Source of the DNA: Bacteroidota bacterium
GTDB taxonomy: Bacteria; Bacteroidota; Bacteroidia; Bacteroidales; FEN-979
NCBI GenBank assembly: GCA_026391795.1
Contig: JAPLDI010000029.1
Span: 1 to 64,000 of the forward strand
Reading direction: 5' to 3'
Length of the DNA: 64,000 nucleotides
Below, piece after piece: positions 1-64,000 of this stretch. Position numbers and translations under genes: made by a program. Positions within the stretch are counted from its first letter, which is position 1. Each line of letters starts with the position of its first letter. The notes under the pieces are model-generated. The model searched no databases. It was given only the letters and a program-made list of their open reading frames with translations, and was not told where the DNA came from.

Positions 1-95
1 TGGATGCTGGATGCTGGATGCTGGATGCTGGATGCTGGATGCTGGATGCTGGATGCTGGATGCTGGATGCTGGATGCTGGATGCTGGATGCTGGA
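1..95. repeat. 7-bp tandem array (ATGCTGG), about 13 copies
   Basis: Thirteen near-perfect head-to-tail copies of ATGCTGG open the window and probably continue to its left. The array is AT/GC-balanced and has no coding signature beyond a trivial repeating peptide. The same word, with ATTCTGG variants, recurs at 28932-28959, so it belongs to a dispersed family rather than being a local slippage product. The function is unknown. Confidence 0.95.
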
Positions 96-115
96 ACTTA
101 TAAAATTAATAATAC

Positions 116-169
116 TTTATGAACTTTATGAACTTTATAAACTTTACAAACTTTACAAACTTTACAAAC
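116..169. repeat. 9-bp tandem array (TTTAYRAAC), 6 copies
   Basis: Six 9-bp units: TTTATGAAC twice, TTTATAAAC once, TTTACAAAC three times. The same three variants occur as exact reverse complements at 9377-9412. The array lies 46 bases before pfkA, so the pfkA promoter is either inside or upstream of it. No clear TAnnTTTG element was seen in the remaining gap. Confidence 0.93.
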
Positions 170-215
170 TATGGTGGGGGAATTTGGTAATTTTACAATC
201 TAAAATTTGAGACAA

Positions 216-1196
216 ATGCCAAGAATCAACAGAATTGGTGTCCTGACCTCCGGAGGAGATTCATCAGGCATGAATGCCGCCATCCGCGCGGTGGTGCGTA
301 CTGCAATCTTTCATAACCTGGAAGTATTCGGGATCTGCCGGGGTTACGAGGGTTTGATCGACGGTCAGTTTGAGCAGATGTTCAGCAACTCGGTTTCCAA
401 TATTATACAGCGCGGGGGGACCATCCTGAAAACAGCCCGGAGCAAGCGTTTCATGGATCGTGAAGGCCGTGATCTTGCATACAGCAATCTTAGGAAATTT
501 AACATTGACGCCATGGTTGCCATTGGCGGAAACGGCACCTTTACCGGTGCCGGCATTTTCAATGAGGAAAATGACTTTCCCATTATCGGACTTCCCGGAA
601 CCATTGACAACGATCTTTATGGCACGGATGCCACGATCGGGTACGACACCGCAATCAACACCGTTGTGGAGGCCTGCGACAAGATCAGGGATACGGCCAA
701 CTCGCACGAGCGGTTGTTCTTCATCGAGGTGATGGGCCGTGATGCCGGGTTTATTGCACTCCGAAGCGGGATCGCTGTCGGGGCCGAGTTTATCCTGGTG
801 CCCGAGACTACTACCTATATTGACAACCTCGCACGTCTGTTGAAACATGACTGGCGCAGGAACAAGACCTCAGGACTTGTGATCGTAGCCGAAGGTGACG
901 ATGCCGGTGGGGCCTACGAAGTGGCAAAAAAAGTGAAGGAGAAGCTGCCGGAGATGGATACCCGTGTTACGGTTCTGGGGCACATCCAGCGCGGAGGCTC
1001 GCCCAGCGCTTATGACCGTGTTCTGGCAAGTACCCTGGGGTATGCCGCCGTGAATGCCCTCCTCGACGGCCAGCGAGGAGTGATGGTCGGGATCATCGAG
1101 AACAAGCTTGCCTTCACGCCTTTTGAGAAGGCCATCAAGCATCATAAAGATATCAACCTCCAGCTGCTGGAGATGTCGCGTATTCTGGCATTGTAA
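216..1196 (+). CDS. pfkA: ATP-dependent 6-phosphofructokinase
   Basis: Cytosolic glycolytic enzyme that phosphorylates fructose 6-phosphate to fructose 1,6-bisphosphate. I start at the ATG at 216 (326 aa, about the normal family length) rather than an in-frame TTG at 207. The chain then begins MPRINRIGVLTSGGD, as in PfkA. Visible motifs are the first GGD loop (residues 13-15), the substrate/catalytic PGTIDND segment (128-133, Asp131 as catalytic base), MGRDAGF near 175 and GHIQRGGSPSAYDR near 257. The second nucleotide loop reads GGNGT at 104-108, where E. coli PfkA has GGDGS, so the Asp that helps hold Mg-ATP is Asn here. The following Gly is kept, which fits ATP rather than pyrophosphate use. 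priA follows after 19 bases on the same strand, so the two may be co-transcribed. Confidence 0.95.
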   Translation: MPRINRIGVLTSGGDSSGMNAAIRAVVRTAIFHNLEVFGICRGYEGLIDGQFEQMFSNSVSNIIQRGGTILKTARSKRFMDREGRDLAYSNLRKFNIDAMVAIGGNGTFTGAGIFNEENDFPIIGLPGTIDNDLYGTDATIGYDTAINTVVEACDKIRDTANSHERLFFIEVMGRDAGFIALRSGIAVGAEFILVPETTTYIDNLARLLKHDWRRNKTSGLVIVAEGDDAGGAYEVAKKVKEKLPEMDTRVTVLGHIQRGGSPSAYDRVLASTLGYAAVNALLDGQRGVMVGIIENKLAFTPFEKAIKHHKDINLQLLEMSRILAL

Positions 1197-1215
1197 ACTT
1201 ACTTATTCCTTTGCC

Positions 1216-3711
1216 TTGGACAAGAAATCGCGGTTTGCCGATGTGCTGCTTCCCTTGCCGGTGAGCACCTATACCTATGCCATTCCTGACGGGTTGGCCG
1301 GGAAAGCGGTGGAAGGCGGTAGGGTAGTCGTACAGTTCGGGAAAAGGAAGATCTATACCGCGCTGGTTGTGGAGATCCATGATCGCAAACCCGAAAGCCA
1401 CGAAGCCAAGGAAATACTCGCCGTGCTGGATGAAAGCCCCATCATCTTTTCCTGGCAGCTGAAATTCTGGAACTGGATCGCCGCCTATTACCTCTGCCAT
1501 GCCGGCGAGGTGATGAATGCCGCACTTCCCTCTGCTTTTAAGCTGGCCAGTGAATCAAAAGTCGCCTTGAACCCTGAATTTGATCCGGCCCGGGAGGAGC
1601 TGAATGAAAAAGAGAGTCTCCTGCTGGAAGCCTTGCACAACCGTCCTGCCATCGAAATTTCAGAGGTATCAAAGATCATCGGCCAGATGAAGGTGATCCC
1701 GGTCATCAAGACGATGCTGGAAAAAGGGATGATCCTGATGGAGGAAGAACTTCCGGAAAGGTACCGGCCACGCAAAGAGACATTCGTGCGGCTTACGGAA
1801 GAATATTCGGGTGAGGAAAAATTTAAGGAGCTCTTCGAACTGCTTGAAAGAAAAGCCAGGAAACAGATGGAATTGCTGATGTCGTTCCTGGTTTTGTCAA
1901 AATATGGCACGGACGAACCTTGCGAGGTAACCCGGACAGGATTGCTGAAAAGTGTCAGGGCAACACCCTCCGCCCTTGACGGGCTTGTGGCAAAGGGCGT
2001 CATGGAACTCTATGAAAAAGTGGTGAGCAGGGTGAAGACAGGGAGCGCTGTGTCTGATACCGGCTCCATTGAACTGATGGATTTTCAGCAGAATGCCAGT
2101 GATGCGATCCGGAAGGCATTTGGTGAGAAAGAGGTAGTGTTGCTGCACGGAGTCACCTCGAGCGGGAAGACCGAGCTTTACATCAAATATATCCGGGAGG
2201 CAATCGATAAAGGACAGCAGGTATTGTACCTGTTGCCGGAAATTGCACTCACCACTCAGACCATCAGCCGGCTGACGAGGTATTTCGGGGAGCGGGTAGG
2301 CGTTTACCATTCCCGGTTCAATGAAAACGAACGTGTTGAGATCTGGAATAAAGTACTCAGCCACGGAAAGAGTGAGATCGCCGGAACGCGGCCTTACGAC
2401 ATCATCCTGGGTGCACGGTCGGCGGTATTTCTTCCCTTTTCAAACCTGGGACTCGTCATCGTGGATGAAGAACATGATTCCTCATTCAAGCAATATGACC
2501 CCTCCCCGCGCTACAACGGCCGGGATGCCGCTCTCTACCTGGCTCACCTGCATGCTGCGAAGACCATCCTGGGTTCGGCAACCCCTTCCATCGAAAGTTA
2601 TTACAACTGCCAGGAAGGAAAGTATGCCCTCGTTGAGATGACCGAACGTTACCGCAGCATGGAGATGCCGGAGATCCACGTGGTTAATCTCCGTGAGGAG
2701 ATCCGTTGGAAAAAAATGAAATCGCATTTCTCCTCTGTCCTCGTAAATCAGCTGGAAGATGCACTCGGAAAAGGAGAACAGTCGATCATTTTTCAAAACC
2801 GGAGGGGTTTTTCCCTGCGGCTTGAATGTGAAAGCTGCGGATGGATGCCCACCTGTAAGAACTGTGATGTGACCCTTGTTTACCACAAGCAGAATAACCA
2901 GTTGCGGTGCCACTATTGCGGCTACACCACCTACATCCCCGAAAAATGCCCGGAGTGCAAAGGAATTTCCCTGAAAATGAAAGGATTCGGCACCGAGAAG
3001 GTAGAGGAGGAGCTGGGCCTGCTCTTTCCGAAGGCAAGGATTACCCGGATGGACCTGGATACGACGCGTACACGGCTTTCGCATCAGAAGATCATCAATG
3101 ACCTTGAAGAACGGAAAATAGATATTCTTGTCGGAACCCAGATGGTTACCAAGGGCCTCGATTTCGAAAATGTGAGTACCGTCAGCATCCTGAATGCCGA
3201 TAACATGCTTGGCTTTCCCGACTTCCGGTCAGCAGAGCGAAGCTTTCAGCTGATGGCACAGGTCAGCGGGAGATCGGGCCGGAAGAACAAACGGGGGCAG
3301 GTGATCATCCAGACCTACAATCCAAAACACCCGGTGATCCTTGATGTTGTTAACCACGACTACAAAGCCATGTATGAGCAGCAGCTGGTTGACCGGAGAA
3401 AATTCAAGTATCCGCCATTTTACCGGCTGGTACTTGTCAAGGTCAAACACAAAGATCCTGCAATCCTGAACAGGGCGGCGGATGAACTTGCCAGGCGATT
3501 GCGAAAACTCTTCGGGAACCGCGTTCTCGGACCGGAATATCCGCTGGTTTCGCGCATTATGAACTACTACCTGAAGCAGATACTGGTCAAGATTGAACGC
3601 CAGGCATCACAGACGGAAATGAAGAAACAGCTGATGCTCGAGATTGAAGAATTCAGTAAGATTAAGGAATTCAGCCCGCTCAGGCTGGTCATTGACGTCG
3701 ATCCACAGTAG
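1216..3711 (+). CDS. priA: Primosomal protein N' (replication restart helicase PriA)
   Basis: DEAH-type 3'-to-5' helicase that recognises abandoned forks and reloads DnaB. The order is an N-terminal DNA-binding part, Walker A GVTSSGKTEL near residue 311, the DEEH box near 415, and an eight-cysteine zinc region at about 537-581 made of CESC, CKNC, CHYC and CPEC pairs. It ends with helicase motifs GTQMVTKGLDFENV and QVSGRSGR. The open frame reaches back into pfkA, but the first plausible start after the pfkA stop is TTG at 1216, giving DKKSRFADVLLPLP, which matches PriA N-termini. The length of 831 aa is normal for Bacteroidota. The start is inferred, and a GTG at 1243 is an alternative. Its last 23 bases overlap the convergent FtsB-like gene. 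Confidence 0.93.
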   Translation: MDKKSRFADVLLPLPVSTYTYAIPDGLAGKAVEGGRVVVQFGKRKIYTALVVEIHDRKPESHEAKEILAVLDESPIIFSWQLKFWNWIAAYYLCHAGEVMNAALPSAFKLASESKVALNPEFDPAREELNEKESLLLEALHNRPAIEISEVSKIIGQMKVIPVIKTMLEKGMILMEEELPERYRPRKETFVRLTEEYSGEEKFKELFELLERKARKQMELLMSFLVLSKYGTDEPCEVTRTGLLKSVRATPSALDGLVAKGVMELYEKVVSRVKTGSAVSDTGSIELMDFQQNASDAIRKAFGEKEVVLLHGVTSSGKTELYIKYIREAIDKGQQVLYLLPEIALTTQTISRLTRYFGERVGVYHSRFNENERVEIWNKVLSHGKSEIAGTRPYDIILGARSAVFLPFSNLGLVIVDEEHDSSFKQYDPSPRYNGRDAALYLAHLHAAKTILGSATPSIESYYNCQEGKYALVEMTERYRSMEMPEIHVVNLREEIRWKKMKSHFSSVLVNQLEDALGKGEQSIIFQNRRGFSLRLECESCGWMPTCKNCDVTLVYHKQNNQLRCHYCGYTTYIPEKCPECKGISLKMKGFGTEKVEEELGLLFPKARITRMDLDTTRTRLSHQKIINDLEERKIDILVGTQMVTKGLDFENVSTVSILNADNMLGFPDFRSAERSFQLMAQVSGRSGRKNKRGQVIIQTYNPKHPVILDVVNHDYKAMYEQQLVDRRKFKYPPFYRLVLVKVKHKDPAILNRAADELARRLRKLFGNRVLGPEYPLVSRIMNYYLKQILVKIERQASQTEMKKQLMLEIEEFSKIKEFSPLRLVIDVDPQ

Positions 3712-3997
3712 TATCGATCACAAGGAATACATCTTCCTTCTCTTTCTTCATCAGGTAATTTTCCCTGGCAAATTTTTCAATTTCGGAAGAATCGGAAATC
3801 AGTTTCTGTGAAAGGAGGGAGTCCTTTTTTATCTCTTCCAGGAAAAAATGTTTCTCCTGCTTCAGCCCGTTAAGCTTTTCATGGTACCGCATACGGTTCA
3901 ATATGCTGCTGGAGTCGAAAAACACCATCCAGACCGCAAACGCAAGGATTGTGATCGTATATTTGTTAACCAATATCCTGAAGGCCTTTTTAAACAC
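3689..3997 (-). CDS. Septum formation initiator family protein (FtsB/DivIC-like)
   Basis: Small bitopic division protein. A short basic N-terminus is followed by one membrane segment (ITILAFAVWMVFF), a charged coiled coil, and the typical tail ARENYLMKKEKEDVFLV. The FtsB/DivIC family bridges FtsL and FtsQ at the divisome, with the coiled coil in the periplasm. I prefer a GTG at 3997 (102 aa). A longer frame would start at 4036 inside the CGCGTCA repeat, which is unlikely to be coding. The 3' end overlaps priA by 23 bases tail to tail. The family is confident; the start is not. Confidence 0.82.
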   Translation of the reverse strand: MFKKAFRILVNKYTITILAFAVWMVFFDSSSILNRMRYHEKLNGLKQEKHFFLEEIKKDSLLSQKLISDSSEIEKFARENYLMKKEKEDVFLVIDTTVDRRQ

Positions 3998-4028
3998 GGA
4001 TAATTTATTATTGACAAATGATAATTGT

Positions 4029-4049
4029 CGCGTCACGCGTCACGCGTAA
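4029..4049. repeat. 7-bp array (CGCGTCA/CGCGTAA), 3 copies
   Basis: Three 7-bp units lie 4 bases after the ppk1 stop. The reverse complement (TTACGCG/TGACGCG) recurs at 32847-32867, 22 bases after the SDR stop, in the same orientation relative to the upstream gene. It is part of the dispersed short-word repeat set. Confidence 0.85.
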
Positions 4050-4053
4050 CGGT

Positions 4054-6108
4054 TTATAATACCTTACTCTTGAAATAGTCGTATATCTCCAGCTGCGACC
4101 TTACGGTTGCGCCTTTCGTTTTTTTATAGGTATTTGCCTCACCTGGTCCGATGATCCTGGCCTTCACATTGTCGCTGAGTTGTATCTTCAGCATGTCCAT
4201 TATTTCTTTCTGGATCTCTTTGCTGTAGACGGGACATGCAACCTCGATGCGGTTATCGAAGTTCCTTACCATCCAGTCGGCAGAGGTGATAAAATACTGG
4301 GGATCACCATCGTTGGCGAACACGATGACCCTCGAATGTTCAAGAAAACGGTCGACGATGCTGATTGCTTCAATGTTCTCGCTGATGCCCGGCACCCCCG
4401 GAACAAGCACGCAGATGCCGCGGATGATCAGCCTGATCTTCACGCCGGCCTGGCTGGCCTTGTACAATTTTTTAATGATGGTCTCATCCACCAGGTTGTT
4501 CAGCTTGATGATGACCCATGCTTTTTTGCCCAGGCCTGCGTTACGGATCTCATGGTCGAGCAGGTGCAGAAAATGGTTTCGCATGAAAAAGGGCGCAACC
4601 ACAAGGGCTTTGTACTTCAGCGGCCTGTAGTTGGCCTCCATCTGGTGAAAGGCATTGGCCACATCGGCGGTGATGCTCTCATTTGCGGTCAGAAGGCTGT
4701 CGTCAGCATAAACACTGGCGGTATCTTCATTGAAATTCCCGGTTCCGATATTGGCATAAAAAACATCCACGCCAATTTCTTTTCTCCGGATGAGGATCAG
4801 TTTGCTGTGAACCTTAAAACCCGGAATTCCCTGGATCACCTTCACGCCTTCTTCCTGAAGCTGCTCGGTATAATAGATGTTGGCTTCCTCGTCGAACCGT
4901 GCCTGAAGCTCCATGAACACGGTCACGAATTTTCCGTTCCTTGCCGCATTGATCAAAGCATTGATCACGCTCGAGTTTTTGGCGGCACGGTAGATGGTCA
5001 TTTTGATCGATCGTACTTTAGGATCGATGGATGCTTCGCGCAAGAGGTCGATGATATACTGGAAGGACTGGTAGGGATAATGAAGCATGATGTCTTTCTT
5101 CCGGATCGCCGCGAGGATGCTCGTATTAGGCGGGAGATCGCGGTGACGGAGGGGAACCAGCTGGGGGTTTTCAAGGGTCTTTGAGCCGAGGTTCGGGAAT
5201 TTCATAAAATCCTTGAAGTTGTGATACCTTCCCCCGCCACGTATCGGGTCGTCCTTCCGGATATCGAGCCGTTTGATGATGGTCTTGAGAAGGGCTTCCG
5301 GGATGGAATTGTCGTAAACGAACCGGACCGGGTTTCCCCGTTTCCGCTGTTTCAGGCTTTCGGTCATGATCTCTACGAAACTCTTGGATACATCGGTGTC
5401 GATATCGAGTTCCGCATCGCGGGTAAACTTTACCGTATGTGCGCTGAACGAATCATAACCGAATACAGAAAAGATGTCGGAAAGGCAATACCGGATAATA
5501 TCATCGAGCAGGATGACGAATTTTTTACTTCCCGATTGCGGGAGGATGAAGAAACGTGAAAATGTCTTTGTAGGCAGTTCGATCAGCGCAAAATCGGCTT
5601 TGGCCGCAATGTTCTTCTTCAGCGTCACCGCGAGGTATATTGATTTGTCGCGCAGCGATGACATGTCTTTCAGGTTGCTGATCATCATCGGAAAAAGAAA
5701 AACCCGGACCTGTTCCTGGAAGTATTTACGGATGAGGGCTCCCTGCCGTTCGGTCAGCTGGGTCTCATTGATGATGCAGATATTCTGGGTGCGCAGTTCC
5801 TCCACGATCTCCTGGTAGATCCGGATGAAATCTTTTTCCTGTGAAAGGACGATGTTGTTGATTTCGGTGAGGACCTTCCTGGGATTTCCATTAAAGTTAT
5901 AATGGATGTGCTCCACCTTTATCATCCGGGTCAGGGTGGCAACGCGGACCCGGAAGAATTCGTCCCGGTTGTTGGAGAAGATCCCAAGGAATTTCAGTCG
6001 CTCAATCAGCGGATTCCGTTCATCCGCGGCTTCCTGCAATACTCTTCCGTTGAAATGCAGCCAGCTGGTTTCACGGTTAACGACCGGTATCTTCTCGTTC
6101 TTTTTCAT
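4054..6108 (-). CDS. ppk1: Polyphosphate kinase 1
   Basis: Reversibly polymerises the ATP gamma-phosphate into polyphosphate, at the inner face of the membrane or in the cytosol. At 684 aa it matches the family. The N-terminal domain begins with the PPK1 block NRETSWLHFNGRVLQEA. The two phospholipase-D-like C-terminal domains carry the autophosphorylated histidine in GFKVHSKLIL (about residue 432) and the second histidine in LEHSRVIVFAN (about 590), close to E. coli His435 and His592. The start ATG overlaps the sixA-like stop as ATGA, so it should be translationally coupled to the phosphatase gene. It is the last gene of a glyA-sixA-ppk1 unit on the minus strand. Confidence 0.97.
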   Translation of the reverse strand: MKKNEKIPVVNRETSWLHFNGRVLQEAADERNPLIERLKFLGIFSNNRDEFFRVRVATLTRMIKVEHIHYNFNGNPRKVLTEINNIVLSQEKDFIRIYQEIVEELRTQNICIINETQLTERQGALIRKYFQEQVRVFLFPMMISNLKDMSSLRDKSIYLAVTLKKNIAAKADFALIELPTKTFSRFFILPQSGSKKFVILLDDIIRYCLSDIFSVFGYDSFSAHTVKFTRDAELDIDTDVSKSFVEIMTESLKQRKRGNPVRFVYDNSIPEALLKTIIKRLDIRKDDPIRGGGRYHNFKDFMKFPNLGSKTLENPQLVPLRHRDLPPNTSILAAIRKKDIMLHYPYQSFQYIIDLLREASIDPKVRSIKMTIYRAAKNSSVINALINAARNGKFVTVFMELQARFDEEANIYYTEQLQEEGVKVIQGIPGFKVHSKLILIRRKEIGVDVFYANIGTGNFNEDTASVYADDSLLTANESITADVANAFHQMEANYRPLKYKALVVAPFFMRNHFLHLLDHEIRNAGLGKKAWVIIKLNNLVDETIIKKLYKASQAGVKIRLIIRGICVLVPGVPGISENIEAISIVDRFLEHSRVIVFANDGDPQYFITSADWMVRNFDNRIEVACPVYSKEIQKEIMDMLKIQLSDNVKARIIGPGEANTYKKTKGATVRSQLEIYDYFKSKVL

Positions 6109-6605
6109 TCGGAGGGGAGCATTTTCGGGAAGACTACAAATTCGCTCACCGGGTCAACAGATGGAACAGACTCCCATTTATCTGTTGCAAAGGAGATGCA
6201 TACAGTTCCGGTGGTAGGTAACAGATCAACTCCGGGATGAAGAAACAGGTTTGCCAGGTGCGAGATGGTCGGGTTGTGCCCGATGATCATCAGCGAATCA
6301 ACTTCGTTGGGGGAAGCATAGATAAGATCGAGGATGCGGTCGTAATAGCCGTCGTAGATCTTCCGGTCAACAACGATCTTCTCTTCCGGGTAGCCGATTC
6401 CCCTGGCAATCATGAGAGCCGTCTGAAACGCACGTTCAGCAGGGCTTGATATCATCAGGTCGATCTTTACGCCGCGTTCATTCAGGAAGCGGTTTATCTT
6501 CTGGGTACGTTTGATGCCTTTTTCCATCAACGGGCGTTCCAGGTCGGATTCTCCGGGTTCTTCCCAGGATGATTTGGCATGCCGGACGAGATAGAGCTTT
6601 TTCAT
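6105..6605 (-). CDS. Histidine phosphatase family protein, SixA-like
   Basis: A 166-aa single-domain phosphoglycerate-mutase-fold phosphatase. The catalytic RHG-type motif is LVRHAKSSW at residues 5-13. The middle segment ISSPAERAFQTA and the late IGHNPTISHL carry the second catalytic histidine. Length and motifs fit SixA, which dephosphorylates phosphohistidine. I start at the ATG at 6605 (MKKLYLVRHAKSS), 4 bases after the glyA stop; an ATG at 6620 would overlap glyA. The ATGA overlap with ppk1 suggests coordinated expression with polyphosphate metabolism. The substrate here is not known. Confidence 0.9.
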   Translation of the reverse strand: MKKLYLVRHAKSSWEEPGESDLERPLMEKGIKRTQKINRFLNERGVKIDLMISSPAERAFQTALMIARGIGYPEEKIVVDRKIYDGYYDRILDLIYASPNEVDSLMIIGHNPTISHLANLFLHPGVDLLPTTGTVCISFATDKWESVPSVDPVSEFVVFPKMLPSE

Positions 6606-6609
6606 CGGA

Positions 6610-7890
6610 CTAGTAAGCAAACAAGGGGAATTCTTTCATCATCTCATTCACTTTTTTCCGTGTTGTCAGGATCCTTTCTTCATTTTCGATATCGCTGATC
6701 ACCTCATCGATCAGGTCAACGATCAGTGCCATGTGGTTCTCTTTGAGACCGCGGGTCGTGATGGCCGGCGTACCGACGCGGAGTCCGGAGGTCTGGAATG
6801 GAGAGCGGCTGTCGAAAGGAACCATGTTTTTATTCACGGTAATATCGGCTCTCACGAGGGTGTTCTCAACCTGTTTCCCTGTGATTTCCGGAAATTTCTT
6901 CCGCAGGTCGATCAGCATCAGGTGGTTGTCGGTTCCTCCCGAGATCACATGATATCCTTTATCAACAAAGGCTTTTGCCATTACCGCGGCATTCTTTTTT
7001 ACCTGGATGATGTAATCCATATATTCATCCGACAGGGCTTCGAAGAACGAGACTGCTTTTGAGGCGATCACATGTTCCAGCGGCCCGCCCTGGATGCCCG
7101 GGAATACTGCTGAATCAAGCATCGCGGAGAACATCTTGGTCTCGCCTTTCGGGGTCTTTACGCCCCAGGGGTTTTCAAAGTCTTTTCCCATCAGGATCAT
7201 GCCGCCGCGCGGACCGCGAAGCGTCTTATGCGTGGTAGTCGTAACCACATGGCACCATGGAACAGGGTCGTTGAGCAGGCCGCGTGCGATCAATCCAGCC
7301 GGGTGTGCAATATCCGCCATGAGGATGGCTCCGATCTTATCGGCGATGGATCGCATACGCTTGTAATCCCAGTCGCGGGAGTAGGCAGAAGCACCTGCGA
7401 TGATCAGTTTAGGCCTGATCTGCAGCGCCTGTTCTTCCATCTTGTCGTAGTTGATCATCCCGGTCGATTCTTCCACCTTGTATCCGACAGCTTTATAAAA
7501 TATACCTGAGGAGTTTACGGGTGAGCCATGCGACAGGTGTCCTCCATGCGACAAATCAAGCCCCATAAAGGTATCGCAGGGTTTCAGAACGGTCATCAGA
7601 ACGGCCATGTTGGCCTGTGCGCCTGAATGCGGCTGTACATTGGCCCATTCTGCATTGAACAGCTCCTTGGCACGGTCGATGGCCAGTTGTTCGGAAAGAT
7701 CAACGAACTGGCATCCTCCGTAATATCTTTTGCCGGGATACCCTTCTGCATATTTGTTGGTAAGGCAGGATCCCATGGCTTTCAAAACCTGGTCGCTGAC
7801 AAAATTTTCCGATGCGATCAGTTCAATCCCGCTGGTCTGGCGGTTCAACTCTTTTCGGATGATGCTGAAAATCTGAGAATCTTTTTTCAT
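6610..7890 (-). CDS. glyA: Serine hydroxymethyltransferase
   Basis: PLP enzyme that interconverts serine and glycine while loading tetrahydrofolate with a one-carbon unit. At 426 aa it has the usual bacterial length. The PLP lysine lies in [15 protein letters not shown] (about residue 222), and the substrate region [10 protein letters not shown] is intact. It is the first gene of a minus-strand unit with the SixA-like phosphatase (4-base gap) and ppk1. It supplies the same one-carbon pool used by thyA/folA and gcvP elsewhere in the window. A TAATTTTG promoter element lies 57 bases upstream. Confidence 0.97.
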
Positions 7891-7947
7891 AAGGAGTAAA
7901 AATTAAAGAAATACGGGTATAATGGAAGAAAACTTGCGATTGCCGGA

Positions 7948-7955
7948 CAAAATTA
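7948..7955 (-). promoter_or_regulatory. Putative -7 element for glyA (TAATTTTG)
   Basis: The minus strand reads TAATTTTG, an exact match to the Bacteroidota TAnnTTTG consensus. An imperfect upstream box (ATTG instead of TTTG) sits about 23 bases away. The glyA ATG is 57 bases downstream. Assigned from sequence match only. Confidence 0.5.
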
Positions 7956-8079
7956 AGATTTATTTGAAATAATTTGACCAATTTTGTGGTTAGAATGATG
8001 GATTGATCAAAACGCAATGCACGCAACTCATCACATACCCGTTTTTACTAAATGAAATTGTTTCTATATTCATGATCAA

Positions 8080-9369
8080 TTGAACAAGCCGGATTCCATT
8101 TTGGTTCGTCTGACAGAATTCCCTGGTCACCAGCCTCCGAAAATTCATGGCTGTTCCCATTCACTTTTCAATGCCCATCCTTTATTCTTCCTTCTTCATT
8201 TTTCCTTGTTCCTTTTGCTGACTTTTTTCATCACATCTCCCACATTTTGTCAGCTTGACGCCGGCCCGAACGACACCATCAACCCGGGGGTCCCGGTAAC
8301 GCTCACTGCTACTTACGGAGAGCCGGGTACACTCGTCATCCTGGGTGATGATGATGTGAAAGGTCCTTTCCCCATTGGATTCAGTTTTCGTTTTTTCGGC
8401 AATAATTTCACGACCTTTTACATCGGCGCCAACGGGTGGATCAGTTTTCTCTTCTATCCCAACTCCGTGGGTCAGCGGCCTCCCATAACCATTCCCACCC
8501 TTAACAACATGTACCCGAAGAATGTGATCATGGGTCCCTGGATCGATCTCTTTCCAAAAGTGACCGGCTCTTATATTTTCTACCAGACTTCCGGTACTGC
8601 TCCCAGCCGGCAGCTTGTCGTGATGTGGTGCCAGGTGCCGATGTGGTCACTGAATGAATCCGACTGCCGCGATTCGGTTGCCACATTCCAGATCATCCTT
8701 CATGAAGGATCCAATACAGTCGAAAACCAGATCCTGACAAAGAAAAGCTGCGATGTTTCCAATAATAACCGGGCAACGCTCGGATTGATGAATGGTGATG
8801 GCCTGATCGGCTTTGCCGTTCCGGGAAGGAACAATACATCCTGGACAGCCAGTAAGGAAGGATGGCTTTTTACTCCTGTCTCGGTCGACAGTTTTGCGAT
8901 CACCCCTGTTCCCTTTCATATGCAGCCAATGGTGCCGGGGGATAAAATCGTTTACCAGTGGTATGAAGGTTCCACGCCGATCTCGGTGGATCAATCCGTT
9001 ACCGTTACTCCGAACGAAACCACCTGGTATTATGTTTACATGGAGCTTTGTTCCGGTATCGTGTTGAAAGATTCCGTCCTTGTCTATGTCAGGAAACCGA
9101 TCCCAAATGCATTCACTCCCAACGGAGACGGTTTGAATGATGTGTTCAGGATATTCGGAACCCCTCCTGAAAATATAACCAGGTATAATTTCCAGGTCTT
9201 TAACCGCTGGGGAGAGAAGATTTTCGGCACAAATAACATCGAAGAGGGCTGGGACGGAACCGCCAAAGGACAATTTTGCCCTGCCGGTGTTTATGTCTGG
9301 GATATATTCTGGGAAGACAGCAAAAAGATCAGGGTCACGAATCACGGAACGGTGATGCTGATCAGGTGA
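8080..9369 (+). CDS. Exported protein with gliding-motility-type (CHU_C) T9SS sorting domain
   Basis: Cell-surface or secreted protein of unknown activity. A strongly hydrophobic stretch at about residues 35-53 acts as the export signal. The middle has beta-rich segments including PIGFSFRFFGNNF, followed by an Ig-like region. The last 90 residues are a CHU_C/type B sorting domain, with IPNAFTPNGDGLNDVFRI at about 341 and VFNRWGEKIF after it. Such domains direct secretion through the type IX system. The start is uncertain: TTG at 8080 gives an unusually long charged N-terminus before the signal, TTG at 8101 is an alternative, and no in-frame ATG precedes the hydrophobic stretch. It stands upstream of the fucosidase on the same strand, separated by a 9-bp repeat array. 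Confidence 0.8.
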   Translation: MNKPDSILVRLTEFPGHQPPKIHGCSHSLFNAHPLFFLLHFSLFLLLTFFITSPTFCQLDAGPNDTINPGVPVTLTATYGEPGTLVILGDDDVKGPFPIGFSFRFFGNNFTTFYIGANGWISFLFYPNSVGQRPPITIPTLNNMYPKNVIMGPWIDLFPKVTGSYIFYQTSGTAPSRQLVVMWCQVPMWSLNESDCRDSVATFQIILHEGSNTVENQILTKKSCDVSNNNRATLGLMNGDGLIGFAVPGRNNTSWTASKEGWLFTPVSVDSFAITPVPFHMQPMVPGDKIVYQWYEGSTPISVDQSVTVTPNETTWYYVYMELCSGIVLKDSVLVYVRKPIPNAFTPNGDGLNDVFRIFGTPPENITRYNFQVFNRWGEKIFGTNNIEEGWDGTAKGQFCPAGVYVWDIFWEDSKKIRVTNHGTVMLIR

Positions 9370-9376
9370 GCTGGAA

Positions 9377-9427
9377 GTTTGTAAAGTTTATAAAGTTCAT
9401 AAAGTTTATAAAGTCACGGAGTCACAA
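9377..9427. repeat. 9-bp tandem array (GTTTATAAA), 4 copies plus GTCAC words
   Basis: Units are GTTTGTAAA, GTTTATAAA, GTTCATAAA and GTTTATAAA, then two GTCAC-containing units. They are exact reverse complements of the three variants at 116-169. The array begins 7 bases after the CHU_C gene stop. Read on the minus strand, the junction GTGACTTTATAAACTTTAT is shared with the plus-strand array at 11600-11668. Confidence 0.92.
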
Positions 9428-9474
9428 AAAAATTTAGATAGCTAGTTATAAATTCTCAAATAAAACATTCCTGG

Positions 9475-11517
9475 ATGAAAAAACTGATTACCCTCTGCCT
9501 TTTGGTTTCATTATCTCTTCCGGTTATTTCTTTCAGCCAGCCGGAAACAAAAGCCCAGCATGACTCTCGCATGCAATGGTGGCGCGATGCACGTTTCGGT
9601 TTGTTTATCCACTGGGGGATCTATTCCGTTCCCGCCGGCGAATGGAACGGCAAAACAGGTTACGGGGAGTGGATCAGGACCTCTGCTGAAATCCCGCTTC
9701 ATACCTACGATGGCTTTAAAGAGATTTTCAATCCTGTGAAATTCAATGCCGATGAATGGGTAAGAATGGCCAGGGATGCCGGGATGAAATACATCGTCAT
9801 TACTTCCAAGCATCATGACGGGTTCTGTATGTTCGACACCAAAGAAACGGATTTTTGCATCATGCGCTCCCCCTTCCGGAAGGATCCGATGAAAGATCTT
9901 GCCGAGGCCTGTCATAAATACGGACTTAAATTCTGCTTTTACTATTCCATCATGGACTGGCACCATCCCGACTACCTCCCCAGGAGGGATTGGGAGAAAG
10001 ACCGGCCGACAGAAGGAGCTGAATTCAGGAGATATGTGGATTATATGAAAGCGGAACTGAAGGAGTTGCTGACGAACTATGGGGAGATCGGGGTGCTGTG
10101 GTTCGACGGCGAATGGGAGAATACCTGGAACGAGAAGTATGGCAAAGAAATTTATGCCTGGTGCCGCAGCCTGCAACCCGGCCTCATCATCAACAACAGG
10201 GTGGGAGCAGGGCGCATGGATATGGAAGGCCTTACAAAGGAGGGCGCATTTGGCGGTGATTTCGGCACCCCTGAGCAGCAGATCCCGGCTACCGGATTGC
10301 CGGGTGTTGACTGGGAAACCTGCATGACCATGAACGATCATTGGGGATACAATAAAAATGATAAGAATTTTAAATCTTCGAAAGAACTGATCCGGATGAT
10401 TGCCGACATTGCTTCAAAAGGAGGAAATTACCTTCTCAACGTCGGTCCTACCTCCGAAGGATTGATCCCGCCCGAAAGTGTTGAACGGCTTAAAACTGTG
10501 GGTGCCTGGATGAAGGTAAATGGTGAGGCGATCCATGAAACGCAGGCCAGTCCTTTCCGGTCGCTCGATTGGGGCCGATGTACAAAAAAAGATATTCTGA
10601 ATGGGGTCCGTTTGTACCTGCATGTTTTTAACTGGCCCCAAAACGGGGAAATAATACTGCCGGGTCTCCTCAATAAACCTTCAAAGGCTTTTTTACTGGC
10701 CGATGCCGGAAAGGCTCCACTGGCTGTCGGCCGTAAGGACGATGCCCTTGTAATCTCGGTTCCCCGGCAAGCCCCTGATGAGGTCAACACCGTAATTGTC
10801 CTGGATCTTTCAGGGAAGCTTGATTTAACAGATCCTCCACAGATCATTTCTGATTATGATTTCTTTGTCGATTCGCTGAACGTTAAACTGGTAAGCGACC
10901 GTGACAATGTTGAGATCCGCTATACCCTGGATGGCAGTGACTGTAACACTAAGTCACCGGTATATTCCCGTCCTTTCACGGTGAAAAACACCGTTGTTGT
11001 GGCAGCACGCTGTTTCCGGAAAGGGAAACCGGTTTCCGGGACCGGTAAGAAGGAGATCCGGAAAGCAGTCGCAAATCCGGCCGTGCAGGCTGCCAACTCA
11101 CTTCCGGGAATAAGTTACAGGTATTTTGAAGGAAACTGGGACAGCCTTCCGGATTTCAGGAACCTTGCTCCCCTGAAAGAAGGTGTCCTTGAAAATTTCA
11201 GTCTCGAACCAAAAAGTGCCAAAGAATATTATGGTTTCAGTTTCAGCGGATTTATCAACGTTCCGGCTAACGACGTCTACGCATTCTCACTGGATTCAGA
11301 TGATGGAAGTGTCCTGTGGATCGACGGGAAGAAGATCGTTGACAACGACGGACTTCATGCAGATCAGGAGGTGGAATCGGCTGTGGCATTAATGAAAGGA
11401 TTTCACCAGATCAGGATCGATTACTTTAATAAAACAGGCAGCGAGGGGCTCACTGTTTCCATCCGGAGCAGTACCCTGAAAAAGCAGGTCATTACAGCCG
11501 GAATGCTGATGCATTAG
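9475..11517 (+). CDS. Alpha-L-fucosidase (GH29) with beta-sandwich and PA14-like C-terminal domains
   Basis: Exported glycosidase that removes terminal alpha-L-fucose from glycans. A signal peptide covers about residues 1-21. The GH29 catalytic barrel (about 28-350) has the signature ARFGLFIHWGIYSVPAGEW and the nucleophile Asp211 in VLWFDGEWE. A small beta-sandwich follows, then a chitobiase-C-terminal-like module around 452-535 (YTLDGSDCNTKSPVY). A PA14-like module at about 548-675 is marked by SLDSDDGSVLWIDGK. The appended modules probably bind carbohydrate. No T9SS tail is visible, so it is likely periplasmic. The GH38 gene follows on the same strand after a repeat-filled 155-base gap. Confidence 0.93.
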   Translation: MKKLITLCLLVSLSLPVISFSQPETKAQHDSRMQWWRDARFGLFIHWGIYSVPAGEWNGKTGYGEWIRTSAEIPLHTYDGFKEIFNPVKFNADEWVRMARDAGMKYIVITSKHHDGFCMFDTKETDFCIMRSPFRKDPMKDLAEACHKYGLKFCFYYSIMDWHHPDYLPRRDWEKDRPTEGAEFRRYVDYMKAELKELLTNYGEIGVLWFDGEWENTWNEKYGKEIYAWCRSLQPGLIINNRVGAGRMDMEGLTKEGAFGGDFGTPEQQIPATGLPGVDWETCMTMNDHWGYNKNDKNFKSSKELIRMIADIASKGGNYLLNVGPTSEGLIPPESVERLKTVGAWMKVNGEAIHETQASPFRSLDWGRCTKKDILNGVRLYLHVFNWPQNGEIILPGLLNKPSKAFLLADAGKAPLAVGRKDDALVISVPRQAPDEVNTVIVLDLSGKLDLTDPPQIISDYDFFVDSLNVKLVSDRDNVEIRYTLDGSDCNTKSPVYSRPFTVKNTVVVAARCFRKGKPVSGTGKKEIRKAVANPAVQAANSLPGISYRYFEGNWDSLPDFRNLAPLKEGVLENFSLEPKSAKEYYGFSFSGFINVPANDVYAFSLDSDDGSVLWIDGKKIVDNDGLHADQEVESAVALMKGFHQIRIDYFNKTGSEGLTVSIRSSTLKKQVITAGMLMH

Positions 11518-11530
11518 TAGCTGTCGGGTT

Positions 11531-11565
11531 GATGAGTTGATGAGATGTGAGATGTGAGATGTGAG
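11531..11565. repeat. GATGAG/ATGTGAG word array
   Basis: GATGAGTT, GATGAG, then three ATGTGAG units begin 13 bases after the fucosidase stop. The TGATGAG word recurs, in the sense direction of the preceding gene, after psd (19535-19550) and after rfbC (29021-29028). Confidence 0.8.
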
Positions 11566-11599
11566 AAAAATTCTTTACAAAGCCATCTTGTCCATTTCT

Positions 11600-11668
11600 A
11601 CTTTGTCACTTTGTGACTTTGTGACTCTGTGACTTTGTGACTCTGTGACTTTATAAACTTTATAACTT
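11600..11668. repeat. 8-bp array (ACTTTGTG/ACTCTGTG), 8 units
   Basis: Eight units: ACTTTGTC, ACTTTGTG twice, ACTCTGTG, ACTTTGTG, ACTCTGTG, ACTTTATA and AACTTTATA. The array ends 4 bases before the GTG start of the GH38 gene, so it forms that gene's whole proximal 5' region. The word reappears on the minus strand downstream of psd (19489-19505). Confidence 0.92.
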
Positions 11669-11672
11669 AATT

Positions 11673-14600
11673 GTGAGAAAGTTTCTGATCTTATTGTGTG
11701 CAGTAATCTGCAGCCTGCAATTGCCTGCCCAACAGGAGACTGCCTGGCCGGGAAAGTTCTTCAAAGGGTATTCACGATCGCTGACAACCGGTAAGTTTTC
11801 CTATCATTCTCCTCAGCCTGATGTTACAGAATCGCTTTTGCTACGCTCCATCGATTCGGCATCTTTTATTTCGTGGGAAACCGAAACAATCCCGGGTGAC
11901 TTCAGCGATCCATTTGCAAACTTTGTCTGGATGTTCGGCATTGATGCGAATCCCGACAGTCATACCTACCGGCTCTATGTTAACGGATCATACTGCCTGA
12001 CTTTCGCCAACCCTCTTGTCTCGGAGATAAAGCCATGGACCGTTTCAGCCGATAATGGAGCTTCCCTTAGTTTCCTTACCACGCTGCTTGATAAGTACGA
12101 TGACCCGATGGGATATGCTGTTCTGAAGCTCCCGTCAGGAATGATCCGGAAAGGAGAACCCCAGGTCATCAGAATTGTCGGTGAATCGGCAGGCAGCAAT
12201 GTCTGGTATATGACTTTCGAGTCGGCAGTCGGGGAGAAGCTCGATATTGTACAGGAAGAGGCGGTTGTAAATAATGGCGGGAACCCCTGCTTTTCAGTTT
12301 TATTCAACTTCGTCCATCTGGGTAAGGAGACTCCCGGAAAGCTGCAGGTCGCATCCCGGCCTGCTGTCTCATTCCCTCTCCGGCCGGGCTTTACCAGTGT
12401 ACCGGTCCTGATTCCATTGACCCGAGAATCCTCGCAATATACAGTGACGATTGATCTTGAAAATAAGCCTTCCGTTCAGTATAATTTTACGCTGCACCCC
12501 GTCCGGGAGTGGACGATCTATCTTGTACAACATGCGCACACCGACATCGGGTATACGCGCCCGCAAACAGAGATCCTTCCTGAGCACCTCCGGTATATTG
12601 ATTATGCACTGGACTACTGCGACCAGACCGATTCGTTACCCGAAGAGGCGCGGTTTCACTGGACATGTGAAACATCCTGGGCGCTGAGCGAGTACCTCGC
12701 TTCACGTCCGCCGGCCCAGATTGAACGGCTGAAGAAAAGAGTTGCGGAAGGAAGGATCGAACTGACTGGTCTTTTCCTGAATTCTTCCGATCTGTCGGAC
12801 GAAGCTGCAATCGCCTCTTCCCTTCAGCCGATAAAACAATTCCGCGATGCCGGAATGCCTGTGGCAGCTGCGATGCAGGATGACATCAACGGGGTTCCCT
12901 GGTGCCTTGTGGATTACCTTGACGGATGCGGGGTCCGGTTTCTTACCATGGGACAGAATGATACCCGGGCACTGAAGCCATTCAGCCTTCCTACTACTTT
13001 CTGGTGGCAATCGCCATCGGGGAAAAAGATCATGGTGAACCGGCCGGAGCATTATATGTGGGGAAACTCACTCGGCATATTGACTAATCCGGGAACATTC
13101 GGAAGGAACCTTTTTCAGCACCTCTCCGATATCATGAAAAAGGGATATCCCTATGATCACTATGCCATCCAGTTCAGCGGTTACCTTACCGATAACTCGC
13201 CACCGTCAACAACAGCCTGCAAGCTGGTCGAACAATGGAACAAACAATATATCTGGCCCCGGTTACGACTTGCCACGATCAGTGAATTCGGAAACTACAT
13301 GGAGAAAGAACATGCGGCGACAATCCCTGTTTACCGCGGTGCATGGCCCGACTGGTGGATGGACGGTTTCGGGTCTGCATGCATGGAAACTTCCTATACC
13401 CGCTCAGCACATGAAGATTTCATCACCAACCAGGGGTTGATGGCCATGGCGGTGATGCTGGGTACCGGAGTCCCGGATCATCTGAACGACCTCTCAAAAG
13501 AAATTTCATCCGACCTGGCATTTTATGATGAACATACTTTCGGAGCTGCCGAGAGCATCAGCGATCCGCAGACCGAGAACAGTGTTGTACAATGGAATGA
13601 AAAAGCTGCTTATACCTGGGATGCAGTCAAGAAAAACGGGATCTTGAGAGAGGAGGTCCTTGGACTGATCCAGGATAAATCAGCACATGTGAATGTTCCA
13701 TCGATTGCTGTTTTCAACACGCTCGGCTGGCAGCGTTCCGGGGTCGTGAAAGTTTATATTGACCATCAGATTCTTCCTGCCGGAAAGACATTCATTGTCA
13801 AAGATGATATCGGGAACCCGGTGCCCATGCAACTTCTGGCATCGAGGGAAGAAGGATCGTATTGGGCGCTGTATGCAAAAAATGTCGCTCCCATGGGCTT
13901 TTCATCGTACCGGATCCTCGTGGGGAAGGAAAGTAAAACGGAAAAAAAGAAACCCTTCTCAGGTCTCCTGGAAAATGAGTTTTACAGGATTCAGTTCAAT
14001 ACTGTGAACGGCACCATTGAAAGCCTCTTCGATAAAGAGATGGGAAAAGAGCTGGTGGATAAAAATTCACTCTATCAGCCCGGTCAGTTTATTTATGAAC
14101 GACTCGGGAAAAACCGGCACCAGCTGGAGGTACTGAAGCTCGATGAAGCCACACGGACGGTTCTCAGGGATGTTCGTTTTTCACCGGATGTGACGGAAGG
14201 ACCTGTCTGGCAAAGTGTTTCCCTGCATGGATCAGCATCCGAATGCGCTGAAAAGGATGGGATCACCTGTGAGATCAGGCTCTATAAAACCGAGAAGAAG
14301 ATCGAGTTCCGGTATTCGATGAAGAAACTTCCGGTGACGGATCCCGAAGGCGGATATGTGGCCTTTCCGTTTCAGCTTGAGAACGGGCAACTCGTCTATG
14401 AAACCCAGGGCGGGAGCGTGCGGCCCGGGAAGGATCAGCTGGAAGGTTCAGCCTCAGACTGGAACGGCATCCAGAATTATGTTGCGGTGAAAAATGCAGA
14501 TGCACAGATCGTGCTTGTCAGCCCGGAGATCCCGCTTGTTCAGCTTGGCGGTCTCAACCTCGGGCAGTTTTCAAGGATCGCACACCCGGCAACCAGCTCA

Positions 14601-15071
14601 ATCTATTCATGGGTGTTCAATAATTACTGGACCACCAACTTCAGGGCATCCCAGGAGGGGGAATTGAAATGGAATTATGAACTGACCTCTTCAAAAGATA
14701 CCACTGCCGTTTTTTCAACTACCTTCGGATGGAACGAAAGGGTTCCGATGGCGGTCAGGGTATTTCCTGCCCGGGGCATGGATACTGTTTCGCTGCGCCG
14801 TTCCTTTATGGATCTTCCCCGCAATCTTTTGCTCATCAACGCGAAACCTTCATCCGATAAATCGGGCATCGTACTCCAGATACGGGAGGTGGCAGGAAGC
14901 AAAACATCCCTTACCTGGTATGATCTTCTATCCTCCCAGGTGGGTCTGAAAAGATCAACCGGAGCAAGGAATGCATCCGAAGTAAATGTCCTGGAAGAAA
15001 CTATTTCTGATGTTGACAAACAAATTGAATTTAATCCTTTCGAAACCAAATTCGTGAAGATTGTCTTTTGA
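11673..15071 (+). CDS. GH38-family alpha-mannosidase-like glycoside hydrolase
   Basis: Exported 1132-aa glycosidase. The GTG at 11673 gives a clean signal peptide, MRKFLILLCAVICSLQLPAQ. About 280 residues of beta-rich N-terminal sequence precede the catalytic part. Its zinc site starts with HAHTDIGY (His287, His289, Asp291) and its likely nucleophile is in MQDDINGVPW (Asp403 or Asp404). Long C-terminal beta-sandwich domains complete the family layout. GH38 enzymes cleave alpha-mannosides of N-glycans or related glycans, and some members use other sugars, so the exact substrate is open. Pairing with the GH29 fucosidase suggests joint trimming of a fucosylated, mannose-containing glycan. The gene converges on the helix-hairpin-helix gene with only 17 bases between stops. 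Confidence 0.87.
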   Translation: MRKFLILLCAVICSLQLPAQQETAWPGKFFKGYSRSLTTGKFSYHSPQPDVTESLLLRSIDSASFISWETETIPGDFSDPFANFVWMFGIDANPDSHTYRLYVNGSYCLTFANPLVSEIKPWTVSADNGASLSFLTTLLDKYDDPMGYAVLKLPSGMIRKGEPQVIRIVGESAGSNVWYMTFESAVGEKLDIVQEEAVVNNGGNPCFSVLFNFVHLGKETPGKLQVASRPAVSFPLRPGFTSVPVLIPLTRESSQYTVTIDLENKPSVQYNFTLHPVREWTIYLVQHAHTDIGYTRPQTEILPEHLRYIDYALDYCDQTDSLPEEARFHWTCETSWALSEYLASRPPAQIERLKKRVAEGRIELTGLFLNSSDLSDEAAIASSLQPIKQFRDAGMPVAAAMQDDINGVPWCLVDYLDGCGVRFLTMGQNDTRALKPFSLPTTFWWQSPSGKKIMVNRPEHYMWGNSLGILTNPGTFGRNLFQHLSDIMKKGYPYDHYAIQFSGYLTDNSPPSTTACKLVEQWNKQYIWPRLRLATISEFGNYMEKEHAATIPVYRGAWPDWWMDGFGSACMETSYTRSAHEDFITNQGLMAMAVMLGTGVPDHLNDLSKEISSDLAFYDEHTFGAAESISDPQTENSVVQWNEKAAYTWDAVKKNGILREEVLGLIQDKSAHVNVPSIAVFNTLGWQRSGVVKVYIDHQILPAGKTFIVKDDIGNPVPMQLLASREEGSYWALYAKNVAPMGFSSYRILVGKESKTEKKKPFSGLLENEFYRIQFNTVNGTIESLFDKEMGKELVDKNSLYQPGQFIYERLGKNRHQLEVLKLDEATRTVLRDVRFSPDVTEGPVWQSVSLHGSASECAEKDGITCEIRLYKTEKKIEFRYSMKKLPVTDPEGGYVAFPFQLENGQLVYETQGGSVRPGKDQLEGSASDWNGIQNYVAVKNADAQIVLVSPEIPLVQLGGLNLGQFSRIAHPATSSIYSWVFNNYWTTNFRASQEGELKWNYELTSSKDTTAVFSTTFGWNERVPMAVRVFPARGMDTVSLRRSFMDLPRNLLLINAKPSSDKSGIVLQIREVAGSKTSLTWYDLLSSQVGLKRSTGARNASEVNVLEETISDVDKQIEFNPFETKFVKIVF

Positions 15072-15088
15072 TCCGCGAAGAGAACCTG

Positions 15089-17197
15089 TTAAAACCGGAA
15101 CCTCACCTGGATCTCAGCCTCCGATTTTGTGTCACCGTTTATAGCATCAAGCCCGGTACCGACGATGTTGCGGTCGGCATACCAGGTGCGTGCATACCGA
15201 CCCCATAAATCCATCCAGCGGAATGGCGACCACTGAATCAGGAGAAGGAACCGCAATCCCTTCCCATAATATGCAGGAACAGAATAGCTGTAAAGCACAT
15301 CGCTCTCATAGGCATAGATCCGTTCGTTGTAAGAATCGGTGTCGAACAATGCGTAGAGAAAAGCCAGCGAAAAACGCTTCCCGGGATGTTTGTATGAAAA
15401 GTTCTCGCTGAAAAGATAACCGTAGGAGGGATCATTGGCCCCACTGCGGTTTCTGAGCCATTCAAACCGACTCTTCAGCAAAAACAATTCAGAAACCTGC
15501 CAGTCGGCCTGGTAACGCAATGTCATCGATTTCTCTTCCTCCAGGATGTTCACCGGTCTTGTCGTTTCGGGAACGTTGACTTCCTTCGAACGGATCCTGA
15601 ACCTCAGGTACATTTTCAGGGATTTCACTGACAAATAATCGCATTGCAGCTGGTATTCGCTTCCCCGGGATGGAGCATCCGTCCTGTATTTTACCCAGGG
15701 AAACCGGTAAAGATCCGCATATCCTGTAATGACAATTCCCGGACTTATCCCTGCATTGAATGTAAAAAGGCAACCCTGTTCGTTTGCATTAAGACTATTC
15801 TGTCCGAGGGCATTTGAGAGAAGGTCCTGGTAGTTTCGCTGATAGTTACGGAACGAAAGCGAAAATATCAGTCTTGGATCCGGATTTACCTGGATTCCCG
15901 TTAAAAAAGCCATTCCCCCGTTGCGGCTTCCCGAAACTTCACCAAACAGGAATGCATTTCGTACCGATACCTGGAAGTCAATCCCGTAATTCAGGTTCTC
16001 ACATCCTCTGAAATTAAAGATGGTGTAGGAAGCTTTCCTGGGTTCCAGTTTTGCACTCCAGTGGCTGTGAAAACCAGTGAGGCCGAGGGATAAAAAAGAA
16101 TTCCTGAAATTCAGATTTCCACCTTCGATAACTTCATGGATTGCATTCTTGTTTTCTATCTCACCGGGCATCCGGTGATATCCCGTTTCCGTAAAGGAGC
16201 TGAACGACCTTGACTCTCCCGCAAGGGTATCGGCCGCGATCATGTTTGCATCACGCCGGTGATTTGAATAAAAGAGGGAAAGCCTGAAATTCCATTTTCT
16301 TAAATCGATGGCGACTCCTCTCAGGTAGTTTCCTTCATTGGTCGACTGGCTTGGTACGATACCCCGGGAATACCTTCGGATATTTCCTGTCCCGGGAATG
16401 GCTCCGGCAGAAATACCGGAACTCAAGGTCAGTCCCTGTCCAAATTCTGCATTGAAATTCCCGAGGATGACCTTTCTCAGGATCCCGGTATTCTGAAGGC
16501 TGATATACCCGGAATAGAAATCCATCCCGTACTTCTGGAATCCCCTGAAAAACTGCTCCCCTGCATCCTTCTCACCGCTGATCCCGATTGAAAGCCGGTT
16601 AAAGAAAGTATAGGTGTAACGGAAAAATAGCTTCTCAGGGCTTCCTGCATATCCTGCATCGGGATTCTTTTCAAGAAGGGAATCCTCAACACAGTAACCC
16701 GCTTGCTTTTCAATGACCCTTTCCACCCTCAGCAGCAGCTGGCTCCTGCCCGATTTCAGAAGATCTTTAAGACGGAGAGGATGCTTTTCGATCTCCGGTC
16801 CAATGGCTACATACGGCAGCATCTTCCGGATCGTGGATGTGTCAAATCCATCCACGACTTTGAGTTCAAAGACTGAATAGAGTGTACCATAGGTCCGGAT
16901 ATAGATGATCAGGTTGGTGATCTGGCGATCATCCAGGAAGAGAAGCTGGCTGAGCTCTTCAGGATTGGTATTGTTGAGGTTGATCGGGTGGTCCCGGAGC
17001 CGGTCGAGAACATCGGAGACATCGGAGAAGTCGATCGGCTGGCTTGAAATTTCCGACACCTTTTCTGTGGTCCTTTCGATAAGATCAGCGTTTTCATTTT
17101 GTGAAATGACTTCTGAAGGAGTAATCAGGATAATGCAAAGAACGAAGGCTGGAAACAGGAGGTTATGCCGTTTCCTTCTACAGGTTTTTGGCATCAT
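15089..17197 (-). CDS. Exported helix-hairpin-helix domain protein with predicted beta-barrel
   Basis: A 702-aa exported protein. After a basic N-terminus and a hydrophobic signal (LLFPAFVLCIILI) comes a ComEA-like helix-hairpin-helix region at about residues 50-130 (INLNNTNPEELSQLLFL, then YGTLYSVFELKVVDGFD). The remaining 550 residues alternate aromatic and polar positions like an outer-membrane beta-barrel and end in QVRFRF, a typical barrel terminus. This architecture is common in Bacteroidota and its function is unknown. The ATG at 17197 (or 17194) overlaps the ORF6N stop codon as ATGATGA, so translation is probably coupled. Upstream on the same strand is a PorV-like barrel. Confidence 0.8.
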   Translation of the reverse strand: MMPKTCRRKRHNLLFPAFVLCIILITPSEVISQNENADLIERTTEKVSEISSQPIDFSDVSDVLDRLRDHPINLNNTNPEELSQLLFLDDRQITNLIIYIRTYGTLYSVFELKVVDGFDTSTIRKMLPYVAIGPEIEKHPLRLKDLLKSGRSQLLLRVERVIEKQAGYCVEDSLLEKNPDAGYAGSPEKLFFRYTYTFFNRLSIGISGEKDAGEQFFRGFQKYGMDFYSGYISLQNTGILRKVILGNFNAEFGQGLTLSSGISAGAIPGTGNIRRYSRGIVPSQSTNEGNYLRGVAIDLRKWNFRLSLFYSNHRRDANMIAADTLAGESRSFSSFTETGYHRMPGEIENKNAIHEVIEGGNLNFRNSFLSLGLTGFHSHWSAKLEPRKASYTIFNFRGCENLNYGIDFQVSVRNAFLFGEVSGSRNGGMAFLTGIQVNPDPRLIFSLSFRNYQRNYQDLLSNALGQNSLNANEQGCLFTFNAGISPGIVITGYADLYRFPWVKYRTDAPSRGSEYQLQCDYLSVKSLKMYLRFRIRSKEVNVPETTRPVNILEEEKSMTLRYQADWQVSELFLLKSRFEWLRNRSGANDPSYGYLFSENFSYKHPGKRFSLAFLYALFDTDSYNERIYAYESDVLYSYSVPAYYGKGLRFLLLIQWSPFRWMDLWGRYARTWYADRNIVGTGLDAINGDTKSEAEIQVRFRF

Positions 17198-17712
17198 TGT
17201 TCTTTATGGTTTATTCTAAATCCAATTGTCTTTCGTGGATTATCAGGTGGTTTTTGACTCAGAGCATCAATTCTTTTAAGTAAGAATTTGAATATTTGAT
17301 CTATTTTCTCATCTAATACCCTCAATTCTTTTCGGAATTCTTTACTCTCAAGTAATAAGGCCCTGTAATTTGCAAAAGCTCGCATGATCTCGATATTTAC
17401 CTGAATTGCTTTCTCTGAGTTTAGCACAGATGATAGCATGGCAACCCCTTGTTCCGTAAATGCCATTGGAAAATATCTTGTGCCACCTCTTTTTGAGGTC
17501 GCAATTTGCGACCTCAAAAAAGTAAATTCGTCCTGGTTGATCTCAAACATAAAGTCTCCCGGAAACCTTGAAATGTTTCGTCGTACCTGTTCCTTCAGCC
17601 TTTTTGTTTCAACACCATAAAGGGATGCTAAATCATAATCAAGCATGACTTTATACCCGCGAAACTCATAGATCAGCGTTTGGTAATCAGATTTTACGGG
17701 TAAAATATTCAT
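17194..17712 (-). CDS. ORF6N domain-containing DNA-binding protein
   Basis: A 172-aa protein. The N-terminal two thirds match the ORF6N/KilA-N type DNA-binding domain: VMLDYDLASLYGVETKRLK, NISRFPGDFMF, and TRYFPMAFTEQGVAMLSSVL. The last 50 residues are a charged, coiled-coil-like helix (KELRVLDEKIDQIFKFLLKR). The domain is known from phage antirepressors and from many chromosomal copies in Bacteroidota with unknown roles. It sits between two outer-membrane genes with a 4-base stop/start overlap downstream. Direct repeats lie just before its start codon and could be an operator. No phage genes are nearby. Confidence 0.88.
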   Translation of the reverse strand: MNILPVKSDYQTLIYEFRGYKVMLDYDLASLYGVETKRLKEQVRRNISRFPGDFMFEINQDEFTFLRSQIATSKRGGTRYFPMAFTEQGVAMLSSVLNSEKAIQVNIEIMRAFANYRALLLESKEFRKELRVLDEKIDQIFKFLLKRIDALSQKPPDNPRKTIGFRINHKEQ

Positions 17713-17715
17713 GAC

Positions 17716-17743
17716 TAATTATCGTATTAAAGTATTAATTATC
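17716..17743 (-). promoter_or_regulatory. Direct repeats before the ORF6N gene (possible operator)
   Basis: TAATTATC occurs at 17716-17723 and 17736-17743, exactly 20 bp apart, enclosing two GTATTAA copies (17724-17730 and 17732-17738). The block ends 4 bases from the start codon of a DNA-binding protein. Two-turn spacing and this position fit an autoregulatory site, but the region is AT-rich and no binding data exist. Confidence 0.3.
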
Positions 17744-17779
17744 AACTCCATAATTCCTGACGCCCAACCCGATCCTGAT

Positions 17780-18607
17780 TCATTTTTTTCCAAATAACCA
17801 GGAGATCGAAACCTGCGGTGAATATCCCAGCACCATGTGGTACGAGGAGGCCACATCCAGATGCAGGTTTCCGAGTTCCAGTCCGGCCCCGAAAGTGAAA
17901 GTTGCCGGGTTTGAAAGGAACCCTATCCGGATGAAAAGGGGTTTTGCGGGGCGGTACTCGATGCCTGCTTTCAGGGATGGCTTGCGAACAAGGTTTTTTT
18001 CCACTTCAGCTTCGGAGGAGAGGCCCTCTGTGATTCTCCAGCTCAAACCGAAACGGATGACAGCAGGGATCCTTTCCCCGTTCCCCTGAGAAAGTTTTAC
18101 CGGCACAGGGTTGGCCATATGCAATCCAAGCCAGAGGTGTTCACCCGCACGGAATTGCAAACCGATCTCACAGGAAAAAACAGTATTGTCTTTGAAGCCG
18201 TCGGCCACATGCAGACGCAGGTAATCGGCCTGTATCCCGGCTGAAAAGTTTTTCGTCAGCCGCATCCCATAAGCGATTCCTGCATTCATCTCCGAATAGA
18301 GGGAAAATCCGAAATGGTGAAAAGAAACACCAAATGCACCTTTGTTCACAGGCAGTGTCACTGCCAGTGCTTTTTCACTGACCTCCTTCAGCAGGAACCG
18401 GTTCTCAAAATAGATACCGGCACTGAACCTTCGGCACCAGGCCAGCCCGGCCTGGTTATTGAATGCCGACCATTCATCCGACCTTGTCACCGCAGTGTAT
18501 CCCAATGCGGCTGCCCTGCCGCCAATGATAAGCGGATCACCTGCAGAATACGAATCATTTGAAATAAGAAAAATGAAACAGAAAATAATACGGCCCCTCG
18601 ATCCCAT
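17780..18607 (-). CDS. PorV/PorQ-like outer-membrane beta-barrel protein
   Basis: A 275-aa barrel with a signal peptide (IIFCFIFLISNDSYSAG). The N-terminal segment GGRAAALGYTAVTRSDEWSA followed by FNNQAGLA is characteristic of the PorV/PorQ group of FadL-like barrels. The chain ends in ISWLFGKK. In T9SS, PorV shuttles cargo to the attachment complex and PorQ works with PorZ; which role applies here cannot be told. It is the first gene of a minus-strand set with the ORF6N and helix-hairpin-helix genes. The T9SS cargo proteins elsewhere in the window make a secretion role plausible. Confidence 0.78.
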   Translation of the reverse strand: MGSRGRIIFCFIFLISNDSYSAGDPLIIGGRAAALGYTAVTRSDEWSAFNNQAGLAWCRRFSAGIYFENRFLLKEVSEKALAVTLPVNKGAFGVSFHHFGFSLYSEMNAGIAYGMRLTKNFSAGIQADYLRLHVADGFKDNTVFSCEIGLQFRAGEHLWLGLHMANPVPVKLSQGNGERIPAVIRFGLSWRITEGLSSEAEVEKNLVRKPSLKAGIEYRPAKPLFIRIGFLSNPATFTFGAGLELGNLHLDVASSYHMVLGYSPQVSISWLFGKK

Positions 18608-18688
18608 CGTTGTGTGTTTTCTGATTAATCGGCTGAAATGGAAAAGGTGATAACTGATCGTGCATTTTATTTTTGAACTGGAAGGTAT

Positions 18689-18750
18689 TCGGAGGACAGA
18701 GGTCGGAGATCAGAGGTCGGACCTCTGTCCCCGGACCACTGACCTCCGAA
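18689..18750. repeat. Nested inverted repeat of GAGGTCGGA words
   Basis: TTCGGAGG (18689-18696) pairs with CCTCCGAA (18743-18750). GGACAGAGGT (18694-18703) pairs with ACCTCTGTCC (18721-18730). CAGAGGT and ACCTCTG form a tight inner hairpin around 18711-18727. The element lies between divergent genes and is flanked by two copies of TATTTTTGAACT (18668 and 18790). The GGTCGGA word recurs at 37807-37849. Confidence 0.82.
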
Positions 18751-18789
18751 CTTTTCATCCCTGCAGTATGAAATATTGCCTTTCCGTTG

Positions 18790-18797
18790 TATTTTTG
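18790..18797 (+). promoter_or_regulatory. Putative -7 element for the DUF2461 gene (TATTTTTG)
   Basis: Exact TAnnTTTG match 23 bases before the ATG at 18821. No good -33 box was found at the expected distance. A second identical element occurs at 18668-18675 on the other side of the inverted repeat. Confidence 0.45.
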
Positions 18798-18820
18798 AAC
18801 TCGTATTAATTAGATAACAG

Positions 18821-19480
18821 ATGAAAACAACCATCATCGATTTTTTAAAGGAACTCGAAAAAAACAATAACCGTGACTGGTTCCAGGCAAACAAACCCTG
18901 GTATGAAGAAGGAAAGAAGGAGTTTGAGGAGTTTATCAATTCCCTGCTTCCCGCCATCGCCAAATTTGACGATTCCATCCGTTTTCTTACGGCAAAGGAT
19001 TGCATCTGGCGGATTTACCGGGATGTGCGTTTTGCCAAGGATAAGTCTCCTTATAAAACCAATTTCGGGGCATTTATGGCCAGGGGCGGCAAGAAGAACC
19101 ACGGACCGGGTTACTATTTTCATATCCAGCCGGGAGAGTGCTTTCTTTCAGGGGGCGTATGGATGCCGGAACCGGAGATCACAAAAAAGATACGGAATGA
19201 GATCTATTACAATTTTGAGGAGTTTAAAGCCATTCTCAACCATAAAGATTTCAAAAAGAATTTTAGCGGTATCGATGACTGGGACCGTCAGAAGCTTCCT
19301 CCCCGCGATTTTCCAAAGGATTTTCCCGGGATGGACCTGCTCCTGAACCGGAGTTTTACAATCTCCCATCCGATGACTCAGAAAACGTTATTCAGTGAAG
19401 GACTTCTGGAATCTACCGTGATGGTATATAAGGCGATGGTTCCTTACAACAATTTCCTTGCAAGGGCAATGGAGGGGTGA
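18821..19480 (+). CDS. DUF2461 (TIGR02453) family protein
   Basis: A 219-aa cytosolic protein of unknown function. The family is recognised from NNNRDWFQANKPWYEE near the start, the central RIYRDVRFAKDKSPYKTNF, and the AGPGYYF-like segment HGPGYYFHIQPGECFLSGGV. The length is normal. It stands alone on the plus strand and converges with psd. The family is widespread in Bacteroidota and fungi with no established activity, so no function is assigned. Confidence 0.9.
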   Translation: MKTTIIDFLKELEKNNNRDWFQANKPWYEEGKKEFEEFINSLLPAIAKFDDSIRFLTAKDCIWRIYRDVRFAKDKSPYKTNFGAFMARGGKKNHGPGYYFHIQPGECFLSGGVWMPEPEITKKIRNEIYYNFEEFKAILNHKDFKKNFSGIDDWDRQKLPPRDFPKDFPGMDLLLNRSFTISHPMTQKTLFSEGLLESTVMVYKAMVPYNNFLARAMEG

Positions 19481-19488
19481 CAAGGGAG

Positions 19489-19550
19489 CAGAGTCACAAA
19501 GTCACAGCGCACTAAAAAATCTTTGGAAATCGCCAGCTCATCAGCTCATC
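19489..19550. repeat. GTCAC and AGCTCATC word arrays between DUF2461 and psd
   Basis: AGAGTCACAAAGTCAC follows the DUF2461 stop, and two AGCTCATC units plus a partial lie just after the psd stop (minus sense TGATGAGCTGATGAGCTGGCGA). Read on the minus strand, the order of TGATGAG words then TTTGTGAC words is the same as after the fucosidase gene. The core GCTGATGAGYTGGCGA also occurs after rfbC. Confidence 0.78.
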
Positions 19551-19556
19551 AGCTTC

Positions 19557-20213
19557 TTATAACTTCCCGATAACTGTCTGCTTTCCCCTGACAACCTGGT
19601 TAAGGGCAACCTCCAGGTTTGTATCCAGCGGAAGCAGCAAATCGACCCGGGAACCGAATTTGATGAATCCGAGTTCGTCGCCCTGGACCTCCGGCGTTCC
19701 AACCCGCGGATAGGTGACGATTCTTCTTGCAACGGCTCCGGCTATCTGGCGTATCAGGATCTCTTTTCCGTTGGCTGTCTGGATCACCGTAGTGGCCCGC
19801 TCATTCTCAAGGGATGATTTCGGACTAAATGCGACCATGTGCTTCCCGGGATGGTAAAAATAATATTTGATCATTCCCGAAACAGGGAACCAGTTGATAT
19901 GAACATTTCGTGCCGACATAAAAATGGAGACCTGGATACGTTCATCCTTGAAATATTCGGGTTCAAATGTCTTCTCAATCACCACAACTTTCCCGTCGGC
20001 AGGACAGGAAATGATGTTCTCTCCTGCGTTCAATGGTCTTTCAGGCGAACGGAAGAACCTGACGATCATGATAAAAAACCAGAGTCCCACCACATAGAGG
20101 GCGAGATGGAACCATGTCTGCCCCGGAAATATGTGGTTGAAGGTCAGCAGCACGACGGCTACAAAAAGAAATGCAATGAAAATGGTTGTGTATCCTTCTT
20201 TGTGAATGGTCAT
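19557..20213 (-). CDS. psd: Phosphatidylserine decarboxylase family proenzyme
   Basis: Converts phosphatidylserine to phosphatidylethanolamine at the inner membrane. At 218 aa it is the short single-domain type. An N-terminal hydrophobic region (about residues 11-53, likely two membrane segments) precedes the catalytic fold. The self-cleavage site that generates the pyruvoyl cofactor is the Gly-Ser in IKFGSRVDLLLP (Gly187-Ser188), and ARNVHINWFPVSG is also typical. It is the last gene of the rsfS-ftsH-LUD-cdsA-psd unit, 9 bases after cdsA, which makes the CDP-diacylglycerol from which its substrate derives. The phosphatidylserine synthase gene itself is not in the window. Confidence 0.93.
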   Translation of the reverse strand: MTIHKEGYTTIFIAFLFVAVVLLTFNHIFPGQTWFHLALYVVGLWFFIMIVRFFRSPERPLNAGENIISCPADGKVVVIEKTFEPEYFKDERIQVSIFMSARNVHINWFPVSGMIKYYFYHPGKHMVAFSPKSSLENERATTVIQTANGKEILIRQIAGAVARRIVTYPRVGTPEVQGDELGFIKFGSRVDLLLPLDTNLEVALNQVVRGKQTVIGKL

Positions 20214-20222
20214 TTTTTTATC

Positions 20223-21059
20223 TTATAGAATGATCTGAAAGACGAAGTACAAAAATACAAAAGGTGCTGAAACAAACAGGGTGTCAAAACGGTCAAGAAT
20301 TCCTCCATGTCCGGGTAAAATCTTCCCTGAATCTTTAAGGTTCAGGCTTCTTTTAAACAACGATTCTGCCAGGTCGCCGAACGTGCCGAACAGGATCACA
20401 AGAAACGTCAGCACGATCAGGTGGATCAGCCGGATGTCTTCAGAGATAAAGAAAAAACCGGTGGCAGCGGCAATCGCTATTGTGGCTCCGCCGATCGTCC
20501 CTTCCCAGGTTTTTTTTGGCGATATTCTTTCAAAAAATTTATGTTTCCCGAAATTTTTTCCCACGAGGTAAGCCCCGGTGTCATAAATCCAGGTGATCAG
20601 GAAATAGGCTGTGAGGTATGCCGGGAAATGAAGAAGAACCGTTCCCCCGTCGGAATTGTTCATCAGGGGAAGCAGGGAAAGCGGCACAGCAATATAGATC
20701 ATCCCGAAAATTGTGACCGCAGCATTGATCAGGGGTTTTTCTTTTTTCCGGTAAACTTCAATGATGATCGGGATGAAGAAAACCGGAAAGATTACAACAG
20801 CAGAGAGAAGGAGTGCATCAAATCCCCGGAATAAAAATAATCCGGTGATCATCAGGTATACAATCGTTCCCAGGATGGTCCCGGTAATCTTCTGCGGTTT
20901 GCATTCTTCTGTAACGGTGATGGAATAGAACTCAAGGAGCCCCAGGACAGTCACGATTAAAAACAGTGCGGCGAAGAAAAAAATGTTGAGACCGAGGGCA
21001 GCCAGGATCAGGAAGACCATGGAGAGACCGGTGATGGTTCGTGCCCAGAAGTTACTCAT
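20223..21059 (-). CDS. cdsA: Phosphatidate cytidylyltransferase
   Basis: Integral membrane enzyme that makes CDP-diacylglycerol from phosphatidic acid and CTP, the branch point of phospholipid synthesis. It is polytopic throughout, with the C-terminal signature FKRSLNLKDSGKILPGHGG followed by ILDRFD, and SPKKTWEGTIGG before it. I start at the ATG at 21059 (MSNFWARTITGL, 278 aa), which overlaps the LUD gene by 8 bases. A longer frame to 21116 would lie mostly inside that gene. Its position between the LUD and psd genes supports co-expression with the decarboxylase. Confidence 0.94.
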   Translation of the reverse strand: MSNFWARTITGLSMVFLILAALGLNIFFFAALFLIVTVLGLLEFYSITVTEECKPQKITGTILGTIVYLMITGLFLFRGFDALLLSAVVIFPVFFIPIIIEVYRKKEKPLINAAVTIFGMIYIAVPLSLLPLMNNSDGGTVLLHFPAYLTAYFLITWIYDTGAYLVGKNFGKHKFFERISPKKTWEGTIGGATIAIAAATGFFFISEDIRLIHLIVLTFLVILFGTFGDLAESLFKRSLNLKDSGKILPGHGGILDRFDTLFVSAPFVFLYFVFQIIL

Positions 21060-21708
21060 TTTCAGCAGTGCTATCTTCAATGAGGAAAACATACAATTCC
21101 TTTGGTCCGTGAGCACCCAGGATCAATGTCTTCTCGATGTCGGCGGTTCGGCTCGGCCCCGTGATCAGGGAGATCAGCGAAGGGAAGTTATCCTCATATT
21201 TTTTCCGGATATTTTTCAGCGCATCTTTCAGGTCGGGGACCAGCTGCGAAGTATAGGCCACCACGATGTGGATCTCCGGGAAAACAGTCATCCTTCTTCC
21301 CGGTGAAATATGGGAAGATACCATGACGGTTCCCAGCCGCGCGATCAGGTATTCACAACGTGTGATCCCAAGCTTCATATCGGTGAATTTCTCCGGCTCA
21401 GATTCAAACGGTATACCTCCTTCTTTCAGCAGGGCCTGTAATTTCTCGTCATAACAGTACATCACAGGCCAGTCTTTCTCAAGGATATAAGACTGGAGAA
21501 AAGAAAGGAATTCATCTTCGCTCTCACAATAGCCGAATTTCCCGGCTACTTTGACAAGTTCCTGTGCAAAAGCCACATCCAGCGGCTCCGTCAGGGGAGT
21601 ATAAACGGAACTCTCGGTGTCGATAATCGGATAGGGAGGATCCGTCTTCTCGATCAACGCATCACGGATCTTCTTAAGGACTTTTTCTTTTGATGTGCTC
21701 TCTTCCAT
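21052..21708 (-). CDS. LUD domain (LutC/YkgG-like) protein
   Basis: A 218-aa cytosolic protein. The LUD fold is indicated by the C-terminal LITGPSRTADIEKTLILGAH followed by GPKELYVFLIED. LutC-type proteins help assemble an iron-sulfur lactate oxidation complex, but lutA and lutB are absent here. The gene instead sits between ftsH and cdsA and overlaps cdsA by 8 bases. The same placement is common in Bacteroidota, which argues for a distinct, unassigned role. The start ATG is 17 bases after the ftsH stop. Confidence 0.85.
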   Translation of the reverse strand: MEESTSKEKVLKKIRDALIEKTDPPYPIIDTESSVYTPLTEPLDVAFAQELVKVAGKFGYCESEDEFLSFLQSYILEKDWPVMYCYDEKLQALLKEGGIPFESEPEKFTDMKLGITRCEYLIARLGTVMVSSHISPGRRMTVFPEIHIVVAYTSQLVPDLKDALKNIRKKYEDNFPSLISLITGPSRTADIEKTLILGAHGPKELYVFLIEDSTAENE

Positions 21709-21725
21709 GACAGGGATTGGATTTT

Positions 21726-23822
21726 TCAGGCAACAGTTCCCGGAAGGTCCTTCTCTTTATCATCCTTTTCTTTTTCAGTGGATTCAGGAAGAACAATGTT
21801 TCCGTCCACTACCGGCAGGATAGGCTCCTCATCAAAAGGCCTTTTTCCAAAGGTCTCTTCAAGATCTTCACGGAAGATCACCTCTTTCTCCAGCAAAACG
21901 GTAGCCAGCTGTTCCAGTTTTACCTTGTTCTCGGTCAGGATTTTCTTTGCCCTCTCGTAGGCAGCCTCAATGAGCTTGCTGATCTCCTGGTCGATCACTT
22001 CAGCAGTCTTCTCGCTGTAAGGTTTCTGGAACGAATATTCCGATTGTCCCGACGAATCATAATAGCTGATGTTCCCGATCTCCTTGTTCAGTCCAAAGTA
22101 GACGACCATGGCATACGCCTGTTTGGTGACCTTTTCGAGGTCGTTGAGTGCGCCGGTAGATACCTTTCCGAAGTTAACTTCTTCGGAGGCGCGGCCGCCC
22201 AGCGCGGCTGTGATCTCATCATACATCTGTTCGAAGGTAGTGATCTGCCTTTCTTCCGGAAGGTACCAGGCTGCACCCAGGGCCTTGCCCCGTGGTACGA
22301 TGGTTACCTTCACCAGCGGATGTGCATGTTCCAGTAACCAGCTTACCGCAGCATGGCCGGCTTCATGGAAGGCAATCACCTTTTTCTCATGCGGGGAAAT
22401 GATCTTGTTTCTCTTCTCGAGCCCGCCGATGATGCGGTCGATGGCATCCATGAAATCCTGTTTTCCGATAATGATCTTGTTTCCTCTTGCTGCGATCAAC
22501 GCAGATTCGTTGCAGACATTGGCAATATCGGCACCTGAAAATCCGGGGGTCTGTTTGGCCAGGAACTCAACATTGACAGAATCATCCAGCTTCAGGGGCT
22601 TCAGGTGCACCTTGAAGATGGCTTTTCGTTCTTCAAGATCCGGTAATTCAACATGGATCTGGCGGTCGAAGCGTCCGGCCCGCATGAGCGCCCGGTCGAG
22701 GATGTCGGCTCGGTTGGTTGCGGCCAGGATGATGACACCGGCATTTGTGGCAAAGCCATCCATCTCGGTGAGCAGCTGGTTAAGGGTGTTCTCGCGTTCA
22801 TCATTCCCGCCAGTGAGTGCATTGCGTCCGCGTGCACGTCCGATGGCATCAATTTCATCAATAAAGATGATGCAGGGTGCTTTCTCTTTTGCCTGGCGGA
22901 AAAGGTCACGTACCCTTGATGCTCCTACACCGACGAACATCTCAACAAAATCTGATCCTGATATTGAGAAGAAAGGAACTTTGGCTTCTCCGGCAACAGC
23001 CTTTGCAAGCAAGGTCTTTCCGGTGCCCGGGGGGCCAACCAGCAAAGCGCCTTTGGGTATTTTTCCTCCGAGGGTGGTATATTTTGAAGGATTCTTCAGG
23101 AAATCAACGATCTCCATCACTTCAACCTTGGCCTCCTCCAGTCCCGCGACATCATTGAACGTGATGCTGACGCTGGTGTCCTTGTCGAAAAGCTGGGCTT
23201 TTGACTTGCCGATGTTGAAGATCTGTCCGCTGCCTCCGCCGCCTCCGCGACTCATGAGCCGCATGATCAGGAACCATACGCCGATCAGCAGGATGATGGG
23301 GATCAGGTAGGTCAGGATATCACCGAATATATCTTTCCGGGTATTGAACGATGGCGGATAAGGGTACTGCTTGAGAAATACCTGAACCTGTTCAATGCTC
23401 CTCCCTGAACGGATCATCTTGGCAGAGATGGTGTCACGGGCTTCCTTCATCAGGTCCTTGAAGCTTTCTTCCGAACCGATGTTGTAAGAGAACTGGGGAT
23501 TGTCCCCGATGGAAGTGGAGAAACTCTTCTTGACAAAATCTTTGTAAGCAGTATCCTTCGTGAGCCTCTCTTTCTTGATGTAGATTTCCGCTTTCTCCTT
23601 GTTGACCACCACGATCTTCTCAACATCCTGTTTCTCCAGCATTCCATAGAGCTCGTTCCAACTTGCGTCTTTTTGCGGGCTGTTATAATTAAAGATCTGT
23701 ATCCCGATGAAGACAACGGCCAGAATAGCATAGATCCAATAAAAGCTGAATTTTGGCTTGTTCTTCTTTGGTGAAGAAAAATTGGGGGGTAAGTTGTCTT
23801 TATTTTTATTTTTATCTGCCAT
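21726..23822 (-). CDS. ftsH: ATP-dependent zinc metalloprotease FtsH
   Basis: Membrane-anchored AAA+ protease that degrades damaged membrane proteins and regulatory substrates. It has 698 aa with a membrane segment near residue 30 and a second near 175, enclosing a periplasmic part. Walker A is [18 protein letters not shown] (about 265), Walker [13 protein letters not shown], and the second region of homology includes [18 protein letters not shown]. The zinc site is [10 protein letters not shown] (about 485). A glycine run before the AAA module is the usual linker. It lies 27 bases after rsfS and upstream of the LUD/cdsA/psd genes. Confidence 0.98.
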
Positions 23823-23849
23823 TCTGTCTGTCTCTTCTGGTGCGAATAA

Positions 23850-24233
23850 TTATTTCTTTGGGTTTGAATCGATCTTCGTTATATCTGCATCAGCCCATAA
23901 TTGCTCAAGGTTGTAGAATTCCCGTTTTGATTCCTGGAAAATATGAACGATGATGTCGCCATAGTCAATCAAAATCCATTCCGCATTTTCAAAACCTTCC
24001 CTGTGGAGGGGGTTTAGCCCTGTTTTCTTCTTAACATCCCGGATAACACCTTCAGCCAGTGAATCAACCTGGGTGCGGGAGGTACCATGGCAGATGATAA
24101 AAGAATCGCACAGGGAACTGTCAATCTTACCGAAATCCAATATCACCGGATCTTTTGCCTTTTTGTCGACCAGTGCTTCTGAGATTGCATCCGACAGCAG
24201 GTCTACCGGGTTTTTTGCTTTCTTTCTTGGCAT
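23850..24233 (-). CDS. rsfS: Ribosome silencing factor RsfS
   Basis: Binds uL14 on the 50S subunit and blocks subunit joining during starvation. It has 127 aa with the full RsfS/DUF143 domain: DPVILDFGKIDSSLCDSFII, CHGTSRTQVDSLAEGV, and the WILIDYGDIIVHIF block. It is the first gene of the ftsH operon. A TACCTTTG promoter element lies 20 bases upstream of the ATG, so the whole set of rsfS, ftsH, LUD, cdsA and psd is probably one transcript. Confidence 0.95.
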   Translation of the reverse strand: MPRKKAKNPVDLLSDAISEALVDKKAKDPVILDFGKIDSSLCDSFIICHGTSRTQVDSLAEGVIRDVKKKTGLNPLHREGFENAEWILIDYGDIIVHIFQESKREFYNLEQLWADADITKIDSNPKK

Positions 24234-24253
24234 TCAATGTGTTTATTATCAGA

Positions 24254-24261
24254 CAAAGGTA
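24254..24261 (-). promoter_or_regulatory. Putative -7 element for the rsfS-ftsH operon (TACCTTTG)
   Basis: Exact minus-strand TAnnTTTG match 20 bases upstream of the rsfS start, giving a very short leader. No clear TTTG box was seen 17-23 bases further upstream. Confidence 0.5.
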
Positions 24262-24298
24262 CGATAATTATGATTGTCTCCCACTTACGGCAGCGGGT

Positions 24299-25009
24299 TC
24301 AGAAGTTGGGCTTCAGTTCATACTGGCTGTAGAAATCGTTTATGATTTTTACAGCCTCGGCAGCATTGTCAGCTACAGAGAAAACAAAAAGATCTTCCGC
24401 AGAGATGTTCTTTTCATTCAGAACGGTTGTTTTCAGCCATTGAATCATTCCATCCCAGTAGTCTTTGCCAACCAGGATGATGGGGAACCGTACAAGTTTC
24501 TGCGTCTGGATCAGGGTGATGGCTTCGGTCAGTTCATCCAGGGTGCCGAACCCTCCCGGCATCGCAATAAAACCCATTGAATATTTCAGAAACATGGTTT
24601 TTCTGACGAAGAAATAATCAAAAGTAAGGAGTTTGTTGCTGTCGATAAAGGCATTTGGCCTCTGCTCAAAGGGTAAAGCAATGTTCAATCCCACTGATTT
24701 TCCTCCGGCAAAATGAGCGCCTTTGTTGGCTGCCTCCATGATTCCATGTCCCCCGCCGGTAATGATGCCAAACCCGGATTTCGTGAGCAGGTAGGCTATC
24801 TCTTCCGTGAGTTTATAATATTTGTTGTCTTCAGTTGACCGTGCAGAGCCGAAGATCGAAACGCACGGGCCGATGCGGGTCAGTTTTTGAAACCCTTCCA
24901 CCATCTCTGCCATCACCTTGAAGATTTCCCAAGTATCCTGGCTGATGGTTTCCGACCATGTCTTCGGGTGAATGTATTCTTTGATTTTTTCGATTTCCTT
25001 GTTGTCCAT
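24299..25009 (-). CDS. LOG family protein (TIGR00730)
   Basis: A 236-aa Rossmann-like hydrolase. It shows the nucleotide site GGGHGIMEAANKGA and the catalytic PGGFGTLDELTEAI. LOG enzymes release free base and ribose 5-phosphate from nucleoside monophosphates, classically cytokinin riboside monophosphates; in bacteria the true substrate is often unclear. The gene is 37 bases downstream of uvrA on the same strand and may be read through from it. Confidence 0.92.
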   Translation of the reverse strand: MDNKEIEKIKEYIHPKTWSETISQDTWEIFKVMAEMVEGFQKLTRIGPCVSIFGSARSTEDNKYYKLTEEIAYLLTKSGFGIITGGGHGIMEAANKGAHFAGGKSVGLNIALPFEQRPNAFIDSNKLLTFDYFFVRKTMFLKYSMGFIAMPGGFGTLDELTEAITLIQTQKLVRFPIILVGKDYWDGMIQWLKTTVLNEKNISAEDLFVFSVADNAAEAVKIINDFYSQYELKPNF

Positions 25010-25046
25010 ATGAAAAGAAAAAGGATTGTTTCTGTAAAATTAGGAT

Positions 25047-27869
25047 TTATACCGGTTCAAGCAAAGGTTTTAAATACAATGCGGTCAGACTGGTAGGGTG
25101 ATGGATGATCTCTTCAGGAGGGCCTTCGCAGACAATTCTTCCGCCTTTTTCCCCGCCTTCAGGGCCGAGGTCTATGATGTGGTCCGCCACCTTGATCACT
25201 TCGAGATTGTGCTCGATGATCAACACGGTATTCCCTTTGTCAACAAGTTTATTCAATACATGCAGCAATACCTTGACATCCTCAAAATGCAGACCTGTGG
25301 TTGGCTCGTCCAGGATGTAGAGGGTATTCCCGGTATCATTTTTTGATAGTTCCGCTGCCAGTTTTACCCGTTGCGCCTCGCCGCCCGACAGGGTTGTGGA
25401 TTGCTGACCCAGCGTGATATAGCCGAGACCTACTTCATGCAGGGTCTTGATCTTGTGAAGGATTAACGGGATGTTTTCGAAAAACTCCACCGCCTGTTCA
25501 ATGGTCATGTTCAGAACATCGTTGATCGACTTTCCCTTAAACCTGACTTCGAGCGTCTCCCGGTTGTATCTTTTTCCGTTACAGGTCTCGCAAAGAACGT
25601 AAACATCCGGAAGGAAGTTCATCTCGATCATCCGTAGTCCAGCTCCCTTGCAGGTTTCACAACGTCCTCCTTTCACATTGAAGGAGAAACGCCCGGGTTT
25701 GTATCCACGGATCTTCGATTCGGGAAGTTCGGCAAAGAGCTTCCGGATCTCATCAAATACCTTGGTATAGGTAGCAGGATTTGAACGGGGTGTCCTCCCG
25801 ATGGGCGACTGATCAACTTCCACAACTTTGTCGATATTTTTTATTCCGTCGATCGACAGGTAGGGCAGGGGTTTTTGGTCAGATTTGTAAAAATGCTGAC
25901 TCAGGATGGGGTAGAGGGTTTCATTGACGAGCGAAGACTTTCCGCTTCCCGATAAACCTGTTACACAGATCAGCTTTCCGAGAGGAAGTATCAGTTCCAC
26001 ATTTTTCAGGTTGTTTCCGGAGGCCCCGTGAAGGATCAGGGATTTGTCTTTTCCTTTCCTTCGTTGTTTCGGGATTTCTATGGATTTCCGCCCGGTCAGG
26101 TAATCGCCGGTCAGGCTGCAGGAGCTCATGATCTCCCCGGGCGTTCCTCCAATGACAATCCTTCCCCCGTGAACGCCGGCCCCCGGACCGATATCCACGA
26201 CATAATCCGCTGCCAGGATGGTCTCTTTGTCGTGCTCAACAACGATTACCGAATTACCCGTATCCCGCAGGTTTTTCAGCGCATTGACCAGCCGCATGTT
26301 GTCATGCTGGTGAAGACCGATGCTCGGTTCATCAAGAATGTATAAAACGCCGACCAGTTGCGAACCAATCTGTGTTGCCAGGCGGATCCGCTGTGACTCG
26401 CCGCCCGAAAGGCTCCTGGCGGTCCGGTTCAGCGTAAGATAACCGATCCCAACATCGAGCAGGAAACGGATCCTGTTGCGGATCTCACGGATGATCTCAT
26501 AGGCAATCACCATCTTCCGCGGATCCAGGAATTTCTCCGGATCCGTGAAAAAATCATTCAGCCGGAACAGATCCATATTTGAAAGATCAGCAATGCTGAG
26601 ATCCCCGATTTTGAAATGGAGCGATTCCCTCTTCAGCCGGTCGCCGTTGCACTCCGGACAAATGCTTTTGTTCATGAAGCTGCTGATCCATTTCATGATC
26701 CCCGAAGGTGCCGATTCGGCCTGCTGGGAGTTGATAAAGCTTACGATCCCTTCAAAGTTCAGGGCATAGGTTGACGTCACCCCGAGGTAATCATTTTTTA
26801 CACGGAAGATCTCATCGGAACCGTTTAAGATCACATTGATGGCAACATCAGGGATCTCTGCGATCGGGGTGTTAAGGTCGAATCCGTATTTTTCGCCGAT
26901 GGCCTCCATCTGTTTGAAGATCCAGTTGTTCTTGTATTCTCCGAGGGGGACAATGCCTCCTTTACGGATGCTTTTTGAACGGTCGGGGATGATCTTGCTG
27001 ATGTCGATCTCGGAGATGATGCCGAGCCCGTTGCATTTAGGGCAGGCGCCGTAGGGCGAGTTGAACGAAAACGTATTGGGTTCCGGTTCATCATAGGAGA
27101 TACCCGAGGTAGGGCACATTAGGAGACGGCTGAAATGACGGACCTTGTCGCCGGAAGTATCCAGCACCATCAGCATGTCTTTTCCGTGATGCATGGCCAG
27201 GTTGACCGATCCGGTCAGCCTGGCCTTTGAATCGGACTTTACCGTGACCTGGTCAATCACCGTTTCAATATCATGGATCTTGTACCTGTCGAGCTGAAGT
27301 CCGTGGGTGATCTCCTGGATCTCCCCGTTGATCCTGACTTTCAGGAATCCCTGTTTCCGTATCTGTTCAAAAAGTTCGCGGTAGTGTCCCTTCCTTCCTT
27401 TCACCATCGGCGCCAGGATCAGGATGGTCTTTCCCTTGAACTGAGAAAGGATCAGATCAACGATCTGCGTTTCCGTATACCTTACCATCTTTTCTCCGGT
27501 AACATAGGAATAGGCATCGGCAACACGGGCATATAGGAGGCGGAGGAAATCGTAGATCTCGGTGATCGTACCCACGGTGGAACGGGGATTGCGGCTTGCC
27601 GTCTTCTGTTCAATGGCGATCACGGGGCTGAGTCCATTGATCTTGTCAACATCCGGTCGTTCAAGATTCCCGATGAACTGCCGTGCATAGGCAGAAAAGG
27701 TTTCCATGTACCGCCGCTGACCTTCGGCATAGATGGTATCGAAAGCGAGTGAAGATTTACCGCTGCCGCTGAGTCCGGTAAACACCACCAGTTTGAACCG
27801 GGGTATTACCAGGTCGATGTTCTTCAGATTATGAACCCTCGCTCCAAAAATTTCAAGGTTATCTTCCAC
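25047..27869 (-). CDS. uvrA: Excinuclease ABC subunit A
   Basis: Damage-recognition ATPase of nucleotide excision repair. It has 940 aa with two ABC ATPase halves. The first Walker A is [19 protein letters not shown] (near residue 33), the second [17 protein letters not shown] (near 640). Signature motifs are [13 protein letters not shown] and [13 protein letters not shown]. Zinc modules are marked by CPKCNG, CPECNG and the CETC pairs near 740. All are intact. It lies 23 bases after the lytic transglycosylase gene, and no uvrB or uvrC is in the window. Confidence 0.98.
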
Positions 27870-27892
27870 AGCGTTCCGGAAAGTTTGTCAGG

Positions 27893-28894
27893 TTAGTTGG
27901 CCAGGCTGATCTTCAGTGTATCATTGAAGTAAGTTTCAGACTGGGGAATTGTTTTTTTCAAAAAGTCCCAGTCGAGCGATCCTTCGTTGGGCAGGGTCAG
28001 AAGGTATTTTTTTGATGATTTGTTGGTCAGTGTATATCTCCTCAGCCAGGGATTATATTCCCTGAGGATCCGGTAATTGATCTTCAACTTCAGGGCAAAT
28101 GCCGGAAGGTCATTGATGGTTGAATCAACTGTGATGGTATATGTTGGCAGCGGAGAATAGAAATCACTTTGCCGGAGATAAAAACCATACCGGGTCGGGT
28201 TGTTGTAAACCTGTTTCATGGCGACAATCCGGTAGACATAACGAGCGGTTTCATCCACAAGGGAGAGGTTGTAATAATCCTTGATATGCTGGTTCTCAAT
28301 GGCTTTGCTGACCCCGTCGATCCCGCGGTTGAACGAAGCGGCAACCATCGTCCAGTTCCCGTATTCCCGGTAAGCTGTTCTGAAATACTGGCAGGCAGCC
28401 TCCGTAGCTTTCGCCACGTTGTAACGCTCATCCACCTCTTCGGTTATCTCCAGTCCGAACTTGGGAGCAGTTCCCTTCAGGAACTGCCAGAACCCTTCGG
28501 CCCCGGTCGGAGAAACCGCATTGGTGAGATTGCTTTCAGCCAGTGCGAGAAATTTAAAATCATCGGGGATGTTGTTCTTTTTCAGGATCGGTTCGATCAC
28601 AGGGAACCACCTCCAGGCCCGCTTGAACATCAGGATTGTGGAGGAATGCATAAACGTGTTTGCCAGGATCTCCCGGTCGAGGCTCTCCCTGACGTAAAAT
28701 TTGTCGAGCGGGACTTTTTCCCCTGCAAAATCAATTTTATCCGGCAGTTCGGGAACATAAATCCGGTAGTACCGGCTGAACTGGTTCCGGTAATCCTTCT
28801 GTTGATCCCTGACTTCCTTCACGGCATAAATACAGGTTCCGCAAACAAGGATAACGGCACTGATCAGGATGATATATTTGAGGGTTGATTTCAT
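27893..28894 (-). CDS. Lytic transglycosylase domain protein (MltD/SLT type)
   Basis: Envelope enzyme that cleaves peptidoglycan glycan strands to 1,6-anhydro ends. It has 333 aa, with a membrane anchor or signal (IILISAVILVCGTCIYAV). The SLT fold has the catalytic glutamate at residue 120 in FLALAESNLTNAVSPTGAEG, followed by GFWQFLKGTAPKFGL and MVAASFNRG. The C-terminal 90 residues resemble a degenerate carbohydrate-binding (LysM-like) region, which is inferred only. uvrA follows 23 bases downstream. Upstream lies a 97-base composite repeat rather than a recognisable promoter. Confidence 0.9.
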   Translation of the reverse strand: MKSTLKYIILISAVILVCGTCIYAVKEVRDQQKDYRNQFSRYYRIYVPELPDKIDFAGEKVPLDKFYVRESLDREILANTFMHSSTILMFKRAWRWFPVIEPILKKNNIPDDFKFLALAESNLTNAVSPTGAEGFWQFLKGTAPKFGLEITEEVDERYNVAKATEAACQYFRTAYREYGNWTMVAASFNRGIDGVSKAIENQHIKDYYNLSLVDETARYVYRIVAMKQVYNNPTRYGFYLRQSDFYSPLPTYTITVDSTINDLPAFALKLKINYRILREYNPWLRRYTLTNKSSKKYLLTLPNEGSLDWDFLKKTIPQSETYFNDTLKISLAN

Positions 28895-28931
28895 TTTGAA
28901 CGGGGTTAAAGCAAGAACAGATTTTAATCAG

Positions 28932-29028
28932 ATGCTGGATTCTGGATTCTGGATGCTGCATTTACTTTCACTGTTTCGCTATTTCACAATTTCACTCACC
29001 AGCTCACCAGGTCGCCAACTCATCAGCT
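28932..29028. repeat. Composite of three short-word arrays between rfbC and the transglycosylase gene
   Basis: Four ATGCTGG/ATTCTGG units (28932-28959), four TTTCACTN/TTTCGCTN units (28966-28997) and four CACCAGCT-like units (28997-29028). The last unit contains part of the rfbC stop codon. The words match 1-95, 44922-44953 and 19535-19550 respectively, so this one gap combines three words found separately elsewhere. Confidence 0.9.
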
Positions 29029-29569
29029 AAAATGGGCTCACAAAGTCGCGGAACTTTTCGGCAGTTTTATCTTTTTCTGAAACAAGGGGGTTATTCGTTC
29101 CCCAGTCAATATTCAGATCAGGGTCGTTCCAGGCAATCCCCTTTTCCGATTCCTTGTGGTACAGCTGTGTGCATTTATAAAAGAAAACGGTGTTCTCTTC
29201 CAGTGTCAAAAATCCGTGTGCAAAACCGGCAGGGATCCAGTACATCCATTTGTTGGATTCGGAAAGCCTGATCGATGCCCATTTCCCATAGGTCGGAGAG
29301 GACCTCCTGAGATCAACCGCCACGTCAAGAGCTGCACCTTTCATCACACGTACCAGCTTTCCCTGCGGATGAGGAGGAACCTGGAAATGCAATCCCCGCA
29401 ACACACCTTTTCCCGACTTTGATTCATTGTCCTGCACGAACTTTACATCAATCCCCAGCTGTCTGAATTTTTCTTCGTTGTACGACTCAAAAAAATATCC
29501 CCTGGGATCTTCAAATACATCCGGTTTAATAACCAGGAGCCCGTCAATATGGTTTTTCTCTATCTGCAT
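29027..29569 (-). CDS. rfbC: dTDP-4-dehydrorhamnose 3,5-epimerase
   Basis: Third enzyme of dTDP-L-rhamnose synthesis. It has 180 aa in a cupin fold. The active-site histidine is His61 in RGLHFQVPPHPQGKL, with DLRRSSPTYGKW and IPAGFAHGFLTL after it. The other rhamnose genes (rfbA, rfbB, rfbD) are absent from the window, so this is an isolated copy, downstream of lpdA by 37 bases. The stop codon overlaps a short-word repeat unit. Confidence 0.95.
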   Translation of the reverse strand: MQIEKNHIDGLLVIKPDVFEDPRGYFFESYNEEKFRQLGIDVKFVQDNESKSGKGVLRGLHFQVPPHPQGKLVRVMKGAALDVAVDLRRSSPTYGKWASIRLSESNKWMYWIPAGFAHGFLTLEENTVFFYKCTQLYHKESEKGIAWNDPDLNIDWGTNNPLVSEKDKTAEKFRDFVSPF

Positions 29570-29606
29570 TCTTCGATCATTAATTTACCAGAATTTTCAT
29601 TCGTAA

Positions 29607-30995
29607 TTATAGATTAACGCATTCCCCATACGCCTGTGCAACTGCTTCCATGACGGCTTCCGACATGGTAGGATGGGGATGAACGGCATCGATGATCTCC
29701 CTTCCGGTGGTTTCGAGTTTCCTCGCAACCACAACCTCGGCAATCATTTCGGTCACATTATCTCCGATCATATGAGCGCCCAGCCATTCGCCGTATTTAG
29801 CGTCAAAGATCACCTTGATCATCCCTTCCCGGTTGCCGGCTGCGGTGGCCTTTCCGGAAGCAGTAAATGGAAACTTCCCGACCAGGACTTCATATCCCGC
29901 CTCCCGGGCATCTTTTTCCGACATTCCCACCGACGCTATTTCCGGCTGCGTGTAGGTACAGGCTGGGATGTTTCCGTAATCCATCGGTTCCACCTCCTTC
30001 CCGGCGATCTTTTCCACGCAGATGATGCCTTCGTGCGAAGCTACATGCGCGAGGGCAGGCCCTTTCACGATATCTCCGATGGCGTAATACCCGGGAACAC
30101 TGGTCCGGTAAAATTCATCCACGACAACTTTGTTTTTTTCGGTTTTGATGCCTGTTTCTTCGAGTCCGATCCCGTCAAGGTTTGTTGCAACGCCGACAGC
30201 AGACAGTACAACATCCGCTTCAATCACTTCCGATCCTTTTTTCGTGGTCACCGTTACTTTACAGGTATCGCCTTTGGTATCCACCGATTCAACGGAAGAA
30301 CCGGTCATGATCTTCATCCCGGCTTTTTTGAAGGAACGTTCCAGGGTCTTGGAGATATCCTCGTCTTCCAGAGGAACCACATTTGGAAGCACTTCGATGA
30401 GGGTTACCTTTGTCCCCAGGGAATGGTAGAAAAAGGCGAACTCTGACCCGATGGCTCCTGAACCCACCACCACCATTGATTTTGGCTGAACAGGCAGCGT
30501 CATGGCTTCCCGGTACCCGATGATCTTTTTCCCGTCCTGCTTTAGGTTGGGAAGCTCTCTTGACCGTGCACCGGTGGCAAGGATGATATGGTTTGCAGTA
30601 TGTTTTGTGGTTTTCCCCTCAGAATCGGTTACTTCAACGGTTTTTCCCGGAAGCACTTTCCCGGTTCCCTGGAGATGATCAATTTTATTCTTTTTGAACA
30701 GGAACTGGACCCCTTTGCTCATCTGGTCGGCCACAGCCCTGCTGCGTTTCACGATGGTTCCAAAATCGGGTTTTGCCTCTCCTGCAGTGATCCCATACTC
30801 TGCAGCATGATGGACATAGTGGAAAACCTGTGCGCTCTTCAGCAATGCTTTCGTCGGGATGCAGCCCCAGTTCAGGCAGATGCCACCGAGTTCGGCCCGT
30901 TCAACAACACCTACCTTCAAACCCAGCTGTGAAGCCCTGATCGCGGCAACATACCCGCCCGGGCCGCTGCCAATAATTATGATATCGTAATTCAT
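29607..30995 (-). CDS. lpdA: Dihydrolipoyl dehydrogenase
   Basis: FAD flavoenzyme (E3) that reoxidises dihydrolipoamide for 2-oxoacid dehydrogenases or the glycine cleavage system. I start at the ATG at 30995 (MNYDIIIIGSGPGGYVAAI), giving 462 aa; a longer frame adds an implausible N-terminus. The redox pair is Cys40 and Cys45 in GGICLNWGCIPTKAL. The NAD site is VVGSGAIGSEF, and the C-terminal catalytic His is in HPHPTMSEAV. No E1/E2 genes are adjacent. The gcvP 17 kb away could be a client. Confidence 0.96.
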   Translation of the reverse strand: MNYDIIIIGSGPGGYVAAIRASQLGLKVGVVERAELGGICLNWGCIPTKALLKSAQVFHYVHHAAEYGITAGEAKPDFGTIVKRSRAVADQMSKGVQFLFKKNKIDHLQGTGKVLPGKTVEVTDSEGKTTKHTANHIILATGARSRELPNLKQDGKKIIGYREAMTLPVQPKSMVVVGSGAIGSEFAFFYHSLGTKVTLIEVLPNVVPLEDEDISKTLERSFKKAGMKIMTGSSVESVDTKGDTCKVTVTTKKGSEVIEADVVLSAVGVATNLDGIGLEETGIKTEKNKVVVDEFYRTSVPGYYAIGDIVKGPALAHVASHEGIICVEKIAGKEVEPMDYGNIPACTYTQPEIASVGMSEKDAREAGYEVLVGKFPFTASGKATAAGNREGMIKVIFDAKYGEWLGAHMIGDNVTEMIAEVVVARKLETTGREIIDAVHPHPTMSEAVMEAVAQAYGECVNL

Positions 30996-31215
30996 TTTTT
31001 TGCGATTTTTTGAATCCGCGAAGTTAGGAATATTTCGTCTTTCGGACAAGTATTGCCAGTGATAATAATGGAGACAATCCTGCGGATCATCCTGCTGAAA
31101 AACAAAAAAATTCGAATAAATGGAATTTGGATTGAAAATAATATATTTTTATATTTACAATCTCTATATTTTCTAAGCGGCACCTGTAATTATTAACCTC
31201 TAATTGTTTTTAATT

Positions 31216-31953
31216 ATGAAAGGAAGATATTTGTTTGTCAGGCTTTTCCTGATAGCTTTCGGGATTGCCCTGTTCTCCTTGTTGAATCAGGGATGTAAAA
31301 AATCATCCGATACTTCAACGGGGGGAATAACACCGCCACCTGCCGGGATGGTGCAGGATGTAGACGGGAATAACTATCATACGGTTACGATTGGAACCCA
31401 AACCTGGCTCGTTGAAAACCTGAAGGTAACCCACTACAGGAACGGGGATGCCATTGTTGCCGGGACATCTGTGAATAAAGGGAACGCAGGTATTGGCCAG
31501 GGTGCATTCTGGAATTACGGCAACAAGGATAGCCTGGGTAAAATCTATGGACGTCTTTATAACTATTATGCACTGATCGATTCCCGGTTCCTTGCACCCC
31601 TGGGTTGGCGGGTAGCTTCCAACTCCGACTGGAATGTCCTTGCTAATTTTCTCGGTGCTGATAGTATTGCTGGCGGTAAGCTCAAGGAATCAGGGACTTT
31701 GCATTGGGCCAATCCAAATATTGGCGCTACCAATTCGAGTGGCTTTACAGCTCTGCCGGGTGGCAACTATAATTCTGTAACCCACTTTTTTTCATTCCTG
31801 GGGTATGGAACTTCATTGTGGACAAGTACGGAAATTGATGCTAATGAGGCATATGCATGCTCCATTTTCAACAACTCTGCCACTTTTAACCATGGCATTG
31901 GTATGAATGTTCCAAAATTTGGTGGATTGTCGGTACGATGTGTCAAGGAATAA
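31216..31953 (+). CDS. FISUMP-domain lipoprotein
   Basis: A 245-aa surface lipoprotein. The signal ends at Cys27 in LLNQGCKKSSD, an acceptable lipobox. The rest is a Fibrobacter succinogenes major paralogous domain (TIGR02145): DVDGNNYHTVTIGTQTWLVE, then GRLYNYYA, GWRVASNSDW and a C-terminal GLSVRCVKE. Function is unknown; the domain is frequent in surface proteins of Bacteroidota and Fibrobacterota. I use the ATG at 31216 instead of the TTG at 31204 because it gives a normal signal peptide. It stands alone between divergent lpdA and the SDR gene. Confidence 0.9.
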   Translation: MKGRYLFVRLFLIAFGIALFSLLNQGCKKSSDTSTGGITPPPAGMVQDVDGNNYHTVTIGTQTWLVENLKVTHYRNGDAIVAGTSVNKGNAGIGQGAFWNYGNKDSLGKIYGRLYNYYALIDSRFLAPLGWRVASNSDWNVLANFLGADSIAGGKLKESGTLHWANPNIGATNSSGFTALPGGNYNSVTHFFSFLGYGTSLWTSTEIDANEAYACSIFNNSATFNHGIGMNVPKFGGLSVRCVKE

Positions 31954-32065
31954 AGGTAAGAAACATTCTGACCGGGAATTGTTGGGTTCATAAAGTTGAA
32001 TACCTGAGAAGTCACATCACAAAAAGCAGGATATGATCTGACTTTGTCCTTCCAAATAATATAAA

Positions 32066-32824
32066 ATGAACTTTAAAGATAAAGTCGTTCTTATCACAGG
32101 CGGTTCACGCGGTATCGGCAAGGCCACTGCGGTCGCTTTCGCAAAGCATGGAGCATCCGTTGCGATAACATACAGCATCGATGATAAGGCTGCTCAGGAT
32201 GCACTTTCTTCCCTGACGGGGAATTCACATTTTATGATAAAAGCCGATGTGCGGTTTGCACAGGAAAGTAAAGCCGCCGTCACCCTGGTCATTGAAAAAT
32301 ACGGGCGTCTCGATATCCTGGTCAACAATGCCGGGGTATATATTCCACATCCCATTGATGAATCGGGTTTTGATGAATGGGAAGAGGCCTGGGAGAAGAC
32401 CATGGCCGTAAACCTTTTTGGTCCTGCACACATGACCTATTTTACCGTCAGGGAGATGATCCGGCTTGGCGGGGGAAGGATCGTCAATGTTACTTCCCGC
32501 GGAGCCTTTCGTGGCGAACCCGATCACCCCGCCTATGGTGCCAGCAAGGCAGCCCTGAATTCCTTCAGCCAGTCGATGGCAAAAGCACTCGGGAAATACC
32601 ATATCTATGTCACCGCACTTGCCCCCGGTTACGTTGAGACAGAGATGACCACCGAACTGCTGGATGGACAATCCGGCATCGACATCCGCCTCCAAAGTCC
32701 ATTGAACCGGGCCGCAAAACCAGAAGAAATCGCCTATGCAATCCTGATGCTTGCTTCCGAAGGAAGTGAATATATGACCGGAGCCATTCTGGATATGAAT
32801 GGGGCATCCTATCTCAGAACCTGA
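32066..32824 (+). CDS. SDR family oxidoreductase
   Basis: A 252-aa classical short-chain dehydrogenase. The cofactor loop is TGGSRGIG (residues 11-18), NNAG is at 87-90, and the catalytic triad is Ser144, Tyr157 and Lys161 in YGASK. It resembles 3-oxoacyl-ACP reductase-type enzymes but the substrate cannot be read from the sequence. It precedes the amino-acid PLP enzyme cluster on the same strand, with a 152-base gap containing a repeat and a promoter. Membership in that pathway is therefore doubtful. Confidence 0.9.
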   Translation: MNFKDKVVLITGGSRGIGKATAVAFAKHGASVAITYSIDDKAAQDALSSLTGNSHFMIKADVRFAQESKAAVTLVIEKYGRLDILVNNAGVYIPHPIDESGFDEWEEAWEKTMAVNLFGPAHMTYFTVREMIRLGGGRIVNVTSRGAFRGEPDHPAYGASKAALNSFSQSMAKALGKYHIYVTALAPGYVETEMTTELLDGQSGIDIRLQSPLNRAAKPEEIAYAILMLASEGSEYMTGAILDMNGASYLRT

Positions 32825-32846
32825 TCACCTGCTGTAAGGCTTTTAG

Positions 32847-32867
32847 TGACGCGTTACGCGTTACGAA
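32847..32867. repeat. 7-bp array (TGACGCG/TTACGCG), 3 copies
   Basis: Three 7-bp units lie 22 bases after the SDR stop. They match the array after ppk1 (4029-4049) in the same orientation relative to the preceding gene. Confidence 0.83.
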
Positions 32868-32908
32868 TTTTTCCTTCCCTGTTTTTTTTATTTGAAAATA
32901 ATTCCTGC

Positions 32909-32971
32909 TACATTTGTTACTTGTCAGCATAACTACGAAAGTTAACCATAAACCCAATAAAAACCAGGAGG
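32909..32971 (+). promoter_or_regulatory. Putative promoter and strong Shine-Dalgarno site before the first PLP gene
   Basis: TACATTTG at 32909-32916 matches the -7 consensus. TTTG at 32891-32894 is upstream but only 14 bases away. The leader ends with a perfect AGGAGG at 32966-32971, 5 bases before the ATG at 32977. Full Shine-Dalgarno motifs are rare in Bacteroidota, and this is the only clear one I found in the window. It decides the start. Confidence 0.55.
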
Positions 32972-32976
32972 TTCTT

Positions 32977-34212
32977 ATGCCGAAAACAGGATTCAACACC
33001 AAGGCTATCCATGCCGGGAATACAGGCTTTCAGCCTGATTCAATGTCAACCCCGATCTACCAGTCAGTCGCTTATCCATACCTGGATGCCAAAGAAGCTG
33101 CCGCCATCTTCTCCGGCGAGAAGCCAGGATACACCTATGGGAGATGGGACAACCCGACGGTGGAGGTTTTTGAGAAACGGATGGCTGCCCTGGAAAATAC
33201 CGATGGTGCCATAGCCGCTGCATCCGGCATGTCGGCAATTTTTCTACTGACACACCACCTGGTTGGTGCAGGGGATGATGTGGTCTCCTCAAACCGTGTA
33301 TATGGCGGCACCTTCGGGCTGTTCAATACAGGTTTGCCCCGCATGGGTGCGACGGTCACCTGGGTCACTAACCCCGATTCCATTGATGCCTGGGCTGCAG
33401 CCATTACCCCTAAGACGAAATTCCTGTTCGTGGAATCGCCCAGTAACCCGGCCTTGTTCATTGCCGATATCCCCGCCCTGGCAGCACTGGCAAAGTCGAA
33501 AAAGATCCCGCTGGTTGTGGACAATACGATTGCCACTCCGGCCCTGCAACAGCCCATTCTTCTTGGTGCCGATATCGTGGTTCATTCCACCACGAAATAT
33601 ATCTGCGGTAACGCAACTGCCCTGGGGGGCATCGTATGCGGTCCGCAGGAACTGATAAACGGGATCCGGCAGAACGGCATCCGCTACCTGGGCCCGGCCA
33701 TGGCCCCGTTCAATGCATGGCTCAACCTGAACGGACTTGAAACCCTTGCCCTCCGCATGGACCGCCATTGCCATAACGCCATGGTGATTGCTTCCTTCCT
33801 GGAGAAACATCCGAAGGTAAACTTTGTGAATTACCCGGGGCTCGAATCAAATCCCTATCATCACCTGATAAAACCCCAGATGAAAGGATGCAGCTCATTG
33901 ATGTCGTTCGAATTGAAAGGTGCCTACGAAGATGCTACACGGTTTATCGATGCTCTCATGATCATCACCCACGCTACACACCTGGGAACGGCCAAGTCCA
34001 TCGTCACTCACCCGGCGTCGACCACACATTCTGTGTTGGGAGAGGCAGAAATGCGTAAGGCAGGGATCTCTCCTTCACTAATCCGTTTTTCCATCGGGAT
34101 CGAGGATGAAACCGACCTGATCAACGATCTGTCGCAGGCGTTTGACGCCCTGGATAAAAAAGTGAAAGTCAAGGGCGACGGACCTGCAACCAGCTATCCT
34201 CAGGCTTATTGA
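32977..34212 (+). CDS. Cys/Met-metabolism PLP enzyme (O-acetylhomoserine sulfhydrylase / methionine gamma-lyase type)
   Basis: A 411-aa fold-type I PLP enzyme of trans-sulfuration. The N-terminus GFNTKAIHAGNTGFQPDSM is family-typical. Tyr54 and Arg56 in YTYGRWDNPT hold the cofactor phosphate, and Lys207 in VVHSTTKYICG binds PLP. Gamma-replacement (homocysteine formation from an activated homoserine and sulfide) and gamma-elimination (methionine breakdown) enzymes share these features, so I cannot choose. The start is fixed by the AGGAGG site. It is the first of five same-strand genes (PLP enzyme, PLP enzyme, thrC, thrH, PLP enzyme) for sulfur amino acid and threonine metabolism. Confidence 0.9.
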   Translation: MPKTGFNTKAIHAGNTGFQPDSMSTPIYQSVAYPYLDAKEAAAIFSGEKPGYTYGRWDNPTVEVFEKRMAALENTDGAIAAASGMSAIFLLTHHLVGAGDDVVSSNRVYGGTFGLFNTGLPRMGATVTWVTNPDSIDAWAAAITPKTKFLFVESPSNPALFIADIPALAALAKSKKIPLVVDNTIATPALQQPILLGADIVVHSTTKYICGNATALGGIVCGPQELINGIRQNGIRYLGPAMAPFNAWLNLNGLETLALRMDRHCHNAMVIASFLEKHPKVNFVNYPGLESNPYHHLIKPQMKGCSSLMSFELKGAYEDATRFIDALMIITHATHLGTAKSIVTHPASTTHSVLGEAEMRKAGISPSLIRFSIGIEDETDLINDLSQAFDALDKKVKVKGDGPATSYPQAY

Positions 34213-34239
34213 CAAGAGACCACTTCATTTCTGATCGCC

Positions 34240-35712
34240 ATGATAAAACAGGAAACAAACCGTTACCTCGAAGCAGCTGCCCGCGCAAACCAATGGCACA
34301 CAGAATACCGGAATAAAATGCGTTCCTGCCGCTTTGATACCATCGCGGTTCATGGAATTTATTCCATGCAGGAAGCCCTGGATTTCAACCAGGGGTCCAT
34401 CATCGAACCCATCTACCTGTCGACCTCCCAGGGGTACCGCGATGCCGATGAGATGGAGCTGGCCCTCGGCTACAAGATCCCGACCTGGTGCTACTCGCGT
34501 ATTGCCAACCCGAGCATCTATTACCTTGAAGGTGTTCTGTCACTCCTGGAAGGATATGGAGGCGATTTTGAAACCTCCTGTATTGTAACCTCCTCCGGCA
34601 TGGCAGCCATACAAAGCGCCATCGATCCTTTCCTTGTGACCCTGCCGGGACAACCTCCAAAGCCAATGAATTTTGTCGCTTCGGCGCAAGTCTATGGAGG
34701 AACTTATCAGCAGTTCAGCATGCGCAAAGAACAGGACCGTTCCATAGAATGGAGAAAGGTGATCCATACCACCGACCTTCAGGAATGGGAAAGCCTGATC
34801 GATGAAAATACACGGTTCCTCTACGGCGAACTGCCCAGCAATCCTTGCCTCCGCTTTTTTGATATCCGGGCAGTAGCCGACCTTGCACATAAATACAACC
34901 TTCCGCTGATCATCGACTCAACTGTGGCGACTCCGGCGCTGATGAGGCCCCTGCTTCACGGTGCCGATATTGTGGTTCAGTCGGTGACAAAATCACTTTT
35001 CTCAAGCGGTTTCGGGATCTGCGGAGCAGTTATTGCAAGGAAAGAGATTACCTGCAACATCGATAATCCTGAAATGAAATCCGATTTTGCCCAGTACCTC
35101 AAACTGTGGCCCAACCGCGATAACGGCCCCAATATTTCGCCGATGAATGCGATCCTTGCCCTGAACGACATCCGCACACTGCGGTCAAGAATGGACCTCT
35201 TCAGCCGGTCGTCCGCAACGGTTGCCGGTTTCCTGGAGAAACATCCTCAAGTGGATTGTGTGGATTACCTTGGACTTGCGTCTCATGATCTGCATAACCT
35301 CTCCAGCCGGTATATGTTTTTGGTGGATTCTGAATTTGATGAGCAATTTGCGAAGAAGGTAAACCGGTACGGCCATCTGATGTCGTTCCGGATCAAAGGA
35401 GATGCAAAGAAAACCAGGGAAGTCTTTGATTCATTGACGATGATCTGGAGAGCTACCGACCTCGGAAGGATCAAAACGGTGGCCACCATTCCTGCTATTT
35501 CGACACATTCACAGCAGGGAGAGGAGGGACGGAAACTGGCCGGGATCCCCGATAACCTGATCCGGCTCTGCATCGGGGGCGAACATCCCGATGATATCAT
35601 CAAAGACCTTGACCAGGCACTGTCGGTGCCCGGTGGTAAAAAAACAAGTGTCACGTTTCCTGAGTTTTCGGCCGGAGGAGCTTCATCAGGCCGGATTAAC
35701 CAAGAAGAATAA
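34240..35712 (+). CDS. Second Cys/Met-metabolism PLP-dependent enzyme (long form)
   Basis: A 490-aa member of the same fold, about 80 residues longer than its neighbour. The N-terminal 30 residues are extra, followed by FDTIAVHGIYSMQEALDF. The phosphate-binding Tyr/Arg pair is in WCYSRIANPS (about 85-87), Asp226 in LIIDSTVATPAL contacts the pyridine, and Lys251 in QSVTKSLFSSGFG binds PLP. The substrate is not recognisable. It lies 27 bases after the first PLP gene and 4 bases before thrC, so the three genes are almost certainly one transcript. Confidence 0.85.
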   Translation: MIKQETNRYLEAAARANQWHTEYRNKMRSCRFDTIAVHGIYSMQEALDFNQGSIIEPIYLSTSQGYRDADEMELALGYKIPTWCYSRIANPSIYYLEGVLSLLEGYGGDFETSCIVTSSGMAAIQSAIDPFLVTLPGQPPKPMNFVASAQVYGGTYQQFSMRKEQDRSIEWRKVIHTTDLQEWESLIDENTRFLYGELPSNPCLRFFDIRAVADLAHKYNLPLIIDSTVATPALMRPLLHGADIVVQSVTKSLFSSGFGICGAVIARKEITCNIDNPEMKSDFAQYLKLWPNRDNGPNISPMNAILALNDIRTLRSRMDLFSRSSATVAGFLEKHPQVDCVDYLGLASHDLHNLSSRYMFLVDSEFDEQFAKKVNRYGHLMSFRIKGDAKKTREVFDSLTMIWRATDLGRIKTVATIPAISTHSQQGEEGRKLAGIPDNLIRLCIGGEHPDDIIKDLDQALSVPGGKKTSVTFPEFSAGGASSGRINQEE

Positions 35713-35716
35713 CAGT

Positions 35717-37084
35717 ATGCCTGCACCGATCTTATTTTATTCAACCAACCGGAAGGCAACACCGGTGCCATTTTCACAGGCACTTCTGAAAGGGATTGCC
35801 CCCGATGGCGGATTGTTTATGCCTGAACGGATTCCATGCATAGAAACTGCCACCCTGGAAAAATATGCCGAACTTCCGTATCCTGAAATTGCATTTGATA
35901 TCAGCCGGAGGTTTCTTCAGGGCCAGATTCCGGATACCGAACTGATGAGGATTGTCAGGGATTCCTACAACTATCCCGTGCCTCTTGAAAATGTGACAGG
36001 ACGGAAATTCGTTATGCGGCTTGACCAGGGCCCCACTGCTTCCTTCAAGGATTTTGCCGCCCGTATGATGGGCAGGCTGATGCAGTATTACCTGCATCTT
36101 GAAAACCGGAAACTGCTGATCCTGACAGCCACCTCGGGGGATACAGGCAGTGCTGTTGCAAACGCATTTTATGGCCTGAATAACGTACAAACTGTCATCC
36201 TCTTTCCCGAGGCGGAGGTTACCGACCGTCAGCGGAAACAGATGACCACACTGGGGAAAAATGTGCACGTTCTGGCACTGGATGCTAAATTTGATGACTG
36301 TCAGGCACTGGTGAAAAGGGCGTTTGCCGACCCTTCGCTCGATTCACTTTCTCTCTCTTCTGCCAACTCCATCAACATCGGGCGCCTGATCCCGCAGATC
36401 GTCTATTATTTTTATGCATACAGCAGGCTGTCCGTTTCCACCGGGGAACCAATCATTTTTTCTGTGCCTTCGGGGAATTTCGGCGATATGATGGGAGGGG
36501 TGCTGGCCATGAAAATGGGACTTCCGGTCAAAAAATTTATCATCGCAACGAACGAAAATGATGAATTTCCGAAGTACCTGGCCTCGGGCATGTATGATAA
36601 GATTGAACCTTCCAGGAATTGCATTTCCAGCGCCATGAACGTGGGCCATCCCAGCAACCTGGCGCGGCTGGTTGATCTTTACGGAGGGTTTATGGATGAG
36701 AAAGGGAACATCGCGGAACCGGCCGAAATGCGGTCGATGCGGAAAGAGATCTGGTCTGCCAGCATCACGGATGAACAGACCAGGGAAACCATAAGAAACA
36801 CCTATGATGAATATGGTGTCCTGCTCGAACCTCATGGTGCCGTGGGGTGGGCAGGACTTATGAAATACCTCGAAGAGGATCCCTCCATCAACGCTGATCA
36901 GTTATGTGTGTCGCTGGAGACCGCCCATCCGGCAAAATTTCCCCAGGAGATCCTGAATATCCTCAATGTCGATCCGGAATTGCCGGAGAGCCTGAAAGGA
37001 CTCGAGGGAAAAGCGGAACAATTCGAAGAGATACCCAACGATTTTGAAGATTTCAAAAATTATCTGATTGAAAATTTTAAATAA
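35717..37084 (+). CDS. thrC: Threonine synthase
   Basis: PLP enzyme that converts O-phosphohomoserine to threonine and phosphate. It has 455 aa from the ATG at 35717 (MPAPILFYSTNRKATPVPFS), 4 bases after the preceding stop; the open frame extends further upstream but overlaps that gene. The PLP lysine is Lys111 in GPTASFKDFAARMMGR, and TATSGDTGSAVANAF is the phosphate-binding loop. The substrate can be supplied by ThrH, encoded next. No homoserine kinase (thrB) is present in the window. Confidence 0.96.
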   Translation: MPAPILFYSTNRKATPVPFSQALLKGIAPDGGLFMPERIPCIETATLEKYAELPYPEIAFDISRRFLQGQIPDTELMRIVRDSYNYPVPLENVTGRKFVMRLDQGPTASFKDFAARMMGRLMQYYLHLENRKLLILTATSGDTGSAVANAFYGLNNVQTVILFPEAEVTDRQRKQMTTLGKNVHVLALDAKFDDCQALVKRAFADPSLDSLSLSSANSINIGRLIPQIVYYFYAYSRLSVSTGEPIIFSVPSGNFGDMMGGVLAMKMGLPVKKFIIATNENDEFPKYLASGMYDKIEPSRNCISSAMNVGHPSNLARLVDLYGGFMDEKGNIAEPAEMRSMRKEIWSASITDEQTRETIRNTYDEYGVLLEPHGAVGWAGLMKYLEEDPSINADQLCVSLETAHPAKFPQEILNILNVDPELPESLKGLEGKAEQFEEIPNDFEDFKNYLIENFK

Positions 37085-37176
37085 GAGTTACGGTTTCAGA
37101 TTTTTAATTTTCGATTAACGAATAAAATTAATTTTTCATTTTTACAACCTAATGCCTAAACCCCAATACCCACCCT

Positions 37177-37776
37177 ATGTACGTTATCTGCTCCGACCTT
37201 GAAGGTGTTTTTGTTCCCGAAGTATGGATCAATGTTGCTGAAAAAACGGGCATACCCGAACTCCGCCTCACTACACGTGATGTTCCCGATTACAATGTCC
37301 TGATGCGGTCAAGGATCAAGATCCTGGAAGAAAAAGGGTTGAAACTGAAAGATATCCAGGAGGTGATCGCACAGATCAGACCGCTGGACGGCGCACTCGA
37401 TTTTATCGGATGGATCAAGGAACGAACGCAATTCATTGTTGTTTCCGATACCTTTATCCAGTTTGCAGAACCGTTAATGAAACAACTGGGACGCCCCACG
37501 CTGTTTTGTCATTCCCTTGTGATCGATGAGGAGAACAGGATCATCGACTACAAACTGCGCCAGAAAGACCCCAAGCGCAAAACCGTAGAGGCATTGCAGG
37601 GAATGCAGTACCAGGTGATTGCCATGGGCGATTCATACAACGACATCAGCATGCTGAAGCAGGCGGAAGTTGGCATACTCTTCCGTCCGCCGGATAACGT
37701 GATCAAAGATCATCCTGAATTGCCGGTGGTTTATGATTACGAGGAACTTAAAAAGATCCTGGTCAAGTATATCTGA
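37177..37776 (+). CDS. thrH: Bifunctional phosphoserine phosphatase / homoserine phosphotransferase
   Basis: HAD-family enzyme. In Pseudomonas, ThrH moves phosphate from phosphoserine to homoserine, bypassing homoserine kinase. It has 199 aa with the unusual nucleophile motif CSDLEGVFVPEVW (Asp7), then TTRDVPDYNVLM, IVVSDTFIQF, the family-specific LRQKDPKRKTVEAL, and the metal site MGDSYNDISML. These blocks track P. aeruginosa ThrH closely, which makes the call firm. Placement 92 bases after thrC supports the route phosphoserine + homoserine to O-phosphohomoserine to threonine. Confidence 0.94.
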   Translation: MYVICSDLEGVFVPEVWINVAEKTGIPELRLTTRDVPDYNVLMRSRIKILEEKGLKLKDIQEVIAQIRPLDGALDFIGWIKERTQFIVVSDTFIQFAEPLMKQLGRPTLFCHSLVIDEENRIIDYKLRQKDPKRKTVEALQGMQYQVIAMGDSYNDISMLKQAEVGILFRPPDNVIKDHPELPVVYDYEELKKILVKYI

Positions 37777-37781
37777 GATCA

Positions 37782-37849
37782 GATAACAGAGGTCAGATGT
37801 CAGAGATCGGATATCCGACCTCCGACCTCCGACCTCCGACCTCCGACCG
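37782..37849. repeat. CCGACCT 7-bp array, 5 copies, with a 12-bp palindrome
   Basis: Imperfect AGAGGTCAGA words lead into the palindrome TCGGATATCCGA (37807-37818), then five 7-bp CCGACCT units (37815-37849). The array starts right after the thrH stop and ends 16 bases before the likely start of the next PLP gene. Its words match the element at 18689-18750. Confidence 0.9.
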
Positions 37850-37865
37850 CCACCCCCTCTATACC

Positions 37866-38942
37866 ATGAGCGACACATTCGCCGGTCTCCAGGAAGGATG
37901 TTACCTCTATTCCCGCCACTGGAATCCCAGCAATAAATACCTTGCCGATGCCGTGGCCGCCATGGAAGGCACCGAAGCGGCCTGGGTCACGGCCTCCGGT
38001 ATGGGAGCCATTACCAGCGCCATCCTTCAGCTTGTCAGTACCGGCGACCACATCGTTTGCAGTATCACCACCTATGGCGGAACCTTTGCTTTCCTGAACA
38101 ACTACCTGAAAAAGTTCAGGATCGAAGTGACGTTTGTTGACATCACAGATCTTGAAGCAGTGAAAAATGCCATCCGGCCGAACACGAAAATCATCTACAC
38201 GGAAACAATGACGAACCCGCTTCTGCAGATCTCGGATATCCCGGCATTGGCGAAGATTGCAAATGATCATGATCTCAAACTCATGGTCGACAACACCTTC
38301 ACACCGATGATCGTTTCCCCTGCAATGCAGGGCGCACATATCGTTGTTCACAGCATGACCAAGTTCATCAACGGAAAGAACGACTGCGTTGCCGGAGCCA
38401 TCTGCGGCACACAGGAGTTCATCGATGCACTCTGTGATGTGAACAGCGGCACCGCCATGCTCCTCGGCCCTGCACTCGACCCTTTGCGCTCATCCTCCAT
38501 CCTCAAGAACCTGCATACGCTTCACATCCGGATGAAACAACACAGCAAAAACGCAAAGTACCTGGCTGAAAAATTCAGGGAAGCAGGAATAAAGATCATC
38601 TACCCTGGATTTGAGGATAATAAGGGTTATCCTGTCCTGAAGAAAATGATGAATGAAGAGTTCGGCTTCGGCGGGATGATCGCCATCGATATGGGTACAT
38701 CCGAAATTGCTTCCCGGTTGATGGAAAAGATGGAAGGAGAGGGTGTAGGCTACCTGGCGGTAAGCCTCGGCTATTTCAAAACCCTTTTCAGCAATTCCGG
38801 CAAAAGCACTTCGTCAGAAGTCCCTGAAGAGATCCAGAAAGAGATGGGATTGTCGGAAGGATTGATCCGGTTTTCAGTCGGTCTCGACAATGATATCGAA
38901 CAGACCTGGACCAGGATTAAAAGCTGCCTGGAGAAATTGTAA
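37866..38942 (+). CDS. N-terminally shortened Cys/Met-metabolism PLP enzyme (methionine gamma-lyase-like)
   Basis: A 358-aa trans-sulfuration enzyme. The core is complete: Tyr/Arg phosphate ligands in YLYSRHWNPSNKY, VTASGMGAITS, the Asp in LMVDNTFTPMI, and the PLP lysine in VVHSMTKFINGKND. Missing are the first 50 or so residues normally present in this family (the segment with the AIHxG and TPIYQTSTF type motifs that shapes the tetramer). The gene begins almost at the phosphate-binding motif, directly after the CCGACCT array. An ATG at 37797 gives a frame open through the repeat but encodes only repeat-derived residues. Either a true short form or a 5' end lost to the repeat; activity is uncertain. 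Confidence 0.82.
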   Translation: MSDTFAGLQEGCYLYSRHWNPSNKYLADAVAAMEGTEAAWVTASGMGAITSAILQLVSTGDHIVCSITTYGGTFAFLNNYLKKFRIEVTFVDITDLEAVKNAIRPNTKIIYTETMTNPLLQISDIPALAKIANDHDLKLMVDNTFTPMIVSPAMQGAHIVVHSMTKFINGKNDCVAGAICGTQEFIDALCDVNSGTAMLLGPALDPLRSSSILKNLHTLHIRMKQHSKNAKYLAEKFREAGIKIIYPGFEDNKGYPVLKKMMNEEFGFGGMIAIDMGTSEIASRLMEKMEGEGVGYLAVSLGYFKTLFSNSGKSTSSEVPEEIQKEMGLSEGLIRFSVGLDNDIEQTWTRIKSCLEKL

Positions 38943-38978
38943 GTAACTCATTTACAACAAGTAGTTCTTTCGTTCCGG

Positions 38979-39058
38979 TTTCACCGTAGAAATTTGTGAA
39001 TTTCACCGTAGAAATGGATGAATTTGTCCGTAGATATCTTTCAGTTTCTACGGTGAGA
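38979..39058. repeat. 22-bp direct repeats with inverted copy, between convergent genes
   Basis: TTTCACCGTAGAAA occurs at 38979-38992 and 39001-39014, with a decayed third copy (TTGTCCGTAGATA) at 39023, a strict 22-bp period. TTTCTACGGTGA at 39045-39056 is the inverted copy and can form a perfect 12-bp stem with any intact unit. It may act as a bidirectional terminator between the convergent PLP and lyase genes, but lacks a U tract. Confidence 0.85.
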
Positions 39059-39103
39059 ATTGTTCCCTGCAGCGCTTCTCGTTTTTTTTAATATCTTGTT
39101 CTG

Positions 39104-41701
39104 TTATTCCTTCACAAACTTTGCCGAATAAATTTTATTCTCAGCCTTGACCTTCACAATATAGACCCCTGACGAAAGCGTGGAGATATCGACCGGTTGT
39201 TTGATCGTCTTTATTTTTAACTCTCCGGCAGCATCGCAGATCTCAATTTCGTTTAGCTGAGCTCCATCATTCAGCTTCATTCTCAGTTTTGTTTGTGATG
39301 GATTTGGATAGACAAGCAGATGATTCTTCAGCCTGGACTCCTGAACCGAAATGACGGGCTGCGTAATTTCAACGACATGATTTCCCGGGGTGAGCGTTAC
39401 AGTTGTTTGCAGAACTCCGTTCAGATCGGTGCTTACAGTCGATACAACCGCCGCGTCTATTTTTACATCGTACAAGCCTTTGGTCAGATCGGCGGCAAAT
39501 ATCCCGGCATTTCTGCCGCCGGAAACGTTGTTCAGCATGTGATATATTTTTCCGGTATCCGAATCAGCTGAAAAAAAGAATAGGGTATCATTCCAGTCTG
39601 TACCCAGGGAAATGTTGTTTTTTAAAAGAAGGCCACCGGCAGTCGAATGGTGAATATTATCTCCGACTTCAATGGTGTGAAAGAAAACTACGGAATCGTT
39701 GACAAACGCAGGTCTGACCTCGATCCTCCATCTGCCGGGGGTATAGTAATTTGTATCCGGCGTCACCAAAGGTTCGTAATTCGTTCCGTCAACCCAGTAT
39801 TCATATCCTGTTCCTCCTGTCAGCGTGACGGTGGTATTTACGGGCACCAGGGTCCGGATCGACACGTTCCCGTTTCCATTTGATGCTGAATAATCTTTTC
39901 CGTCGTAAGTCAGGATGTGACCGGGAACGGTAGTGCTGATCAGGTTGCCACTGATTACCGGTTCATTTGCAAAATGAGCTATCCATTTCAGATCACGCTG
40001 CTTTGTGAGAACCTTTTTCAGATAGATATGGTCAAGTACGATTACCCGGTTCGGTTTGACATGCAATAACCGCCTTCTGAAATATCCCAGCTTCTCGGGA
40101 TCATAGGACAACTGAGCATCAGAAATGTTGTATGAATAGTTGGTGCCGGAAGCCTGTTTTATCCACCTTCCGCGTTGGTTGTCACGCAGGAAGATATCAT
40201 CATAATGCATCAGGGCGACAGATTCTATTTGTCCGCCATCGTTTGATGCAGGAGAGCCAAAACAGTTGTAGATGTCGGTGGAATCATAAACACAGATGCT
40301 GTTATGAGCAATGGTCCGCTGGTAATAGTTCCTGTAATGGGAACCTCCATATGTGTCATAATAGCCGGCATCAAGGAGAAGGGGTTTGTTCTTGAACAGC
40401 ATAAATGAATTGTTGTCGCGGTGTTCATGAGCGGCTTTCTTGCTTGGGGAATCGAAAAAGGTTACCATGGTGGCAGAAGGATCCCAGGAGGAGAGGCTGA
40501 CGGACAGTCCGACTTTATCCGACCACCAGTTCAGGGGATTGTCAGGCCGGCTGACGACAGGCATGTTGAAATCCTTATAGAGTAATTTGGTGTATTTATC
40601 CATTGTGTTCGGGGTCATGGAGGGTTGGGACCAGTACTGTGCCAGCCACAAGCTGCGGGGGTCGTTAAAGATCCGGGCATGAAGATAAACCACCCGGTCA
40701 CCGTAGATTGTGGTCTCACCATCACCGAGGTGAATGCACTTGTTGTTTGGCTGGATGAAATAAATATACTGGTTGATGCTGTTCTGCACCCATGGCAGGT
40801 CGGTATAAAAATTTTTATCCGTTCCCACCCGCATGTTTTCAAATAGCTGGAACTGATCCACCAGCGACCACATGGCATAAGCCGCTCCCCAGTTCCAGCC
40901 GCCGTCATCATCACGATAGTAGGTCCAGCAGGGAATAAAACCATTGATGTGTTTGTCGTAAACAAACCGGAACCATTGGTTTACCGTATCTTTTTGTTGA
41001 ACTGAGAGGCCGGATGCATCGTGAAGAGTCAGCGCATTCTGACTGCAGAAGATATTGTTCCAGGTATTGTGACTCGATACGTAACTGTTTCCGGCACTTG
41101 AATAAATAAAGGTGTTCATGAATTCCCGGTTCATCACGAAGATCCTCTGGGCAAGCTGATCCCGCAGAGCCGGAGGGAAATCGTCATAGCACCAGTCAAT
41201 CAGGATATCGCCTGCATCGCTTAACGTGCGCAATAATCCCTCCTTGGCATACCACTCCATGGCTGCAAAGTCGGCCGTGTCGATCCGGTTGATAACCTGT
41301 TGCGCCACAAACCGGCAACGCTTCAATTCAAGCGGATCATTTGTGAGCTTGTATATCAGGACGGACAGGAACGTTTGCTGGGATGCCCATTGCGATGACC
41401 AGTCCCAATGCCAGAGGGTGGAATCGGATCCAAGCGTATAAAGCTGCGAATCATTGATCCACCAGGTGTAATAGGCATACGCCATGGAGGTATAGGTGTT
41501 CTGGCAATCACCCGGTATCGTGATAGCATCCTTAAGCCATGCCAGCCTTGTTGAATCTGCATATATGCGCGGCCTGTTCGCATTTATTGAAGGATACTGA
41601 GCGGAGGCAGAGCTGATGATGGTCAGCAAAAGCAACGGCAGGATTATTTTTTTAGTCAAGCCGGATGTTATTTTGACCTGAAATCCATCATTTGTTCCCA
41701 T
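39104..41701 (-). CDS. Heparinase II/III-like polysaccharide lyase with T9SS type A tail
   Basis: An exported 865-aa lyase-type protein. The signal peptide ends at SSASA near residue 35. An (alpha/alpha) toroid region includes VSSHNTWNNIFC and YYRDDDGGWNWG. The heparinase II/III block follows at about residues 424-472 (HEHRDNNSFMLFKNKPLLLD, then AHNSICVYD). After beta-sandwich domains the chain ends in a type A sorting tail (LLVYPNPSQTKLRMKL, SGVYIVKVKAENK), so it is secreted to or anchored on the surface. Such lyases act on uronic-acid polysaccharides; the substrate is unknown. The ATG at 41701 overlaps the esterase stop by 14 bases. Confidence 0.85.
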   Translation of the reverse strand: MGTNDGFQVKITSGLTKKIILPLLLLTIISSASAQYPSINANRPRIYADSTRLAWLKDAITIPGDCQNTYTSMAYAYYTWWINDSQLYTLGSDSTLWHWDWSSQWASQQTFLSVLIYKLTNDPLELKRCRFVAQQVINRIDTADFAAMEWYAKEGLLRTLSDAGDILIDWCYDDFPPALRDQLAQRIFVMNREFMNTFIYSSAGNSYVSSHNTWNNIFCSQNALTLHDASGLSVQQKDTVNQWFRFVYDKHINGFIPCWTYYRDDDGGWNWGAAYAMWSLVDQFQLFENMRVGTDKNFYTDLPWVQNSINQYIYFIQPNNKCIHLGDGETTIYGDRVVYLHARIFNDPRSLWLAQYWSQPSMTPNTMDKYTKLLYKDFNMPVVSRPDNPLNWWSDKVGLSVSLSSWDPSATMVTFFDSPSKKAAHEHRDNNSFMLFKNKPLLLDAGYYDTYGGSHYRNYYQRTIAHNSICVYDSTDIYNCFGSPASNDGGQIESVALMHYDDIFLRDNQRGRWIKQASGTNYSYNISDAQLSYDPEKLGYFRRRLLHVKPNRVIVLDHIYLKKVLTKQRDLKWIAHFANEPVISGNLISTTVPGHILTYDGKDYSASNGNGNVSIRTLVPVNTTVTLTGGTGYEYWVDGTNYEPLVTPDTNYYTPGRWRIEVRPAFVNDSVVFFHTIEVGDNIHHSTAGGLLLKNNISLGTDWNDTLFFFSADSDTGKIYHMLNNVSGGRNAGIFAADLTKGLYDVKIDAAVVSTVSTDLNGVLQTTVTLTPGNHVVEITQPVISVQESRLKNHLLVYPNPSQTKLRMKLNDGAQLNEIEICDAAGELKIKTIKQPVDISTLSSGVYIVKVKAENKIYSAKFVKE

Positions 41702-42572
41702 GACTGAAATGCTTTTCGAAGAACAGCAACTGATATTCCACGGCATTCTCCCAATACACCCAGTTATGAATGCCGGGCCTTTCAATAAAGTCATGAGGGA
41801 TCTTCAATTTCAGCAATTTTTGATGTAACTGTTTATTGACTTCGTAGAAGAAATCTTCTGTTCCGCAGTCGATGATCATGGCAACCGGTTTCGCGGGATA
41901 AGGGCCGACCATGTTCACAATACTCAAATTCTCCCAGTTGCTTTTATTTGTTTCCGGGTCACCGATCCGCTTTGAGATATCCCATTGCGTGGGGAAGGGC
42001 CTCAGGTCAACACCTCCGCTCATGGAACCTGCCGCACCGAAAACATCGGGGTGTTTCAATGCCAGGTACAAGGCACCGTGCCCGCCCATGCTTAGTCCTG
42101 CTATTGCCCTGTTTTCAGGGTCGGGCCGGGTCTGGTAATGAGCGTCGATATAGGTAACCACTTCCCTGCTGACGTAGGTTTCATATTTATAGGTTGTATC
42201 CACAGGACTGTCAAAGTACCAGCTGCTGTAGCCACCATCTGGACATACAATGATCATTTGCATCTTGTCGGAATAATGTGTGATTTCAGGAACTCTTTTT
42301 ATCCATGCATCATAGCGGTCGCCGTAACCATGGAGTAAATATACCGTCGGAAAATGAACCCGACCGGTTTTATAGGTGTCGGGCTTAATGATCACACATT
42401 TTATCTCCTTCTTCATACAGCTGCTGTAAACAACAACCGTATCAACCGATGCGGCTCTCCCGGTGAGGAAGGAAAACAAAACAGCAACAAGGATGATCTT
42501 TTGTTTCGTGCAGATGTTCACGATGATTTTACGAGGTACACTTTTTGAAACTTCTTCCTTTTTGGTTTCCAT
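41688..42572 (-). CDS. Exported esterase, alpha/beta hydrolase (esterase D-like)
   Basis: A 294-aa alpha/beta hydrolase with a late hydrophobic signal or anchor at about residues 25-40 (ILVAVLFSFLTG). The nucleophile is Ser161 in IAGLSMGGHGALYLALKH. Asp in IIDCGTEDFF (about 239) and His in PGIHNWVYW (about 268) complete the triad, and FPTVYLLHGYGDRYDAW forms the oxyanion side. Relatives remove acetyl or feruloyl groups from polysaccharides. The 14-base overlap with the lyase gene makes joint action on an esterified polysaccharide likely. Confidence 0.88.
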   Translation of the reverse strand: METKKEEVSKSVPRKIIVNICTKQKIILVAVLFSFLTGRAASVDTVVVYSSCMKKEIKCVIIKPDTYKTGRVHFPTVYLLHGYGDRYDAWIKRVPEITHYSDKMQMIIVCPDGGYSSWYFDSPVDTTYKYETYVSREVVTYIDAHYQTRPDPENRAIAGLSMGGHGALYLALKHPDVFGAAGSMSGGVDLRPFPTQWDISKRIGDPETNKSNWENLSIVNMVGPYPAKPVAMIIDCGTEDFFYEVNKQLHQKLLKLKIPHDFIERPGIHNWVYWENAVEYQLLFFEKHFSHGNK

Positions 42573-42643
42573 ATCGCTGAATTTATGAAAAGTTGATTCT
42601 GTTATGAATGATCCTCTGCCCTTGTCTGCTATACCAGACCCAT

Positions 42644-43573
42644 TCAGTCCTTCCTGAAAAAGGGGAAGAACCTGGAAACATGTTTTTTGTACACAGTATA
42701 GTCAGGGTACTTTCCTGCGCTGATCTCTTCACTGAAAGAGGAACTACCCTGGAAAAGCACGATCAGCAGAAGGCAGCCTGCAATGCTCCAGTTAAACCAC
42801 TGTCCGGAGGCGGCCACACTGAAAAGGTAAAAAGACACCCAGATGGCCTGCTCCGCGAAGTAGTTCGGGTGGCGGCTGTAAGCCCAAAGACCTTTGTCAA
42901 GAAATCCCTTCTTGAAATTGCCTGTAAGCTCTCCTCCGGCCATAATTCTGCTCTTTTTCTCACGTTGGAAATTCCATTGCTGAATGTCAGCCAGTGTTTC
43001 AAAGGCAATAAAGAAGAGCATCAGGCATGCTGCGATGGAATCAAGGATGCCGAGTGGCACTGAATTGTTCTGAAGGGCAACCAGGGCAGGCAAGGTGAAA
43101 AGTAGGATCAGTACGTTCTGGTACCCGGAGATGAAAAACAGGTTAAAGAGGAACCATTTCCATCGTGAACTGAACTCGGGTTTCTGACGAAGCACCAGCC
43201 AGCGGTAGTCTTCCTCACCAGTCCAGAAACGCCATTGATAAGCACCTTTCATGGCGAAGTTTATCGTCAGCCTAATACCCCAAAGTGTCACCAGTGAACT
43301 CATCAGCAAAAGCCTGGGTGTATAGTTGCCGTAGCCGGCTATCACCCAGACATAAACAATGGGCAGGAGGCTCCAGAGCTTATCAACCTGGCTGTTGTTT
43401 CCTGTAAGTTCGCCGGCAATAAAGCAATAGGCAGCAAAAATCGCCAGGATCATGAGCAACGTGTTCAGCGCTTTCCACTCGGCAGGTCCAAGTCCGGTGC
43501 CGAAAAAGTAGCTGAAAACAGGAACTGCGACGAGCGTGAATCCCAGGAGGATTGCGGTGGTAATGATCTTCAT
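42644..43573 (-). CDS. DUF1295 membrane protein (steroid 5-alpha-reductase-like fold)
   Basis: A 309-aa polytopic membrane protein with about eight hydrophobic segments. The C-terminal part has the family hallmark KGLWAYSRHPNYFAEQAIW and the end block GKYPDYTVYKKHVSRFFPFF, as in DUF1295/isoprenylcysteine-methyltransferase-related proteins. The enzymatic activity of bacterial DUF1295 members is not established. It stands 74 bases upstream of the GyrI-like gene stop on the same strand. Confidence 0.9.
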   Translation of the reverse strand: MKIITTAILLGFTLVAVPVFSYFFGTGLGPAEWKALNTLLMILAIFAAYCFIAGELTGNNSQVDKLWSLLPIVYVWVIAGYGNYTPRLLLMSSLVTLWGIRLTINFAMKGAYQWRFWTGEEDYRWLVLRQKPEFSSRWKWFLFNLFFISGYQNVLILLFTLPALVALQNNSVPLGILDSIAACLMLFFIAFETLADIQQWNFQREKKSRIMAGGELTGNFKKGFLDKGLWAYSRHPNYFAEQAIWVSFYLFSVAASGQWFNWSIAGCLLLIVLFQGSSSFSEEISAGKYPDYTVYKKHVSRFFPFFRKD

Positions 43574-43647
43574 GAGTCGGTTTTAGAATAGTTATATCGT
43601 CTCTCTCGGCTTTGCAGGGAAAATATTTTCATGCAGGTCGCCGGGAT

Positions 43648-44139
43648 TCATGCTTGTGATTCTTTCATCCTTACCGGGATCCATATCTCTTCTTCCGATT
43701 CAGGGTCTTCATGTTTGTATTTCTGTCCCATTACTGCAAAATGAGGGCGGTTATCAGGTTCATAGCCGGACCCAGGTAACCAGGTTTCAAAAATATACCG
43801 GTAGGTCTTCGGGCCTTCGCTCGCAGCTCCCTTATGAAGAAAAACAACATACAGCCCCTCCGGCAGTATAAGGGTTTCCATTCCGTCAGGAACGGTTTGA
43901 AAATCGTTAACTTCAATGGCCGCCCACTTCTCAAATTCCTTTTCCGGATTGAAATTGTCAAAGAAGGCCGGAGCATAAATTTCGATTGAATAGAGTTCCG
44001 TACCGATGTTGTTCTGAATCTCTTTTCGCCTGGGCATAAAGCTGCTCCAGAGCTCGAATGTCCTGTTCCGGTTGAACGACATGATCATCCGGTTCCCGAT
44101 CATTTTTTTTTGATGCAGTGTTTCGGTTCTCGGGTTCAT
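43648..44139 (-). CDS. GyrI-like small-molecule-binding domain protein
   Basis: A 163-aa stand-alone effector-binding (GyrI/AraC-C-terminal-like) domain. Recognisable segments are FELWSSFMPRRKEIQN, IEIYAPAFFD, the mid-domain LPEGLYVVFLHKGAA, and the end block FETWLPGSGYEPDNRPHF. No DNA-binding part is attached. Stand-alone members bind hydrophobic small molecules or inhibit gyrase; the ligand here is unknown. It sits between an outer-membrane protein gene and the DUF1295 gene. Confidence 0.88.
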   Translation of the reverse strand: MNPRTETLHQKKMIGNRMIMSFNRNRTFELWSSFMPRRKEIQNNIGTELYSIEIYAPAFFDNFNPEKEFEKWAAIEVNDFQTVPDGMETLILPEGLYVVFLHKGAASEGPKTYRYIFETWLPGSGYEPDNRPHFAVMGQKYKHEDPESEEEIWIPVRMKESQA

Positions 44140-44186
44140 CCGGACAAGGTTGTTTGTTGCTGGAAAAAATTCTGTCTTCCTCAGAG

Positions 44187-44849
44187 CTATTTCTTCTCTT
44201 TCTTCTTAAGGGAAGTAAGTTTAAAAAGGAAACCGATGTTGGTGCTGAGGCGGTTCCAGACAAACTGGGTATTCCAGTTGTCGGAATTGTAATCCTGGGT
44301 GCCAAGTTGATAACTGGTCTGGGAGATGACGTAATCGAGTGTATAGAAGAATCCAAACCTTCCCTCCGTATCAAAAAAGATGTTATACCCCAGTCCGATC
44401 ACATTGTTGATATACATGTCGGTCTCTTTCCAGTTATAGGGCTGGCTGCTCCAGCTGTAATTGACGTCATAATTTCCTTTATAGCGTAAATACTGGAACA
44501 TATAATGAACAAAAAGGTTTTCCCTCCCGAATACGTTGAAGATATAGTATTTATAACCGGCCGTTGCCCCCAAGCGGGGAAGAATGGTGTTGTCGGTGAA
44601 TAATAATCCTTTGTTGCTTAACGGATAGAGGAAGCCGGCAGAAAACTCATGTTTGCCTGTCCGAACATAGGGGGCAAGGTAGAATGCCGTGTAATAGTCC
44701 TTCAGGTAGTTCTGATTCGCAGGGAAGTTTGAAAAGGTACCGGTGGTTATGCCAAACTCCTGCATATCGGCACTGGATTGAGAGAAAAGCTTACCTGAAA
44801 TTGTTATTATAAATAGAGAGACCAGAAGAATTGCAATAAACTTTTTCAT
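44187..44849 (-). CDS. Outer-membrane beta-barrel protein of unknown function
   Basis: A 220-aa exported protein. The ATG at 44849 gives signal peptide MKKFIAILLVSLFIITISG and a mature chain of alternating hydrophobic and polar strands rich in Tyr, Phe and Asn (YKYYIFNVFG, FVHYMFQYLRY, GFFYTLDYVI). This fits an 8-stranded barrel, with a lysine-rich tail after LSTNIGFLFKL. No specific family is recognised. A TATCTTTG element lies 53 bases upstream. Confidence 0.75.
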   Translation of the reverse strand: MKKFIAILLVSLFIITISGKLFSQSSADMQEFGITTGTFSNFPANQNYLKDYYTAFYLAPYVRTGKHEFSAGFLYPLSNKGLLFTDNTILPRLGATAGYKYYIFNVFGRENLFVHYMFQYLRYKGNYDVNYSWSSQPYNWKETDMYINNVIGLGYNIFFDTEGRFGFFYTLDYVISQTSYQLGTQDYNSDNWNTQFVWNRLSTNIGFLFKLTSLKKKEKK

Positions 44850-44902
44850 GGTTTGAATATTTAGGTTCGGATTGGTAGGGTTCTTCAATTACCTCCCGGA
44901 TT

Positions 44903-44910
44903 CAAAGATA
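44903..44910 (-). promoter_or_regulatory. Putative -7 element for the barrel gene (TATCTTTG)
   Basis: Exact minus-strand TAnnTTTG match 53 bases before the ATG at 44849. A TTTG box on the same strand (44924-44927) is 13 bases away, shorter than usual, and lies inside the AGCGAAA repeat array. Confidence 0.45.
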
Positions 44911-44921
44911 CAGTTAAAAAT

Positions 44922-44953
44922 AGCAAAGTAGCGAAAAAGCGAAGAAGCGAAAT
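44922..44953. repeat. 8-bp array (AGCGAAAN), 4 copies
   Basis: Units are AGCAAAGT, AGCGAAAA, AGCGAAGA and AGCGAAAT, five bases after the stop of the preceding minus-strand gene. The reverse complement TTTCGCT appears in the composite array at 28966-28997. Confidence 0.85.
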
Positions 44954-44958
44954 CCGGT

Positions 44959-46005
44959 TCACTTGTACCTGGGTACATGCTTGTCAAGGAAGTTCTTCAC
45001 GGTCTTATTCCAGTCATCGAGAATCCGGCTCCGGTCCCGGTTGACCTCATTGTTCACCTTGTTGAACCGGCTCAGGTAAGGGTTGTATTCCGCGAGTGCG
45101 CTGTTGTACTGATCAACATCTTCGCGGCTCCTGGTGGATTGCGGTTTGGAATCGAGCGATTTTTTGATCTTCATGAATTTTTCTTTCTGCATGTAGAAAT
45201 CGATGATGGTTTCCATTTTTACCGAAGCTTCAGCATGATAAAAGTCGAGGGAATTCTTGCAGGCATTGGTGAGGTTCTTGTCGTTTTTGTAGGGAGGGAT
45301 GGTTTTCAGCTTCTCAAGGCTTTTGACGGACACCTCATCCAGGGCATTTTTATTTTGTTCCATCGCATTGATATCGTCTTTAATCATCGCATCGAGAAGA
45401 TAGGCTTCCTGTTTGTAACATTTAAAAAAGATCAGGTATACCTGGTGATAATACTTCATAACTGCACCGGCCTTTTCAAGTTTTTTTGCAACCTTATCCT
45501 GGTTTTCTATCAGGTTAATATGGTTGCTGGCGGCGAATATCCGTTCCTGTTCTTCCATCCTTTCGCTGGCGCTGTCGAGCTTTGCATCGGCAAGCTCCTG
45601 TGCAAGAAGGTACGCTTCCATCTTATCGTACGACTGTTCCGCGATCTCTTCCATGTTCAGGATCTTCTCATAATCCTCTTTCAGGACAAGGTAATTGATG
45701 TTTAAAAAAGAGACAACGGAATCACGGTACTGGGAGCTGCCGTTGTAAGGTTGCATTTTGCTTACCCTCTCCATGGCCATTTTGGATGTCCTCACCAGGT
45801 CCTTTCTTTTGATTTCCACCATACGTGCACTTTTTCCATGTGCAACCTCACTGGTATAATCCCAGGTATCCACCATGATGGCATTCAGCTCCTTGTTGAT
45901 TTTATCCATATAAAACAGGGCCTTGTTCTGCTGGGCATGGGCTGTTGTACCGGAGATGATGATCAGCAGTAAAACTGCTAGAGGAAGGGTGTGGAATTTC
46001 TTCAT
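44959..46005 (-). CDS. Exported helical protein, resembles LIC11966-type surface proteins
   Basis: A 348-aa protein with signal peptide (LPLAVLLLIIISGTTAHA) and an almost entirely alpha-helical mature part rich in Lys, Glu and Ala. Segments such as YRDSVVSFLNINYLVLKEDY followed by EKILNMEEIAEQSYDKMEAY resemble proteins annotated as LIC11966-family surface proteins. I recall that name from general knowledge and could not verify it. Function is unknown. It lies 3 bases after the S41 protease gene, so it is probably co-expressed with it. Confidence 0.7.
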   Translation of the reverse strand: MKKFHTLPLAVLLLIIISGTTAHAQQNKALFYMDKINKELNAIMVDTWDYTSEVAHGKSARMVEIKRKDLVRTSKMAMERVSKMQPYNGSSQYRDSVVSFLNINYLVLKEDYEKILNMEEIAEQSYDKMEAYLLAQELADAKLDSASERMEEQERIFAASNHINLIENQDKVAKKLEKAGAVMKYYHQVYLIFFKCYKQEAYLLDAMIKDDINAMEQNKNALDEVSVKSLEKLKTIPPYKNDKNLTNACKNSLDFYHAEASVKMETIIDFYMQKEKFMKIKKSLDSKPQSTRSREDVDQYNSALAEYNPYLSRFNKVNNEVNRDRSRILDDWNKTVKNFLDKHVPRYK

Positions 46006-46008
46006 GGT

Positions 46009-48111
46009 CTATTTCTTTGATAAATGGATAAAGTCGGTCATGATTTGATAAACTTCTTCAATGTAAACATCTTCCTGAAGCTTTTTGATCAAGGCACTGT
46101 TCATCTCTTTTCTCCCGGGGTCTGCCATAACCAACGGTTCATCAAACCGGTTGTTCATGACCCTGTATGAAGGAACTTTTGTCCTGAGCAACAGGGTGAT
46201 TTGGTTCTCAACATTTTTCCGTTGTTTCTGATTCTCACGGAATGAACCGGGGTCAAGTTTCAGGAAGCGGTTTTGTTTCGAAGCGAAGGTAAGGGAATCT
46301 GAAAGTTCTTTTATCTTGGGAAATACCTTATTCTGTTCAGCCCTGGTCACGCTTTTCTGCAGAAGTAGATCAACAGGAAGTGGAGGCAGGGGGTTGTAAA
46401 ATATTTTTTTGTCTGTCCTGTCGCCGGAGATGGTGTACTTCTCAGAGGCTTCTTTTTCTTCCATTCCCTCCCAGAGATCCGGGATCGGGATATCGGGCGC
46501 AATTCCCTCCTTTTGAAGACTTGCCCCGCTGACCCTGTAAATTTTCTCCACCGTGATTTTAACAAAGCCTGACTTGTATTTTTCAGGAAGTGCAGTAGAA
46601 AGTGTAACTGTCGTGTCGAGCGGCAGAATTGCCTGTCCGACTCCTTTTCCGAATGTAGTGCTTCCGGTGATCAGCCCCCGGTTGTAATCCCTCAGTCCTG
46701 CTGCAACCAGTTCAGATGCTGAGGCGCTGAAACCATTCACCATGACGGCCAGGGGGCCGGTATATACGGTTCCGCGGTTCATATCCTTCATAATAGCAGG
46801 CTTCTGATTCCGCATTTTGATCATAAACAGCGGCCCTTCGTCAATAAATATACCCATCAGGTCGAGGGCTTCCCGGATCGACCCTCCTCCGTTGAAACGC
46901 AGGTCAAGGATGAGTGCTTCAATATTCTCCTTCTGAAGTTTGAGGATCTCCCTGGCGACATCATTGGCGCAACCCTGGGTACCGTGCCCGTCGCCTTCCA
47001 TGTAAAACCCCGGAAGGGAAATATACCCGATCTTCGTCTCCCCCTGAAAAATAAAACCGGCAATGCGGTTCTCTTCCACATCAATGATCTCTTTGATCAG
47101 GGGGACCATTTGTTGGGAACCATTGTTTTTTTTAACGGTAAGTTTCATCCTGTCGTACCCTGACTGATTGATGACCTGGTCAACCTCCAGGTCGTCGGAA
47201 CTGGTCAGATCGAGCGGCTCGTGTCCGGGCCATTGTACCTGCAATGGAATATCCCCCTGGTTCAGCTGGTTGGATTTCCAGGCAGGGCCTCCTGGAACAA
47301 CGTACCCGATCTCAGCTTCCCCGTTCTTTCCTTCCCGGAAGGAGATTCCGAAAGCCCGGGCTTCTTTTGATACCGATGCCATGAAATTTTCTTTCCCTGT
47401 GGGAGAAAAGTATTGCGTATGCGGATCATAACGGCCTGCAATGGCATCCAGCAGATGCACGGCAACATAGTCCTCCAGTCCCGATGGGTAGTCCAGTATT
47501 CTCTGAAAGCTTCTCCTTGTTTTTACCATGAGCTTTTTCCTGGCATCTTCTTCATTCCGCATCAGTCGTTTATCATCCCATGTTAAGGGATCCTCTTCAC
47601 CCGTTGGTGCAAAAAGAATGCGAAGCTCCGCGTACTTTAACCTGGATGACCAGCGCCTGTCGAGCTCCCTGTCATTGGCTGCAACAGGTTCTCTGTACTT
47701 CCCTGCAGAGGGGATACTGTCTTTACCTGTAAGGTCAATGGGTTTCTGAAGGACCGAACTGACCAGGGAATCCATCCTGTGAAGCTTTTTCCGGTAAAGG
47801 GCGGAAGTAGCCTTCACGAATGCACAGGATTCGTCACCGGATCCTGTATTGGATACCCTGGTTTTAAAAGGTGCCAGTTTGCTGATATCTTCGGAAGTGA
47901 AGATGATGTTGTCAGGGTCAAGCGATTCAATAAAATCACTAAAAATTTCTTCCGAAGCAACCTGATTCAGTTCAATGGGGGCATAATGGAATTTGTTGAG
48001 CATCCCGATGAGCATTTGGGACTGCTTGCACGGGTTGTCCTGTGCACTGACCACAATCGGGAAGATCAACGCACAGAAGAATACAAACCTGAATGCGTTA
48101 TTCTTCAGCAT
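46009..48111 (-). CDS. Carboxy-terminal processing protease (S41, Tsp/Prc-like)
   Basis: A 700-aa periplasmic protease with a signal peptide (FVFFCALIFPIVVSA). An N-terminal helical domain precedes a PDZ-like region around 240-300. The S41 core follows, with catalytic Ser near 463 in VNGFSASASELVAAG and Lys near 488 in TTFGKGVGQAIL. A C-terminal Tsp-type extension completes it. Family members trim C-termini of periplasmic proteins and regulate murein hydrolases. It is 9 bases downstream of gcvP and 3 bases upstream of the surface-protein gene, so the three genes form one unit. Confidence 0.92.
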   Translation of the reverse strand: MLKNNAFRFVFFCALIFPIVVSAQDNPCKQSQMLIGMLNKFHYAPIELNQVASEEIFSDFIESLDPDNIIFTSEDISKLAPFKTRVSNTGSGDESCAFVKATSALYRKKLHRMDSLVSSVLQKPIDLTGKDSIPSAGKYREPVAANDRELDRRWSSRLKYAELRILFAPTGEEDPLTWDDKRLMRNEEDARKKLMVKTRRSFQRILDYPSGLEDYVAVHLLDAIAGRYDPHTQYFSPTGKENFMASVSKEARAFGISFREGKNGEAEIGYVVPGGPAWKSNQLNQGDIPLQVQWPGHEPLDLTSSDDLEVDQVINQSGYDRMKLTVKKNNGSQQMVPLIKEIIDVEENRIAGFIFQGETKIGYISLPGFYMEGDGHGTQGCANDVAREILKLQKENIEALILDLRFNGGGSIREALDLMGIFIDEGPLFMIKMRNQKPAIMKDMNRGTVYTGPLAVMVNGFSASASELVAAGLRDYNRGLITGSTTFGKGVGQAILPLDTTVTLSTALPEKYKSGFVKITVEKIYRVSGASLQKEGIAPDIPIPDLWEGMEEKEASEKYTISGDRTDKKIFYNPLPPLPVDLLLQKSVTRAEQNKVFPKIKELSDSLTFASKQNRFLKLDPGSFRENQKQRKNVENQITLLLRTKVPSYRVMNNRFDEPLVMADPGRKEMNSALIKKLQEDVYIEEVYQIMTDFIHLSKK

Positions 48112-48120
48112 GGTTTCTAA

Positions 48121-50982
48121 TTACTCACACCTGCATACGAGGTTCCTGTCGCCGAACGCGTCATCGATCCGGGTCACCGTTGGCCAGTATTTGTCATCCC
48201 CCGACCAGGGCATCGGAAACGCAGCTTTTTGTCGTGAATAGGGGAGGGTCCATTCGTCGGCGGTGACCATCTGTGCGGTGTGCGGAGCTTTCATGATCAC
48301 ATTCACGGTCTTGTCGGCCTTGCCTTCCACGATCTCATCGATCTCCTTGTGGATGGCGATCATGGCGTCAACAAGCCGGTTCAGCTCAAAGAAAGGTTCG
48401 CTCTCGGTGGGTTCAACCATCAGTGTGCCGTGAACCGGGAAGGCTACGGTAGGTGCATGGAACCCATAATCCATCAGCCGCTTGGCAATGTCGATGGCAC
48501 CGATACCGGAAATCTTGGTGATACCGTTGCAATCGACGATCATTTCATGTGCGCAACGACCCTTGCTTCCTGAATAAAGGATAGGATAATAAGGTTCAAG
48601 GCAGGATTTGAGGTAGTTGGCATTCAGGATGGCATATTTCGTGGCTTCGGTCAGGCCGGTGCCACCCATCATCTTGATATATCCGTAAGATATCGGCAGG
48701 ATGAGTGCGCTGCCGTATGGGGATGAGGCTACCGCAGTGATGCCTTCCACACCGCCTGTGTTAACAAAGACATGTTTCGGAAGAAAGGGAACGAGGTGTT
48801 TTGCAACCCCGATCGGACCCTCGCCCGGTCCGCCGCCGCCATGGGGAATGGCAAAGGTCTTATGCAGGTTCAGGTGGCATACATCCGCACCGATGATCCC
48901 GGGATTGGTGAGCCCTACCTGTGCATTCATATTGGCGCCGTCCATGTAGACCTGTCCGCCATTCTCATGGATCACCCTGATAATGTTGAGGATCTCTTCC
49001 TCAAACACTCCGTGGGTGGAGGGATAAGTGACCATGAGAGCTCCCAGGTTGTCTTTGTATTGGTTGGCTTTTGCCTGGAGGTCGGGGAAGTCGATATTTC
49101 CCTTGTCGTCGCAGTCAACCACCACTACTTTCATCCCTGCCATCACTGCGCTGGCGGGATTGGTGCCGTGGGCGGAGCAGGGGATCAGGCAGATGTTCCG
49201 GTGTCCTTCCCTGCGGCTGAGATGGTATTCACGGATGACCATCAGGCCGGCATATTCGCCGGCTGCACCCGAGTTGGGCATGAAGGAGATCCCTTCAAAA
49301 CCGGTGATGGTGCAGAGGTCCTTTGCCAGTTCCTGGATCAGGTACTGGTACCCTTCGGCCTGGTTTTTCGGGACAAAAGGATGGATAGCGCCAAACTCCG
49401 GCCAGCTGAGGTGGAAAAGCTCGGCAGCCGCATTCAGCTTCATGGTGCACGACCCCAATGGGATCATCGACCGGTTGAGCGAAAGGTCCTTGATCTCGAG
49501 TTTCTTGATGTAACGCATCATCTCCGTTTCCGAATGATAGGAATTGAAGACCTTGTGGGTGAGGTATGTGGAGGTACGCGTCAGGTTTCCGGGAAGGGTG
49601 GAGATCTTCTCACATTCCTTCGGATCACAAACGAATGCCGCGAAATTTTTGATGTTCGCCTGGGCAAAGATGGAGAGGATGAGGTTGATGTCTTCCAGCG
49701 AGGTTGTTTCATCAATGCTGATGCCGACGGTCTTCGCATCGATATAACGGAAGTTCATCTTGTTTTTCAGCGCCGTCTGTTTAATGACTTTTATAGAAGC
49801 TCCTTCCGGGAGACGGATGGCCAGGGTGTCGAAAAAATGAGCATTGATCTGGCGATAGCCGTATTTCTGAAGTTCCTGAGAAAGTACGCCGGTCAGGATG
49901 TTGATGTGACGTGCGATCTGGCGGATTCCCTTCGGGCCGTGCCATGTGGCATAGAACCCGGCCATGACCGCCAGCAGCACCTGGGATGTGCAGATGTTGG
50001 AGGTGGCGCGTTCGCGCTTGATGTGCTGTTCGCGTGTTTGCAGTGCCATGCGCAATGCCCGGTTTCCGTTGGCATCCACCGAAACCCCGATGATCCTGCC
50101 GGGAATCTGGCGCTTGTAATCTTCTTTGGTTGCAAAATAGGCTGCATGCGGACCGCCATAGCCCATCGGGACGCCGAAGCGCTGGGTGGAGCCGAAAACC
50201 ACATCAGCCCCCCATTCGCCCGGAGGTGTAAGCAGGGCAAGACTGAGGATGTCGGCGGCAACGGCAACTCCTGCCCCGGCTGCATGTGCTTTCTCCGTGA
50301 ATTCAAGGTAATCATAAACAGCCCCGAACTGGTTCGGATACTGTATCACGGCACCGAACACTTTATCGGTAAACTGGAATTCTTCATGCTTGGCGAAAAT
50401 AAGCTCGATCCCCAAAGGAATCGCCCTTGTCTTGATCACATCAATGCTCTGGGGAAAGAGGTCCATCGAAACAAAGAACTGGTTTGCCTCCCGCTTGACG
50501 GCATCCCTTGAGCGGGCATTGAAGAGCATGATCATGGCTTCGGCGGCTGCCGTGCCTTCATCCAGAAGGGAGGCATTTGCAATGGGCATTGCCGTCAGGT
50601 CCGTAACCATCGTCTGGAAATTCAGCAGGGCTTCCAGCCTTCCCTGCGAAATCTCCGCCTGGTAGGGAGTATAAGCCGTGTACCAGCCCGGGTTTTCAAG
50701 GATGTTGCGGAGGATCACACCAGGGGTGATTGTATTGTAATATCCTAACCCGATCAGGGTTTTGAAGATCTTGTTTTTTGATCCGATGATCTTGAGATGA
50801 TTAAGGTATTGATACTCATTCATGCCCTCGGGAAGATCCAGCGCGGTCTTCATCCGGATAGTGGCAGGAACGGTTTCGTCGATGAGCTGGTCAAGTGAAC
50901 TGACTCCGATCTTTTTCAGCATTTCAGGGACCTGTTCTCCGAAAGGTCCGTTGTGTCTTCTTGCGAAATTGTTGGTAATCAT
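48121..50982 (-). CDS. gcvP: Glycine dehydrogenase (decarboxylating), single-chain P protein
   Basis: P protein of the glycine cleavage system: decarboxylates glycine with PLP and passes aminomethyl to lipoyl-GcvH. At 953 aa it is the fused (non-split) type. The PLP lysine is near residue 707 in [19 protein letters not shown], and [15 protein letters not shown] and [18 protein letters not shown] precede it. The other components (gcvT, gcvH) are not here; lpdA (29607) could serve as L protein. A good promoter lies 35 bases upstream. The two downstream genes are unrelated envelope genes. Confidence 0.97.
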
Positions 50983-51018
50983 GGTTTTTGTAGTTTTTAG
51001 GAAGGTTGTAACGAACTA

Positions 51019-51049
51019 CAAAAGTATCAACATTCCCGCACAAAACAAA
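51019..51049 (-). promoter_or_regulatory. Putative promoter for gcvP (TTTG, 19 bp, TACTTTTG)
   Basis: The minus strand has TTTG at 51046-51049, a 19-bp spacer, and TACTTTTG at 51019-51026. Both boxes and the spacing match the Bacteroidota consensus. The ATG is 36 bases downstream of the -7 box. The -33 box lies in the T tract of the terminator of the preceding gene. Confidence 0.65.
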
Positions 51050-51081
51050 AAAAAGCTGCCTGCTTTTGCAGACAGCTTTTT
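51047..51081 (-). terminator. Rho-independent terminator after the PKD-repeat gene
   Basis: GCTGcCTGC (51055-51063) and GCAGaCAGC (51068-51076) form a stem of 9 pairs with one mismatch around a TTTT loop. On the minus strand it is followed by eight Ts. It sits 20 bases past the stop of 51101-53089. The plus strand also has a T tract, so it may work both ways. Confidence 0.85.
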
Positions 51082-51100
51082 GTATGAAAGCCGGAAGGGC

Positions 51101-53089
51101 TTACCTTGATTTTATCACCTTCTTTACCATGTTGATCCCCTCTTCCGACTGAATTTTGACAAAATAGATCCCTTCATTCAATCCGCCGAACGGCAGGGTT
51201 ATTTTTGTCTGCCCTTCCCTTACCGGTTTAAAATCTGAGTAAACTACCTGTCCTGTGAGTGTACTTATTTCAACCCTGATCACGCAGGATTTCTGGAGGT
51301 TAACCGACAGGGTAAGCTGATCAGTAACCGGGTTTGGATACACGATCACCGATTCTTCCCCTCTCTTGAGATCGCTCGTGCCGAGGATATGCCCCCCGGT
51401 GAATGTCAGCGTCACATCTGCATTGGGATTTGACTGTGCAAGTACCACCTTGATCACATCACCCGGGCATCCCGGCAATTCTGGAACAAGATAATAGGTA
51501 CCATAGGCCAGTCCTGTGAAGTTGAAATTGCCGCCGGTATTGACCTGCACGGATGACAATACCACACCCTGTTCACTTCTGATCAGCATCGAGATCTTGT
51601 CAATGTAAGCTTCGATGGACTTCCCCGAGTTGATGTGGCCATTGATATTGCCGGGACCACTGGTATATCCGGGTGCGGGAATGAGGTGGATGTTGTAAGG
51701 ATTATCGGGATTGCCAAGTGTGAACGGTGTGGCCTGCTCCCAGTAAACAACATCCCCGAAGTAGGTTGGAAGGTAATCGTTAGAGTTAGGAATGGCCCAG
51801 ATGTAGTAACTTCCGACAGGCACATAAAGAAATTCATAAACCCCGGCGGAGTCTATGGGGCTGACGTGGGAATAAGGAAAGTAGACACCGGTTGAATCAA
51901 CGGAGAAGATCATTACCTCACCGGTGTCGAGCGGGAAATTGCCGGCAAACACCTGCCCGTATACCTGCTTGACAACTGCAGTATCTCCGACCTCTAGGTA
52001 TTGCATTGTAATGAACTGGCACTGGGAGGAGTCACGCGTAGTGAGCTGAACAGGATAAATTCCGGGCTGGGCGTATGCATGGGTCACCATCTGTCCTTGC
52101 CCCGTACTTCCGTCGCCGAAATCCCAGGAATAGGTTGCCCAAACCCAGCTGTCCATATACCCGGAAAAGTTTACATCCAGGTTAACGGCATAGTAAAAAA
52201 AATAGCTTTTGCAGCCAACGTTGTCAACAAATACACTCTGGGTAATGGAATCGTGACAGGTGACATTTCCTAAAGAATCCCAGTCAAAGATAGATAGGGT
52301 CACATCATAAGTTCCGACAATCTGATACCTGTGAGTAGGATTCTGTTCCCAAATACTGGTTCCGTCTCCGAATTTCCAGATAGATGCTGTAAAACCTCCG
52401 GTTGATTCATTTGTGAAATTAATGGTCCCTGGATCGTTCTGCTCCGGGGCGTGAGAAAACGCGGCGTGGCACTCCCCGAATGATCCAACGGAGATCGTCT
52501 GAAATGTCGTGTCATTACAGGAATTATAACCCAGGGAATCCCAGGCAAAAATAGCTAAGGTTACAAGATAGGTCCCTGGATGTGAATAGATGTTAACAGG
52601 ATTGAGCATCCAACTTTCATGGCCGTCACCAAAATTCCAGTGACACGAAGTGTACGTTCCGGTCGACTGGTTTGTGAACGTGATAAACAGTTTATTGCCC
52701 CAATCTGGGGTATAGGTGAAGGATGCAGTGCACGGAGACGTAGTGCAGATCTGGAGGTCAGCTGCATACGAATAAACTCCCGGAACATACGTAACGCCCT
52801 GATGGCGAAAAACATTGTTGCAGTCATACGTACCAACAGTGCATCCAAAAGTGAATGCGTAAAAATAGGCCGATGGAATTGTATCTGCATATTCACCTGT
52901 TTGGTTGGTGTAGACCGTATGCTGATAGTAGGGAGGATTTATCGAATCGCACCAGATCGTGACGGCATGATTAGCGACGGGATTGCCATTGGCTGCGTCG
53001 GTTATCATTCCGCTTATGTAGACCGGCGTTTGCGAAACTGCTGAAAAGACGATCAGCAATAAGATAAAGTGAAGGATCAGCTTTTTCAT
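51101..53089 (-). CDS. Secreted PKD-repeat protein with T9SS type A sorting tail
   Basis: A 662-aa cell-surface or secreted protein. After the signal peptide (about 1-19) comes a carboxypeptidase-regulatory-like domain (VYISGMITDAANGNPVANHA). Three PKD repeats follow, marked by CHWNFGDGHESW, WKFGDGTSIWEQNP and YSWDFGDGSTGQG (about residues 118-370). A second carboxypeptidase-like region precedes a type A sorting domain (VIVYPNPVTDQLTLSV, EGIYFVKIQSEEG). No catalytic domain is visible, so an adhesion or structural role is likely. It is monocistronic with its own terminator. Confidence 0.9.
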   Translation of the reverse strand: MKKLILHFILLLIVFSAVSQTPVYISGMITDAANGNPVANHAVTIWCDSINPPYYQHTVYTNQTGEYADTIPSAYFYAFTFGCTVGTYDCNNVFRHQGVTYVPGVYSYAADLQICTTSPCTASFTYTPDWGNKLFITFTNQSTGTYTSCHWNFGDGHESWMLNPVNIYSHPGTYLVTLAIFAWDSLGYNSCNDTTFQTISVGSFGECHAAFSHAPEQNDPGTINFTNESTGGFTASIWKFGDGTSIWEQNPTHRYQIVGTYDVTLSIFDWDSLGNVTCHDSITQSVFVDNVGCKSYFFYYAVNLDVNFSGYMDSWVWATYSWDFGDGSTGQGQMVTHAYAQPGIYPVQLTTRDSSQCQFITMQYLEVGDTAVVKQVYGQVFAGNFPLDTGEVMIFSVDSTGVYFPYSHVSPIDSAGVYEFLYVPVGSYYIWAIPNSNDYLPTYFGDVVYWEQATPFTLGNPDNPYNIHLIPAPGYTSGPGNINGHINSGKSIEAYIDKISMLIRSEQGVVLSSVQVNTGGNFNFTGLAYGTYYLVPELPGCPGDVIKVVLAQSNPNADVTLTFTGGHILGTSDLKRGEESVIVYPNPVTDQLTLSVNLQKSCVIRVEISTLTGQVVYSDFKPVREGQTKITLPFGGLNEGIYFVKIQSEEGINMVKKVIKSR

Positions 53090-53208
53090 GTTCTTTGTTT
53101 TAATTGATGAATAATCCGTTACGTTGTTTTTCGAATCATTCTCCGGAAATGTTCTGTATCATAAACCCGGCCGTTGGTAAAAGTTGCCTGCCGGGATTGC
53201 AACCCGTT

Positions 53209-54597
53209 TTATAGAATAACGATGAAAGCCCCGCGGATTCCCACCGACCATGGCTTTTTATTGCTCGTGCTTTTTTCATAAACCGAGTTGAAATAGTACC
53301 TCACCCCGGGCTCAAGTTCAAACCCGAGCCGGCGTGAAAAATGAAAGGTTGCATTGATCCCCCCGAGGAGCTGCCAGTTGGTTTGAATCCTCTCCGGTGC
53401 GATCTGGTTCACCAGGATGATTTTGTTTTTACCGGGATCATAATTGTCTGACAACTGCTCTGTCCTGAGCAAGATGGAAAGGATCGGCCCGGCCCGGAAA
53501 CCAAAGGAGAAATGTTCATTCGCCCAGAAATCATATCCAAGGATCAACGGGATCTGGAGGTAGGTATATTGTTTCACAATTTTTGCATCGGCTACCTTCA
53601 TCAGGCTGTCCCAGACATCCTGAGTCGAAAAATAAGTCGTTGGAACGTATTTGTAATGTCTATTATCCCATTTGAAATTCATTGAATCAAGCTTCTGGTA
53701 GCTCCCGAGGTAATCATTGTATCCGATGGAGAGTTCGTTTGTGCCTTTTGTGATCGATAATCCCGCTCCAGTTCGGATCGAGTAACGTCCGAAATGGAAT
53801 GTTCCTTCGATCCCGAAATTATTTACATATTTTTCACCTTCCAGCGTATTGAACATCCATTCGGGTGCATAGTAGGCTCCAAGACAGATGTTCCACATCC
53901 TCGGAGGAGCACCGGATGAGGGTGTTGCTTTTTCTTTCTGGCTCTGCAAAGGTATTGTGTCAGTCGTTTCCGGGGGGACGTAAGGCGGTGAATACTTTCC
54001 GGATGGACTCTCTTTGATAGTCTGGCTGCTGACCTCGGCGGGCAACGCAGTCGTTGGCTCGGCTGCTGTTTTATCAGGAGATGGATTAATGGATATTCCG
54101 TTCTCCGGAATTGATGGATCAGCTATGCGATCGGGAGTTTCATTTTGTCTGGTTATGGATGCTTGTGCAGCAGGTTCATTTTTCCCCGAGGATTGCTTTT
54201 TATTCGTGGGGCTTGTTTTCTGAACCGGATGAGGAAGTGGATTTGCCTTTTGATTTTCTTTTACGGCAGCAACTGACGGCTGTTGCTTGTTAAGGCTGGA
54301 CGATAGATTGGTATGCGGTAGGGAGTTTTTAATGATTCCTGATGAAACCGGAACGGATGTAATTTTAGCATCCGGATCCGTGCGTAGCAGGAAATAGCCT
54401 GCGCTGACGGAAATAAGCACAAGGACTGCTGAAAGGAAAAATATCCATTTCCTGTTCAGATGACCGCTTTCTTCCAGGGAAGCTGCTTCCTTCAGGAATG
54501 CCTCTTTTGCAGACGCTGAAGGAATTACCGTGTGCTCCTTTAATACCTCCCTGAAAAAATCATCAACTTTGTCTGGTTGCTTTTTCATCGGATTCAA
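53209..54597 (-). CDS. Inner-membrane helix / linker / outer-membrane barrel protein paired with an ECF sigma factor
   Basis: A 462-aa protein of three parts. Residues 1-50 are a charged cytosolic segment (VDDFFREVLKEHTVIPSASA). Residues 51-71 form one membrane helix (WIFFLSAVLVLISVSAGYFL). Residues 72-233 are a low-complexity Pro/Ser/Thr/Lys linker. From 234 on is a PorT-like outer-membrane barrel (NICLGAYYAPEWMF to SVGIRGAFIVIL). It overlaps the upstream ECF sigma gene by 26-35 bases depending on start (54588 or 54597). The N-terminus is placed like an anti-sigma domain but matches no known one that I recognise. Seen: the domain order. Inferred: a one-piece trans-envelope regulator of the sigma factor. 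Confidence 0.8.
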   Translation of the reverse strand: MNPMKKQPDKVDDFFREVLKEHTVIPSASAKEAFLKEAASLEESGHLNRKWIFFLSAVLVLISVSAGYFLLRTDPDAKITSVPVSSGIIKNSLPHTNLSSSLNKQQPSVAAVKENQKANPLPHPVQKTSPTNKKQSSGKNEPAAQASITRQNETPDRIADPSIPENGISINPSPDKTAAEPTTALPAEVSSQTIKESPSGKYSPPYVPPETTDTIPLQSQKEKATPSSGAPPRMWNICLGAYYAPEWMFNTLEGEKYVNNFGIEGTFHFGRYSIRTGAGLSITKGTNELSIGYNDYLGSYQKLDSMNFKWDNRHYKYVPTTYFSTQDVWDSLMKVADAKIVKQYTYLQIPLILGYDFWANEHFSFGFRAGPILSILLRTEQLSDNYDPGKNKIILVNQIAPERIQTNWQLLGGINATFHFSRRLGFELEPGVRYYFNSVYEKSTSNKKPWSVGIRGAFIVIL

Positions 54598-55138
54598 CTT
54601 GTTTACAATAAAAATGATCCAACTCTTTCCGGAGAATTCCCCGGGCTTTTGATAACTGTGATTTCGATGTGTTCTCGCTGCAATTCAGGAAGTGCGCAAT
54701 CTCGCGGTGTGAGTACGATTCGAAAACATACATGTTGAACACCGTCCGGTATCCTGTTGGCAGTTCACAAATCAGTTCCATCACCTTATCCGGATTGACC
54801 TTACCTGCAAGTTCATCAAACGAGGTCTCTTCAGGCTCGTCGTTGTTGATACGCTCACTTATCGGATCAATGTCAAGAAACTTCCTTTCCTTCGCATGAT
54901 CACGGATGTGATTCAGGGAAGTATTTACCATGATCCTCCGCATCCATGCTTCAAGACTTCCCTGCGGCCCGGGCCTGAATTTCGGAAGGTTCCGGATGAT
55001 CTTGATAAACCCATCGTGAAGTACATCCTCAGCATCCGCCAGGTTCCCGCAGTATCGCAGACATACACTCAGCAATGCCGGGGAATATCTGACATACAAT
55101 GATTCTGCGCTTTCTTCCTTACCGTGGTATGCTTTCAT
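54563..55138 (-). CDS. ECF-type RNA polymerase sigma factor
   Basis: A 191-aa sigma-70 family protein with regions 2 and 4 only. Region 2 includes LRYCGNLADAEDVLHDGFIK, and region 4 has the helix-turn-helix YRTVFNMYVFESYSHREIAH followed by FLNCSENTSKSQLSKAR. It would direct RNA polymerase to a small regulon in response to an envelope or external signal. The downstream gene, which overlaps it, encodes a membrane-anchored partner that likely controls it. No self-promoter motif was recognised in the 155 bases upstream. Confidence 0.93.
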   Translation of the reverse strand: MKAYHGKEESAESLYVRYSPALLSVCLRYCGNLADAEDVLHDGFIKIIRNLPKFRPGPQGSLEAWMRRIMVNTSLNHIRDHAKERKFLDIDPISERINNDEPEETSFDELAGKVNPDKVMELICELPTGYRTVFNMYVFESYSHREIAHFLNCSENTSKSQLSKARGILRKELDHFYCKQVESDEKATRQS

Positions 55139-55218
55139 CTCACCGGATCAGCCTTCGTACTACATCCTTACATAGTAGTAACACGCAAACGGTGAATGGT
55201 TGCCTCGTACCTGAAGAT

Positions 55219-55258
55219 AAAAAAAAAGAGGCTGCCAAATCTTGCAACCTCCCTTTTT
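55219..55258 (-). terminator. Rho-independent terminator after hppA
   Basis: GAGGcTGC (55228-55235) and GCAaCCTC (55244-55251) form a stem with one mismatch around an 8-base loop. It is flanked by A and T runs, so the minus strand ends in nine Ts. It lies 36 bases past the hppA stop. Confidence 0.82.
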
Positions 55259-55293
55259 AATTTCGGTACTTCGCTTTTCGCTGTCTCTCTATT

Positions 55294-57702
55294 TTATTTT
55301 CGGATCCTCATCTTAAAGAAGGAACGGTACACAAAATAAAGGGCGACGCCAAAGAAAACGATGCCGATGTAAGGGGCGATGGCATAGAAATTTGGTGAAA
55401 TCGCAATTTCCATGGCCAGCAGTCCGAACAAAGTCGTGAATTTGATAATGGGGTTCATGGCAACCGAGGAAGTGTCTTTAAACGGATCACCAACAGTGTC
55501 TCCGATCACCGTTGCATCATGAAGCGGCGTTCCCTTTTCTTTCATGTCAACTTCCACCACTTTCTTGGCATTGTCCCATGCGCCGCCGGCATTGGCCATG
55601 AAGATGGCCTGGAACAATCCGAAAAATGCAATGGAGATCAGGTAGGCTACAAAAAAGGAAGCAGCAGCATACATTTTGTTGGGATCTGCTTCCCCCGTAT
55701 CACGGTACCCTGACAAGAATGCAATCGCAAGTGCAAAAGAAAAGATGGCGATAAAGATGTTGAACATCCCGGTCTGGGCATATTGCGTGCAGATCTTCAC
55801 CACTTCCTTGGAAGTTTCAATGGAGGCCTTCTTTTCTGAATTTTCATCCAGATGGATGTTCTTCTTGATGTATTCCACGGCACGGTAAGCGCCGGTGGTA
55901 ACGGCCTGGATCGAAGCGCCGGTAAACCAGTAAATCACAGCACCTCCCATCAGGAAGCCGAGGATGGTGTATGGATTCAGGATGTTCAGGATCATCTCCG
56001 GAACGATTCCCAGTTTTTCCTTGATCACAAGGATGAGGGAGAAGATCATCGTCGTGGCACCCACAACAGCAGTTCCGATAAGGACAGGTTTCGCCGTTGC
56101 CTTAAACGTGTTGCCGGCACCGTCGTTGGCTTCGAGATAATGTTTTGCCTTTTCAAAATCGGGTTTAAAACCGAAATCCCGCTGGATGTCAATGGTTGCC
56201 TGTGCCTTGTCTTCTTCAATCAGGGAAAGTTCGTAAACTGATTGTGCGTTGTCGGTGACCGGCCCGTAACTGTCAACGGCAATGGTTACCGGACCCATGC
56301 CGAGGAATCCGAATGCAACCAGGCCAAATGCAAAGATCGATGGATAGATCATGAAATAAACCAGGCCATGTGTACTGGCCATATAAGCGACAAACATCAG
56401 CACCAGGAAAACCATTCCCTGCCAGAATGCGCTGAAGTTACCTGCAACGAGACCCGACAGGATGTTCAGCGAGGCCCCGCCTTCTTTTGAAGCCGTTACC
56501 ACCTCATTTACATGTTTCGATTTTGGGCTGGTGAAGATCTTGGTGAATTCAGGGATCAGTGCCGCACCCAGGGTCCCACAACTGATGATGATGGAAAGGG
56601 TAAGCCAGAGGTGGTTGGCCATATCACTGATCATGACATAACTTGCAACAAAGGTTACAATGATCGACAGGATCGAGGTGATCCATACCAGGTTGGTAAG
56701 CGGACGTTCAAAGTCAATGTCATCCTGCTTGCTGTAAAGTGCGTTGCTGAGAAGCTTGTTAATATAAAAGGAAGTGATCGACGTGATTACCATCAGGATA
56801 CGCATCACGAAGATCCAGGTAAGCAGCTGCATCTGATCAACCTCTTTGAAAACTGCCAGGACGATGAAAGAGATCAGGGCAACACCGGTCACGCCATATG
56901 TTTCAAATCCGTCGGCGGTCGGGCCAACACTGTCACCTGCATTATCGCCGGTACAGTCGGCAATGACGCCGGGATTTCTCGGGTCATCTTCCTTGATCTT
57001 GAATACCACCTTCATCAGGTCCGATCCGATATCTGCAATCTTGGTGAAGATCCCACCGGCAATACGCAATGCGGATGCACCGAGGGATTCACCGATGGCA
57101 AAACCGATAAAACTGGCACCGGCCAGGTTCCGGGGTACGAAAAGCAGGATGATCAGCATCATGATCAGCTCCACGCAGATCAGCATGACGCCGATACTCA
57201 TCCCTGAATCGAGGGGGATGTTTAATAATTTGATGGGTTTCCTTTCCAGGGATGCAAAAGCCATACGGCTGTTGGCCAGCGTGTTCATCCGGATGCCAAA
57301 CCATGCCACACCATAAGAACCCAGGATGCCGACTACGGTCCAGCTGAGGATCAGAAGGACACCGCCAAAGGAGGTTCCCTGAAGTCCGCCGAAATAAAAG
57401 GCGATACAGAGCCCGATGAACAGAAACAGGATAACCAGGAATTTTCCCTGCTGGATCAGGTAGGTCTTGCAGGTTTCGAAAATTACCTTGGCAACATCAA
57501 GCATCGATGAATGTGCCCCCAGTTTTTTGACCTTGAGATATTGATAATAACCGAAGAGCATTCCCAGGAAACAGATCAGGAAACCAAATAACAGGATGTT
57601 ATTCTGGCTCGCCGACAGGTTCGGGATCTTCAGATCTGCCTCACTGGCAAATATAAAAGCCGGCATCAGGAGTGTAACCAGCAGAAAGATGATTTTCTTC
57701 AT
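55294..57702 (-). CDS. hppA: Membrane-bound ion-translocating pyrophosphatase, divergent type
   Basis: Couples pyrophosphate hydrolysis to ion transport. It has 802 aa with about 16 membrane segments. The hydrolytic site is recognisable but diverged: ADIGSDLMKVVFKIKEDDPR and CTGDNAGDSVGPTADGFE. The second conserved block has GAGNTFKATAKPV (about residue 530). A Lys after GNxx is the mark of potassium-independent enzymes. Together this resembles the divergent, sodium-regulated proton-pumping lineage described from Chlorobium, which is my recollection and not a verified match. I start at the ATG at 57702 (MKKIIFLLVTLLMPAFIFA). It has its own promoter and terminator. Confidence 0.93.
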   Translation of the reverse strand: MKKIIFLLVTLLMPAFIFASEADLKIPNLSASQNNILLFGFLICFLGMLFGYYQYLKVKKLGAHSSMLDVAKVIFETCKTYLIQQGKFLVILFLFIGLCIAFYFGGLQGTSFGGVLLILSWTVVGILGSYGVAWFGIRMNTLANSRMAFASLERKPIKLLNIPLDSGMSIGVMLICVELIMMLIILLFVPRNLAGASFIGFAIGESLGASALRIAGGIFTKIADIGSDLMKVVFKIKEDDPRNPGVIADCTGDNAGDSVGPTADGFETYGVTGVALISFIVLAVFKEVDQMQLLTWIFVMRILMVITSITSFYINKLLSNALYSKQDDIDFERPLTNLVWITSILSIIVTFVASYVMISDMANHLWLTLSIIISCGTLGAALIPEFTKIFTSPKSKHVNEVVTASKEGGASLNILSGLVAGNFSAFWQGMVFLVLMFVAYMASTHGLVYFMIYPSIFAFGLVAFGFLGMGPVTIAVDSYGPVTDNAQSVYELSLIEEDKAQATIDIQRDFGFKPDFEKAKHYLEANDGAGNTFKATAKPVLIGTAVVGATTMIFSLILVIKEKLGIVPEMILNILNPYTILGFLMGGAVIYWFTGASIQAVTTGAYRAVEYIKKNIHLDENSEKKASIETSKEVVKICTQYAQTGMFNIFIAIFSFALAIAFLSGYRDTGEADPNKMYAAASFFVAYLISIAFFGLFQAIFMANAGGAWDNAKKVVEVDMKEKGTPLHDATVIGDTVGDPFKDTSSVAMNPIIKFTTLFGLLAMEIAISPNFYAIAPYIGIVFFGVALYFVYRSFFKMRIRK

Positions 57703-57741
57703 ATTCAGATATTTAATTTGATTTCTATATTGGAACGGTTG

Positions 57742-57773
57742 CAAAAATATTAACTATTTTCCAATTGACCAGA
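57742..57773 (-). promoter_or_regulatory. Putative promoter for hppA (TCTG, 20 bp, TATTTTTG)
   Basis: The minus strand reads TATTTTTG at 57742-57749, a perfect -7 match, with TCTG (one mismatch to TTTG) 20 bases upstream at 57770-57773. The ATG at 57702 is 40 bases downstream. Confidence 0.55.
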
Positions 57774-57787
57774 TTTTTTTAACTTGA

Positions 57788-57819
57788 TTTGTCACTTTGA
57801 GAAAATTCATGTAGGTTTG
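57788..57819 (+). promoter_or_regulatory. Putative promoter for the bifunctional nuclease gene (TTTG, 20 bp, TAGGTTTG)
   Basis: TTTG at 57788-57791 and TAGGTTTG at 57812-57819 with a 20-bp spacer: both boxes are perfect. The start codon at 57843 is 23 bases downstream of the -7 box. It lies back to back with the hppA promoter. The cleanest promoter in the window. Confidence 0.72.
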
Positions 57820-57842
57820 TATTAGCAAACGACACAGAGGAA

Positions 57843-58427
57843 ATGGAAAAGATCCGGCTTGAAATTATTGGCATGTCATACAGCCAGTCACAGAGTGGAG
57901 CCTATGCGCTGATCCTGGGAGAGAAGGACGGAAAACGCCGGTTGCCCATCATCATCGGGGGATTTGAAGCGCAGTCGATCGCCATTGAGCTGGAAAAGAT
58001 CAAAACGCCGAGGCCGCTGACCCATGATCTTTTCAAAACCTTTGCGGAGTCGTTCGATATCGCGATCTCTGAGGTTATCATCAATAAATTCAACGAGGGT
58101 GTTTTCTATTCAGTTCTGATCTGTTCCGATGGAAAGAAAGATCTGGAGCTCGATTCCCGTACTTCCGATGCCATCGCCCTTGCCCTTCGCTTCGGCTGCC
58201 CGGTCTATACCTATGAAAGCATTATGGTTGCCGCGGGTATCCTGATGGAAGAAGAATCGGAAACAACCCGGCCCGGTGATGTTGCCGAAGATGAATCAGT
58301 GCCAGAAGAAACTTCCTTCTCCGAACAAACCCTTGAGGAACTGAACCAGATGCTCCAGTCGGCGGTTGAGAACGAAGAATATGAAAAAGCAGTTCGCATC
58401 CGCGATGAAATCAAAAAACGGAAATAA
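57843..58427 (+). CDS. Bifunctional nuclease (DUF151) family protein with UVR motif
   Basis: A 194-aa protein. The BFN/DUF151 domain occupies residues 1-130 (EIIGMSYSQSQSGAYALILG, RRLPIIIGGFEAQSIAIELE, LDSRTSDAIALALRFGCPVY). An acidic linker follows, and then a UvrB/UvrC-type motif (LQSAVENEEYEKAVRIRDEI) near the end. The domain has been linked to DNase/RNase activity in plants; the bacterial role is unsettled. The UVR motif suggests protein-protein contact. It precedes the NupG-type permease by 39 bases on the same strand. Confidence 0.9.
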   Translation: MEKIRLEIIGMSYSQSQSGAYALILGEKDGKRRLPIIIGGFEAQSIAIELEKIKTPRPLTHDLFKTFAESFDIAISEVIINKFNEGVFYSVLICSDGKKDLELDSRTSDAIALALRFGCPVYTYESIMVAAGILMEEESETTRPGDVAEDESVPEETSFSEQTLEELNQMLQSAVENEEYEKAVRIRDEIKKRK

Positions 58428-58466
58428 TACTCACGACTTTCCTAAACCCTCTCCAAAACGATCCTG

Positions 58467-59729
58467 ATGGGAATAAAACAACGTTTGATCATCCTTAATT
58501 TTTTGCAATTTTTTGTCTGGGGATCCTGGCTGATTTCATTAGGCGGTTACATGATCGTGACCCTTAAATTTACGGGCGGTCAGGTGGGGAGCATCTATGC
58601 AACGATGGGATTGGCATCCCTGTTCATGCCGACCTTATTGGGAATTGTCGCCGACCGGTGGGTCAATGCTGAACGGCTGCTGGGTTTGTGTCACATGGTG
58701 GGGGCCGTAATGCTGTTCTGGGCTTCAACAGTGACAGATCCCTCCTTGTTCTATTGGATCATGTTGCTGAATTCAATGGCTTATATGCCAACCATAGCAC
58801 TGAACAATACTGTTTCGTACATCGTTCTTGAACAAAAAGGATTTAAAGTTGTGAAGGATTTCCCGCCCATCCGCGTGTGGGGAACCATCGGATTTATTCT
58901 CGCCATGTGGATGATCGACCTGGTCGGATGGAAAGTCAGTCATGCACAGCTGATCTTCAGTTCCTGCGCATCCCTGGTGCTCGGAATCTATGCCATGACA
59001 ATGCCCGCCTGCCGTCCATCCAAAATAAAGAAAAAAGCCTCAACCCTCAACTCTCTTGGACTTGATGCACTGGTTCTCTTTAAAAAGAGAAGGATGGTCG
59101 TTTTCTTCATTTTCGCATTGCTGTTGGGTGCGGCACTTCAGATCACCAATTCATTTGGCCAGCCCTTTCTGCTCGACTTTGCAAGCCGTTTTCCGGATAC
59201 ATTTACCGTCAGACATCCCGGGATTCTGATGTCGGTATCCCAGATATCAGAGACACTCTTCATTCTTACCATCCCCTTCTTTCTGTACAAGTTCGGGATC
59301 AAGAAGGTAATGCTCATGAGTATCTTTGCCTGGGTCTTTCGTTTCGGACTTTTTGCCATCGGCAATCCCGGAAATGGATTTGTCCTGTTGGTTTTATCCA
59401 TGATCATCTATGGTATGGCTTTCGACTTTTTTAATATCTCCGGTTCCCTGTTTGTCGAAAAAGAGGCCGATATCAACATCAGGGCAAGCGCCCAGGGGCT
59501 ATTCATGCTGATGACCAATGGCTTTGGCGCTTTTCTTGGCGGAACAGCCAGCGGATGGGTTGTCGATCATTTTACACGTAACGGGGTAAAAGACTGGCCG
59601 AGCATCTGGTTCACATTCGCCGGATACGCACTGGTATTGGGTATCTTATTCCCGATATTCTTCAAGTACAAGCACAACCCGAAAGAGGTTGAGATCGTTC
59701 GGGAAGAACAGATGACAGAGAACAGGTGA
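58467..59729 (+). CDS. Nucleoside:proton symporter, NupG/MFS type
   Basis: A 420-aa, 12-helix transporter of the nucleoside-proton symporter family. Recognisable are the start LIILNFLQFFVWGSWLISLG, MPTLLGIVADRW after helix 2, and the PPIRVWGTIGFILAMWMIDL block. It imports nucleosides. It sits between the bifunctional nuclease and thyA, so salvage of DNA breakdown products is a reasonable context. The last residues (QMTENR) and the stop codon are encoded inside a GACAGAGA-type repeat. Confidence 0.9.
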   Translation: MGIKQRLIILNFLQFFVWGSWLISLGGYMIVTLKFTGGQVGSIYATMGLASLFMPTLLGIVADRWVNAERLLGLCHMVGAVMLFWASTVTDPSLFYWIMLLNSMAYMPTIALNNTVSYIVLEQKGFKVVKDFPPIRVWGTIGFILAMWMIDLVGWKVSHAQLIFSSCASLVLGIYAMTMPACRPSKIKKKASTLNSLGLDALVLFKKRRMVVFFIFALLLGAALQITNSFGQPFLLDFASRFPDTFTVRHPGILMSVSQISETLFILTIPFFLYKFGIKKVMLMSIFAWVFRFGLFAIGNPGNGFVLLVLSMIIYGMAFDFFNISGSLFVEKEADINIRASAQGLFMLMTNGFGAFLGGTASGWVVDHFTRNGVKDWPSIWFTFAGYALVLGILFPIFFKYKHNPKEVEIVREEQMTENR

Positions 59730-59790
59730 CAGAGATCAGAGATCAGTTAAGAATTATCCTGAAACCTGACACCTGATGCCCAATGCCCAA
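59710..59790. repeat. GACAGAGA / CCTGA / AATGCCC word arrays after the permease gene
   Basis: TGACAGAG occurs twice with ATCAGAG twice (59712-59745), starting inside the last codons of the permease gene. It is followed by CCTGAAACCTGACACCTGA and then repeated AATGCCC words. ATGCC words also occur at 37150-37170 before thrH. Confidence 0.75.
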
Positions 59791-59808
59791 GGGCTAATGC
59801 CTGATTAA

Positions 59809-60603
59809 ATGAGACAATACCTTGACCTGATCGACCACGTCCTGAAAACGGGATATCAGAAAGCCGACCGCACCGGAACGGGAACGCTCAGTGTTTTCGG
59901 CTACCAGATGCGGTTCGATCTCCAGGAGGGATTTCCGTTACTTACCACAAAGAAGCTTCACCTCCGTTCGATCCTTCATGAGCTCCTCTGGTTCCTTCAG
60001 GGGAGCACCAACGTGAAGTACCTGCGTGAGAACGGTGTGACCATCTGGGACGAATGGGCCAAACCCGACGGGGAACTGGGCCCGGTGTACGGATCCCAAT
60101 GGCGCTCCTGGCCAAAGTCCGACGGAACTCATGTTGACCAGATCACCGGGGTTGTGGGATCCATTAAAAAAAATCCGGATTCAAGAAGGCACATCGTGAG
60201 TGCATGGAATGTCGGAGAGATTGAAAAGATGGCCTTGCCGCCCTGTCATCTTCTTTTCCAGTTTTATGTTGCAGGAGACCGGCTCTCATGCCAGATGTAC
60301 CAGAGGAGCTGCGATATCTTTCTTGGCGTTCCGTTCAACATCGCCTCTTATGCTTTGCTGACAATGATGATGGCTCAGGTTACCGGCCTGAAACCGGGTG
60401 AGTTCATTCATACCCTGGGAGATGCCCATATCTACCTGAACCACGTTGAACAATCGAAGCTTCAGCTGACCCGTACTCCTTACCCACTTCCCAGGATGAT
60501 CATCAACCCGGAAATTAATGATATTTTAGGGTTCTCATTTTCAGATTTCAGCTTGCAGGATTATCAGTCCCATCCGCACATAAAAGGACAGATCTCTGTG
60601 TAA
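59809..60603 (+). CDS. thyA: Thymidylate synthase
   Basis: Methylates dUMP to dTMP using methylene-tetrahydrofolate and releases dihydrofolate. It has 264 aa, the same as the E. coli enzyme. The catalytic cysteine is Cys146 in [14 protein letters not shown]. Folate and dUMP motifs include [36 protein letters not shown] and HIYLNHVEQ. It lies 12 bases before folA, which recycles the dihydrofolate it makes. Confidence 0.98.
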
Positions 60604-60615
60604 ACAACCAATACC

Positions 60616-61107
60616 ATGATCTCGATCATCGTCGCAATTGCAGAAAATTATGCCATCGGGAAGAACAATGACCTGTTGTGGCACATCCCTGAGGATCTGA
60701 AAATGTTTAAGAGGATCACTTCCGGGCATACAGTCGTCATGGGGAAAAAGACCTATCTGTCCTTGCCTTTCAGACCCCTGAAAAACCGTGAAAATATTGT
60801 CATTACCGATTCCCCTGCGGATGTTTTTGAAGGATGTACCCTGGTTTATTCCATCGCAGAAGCCATGGAAAAATGCAACGCGGAGGAAGAGAATTTTATC
60901 ATCGGGGGTGCTTCTGTTTATGCCCAGTTTCTGCCTTTTACCGACCGTCTCTACCTTACCTGGGTAAATAAAAAATTTGAAGGAGATGTCTTTTTCCCGG
61001 AAATTGATTTTGAAGAATGGGAGATCATTTCCCGGGAGGATTTTCCTTTGGATGAACAGTTGGGATTTTCCTATTCATACATTGTGTATGACCGCAAGAA
61101 AAAATAG
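60616..61107 (+). CDS. folA: Dihydrofolate reductase
   Basis: NADPH-dependent reduction of dihydrofolate to tetrahydrofolate. It has 163 aa. The active-site acid is Asp27 in LLWHIPEDLKMFKRIT, with AIGKNNDLLW before it, the nucleotide site VVMGKKTYLSLPFRPL, and FIIGGASVYAQFLP. It is co-transcribed with thyA. The lipoprotein gene that follows starts 31 bases after its stop. Confidence 0.97.
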   Translation: MISIIVAIAENYAIGKNNDLLWHIPEDLKMFKRITSGHTVVMGKKTYLSLPFRPLKNRENIVITDSPADVFEGCTLVYSIAEAMEKCNAEEENFIIGGASVYAQFLPFTDRLYLTWVNKKFEGDVFFPEIDFEEWEIISREDFPLDEQLGFSYSYIVYDRKKK

Positions 61108-61138
61108 CCGGGACAAATCTGAGGTCCATAGCTCGGGG

Positions 61139-61966
61139 ATGAGAAAATTTTCAATTCTGGCAGCCGGAATAATTCTCCTGCTATCCTATGGCTCCTGCAA
61201 GAAGAATAAATCCATCGATCTGAACCCGGATGTAAATGCTGCCAACGATGTGATCCTCTCCGTCAGTTCCTATACAACGATATTCAACCTGATGATCAAA
61301 GCACGCCTCGATCATGACCTTCTGACTACAGGCATGGCCATGATCGACAAAGCTGTTGCCACCTTCGATCCTGAAAAAATGGAGTACGGGTTTACGTTCT
61401 TAGGAGATATCTCCCCCGACAGTGTGAGGCGTTCAGGGAATATCCGGATAGCCTTGTCGGGTGACATCCTTCTGAAAGGTTCATCTGCCCTGCTGACGTT
61501 AAAAGATTACTACGAGGATGAGGGGCTGGTTGGCGGAACAGACAGCATTTTCAACGAAGGGGTAAATGGCACTGGCCATCTGGTGTTTTCAAACCACGTT
61601 TCCGGGGGGGTGATCAACAAGGCTGTTGAAGGAGGAACGATTCATGTAAGCATGGTCCTGTCCTTTTCGGCACCCTCTTCTTCCCTGGTTTCAGGGCAGG
61701 ATATCCTTTTTCTGGAACAGGGCACTCTTTCCGGGCTTTCTTCAAAAGGGCACTCCTTTTCAGCCTCCTTCCGAGATGCTCTGCAGGATGCTTTGAGCTG
61801 TCCATGGCTAAAAAACGGGATCATTGATCTGCAGGTCTCCGATACGGATTTACCCGATGGCATGATTGATTTTATGACAGCAGATGGCTGTTCGGATGTG
61901 ATCTGGTATTATTTCGGGAATTCGGAGTTTAAAGTCAGGAAGAACAAGTTCTTTCTGAAGAACTAG
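61139..61966 (+). CDS. Lipoprotein of unknown function
   Basis: A 275-aa predicted lipoprotein: MRKFSILAAGIILLLSYGSC gives a signal with Cys20 as lipidation site, followed by KKNKS. The mature chain has about 250 residues with no motif I recognise; segments such as MEYGFTFLGDISPDSVRRSG look beta-rich. The open frame extends upstream into folA, but the ATG at 61139 is the only start giving a signal peptide. Third gene after thyA and folA, and it converges on the next gene with 5 bases between stops. Confidence 0.78.
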   Translation: MRKFSILAAGIILLLSYGSCKKNKSIDLNPDVNAANDVILSVSSYTTIFNLMIKARLDHDLLTTGMAMIDKAVATFDPEKMEYGFTFLGDISPDSVRRSGNIRIALSGDILLKGSSALLTLKDYYEDEGLVGGTDSIFNEGVNGTGHLVFSNHVSGGVINKAVEGGTIHVSMVLSFSAPSSSLVSGQDILFLEQGTLSGLSSKGHSFSASFRDALQDALSCPWLKNGIIDLQVSDTDLPDGMIDFMTADGCSDVIWYYFGNSEFKVRKNKFFLKN

Positions 61967-61971
61967 GAAGC

Positions 61972-63252
61972 TCAGGTTTTTCTTTTTTCCTTTTTTGCCG
62001 CAGGGAATAACACGTTGTTCAGGATCAGCCTGTATCCCGGTGAGTTGGGATGAAGGCTCAGGTCGGTGACAGGATCCCCGACAAAGTGCTGGTAATCCTC
62101 CGGATCATGGCCCCCGAGGAAGGTGAATGTGCCTTTCCCGTAATCTCCGTGAAGATACCTGACTTCACCGTATCCCTTGTTTTCCCCCATTACCGTAACC
62201 GATGATTTGACAGTCTTTGTATTGAAGGCAGTGGTTTGTCCCATAAACCCCTTGATCACCGTTTCATGGTCCTGGCAAAGCATCGAAGGAACCGGATCCC
62301 ATTTGGCGGAAAACTCGAAAAGGGTAAAAAAGTCATTGGATTCATTCAGTCCTTTGGGGCGTGTATTGGTAACATCGATATTCGATTTTTCATAAACGTA
62401 AGGGTTCATGGTAAGTTTGAAGTTCTCAAATGCAAAGCATTTGCTGAAATCGAGTTTTGCCTGGGCATTCGCGTCGGGCGGGTCGCCATCGTACATCACA
62501 TCGCAGATGTCATCTCCTTCGGCGGCAAGCGCAATATCATAACTGTCGGGAGCCGAACACATGGCGAACATATATCCTCCTCCGGCAACGAAATCGCGGA
62601 TCTTCTGGGCAACGGCAAGTTTCAGCTGCGAGACCTTTGTAAATCCCAGCTTTTGGGCGATTTCCTCGTTGGTCCTCACATCTTCCTGGTACCAGGGATA
62701 GTTGCGGTAGGCTCCCCAGAATTTTCCATATTGTCCGGTAAAATCCTCATGATGCAGGTGAAGCCAGTTGTAAAGCGGCAAAACCCCAGCCATGATTTCC
62801 TCGTCATACAGGACGTCATACGGGATTTCGGCATACGTGAGTACAAGGGTAACGGCATCATCCCAGGGCAGTTTGTTCTTTGGAGAATAGACGGCGATCT
62901 TCGGAGCTTTGTGCAGCTTCATGTTTTCCATGTTGACCTGTGGATCGGCAATCTCCTGAAGGATGGCCGCAGCCTGGACATCTGCCAGAACTTCAAAGGT
63001 AACACCCCTTACCACACATTCATTTTCAATGGATTTTGAATACTGGGCAAGGAAACTTCCGCCGCGGTAGTTCAGCAGCCAGTCTACTTCCACATCATGT
63101 TTCAGGATCCAGTAGGCGATTCCATAAGATTTCAGGTGATTCTTCTGGGTTTCATCCATCGGGATCAGAACATAGGCTGCCTGCAGTCCCTGAACAAGGA
63201 ACAGCAAGATAACCAAGAGTGTTAACCGGAAACGTTTAAAAGGCCGTCTCAT
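61972..63252 (-). CDS. Exported conserved protein (often labelled asparagine synthetase B)
   Basis: A 426-aa exported protein from the ATG at 63252: a basic start and hydrophobic signal (LTLLVILLFLVQGLQA). The chain has LVLTYAEIPYDVLYDEEIMA and FVAGGGYMFAMCSAPDSYDI, which resemble a class I glutamine-amidotransferase-like or large Rossmann-type fold. HGDYGKGTFTFLGGHDPEDY lies near the end. I recall close relatives in Bacteroidota carrying the name asparagine synthetase B, but no glutamine-binding N-terminal Cys or ATP site is present and the protein is exported, so that name looks wrong. It overlaps the end of dnaB by 17 bases. Confidence 0.8.
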   Translation of the reverse strand: MRRPFKRFRLTLLVILLFLVQGLQAAYVLIPMDETQKNHLKSYGIAYWILKHDVEVDWLLNYRGGSFLAQYSKSIENECVVRGVTFEVLADVQAAAILQEIADPQVNMENMKLHKAPKIAVYSPKNKLPWDDAVTLVLTYAEIPYDVLYDEEIMAGVLPLYNWLHLHHEDFTGQYGKFWGAYRNYPWYQEDVRTNEEIAQKLGFTKVSQLKLAVAQKIRDFVAGGGYMFAMCSAPDSYDIALAAEGDDICDVMYDGDPPDANAQAKLDFSKCFAFENFKLTMNPYVYEKSNIDVTNTRPKGLNESNDFFTLFEFSAKWDPVPSMLCQDHETVIKGFMGQTTAFNTKTVKSSVTVMGENKGYGEVRYLHGDYGKGTFTFLGGHDPEDYQHFVGDPVTDLSLHPNSPGYRLILNNVLFPAAKKEKRKT

Positions 63253-64000
63253 TCCTGTCGTCATCATTCATTTTTGACATGACCGTACGGGTCCGTCCAG
63301 GAGCATCAAACGATGCACTCGGGGATAAAGTATTCAGGGCGGAATAATCAATCTCCAGGTCCGTGAATTTTGCAAACCGTGCCACGAATTTCAGCTTGAC
63401 ATCTTTTGTTGCGCCGTTACGGTTTTTGGCGATGCTGATTTCTGCAACCCCTTCAACCGGGGCCTCATAAGCGTCTTCATCGATCTTATAATATTCAGGC
63501 CGGTAAATGAATAAAACCATGTCGGCATCCTGCTCGATGGATCCCGATTCACGAAGGTCGGATAGGATGGGTTTCTTGACAAGCCGCTTTTCAACTTCAC
63601 GGCTCAGCTGCGACAGGGCAATGATCGGAACGTCCAGTTCCTTCGCCAGTGCCTTCAGCGACCGGGAGATGTTGCTGATCTCCTGCTCGCGGTTTCCCTT
63701 GTGTTCAGGTGCTCCCTGCATCAGCTGCAGGTAGTCGAGGATGACGATCTGGATATCATGCTGGGTCTTCAACCGCCTGCATTTTGCCCGGAGTTCAAAG
63801 ATCGTCAGGGCCGGTGTATCATCAATGAACAGGGGGGCATCGATCAGGGTGGAGATACGCGAATTGAGCTGTTCCCATTCATAATCTTCGAGGTTACCGC
63901 GCCTTAGCTTTTCGGCCCCGATTTCCGTTTCGCTGGCAATAAGACGTGTCACCAGCTGAACAGCCGACATTTCAAGGGAGAATAAGGCCACGGGCTTTTT
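63236..64000 (-). CDS. dnaB: Replicative DNA helicase DnaB, C-terminal part (runs off the window)
   Basis: The 3' portion of the hexameric replicative helicase. The frame is open to the last base of the window, with KKPVALFSLEMS at the edge, so the N-terminal domain and Walker A lie outside. Visible are EMSAVQLVTRLIASE, the Walker B IVILDYLQLMQG, VPIIALSQLSREVEKR, the arginine-finger block LSDLRESGSIEQDADMVLFI, and AKNRNGATKDVKLKF. About 253 residues are present. The stop lies inside the next gene's 5' end. Confidence 0.96.
   Translation of the reverse strand, partial: KKPVALFSLEMSAVQLVTRLIASETEIGAEKLRRGNLEDYEWEQLNSRISTLIDAPLFIDDTPALTIFELRAKCRRLKTQHDIQIVILDYLQLMQGAPEHKGNREQEISNISRSLKALAKELDVPIIALSQLSREVEKRLVKKPILSDLRESGSIEQDADMVLFIYRPEYYKIDEDAYEAPVEGVAEISIAKNRNGATKDVKLKFVARFAKFTDLEIDYSALNTLSPSASFDAPGRTRTVMSKMNDDDRNETAF

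Follow-up and report, generated by a model that had tools for sequence, protein, structure and literature searches.

Gene order at the locus

The window considered here (the whole stretch of DNA that was analysed, 64,000 nt) belongs to a Bacteroidales genome of 3.76 Mb in 50 contigs. On the minus strand, which carries all the features of this locus, a V-type pyrophosphatase-like ORF is followed by an ECF sigma factor gene (54563..55138, 191 aa), by a gene for a partner protein of 459 aa, referred to here as dma (53209..54588, ATG at 54588), by a third gene encoding a PKD-repeat protein of 662 aa with a type IX secretion system (T9SS) tail (51101..53089), and by a glycine dehydrogenase-like ORF; the names of the two flanking ORFs are tentative and were assigned by eye from the sequence. 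A second sigma-dma pair lies on contig 17 of the same genome (pair B, as opposed to pair A of the window), and the Dma proteins of the two pairs are 28% identical.

The sigma factor ORF matches Pfam Sigma70_r2 (E 3.3e-19) and Sigma70_r4_2 (E 9.7e-14) as well as the NCBIfam sigma70-ECF superfamily over its cut-off, and its best NCBIfam subfamily, Sig70_bacteroi1, reaches E 1.3e-25 yet stays below the cut-off of that model. As stated by an earlier note on this DNA, dma overlaps the sigma gene. The overlap measures 26 nt from the ATG at 54588, or 35 nt from an alternative TTG start at 54597, nine bases 5' of this ATG. Conservation of the overlap among homologues, which the same note had considered, is also found, with overlapping genes in 30/32 group-A and 16/33 group-B loci, counts that depend on the start-codon rule chosen in the analysis.

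Predicted architecture of the partner protein

The partner was originally described, from its letters alone, as a cytosolic segment, a single inner-membrane helix, a linker of about 160 residues rich in Pro, Ser, Thr and Lys, and an outer-membrane barrel, and this description is borne out by structure prediction (AlphaFold2), structural alignment (VIA-align) and composition. The AlphaFold2 model, obtained from 57 aligned homologues (mean pLDDT 73.2, pTM 0.51), contains helices at residues 7-17, 25-40 and 43-68, the last one enclosing a hydrophobic stretch at residues 48-68 (54385..54447) that peaks at 2.35 over 19 residues on the Kyte-Doolittle scale and is the predicted inner-membrane helix. 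The first two predicted helices belong to the N-terminal segment (residues 1-46, 54451..54588), whose location is predicted to be cytosolic and which harbors a motif of the form D-x-x-F-R-x-x-L ... P-S. No Pfam anti-sigma domain was found in the partner, the model having two helices before the membrane helix, and the Dma profile, compared with the sequences of solved structures, returned no convincing relative. A fused frame of sigma factor and partner, prepared for modelling of their contact, was rejected, the alignment having put N-terminal fragments onto the sigma domain at 3-16% identity.

Behind the helix, a periplasmic tether predicted to be disordered (residues 69-231, 53896..54384) shows pLDDT values mostly below 50, near 42, over residues 75-219 (about 145 residues), and the linker residues 71-227 consist of Pro, Ser, Thr and Lys for 47%. 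The predicted outer-membrane beta-barrel (residues 232-459, 53212..53895) has its strands between residues 232 and 458, with pLDDT mostly above 90, and residues 228-459 align to 8-stranded barrels with Z scores of 15.5-17.2, including OprF (4rlc, Z 17.2), NspA (1p4t, Z 16.8), OmpA (Z 15.7) and OmpW. The Pfam OMP_b-brl_2 match of the window protein itself (22.3 bits) falls below the curated cut-off of 27; the domain is found at E up to 0.01 in 55 of the 57 homologues.

All 57 homologues possess 43-57 residues before the helix region (to the column of residue 45), and their tethers measure 99-216 residues (median 152). Within group A, the barrel is the best conserved part (53.0% mean pairwise identity), followed by residues 1-45 (37.3%) and the helix (22.4%), and the tether is the least conserved region of the protein (12.9%). 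Such a bounded length, together with a drifting sequence between two conserved ends, is what would be expected of a physical linker. The idea of an anti-sigma factor reaching both membranes within one chain, close to the trans-envelope partner put forward in the earlier note, is well supported, and a protein of this predicted anatomy would span the envelope in vivo.

Association with sigma factor genes and occurrence of a split form

Among 61 genomes including that of the window, 43 contain a match to Dma, and a sigma ORF lies directly upstream in 73 of the 76 loci read (own pairs A and B counted); the three others are two loci open at a contig end and one barrel without N-terminal module. This adjacency exceeds chance. 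Counts by group are based on 32 A, 33 B and four "other" loci (L034, L043, L075, L076), excluding frame-broken copies (L011, L017, L037, L046), loci at a contig end (L014, L025), and L074, where the Dma query picked up a free-standing barrel that opens with a hydrophobic stretch and has neither sigma gene nor N-terminal module; L077, L078 and L079 repeat L003, L015 and L014, and the compared loci are mostly orthologues, so that the counts are not independent. Among the broken copies, the dma gene of L011 contains one in-frame TGA, and L017, L037 and L046 have their pieces in different frames, for which decay or assembly errors may be responsible.

In a wider draw of 198 genomes from the phylum, the Dma profile matched 45 and a profile of barrel-less proteins matched 48. 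From both profiles 44 distinct loci were read, 43 of them with a sigma gene upstream: 15 are fused, 26 were classified by script as split, with a separate barrel gene coming next, and three showed no barrel, one of which (L094) has a barrel ORF next to it by alignment, bringing the split total to 27. As the split-barrel profile was built on ten loci that match it by construction, 17 of these 27 are independent. The N-terminal domains of fused and split proteins are related according to hhalign (probability 97.3, E 1.7e-11), as are their barrels by profile comparison (probability 92.3, E 5.6e-7), and Pfam OMP_b-brl_2 is found in 7/10 split barrels at E up to 0.01. The split form is thus, as read from sequence, a barrel encoded by its own gene behind a predicted barrel-less anti-sigma factor with the same N-terminal domain, and its presence in related bacteria indicates that the phylum also has a solution other than the one-chain form. 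On a quick sigma-factor tree of 83 rows (covering about half of the A and B loci), with several long branches and unsure details, the distribution of fused and split forms needs three changes, suggesting that the switch between them is old and rare.

These distributions bear on what the partner protein may be. It might be a plain outer-membrane protein, whose hydrophobic stretch is a signal peptide only and whose overlap with the sigma gene is incidental, with no anti-sigma function: the Pfam family of its barrel is a common one, with 15 matches in the own genome (14 over the cut-off), and L074 is an example of a barrel with a hydrophobic start and no sigma gene. This is very unlikely, given the segment that precedes the helix region in every homologue, its recurrence in barrel-less proteins behind sigma genes, and the nearly universal sigma adjacency.

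Alternatively, the chain could be cut in the periplasm, either constitutively or in response to a signal. Anti-sigma factors such as RseA and FecR are handled by regulated proteolysis, and the partner would then act as a one-helix anti-sigma factor of this kind, its barrel being a sensor that exposes a cleavage site. The long low-complexity tether would be an easy target for a protease, and, to judge by the split form, the anti-sigma part is able to stand alone as an inner-membrane protein. However, the bounded length of the tether despite little sequence conservation fits a tether, and the descriptions of Dma and Reo, in the accessible parts of the publications, speak of one spanning chain (PMC13088901, PMC9308784, PMC13114119). 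Cleavage is on the whole rather unlikely.

The third gene and its family

The protein encoded by the third gene is predicted to be secreted, and combines PKD repeats, a carboxypeptidase-regulatory-like domain and a type A C-terminal sorting domain of the T9SS (PF18962, E 2.2e-12; TIGR04183, E 2.5e-11; both over cut-off). Its AlphaFold2 model (mean pLDDT 83.9, pTM 0.39) is a bead-string of beta-sandwich domains. In the Foldseek results the first places are taken by segments of GhpA, a grappling-hook protein of Aureispira, but as their TM-scores are about 0.1-0.2, the resemblance is taken to go no further than the string of Ig-like domains. The own genome encodes the T9SS channel SprA (SprA_N, E 2.8e-163, in a 2415-aa frame; control genomes 0/14). 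PKD repeats are present in 23/23 members of the family that were scanned and the T9SS tail in 21/23, L179 running off its stretch so that its tail is not visible; these members include the tandem PKD gene of genome G001 (L152).

A homologue of the third gene is located behind dma in 29/32 A, 32/33 B and 1/4 other loci, i.e. in 61/65 A and B loci at the level of the family, with the reservation that the 23 members of the profile come mostly from the counted loci and that about 20 match by construction. Across the order, 100 of 148 genomes drawn match the Dma profile, and in the best 29 order-level loci, which are those most similar to the window family, a sigma gene is upstream in 29/29 and the third gene is present in 22/29 (19/24 without the five repeats L212, L213, L214, L228 and L229), leaving 7/29 Dma loci without it. 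In the own genome, 51 stretches match the third-gene profile, of which only three are full-length family members, one behind pair A and two in tandem behind pair B. The unit is, as predicted from these sequences, composed of a sigma factor, a two-membrane anti-sigma factor and a T9SS surface protein. Very long PKD-repeat frames of 2561-5285 residues were also noticed on contigs C10, C17 and C42 of the own genome.

Promoter-like boxes and the predicted regulon

Joint reading of upstream regions reveals a conserved box 5' of the sigma gene (GGCAACCATTCACCGTTTGCGTGTTA, 55179..55204), whose consensus in relatives is GGCAAC(C)WTT-N10-GTGTTA, near forms of GTGTTA also occurring. Because their sigma ORFs are truncated, two loci of group A and one of group B do not enter the counts of the box before sigma (leaving 30/32 and 32/33). 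In 29/30 group-A loci the A-type box starts 35-66 nt before the sigma start codon, and in 29/30 it agrees with at least 12/16 consensus positions. A second copy (GGCAACTTTTACCAACGGCCGGGTTT, 53163..53188) lies between dma and the PKD-protein gene and was recognised both by genome scans and by a matrix derived from the upstream boxes alone. This matrix finds a second box within 200 nt behind dma in 28/32 group-A loci, and in each of them the score reaches the lowest value that 200 mononucleotide shuffles allow (0.005). Of the four loci missed, three (L036, L038, L039) are from outside the family, and only 11-40 nt separate their last dma codon from the start of the third ORF, so that no promoter would be needed; the fourth (L018) has no box behind dma, but one before its displaced PKD gene further on.

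The two boxes of a genome agree at 87% of element positions vs 32% of spacer positions (26 pairs), and 22/26 second boxes outscore the highest value (14.2) reached in coding regions of the same loci. The divergence of the spacers, along with the existence of displaced and tandem targets, speaks most clearly against shared descent as the sole explanation of the boxes, which can be regarded, on the basis of their conservation, as putative sigma-dependent promoters. The strict pattern GGCAACNWTTN10GKGTTW has exactly two matches in the own genome, both at the window locus (reversed control, 0), and 59 matches in 32 genomes among the 61 relatives (reversed control, six). A widened scan of the own genome (GRCAACNWTTN10GKGTTW, one mismatch) gives eight places against six for the control, of which only three are intergenic with a matrix score of at least 20, namely before sigma, before the window PKD gene and on contig 17, where another PKD gene follows. 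The other five are attributed to chance, since they fall inside ORFs with scores of 11.0-16.2, even though the one on contig 18 matches the widened pattern exactly; a first scan with GGCAACN{14,15}GTGTT had found three places against six for the reversed control, two of them inside long ORFs and treated as chance.

The A-type box on contig 17 (55150-55175) is located 95 nt before the second PKD gene (55224-57263), in tandem behind pair B. In two genomes of the same genus, G001 (C24:26198) and G004 (C38:14623), a box likewise precedes a PKD gene that closely resembles it and shares its contig with pair B, the B pair being the only one seen among the Dma matches of G004. The presence of an A-type box before a gene behind pair B means that the unit is not fully self-contained, and sigma A probably also controls this gene at the pair-B locus. 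The 16 strict matches away from known sigma-dma loci were all read: two (L144, L152) precede PKD genes of the family, one (L155) a sigma gene, one (L147) an unrelated 520-aa ORF, and three (L146, L153 and L154, in G024, G031 and G029) are followed after 139-145 nt by a gene for a PepSY-like lipoprotein, which may also belong to the regulon. The other nine (L145, L148, L149, L150, L151, L156, L157, L158 and L159), before which no common target was seen, may be due to chance.

A different box, GCAAC-N17-GTCT, characterizes pair B and occurs in 30/32 upstream regions, that of L050 lying inside the chosen sigma ORF; a search for GGCAAC-N14-18-GTCT in the 500 nt behind dma of the 33 B loci found none. 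Pairs A and B therefore suggest, from their boxes, two promoter specificities within one cell.

Taken together, the sigma factor most likely controls the neighbouring gene for an exported surface protein, as judged by the boxes and by gene order. Could the product of the third gene, besides being an output, also contribute to sensing, with the protein or its tail reaching the surface and binding the barrel so that the unit monitors export or product level, much as PorA and PorXY-SigP of Porphyromonas gingivalis? Full-length members of the family occur in the own genome only behind sigma-dma pairs and are widely adjacent elsewhere, the third gene of group B directly follows dma with no B-type box between, and a T9SS-tailed surface protein upstream of an ECF sigma factor provides a precedent (PMC7712824, available in part). 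Against this, the sigma-type box that the third gene possesses in group A fits an output equally well, and A-type boxes also precede the second PKD gene and, in three genomes, the PepSY-like lipoprotein gene, as would be expected of a regulon rather than of a receptor complex. A role in sensing is thus judged unlikely, and the third protein is considered below as a predicted target.

Comparison with known systems

In the FecI-FecR-FecA system, the ECF sigma factor is under the control of an anti-sigma factor in the inner membrane, which receives its information from a barrel in the outer membrane. The layout of the window differs from this scheme, as the earlier note had pointed out: its small 8-stranded barrel is fused to the predicted anti-sigma factor, and no TonB-dependent receptor or FecR domain was found with Pfam at E up to 1 in the sigma factor, the partner or the third protein. 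Neither the conserved third gene, with its own copy of the predicted promoter, nor the split form had been pointed out in that note.

The closest described relatives are the Dma1 and Dma2 proteins, which possess an N-terminal anti-sigma domain, a transmembrane helix, a long disordered tether and a C-terminal barrel, and are encoded beside an ECF sigma gene (PMC13088901). Judged by that description, as given in the available part of the source, the predicted anatomy of the partner matches the Dma layout. Their known phenotypes concern the formation of outer-membrane vesicles and polysaccharide-utilisation genes, that of a dma2 deletion in B. thetaiotaomicron requires das2, and the Dma2 operon also comprises a third gene, BT_1557, of unknown function (PMC13088901, same part). 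Compared with Dma, the unit of the window adds a PKD gene with a T9SS tail and its own predicted sigma-type promoter. To our knowledge, B. thetaiotaomicron is devoid of a T9SS.

A similar arrangement is the EcfO-Reo system of Bacteroides fragilis and Phocaeicola vulgatus, in which the sigma gene is followed by a large anti-sigma gene whose product is predicted to span the periplasm and to end in an outer-membrane barrel (PMC9308784, PMC13114119). According to the accessible portions of these two papers, an antibacterial toxin induces the sigma gene, the EcfO regulon includes three nigD genes, O-antigen length changes, and P. vulgatus strains that lack a functional anti-sigma gene have their sigma factor in the active state. 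By description, both systems have the same layout of a sigma factor and a trans-envelope barrel protein, whereas the predicted targets are here the own operon and PKD proteins. The one-chain design is already published as Dma and Reo.

A link between an ECF sigma factor and T9SS-tailed proteins is found in Porphyromonas gingivalis, where PorA, a T9SS-tailed surface protein, acts upstream of the ECF sigma factor SigP with PorXY, and where the sigma gene is autoregulated (PMC7712824). The likeness with the present locus concerns these two aspects, autoregulation being predicted here; in contrast, PorXY-SigP involves a two-component system and regulates T9SS components, and the available part of that source describes no trans-envelope anti-sigma factor. 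Class I anti-sigma domains (ASDIs), which have a four-helix fold contacting sigma regions 2 and 4, accompany no more than 6% of the ECFs of Bacteroidetes, according to a source likewise available in part (PMC7406223). Among the papers found by literature searches that combined Dma or anti-sigma factors with T9SS or with PKD, or that concerned barrel-type anti-sigma factors in Bacteroidota, none describes the trio or the split form in its title or at the start of its abstract, and the 2024 founding Dma paper may contain either. Within this literature, the locus is a Dma-type system, as predicted from sequence, with a newly seen and conserved T9SS-type predicted target.

Proposed mode of action

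Gene order, domain content and structural models together make it quite likely that the locus represents a three-gene signalling unit of Bacteroidales, with a sigma factor in an overlapping gene, a Dma-type anti-sigma factor, and a T9SS surface protein as target. We infer the anti-sigma activity of the partner from the anatomy it shares with Dma and Reo. Its N-terminal helical domain would most likely bind the sigma factor directly and hold it at the inner membrane, the single helix and the disordered tether tying this domain to the small outer-membrane barrel. A change in the barrel, due to outer-membrane stress or to a ligand, would be passed through the chain and free the sigma factor, this release being the presumed activating step. 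Once freed, the sigma factor would transcribe its own operon and the next gene from promoters of the GGCAAC-N14-GTGTTA type, and in the own genome one further gene of the same family on another contig. The product of the next gene would be exported by the T9SS as a chain of Ig-like domains, displayed on or released from the cell surface.

The unit may even operate as a trans-envelope homeostat that keeps either T9SS export or a surface layer in balance. In this scenario the barrel would sense PKD proteins that have arrived at the surface, the tether would pass on their state mechanically instead of by a protease cascade, and the regulon of the own genome would hardly extend beyond the sigma-dma operon and a pair of T9SS-type PKD proteins, while evolution would have realised one circuit in two ways, fused and split; taken as a whole, this extension is speculative and improbable.

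Dma and Reo have been described in Bacteroides of the gut, with few of their signals and direct targets established so far. The present locus offers a compact version, with one sigma factor, one brake that apparently reaches both membranes, and a few promoter-like boxes, which name type IX-exported surface proteins as probable direct targets. The persistence of the trio across the order, together with a natural split version, could allow simple genetic tests of signalling from the outer membrane to RNA polymerase. A last observation concerns four contigs (G313:C100, G297:C8, G329:C41 and G278:C107) on which two Dma genes lie about 2-4 kb apart, a spacing that suggests tandem copies of the unit.
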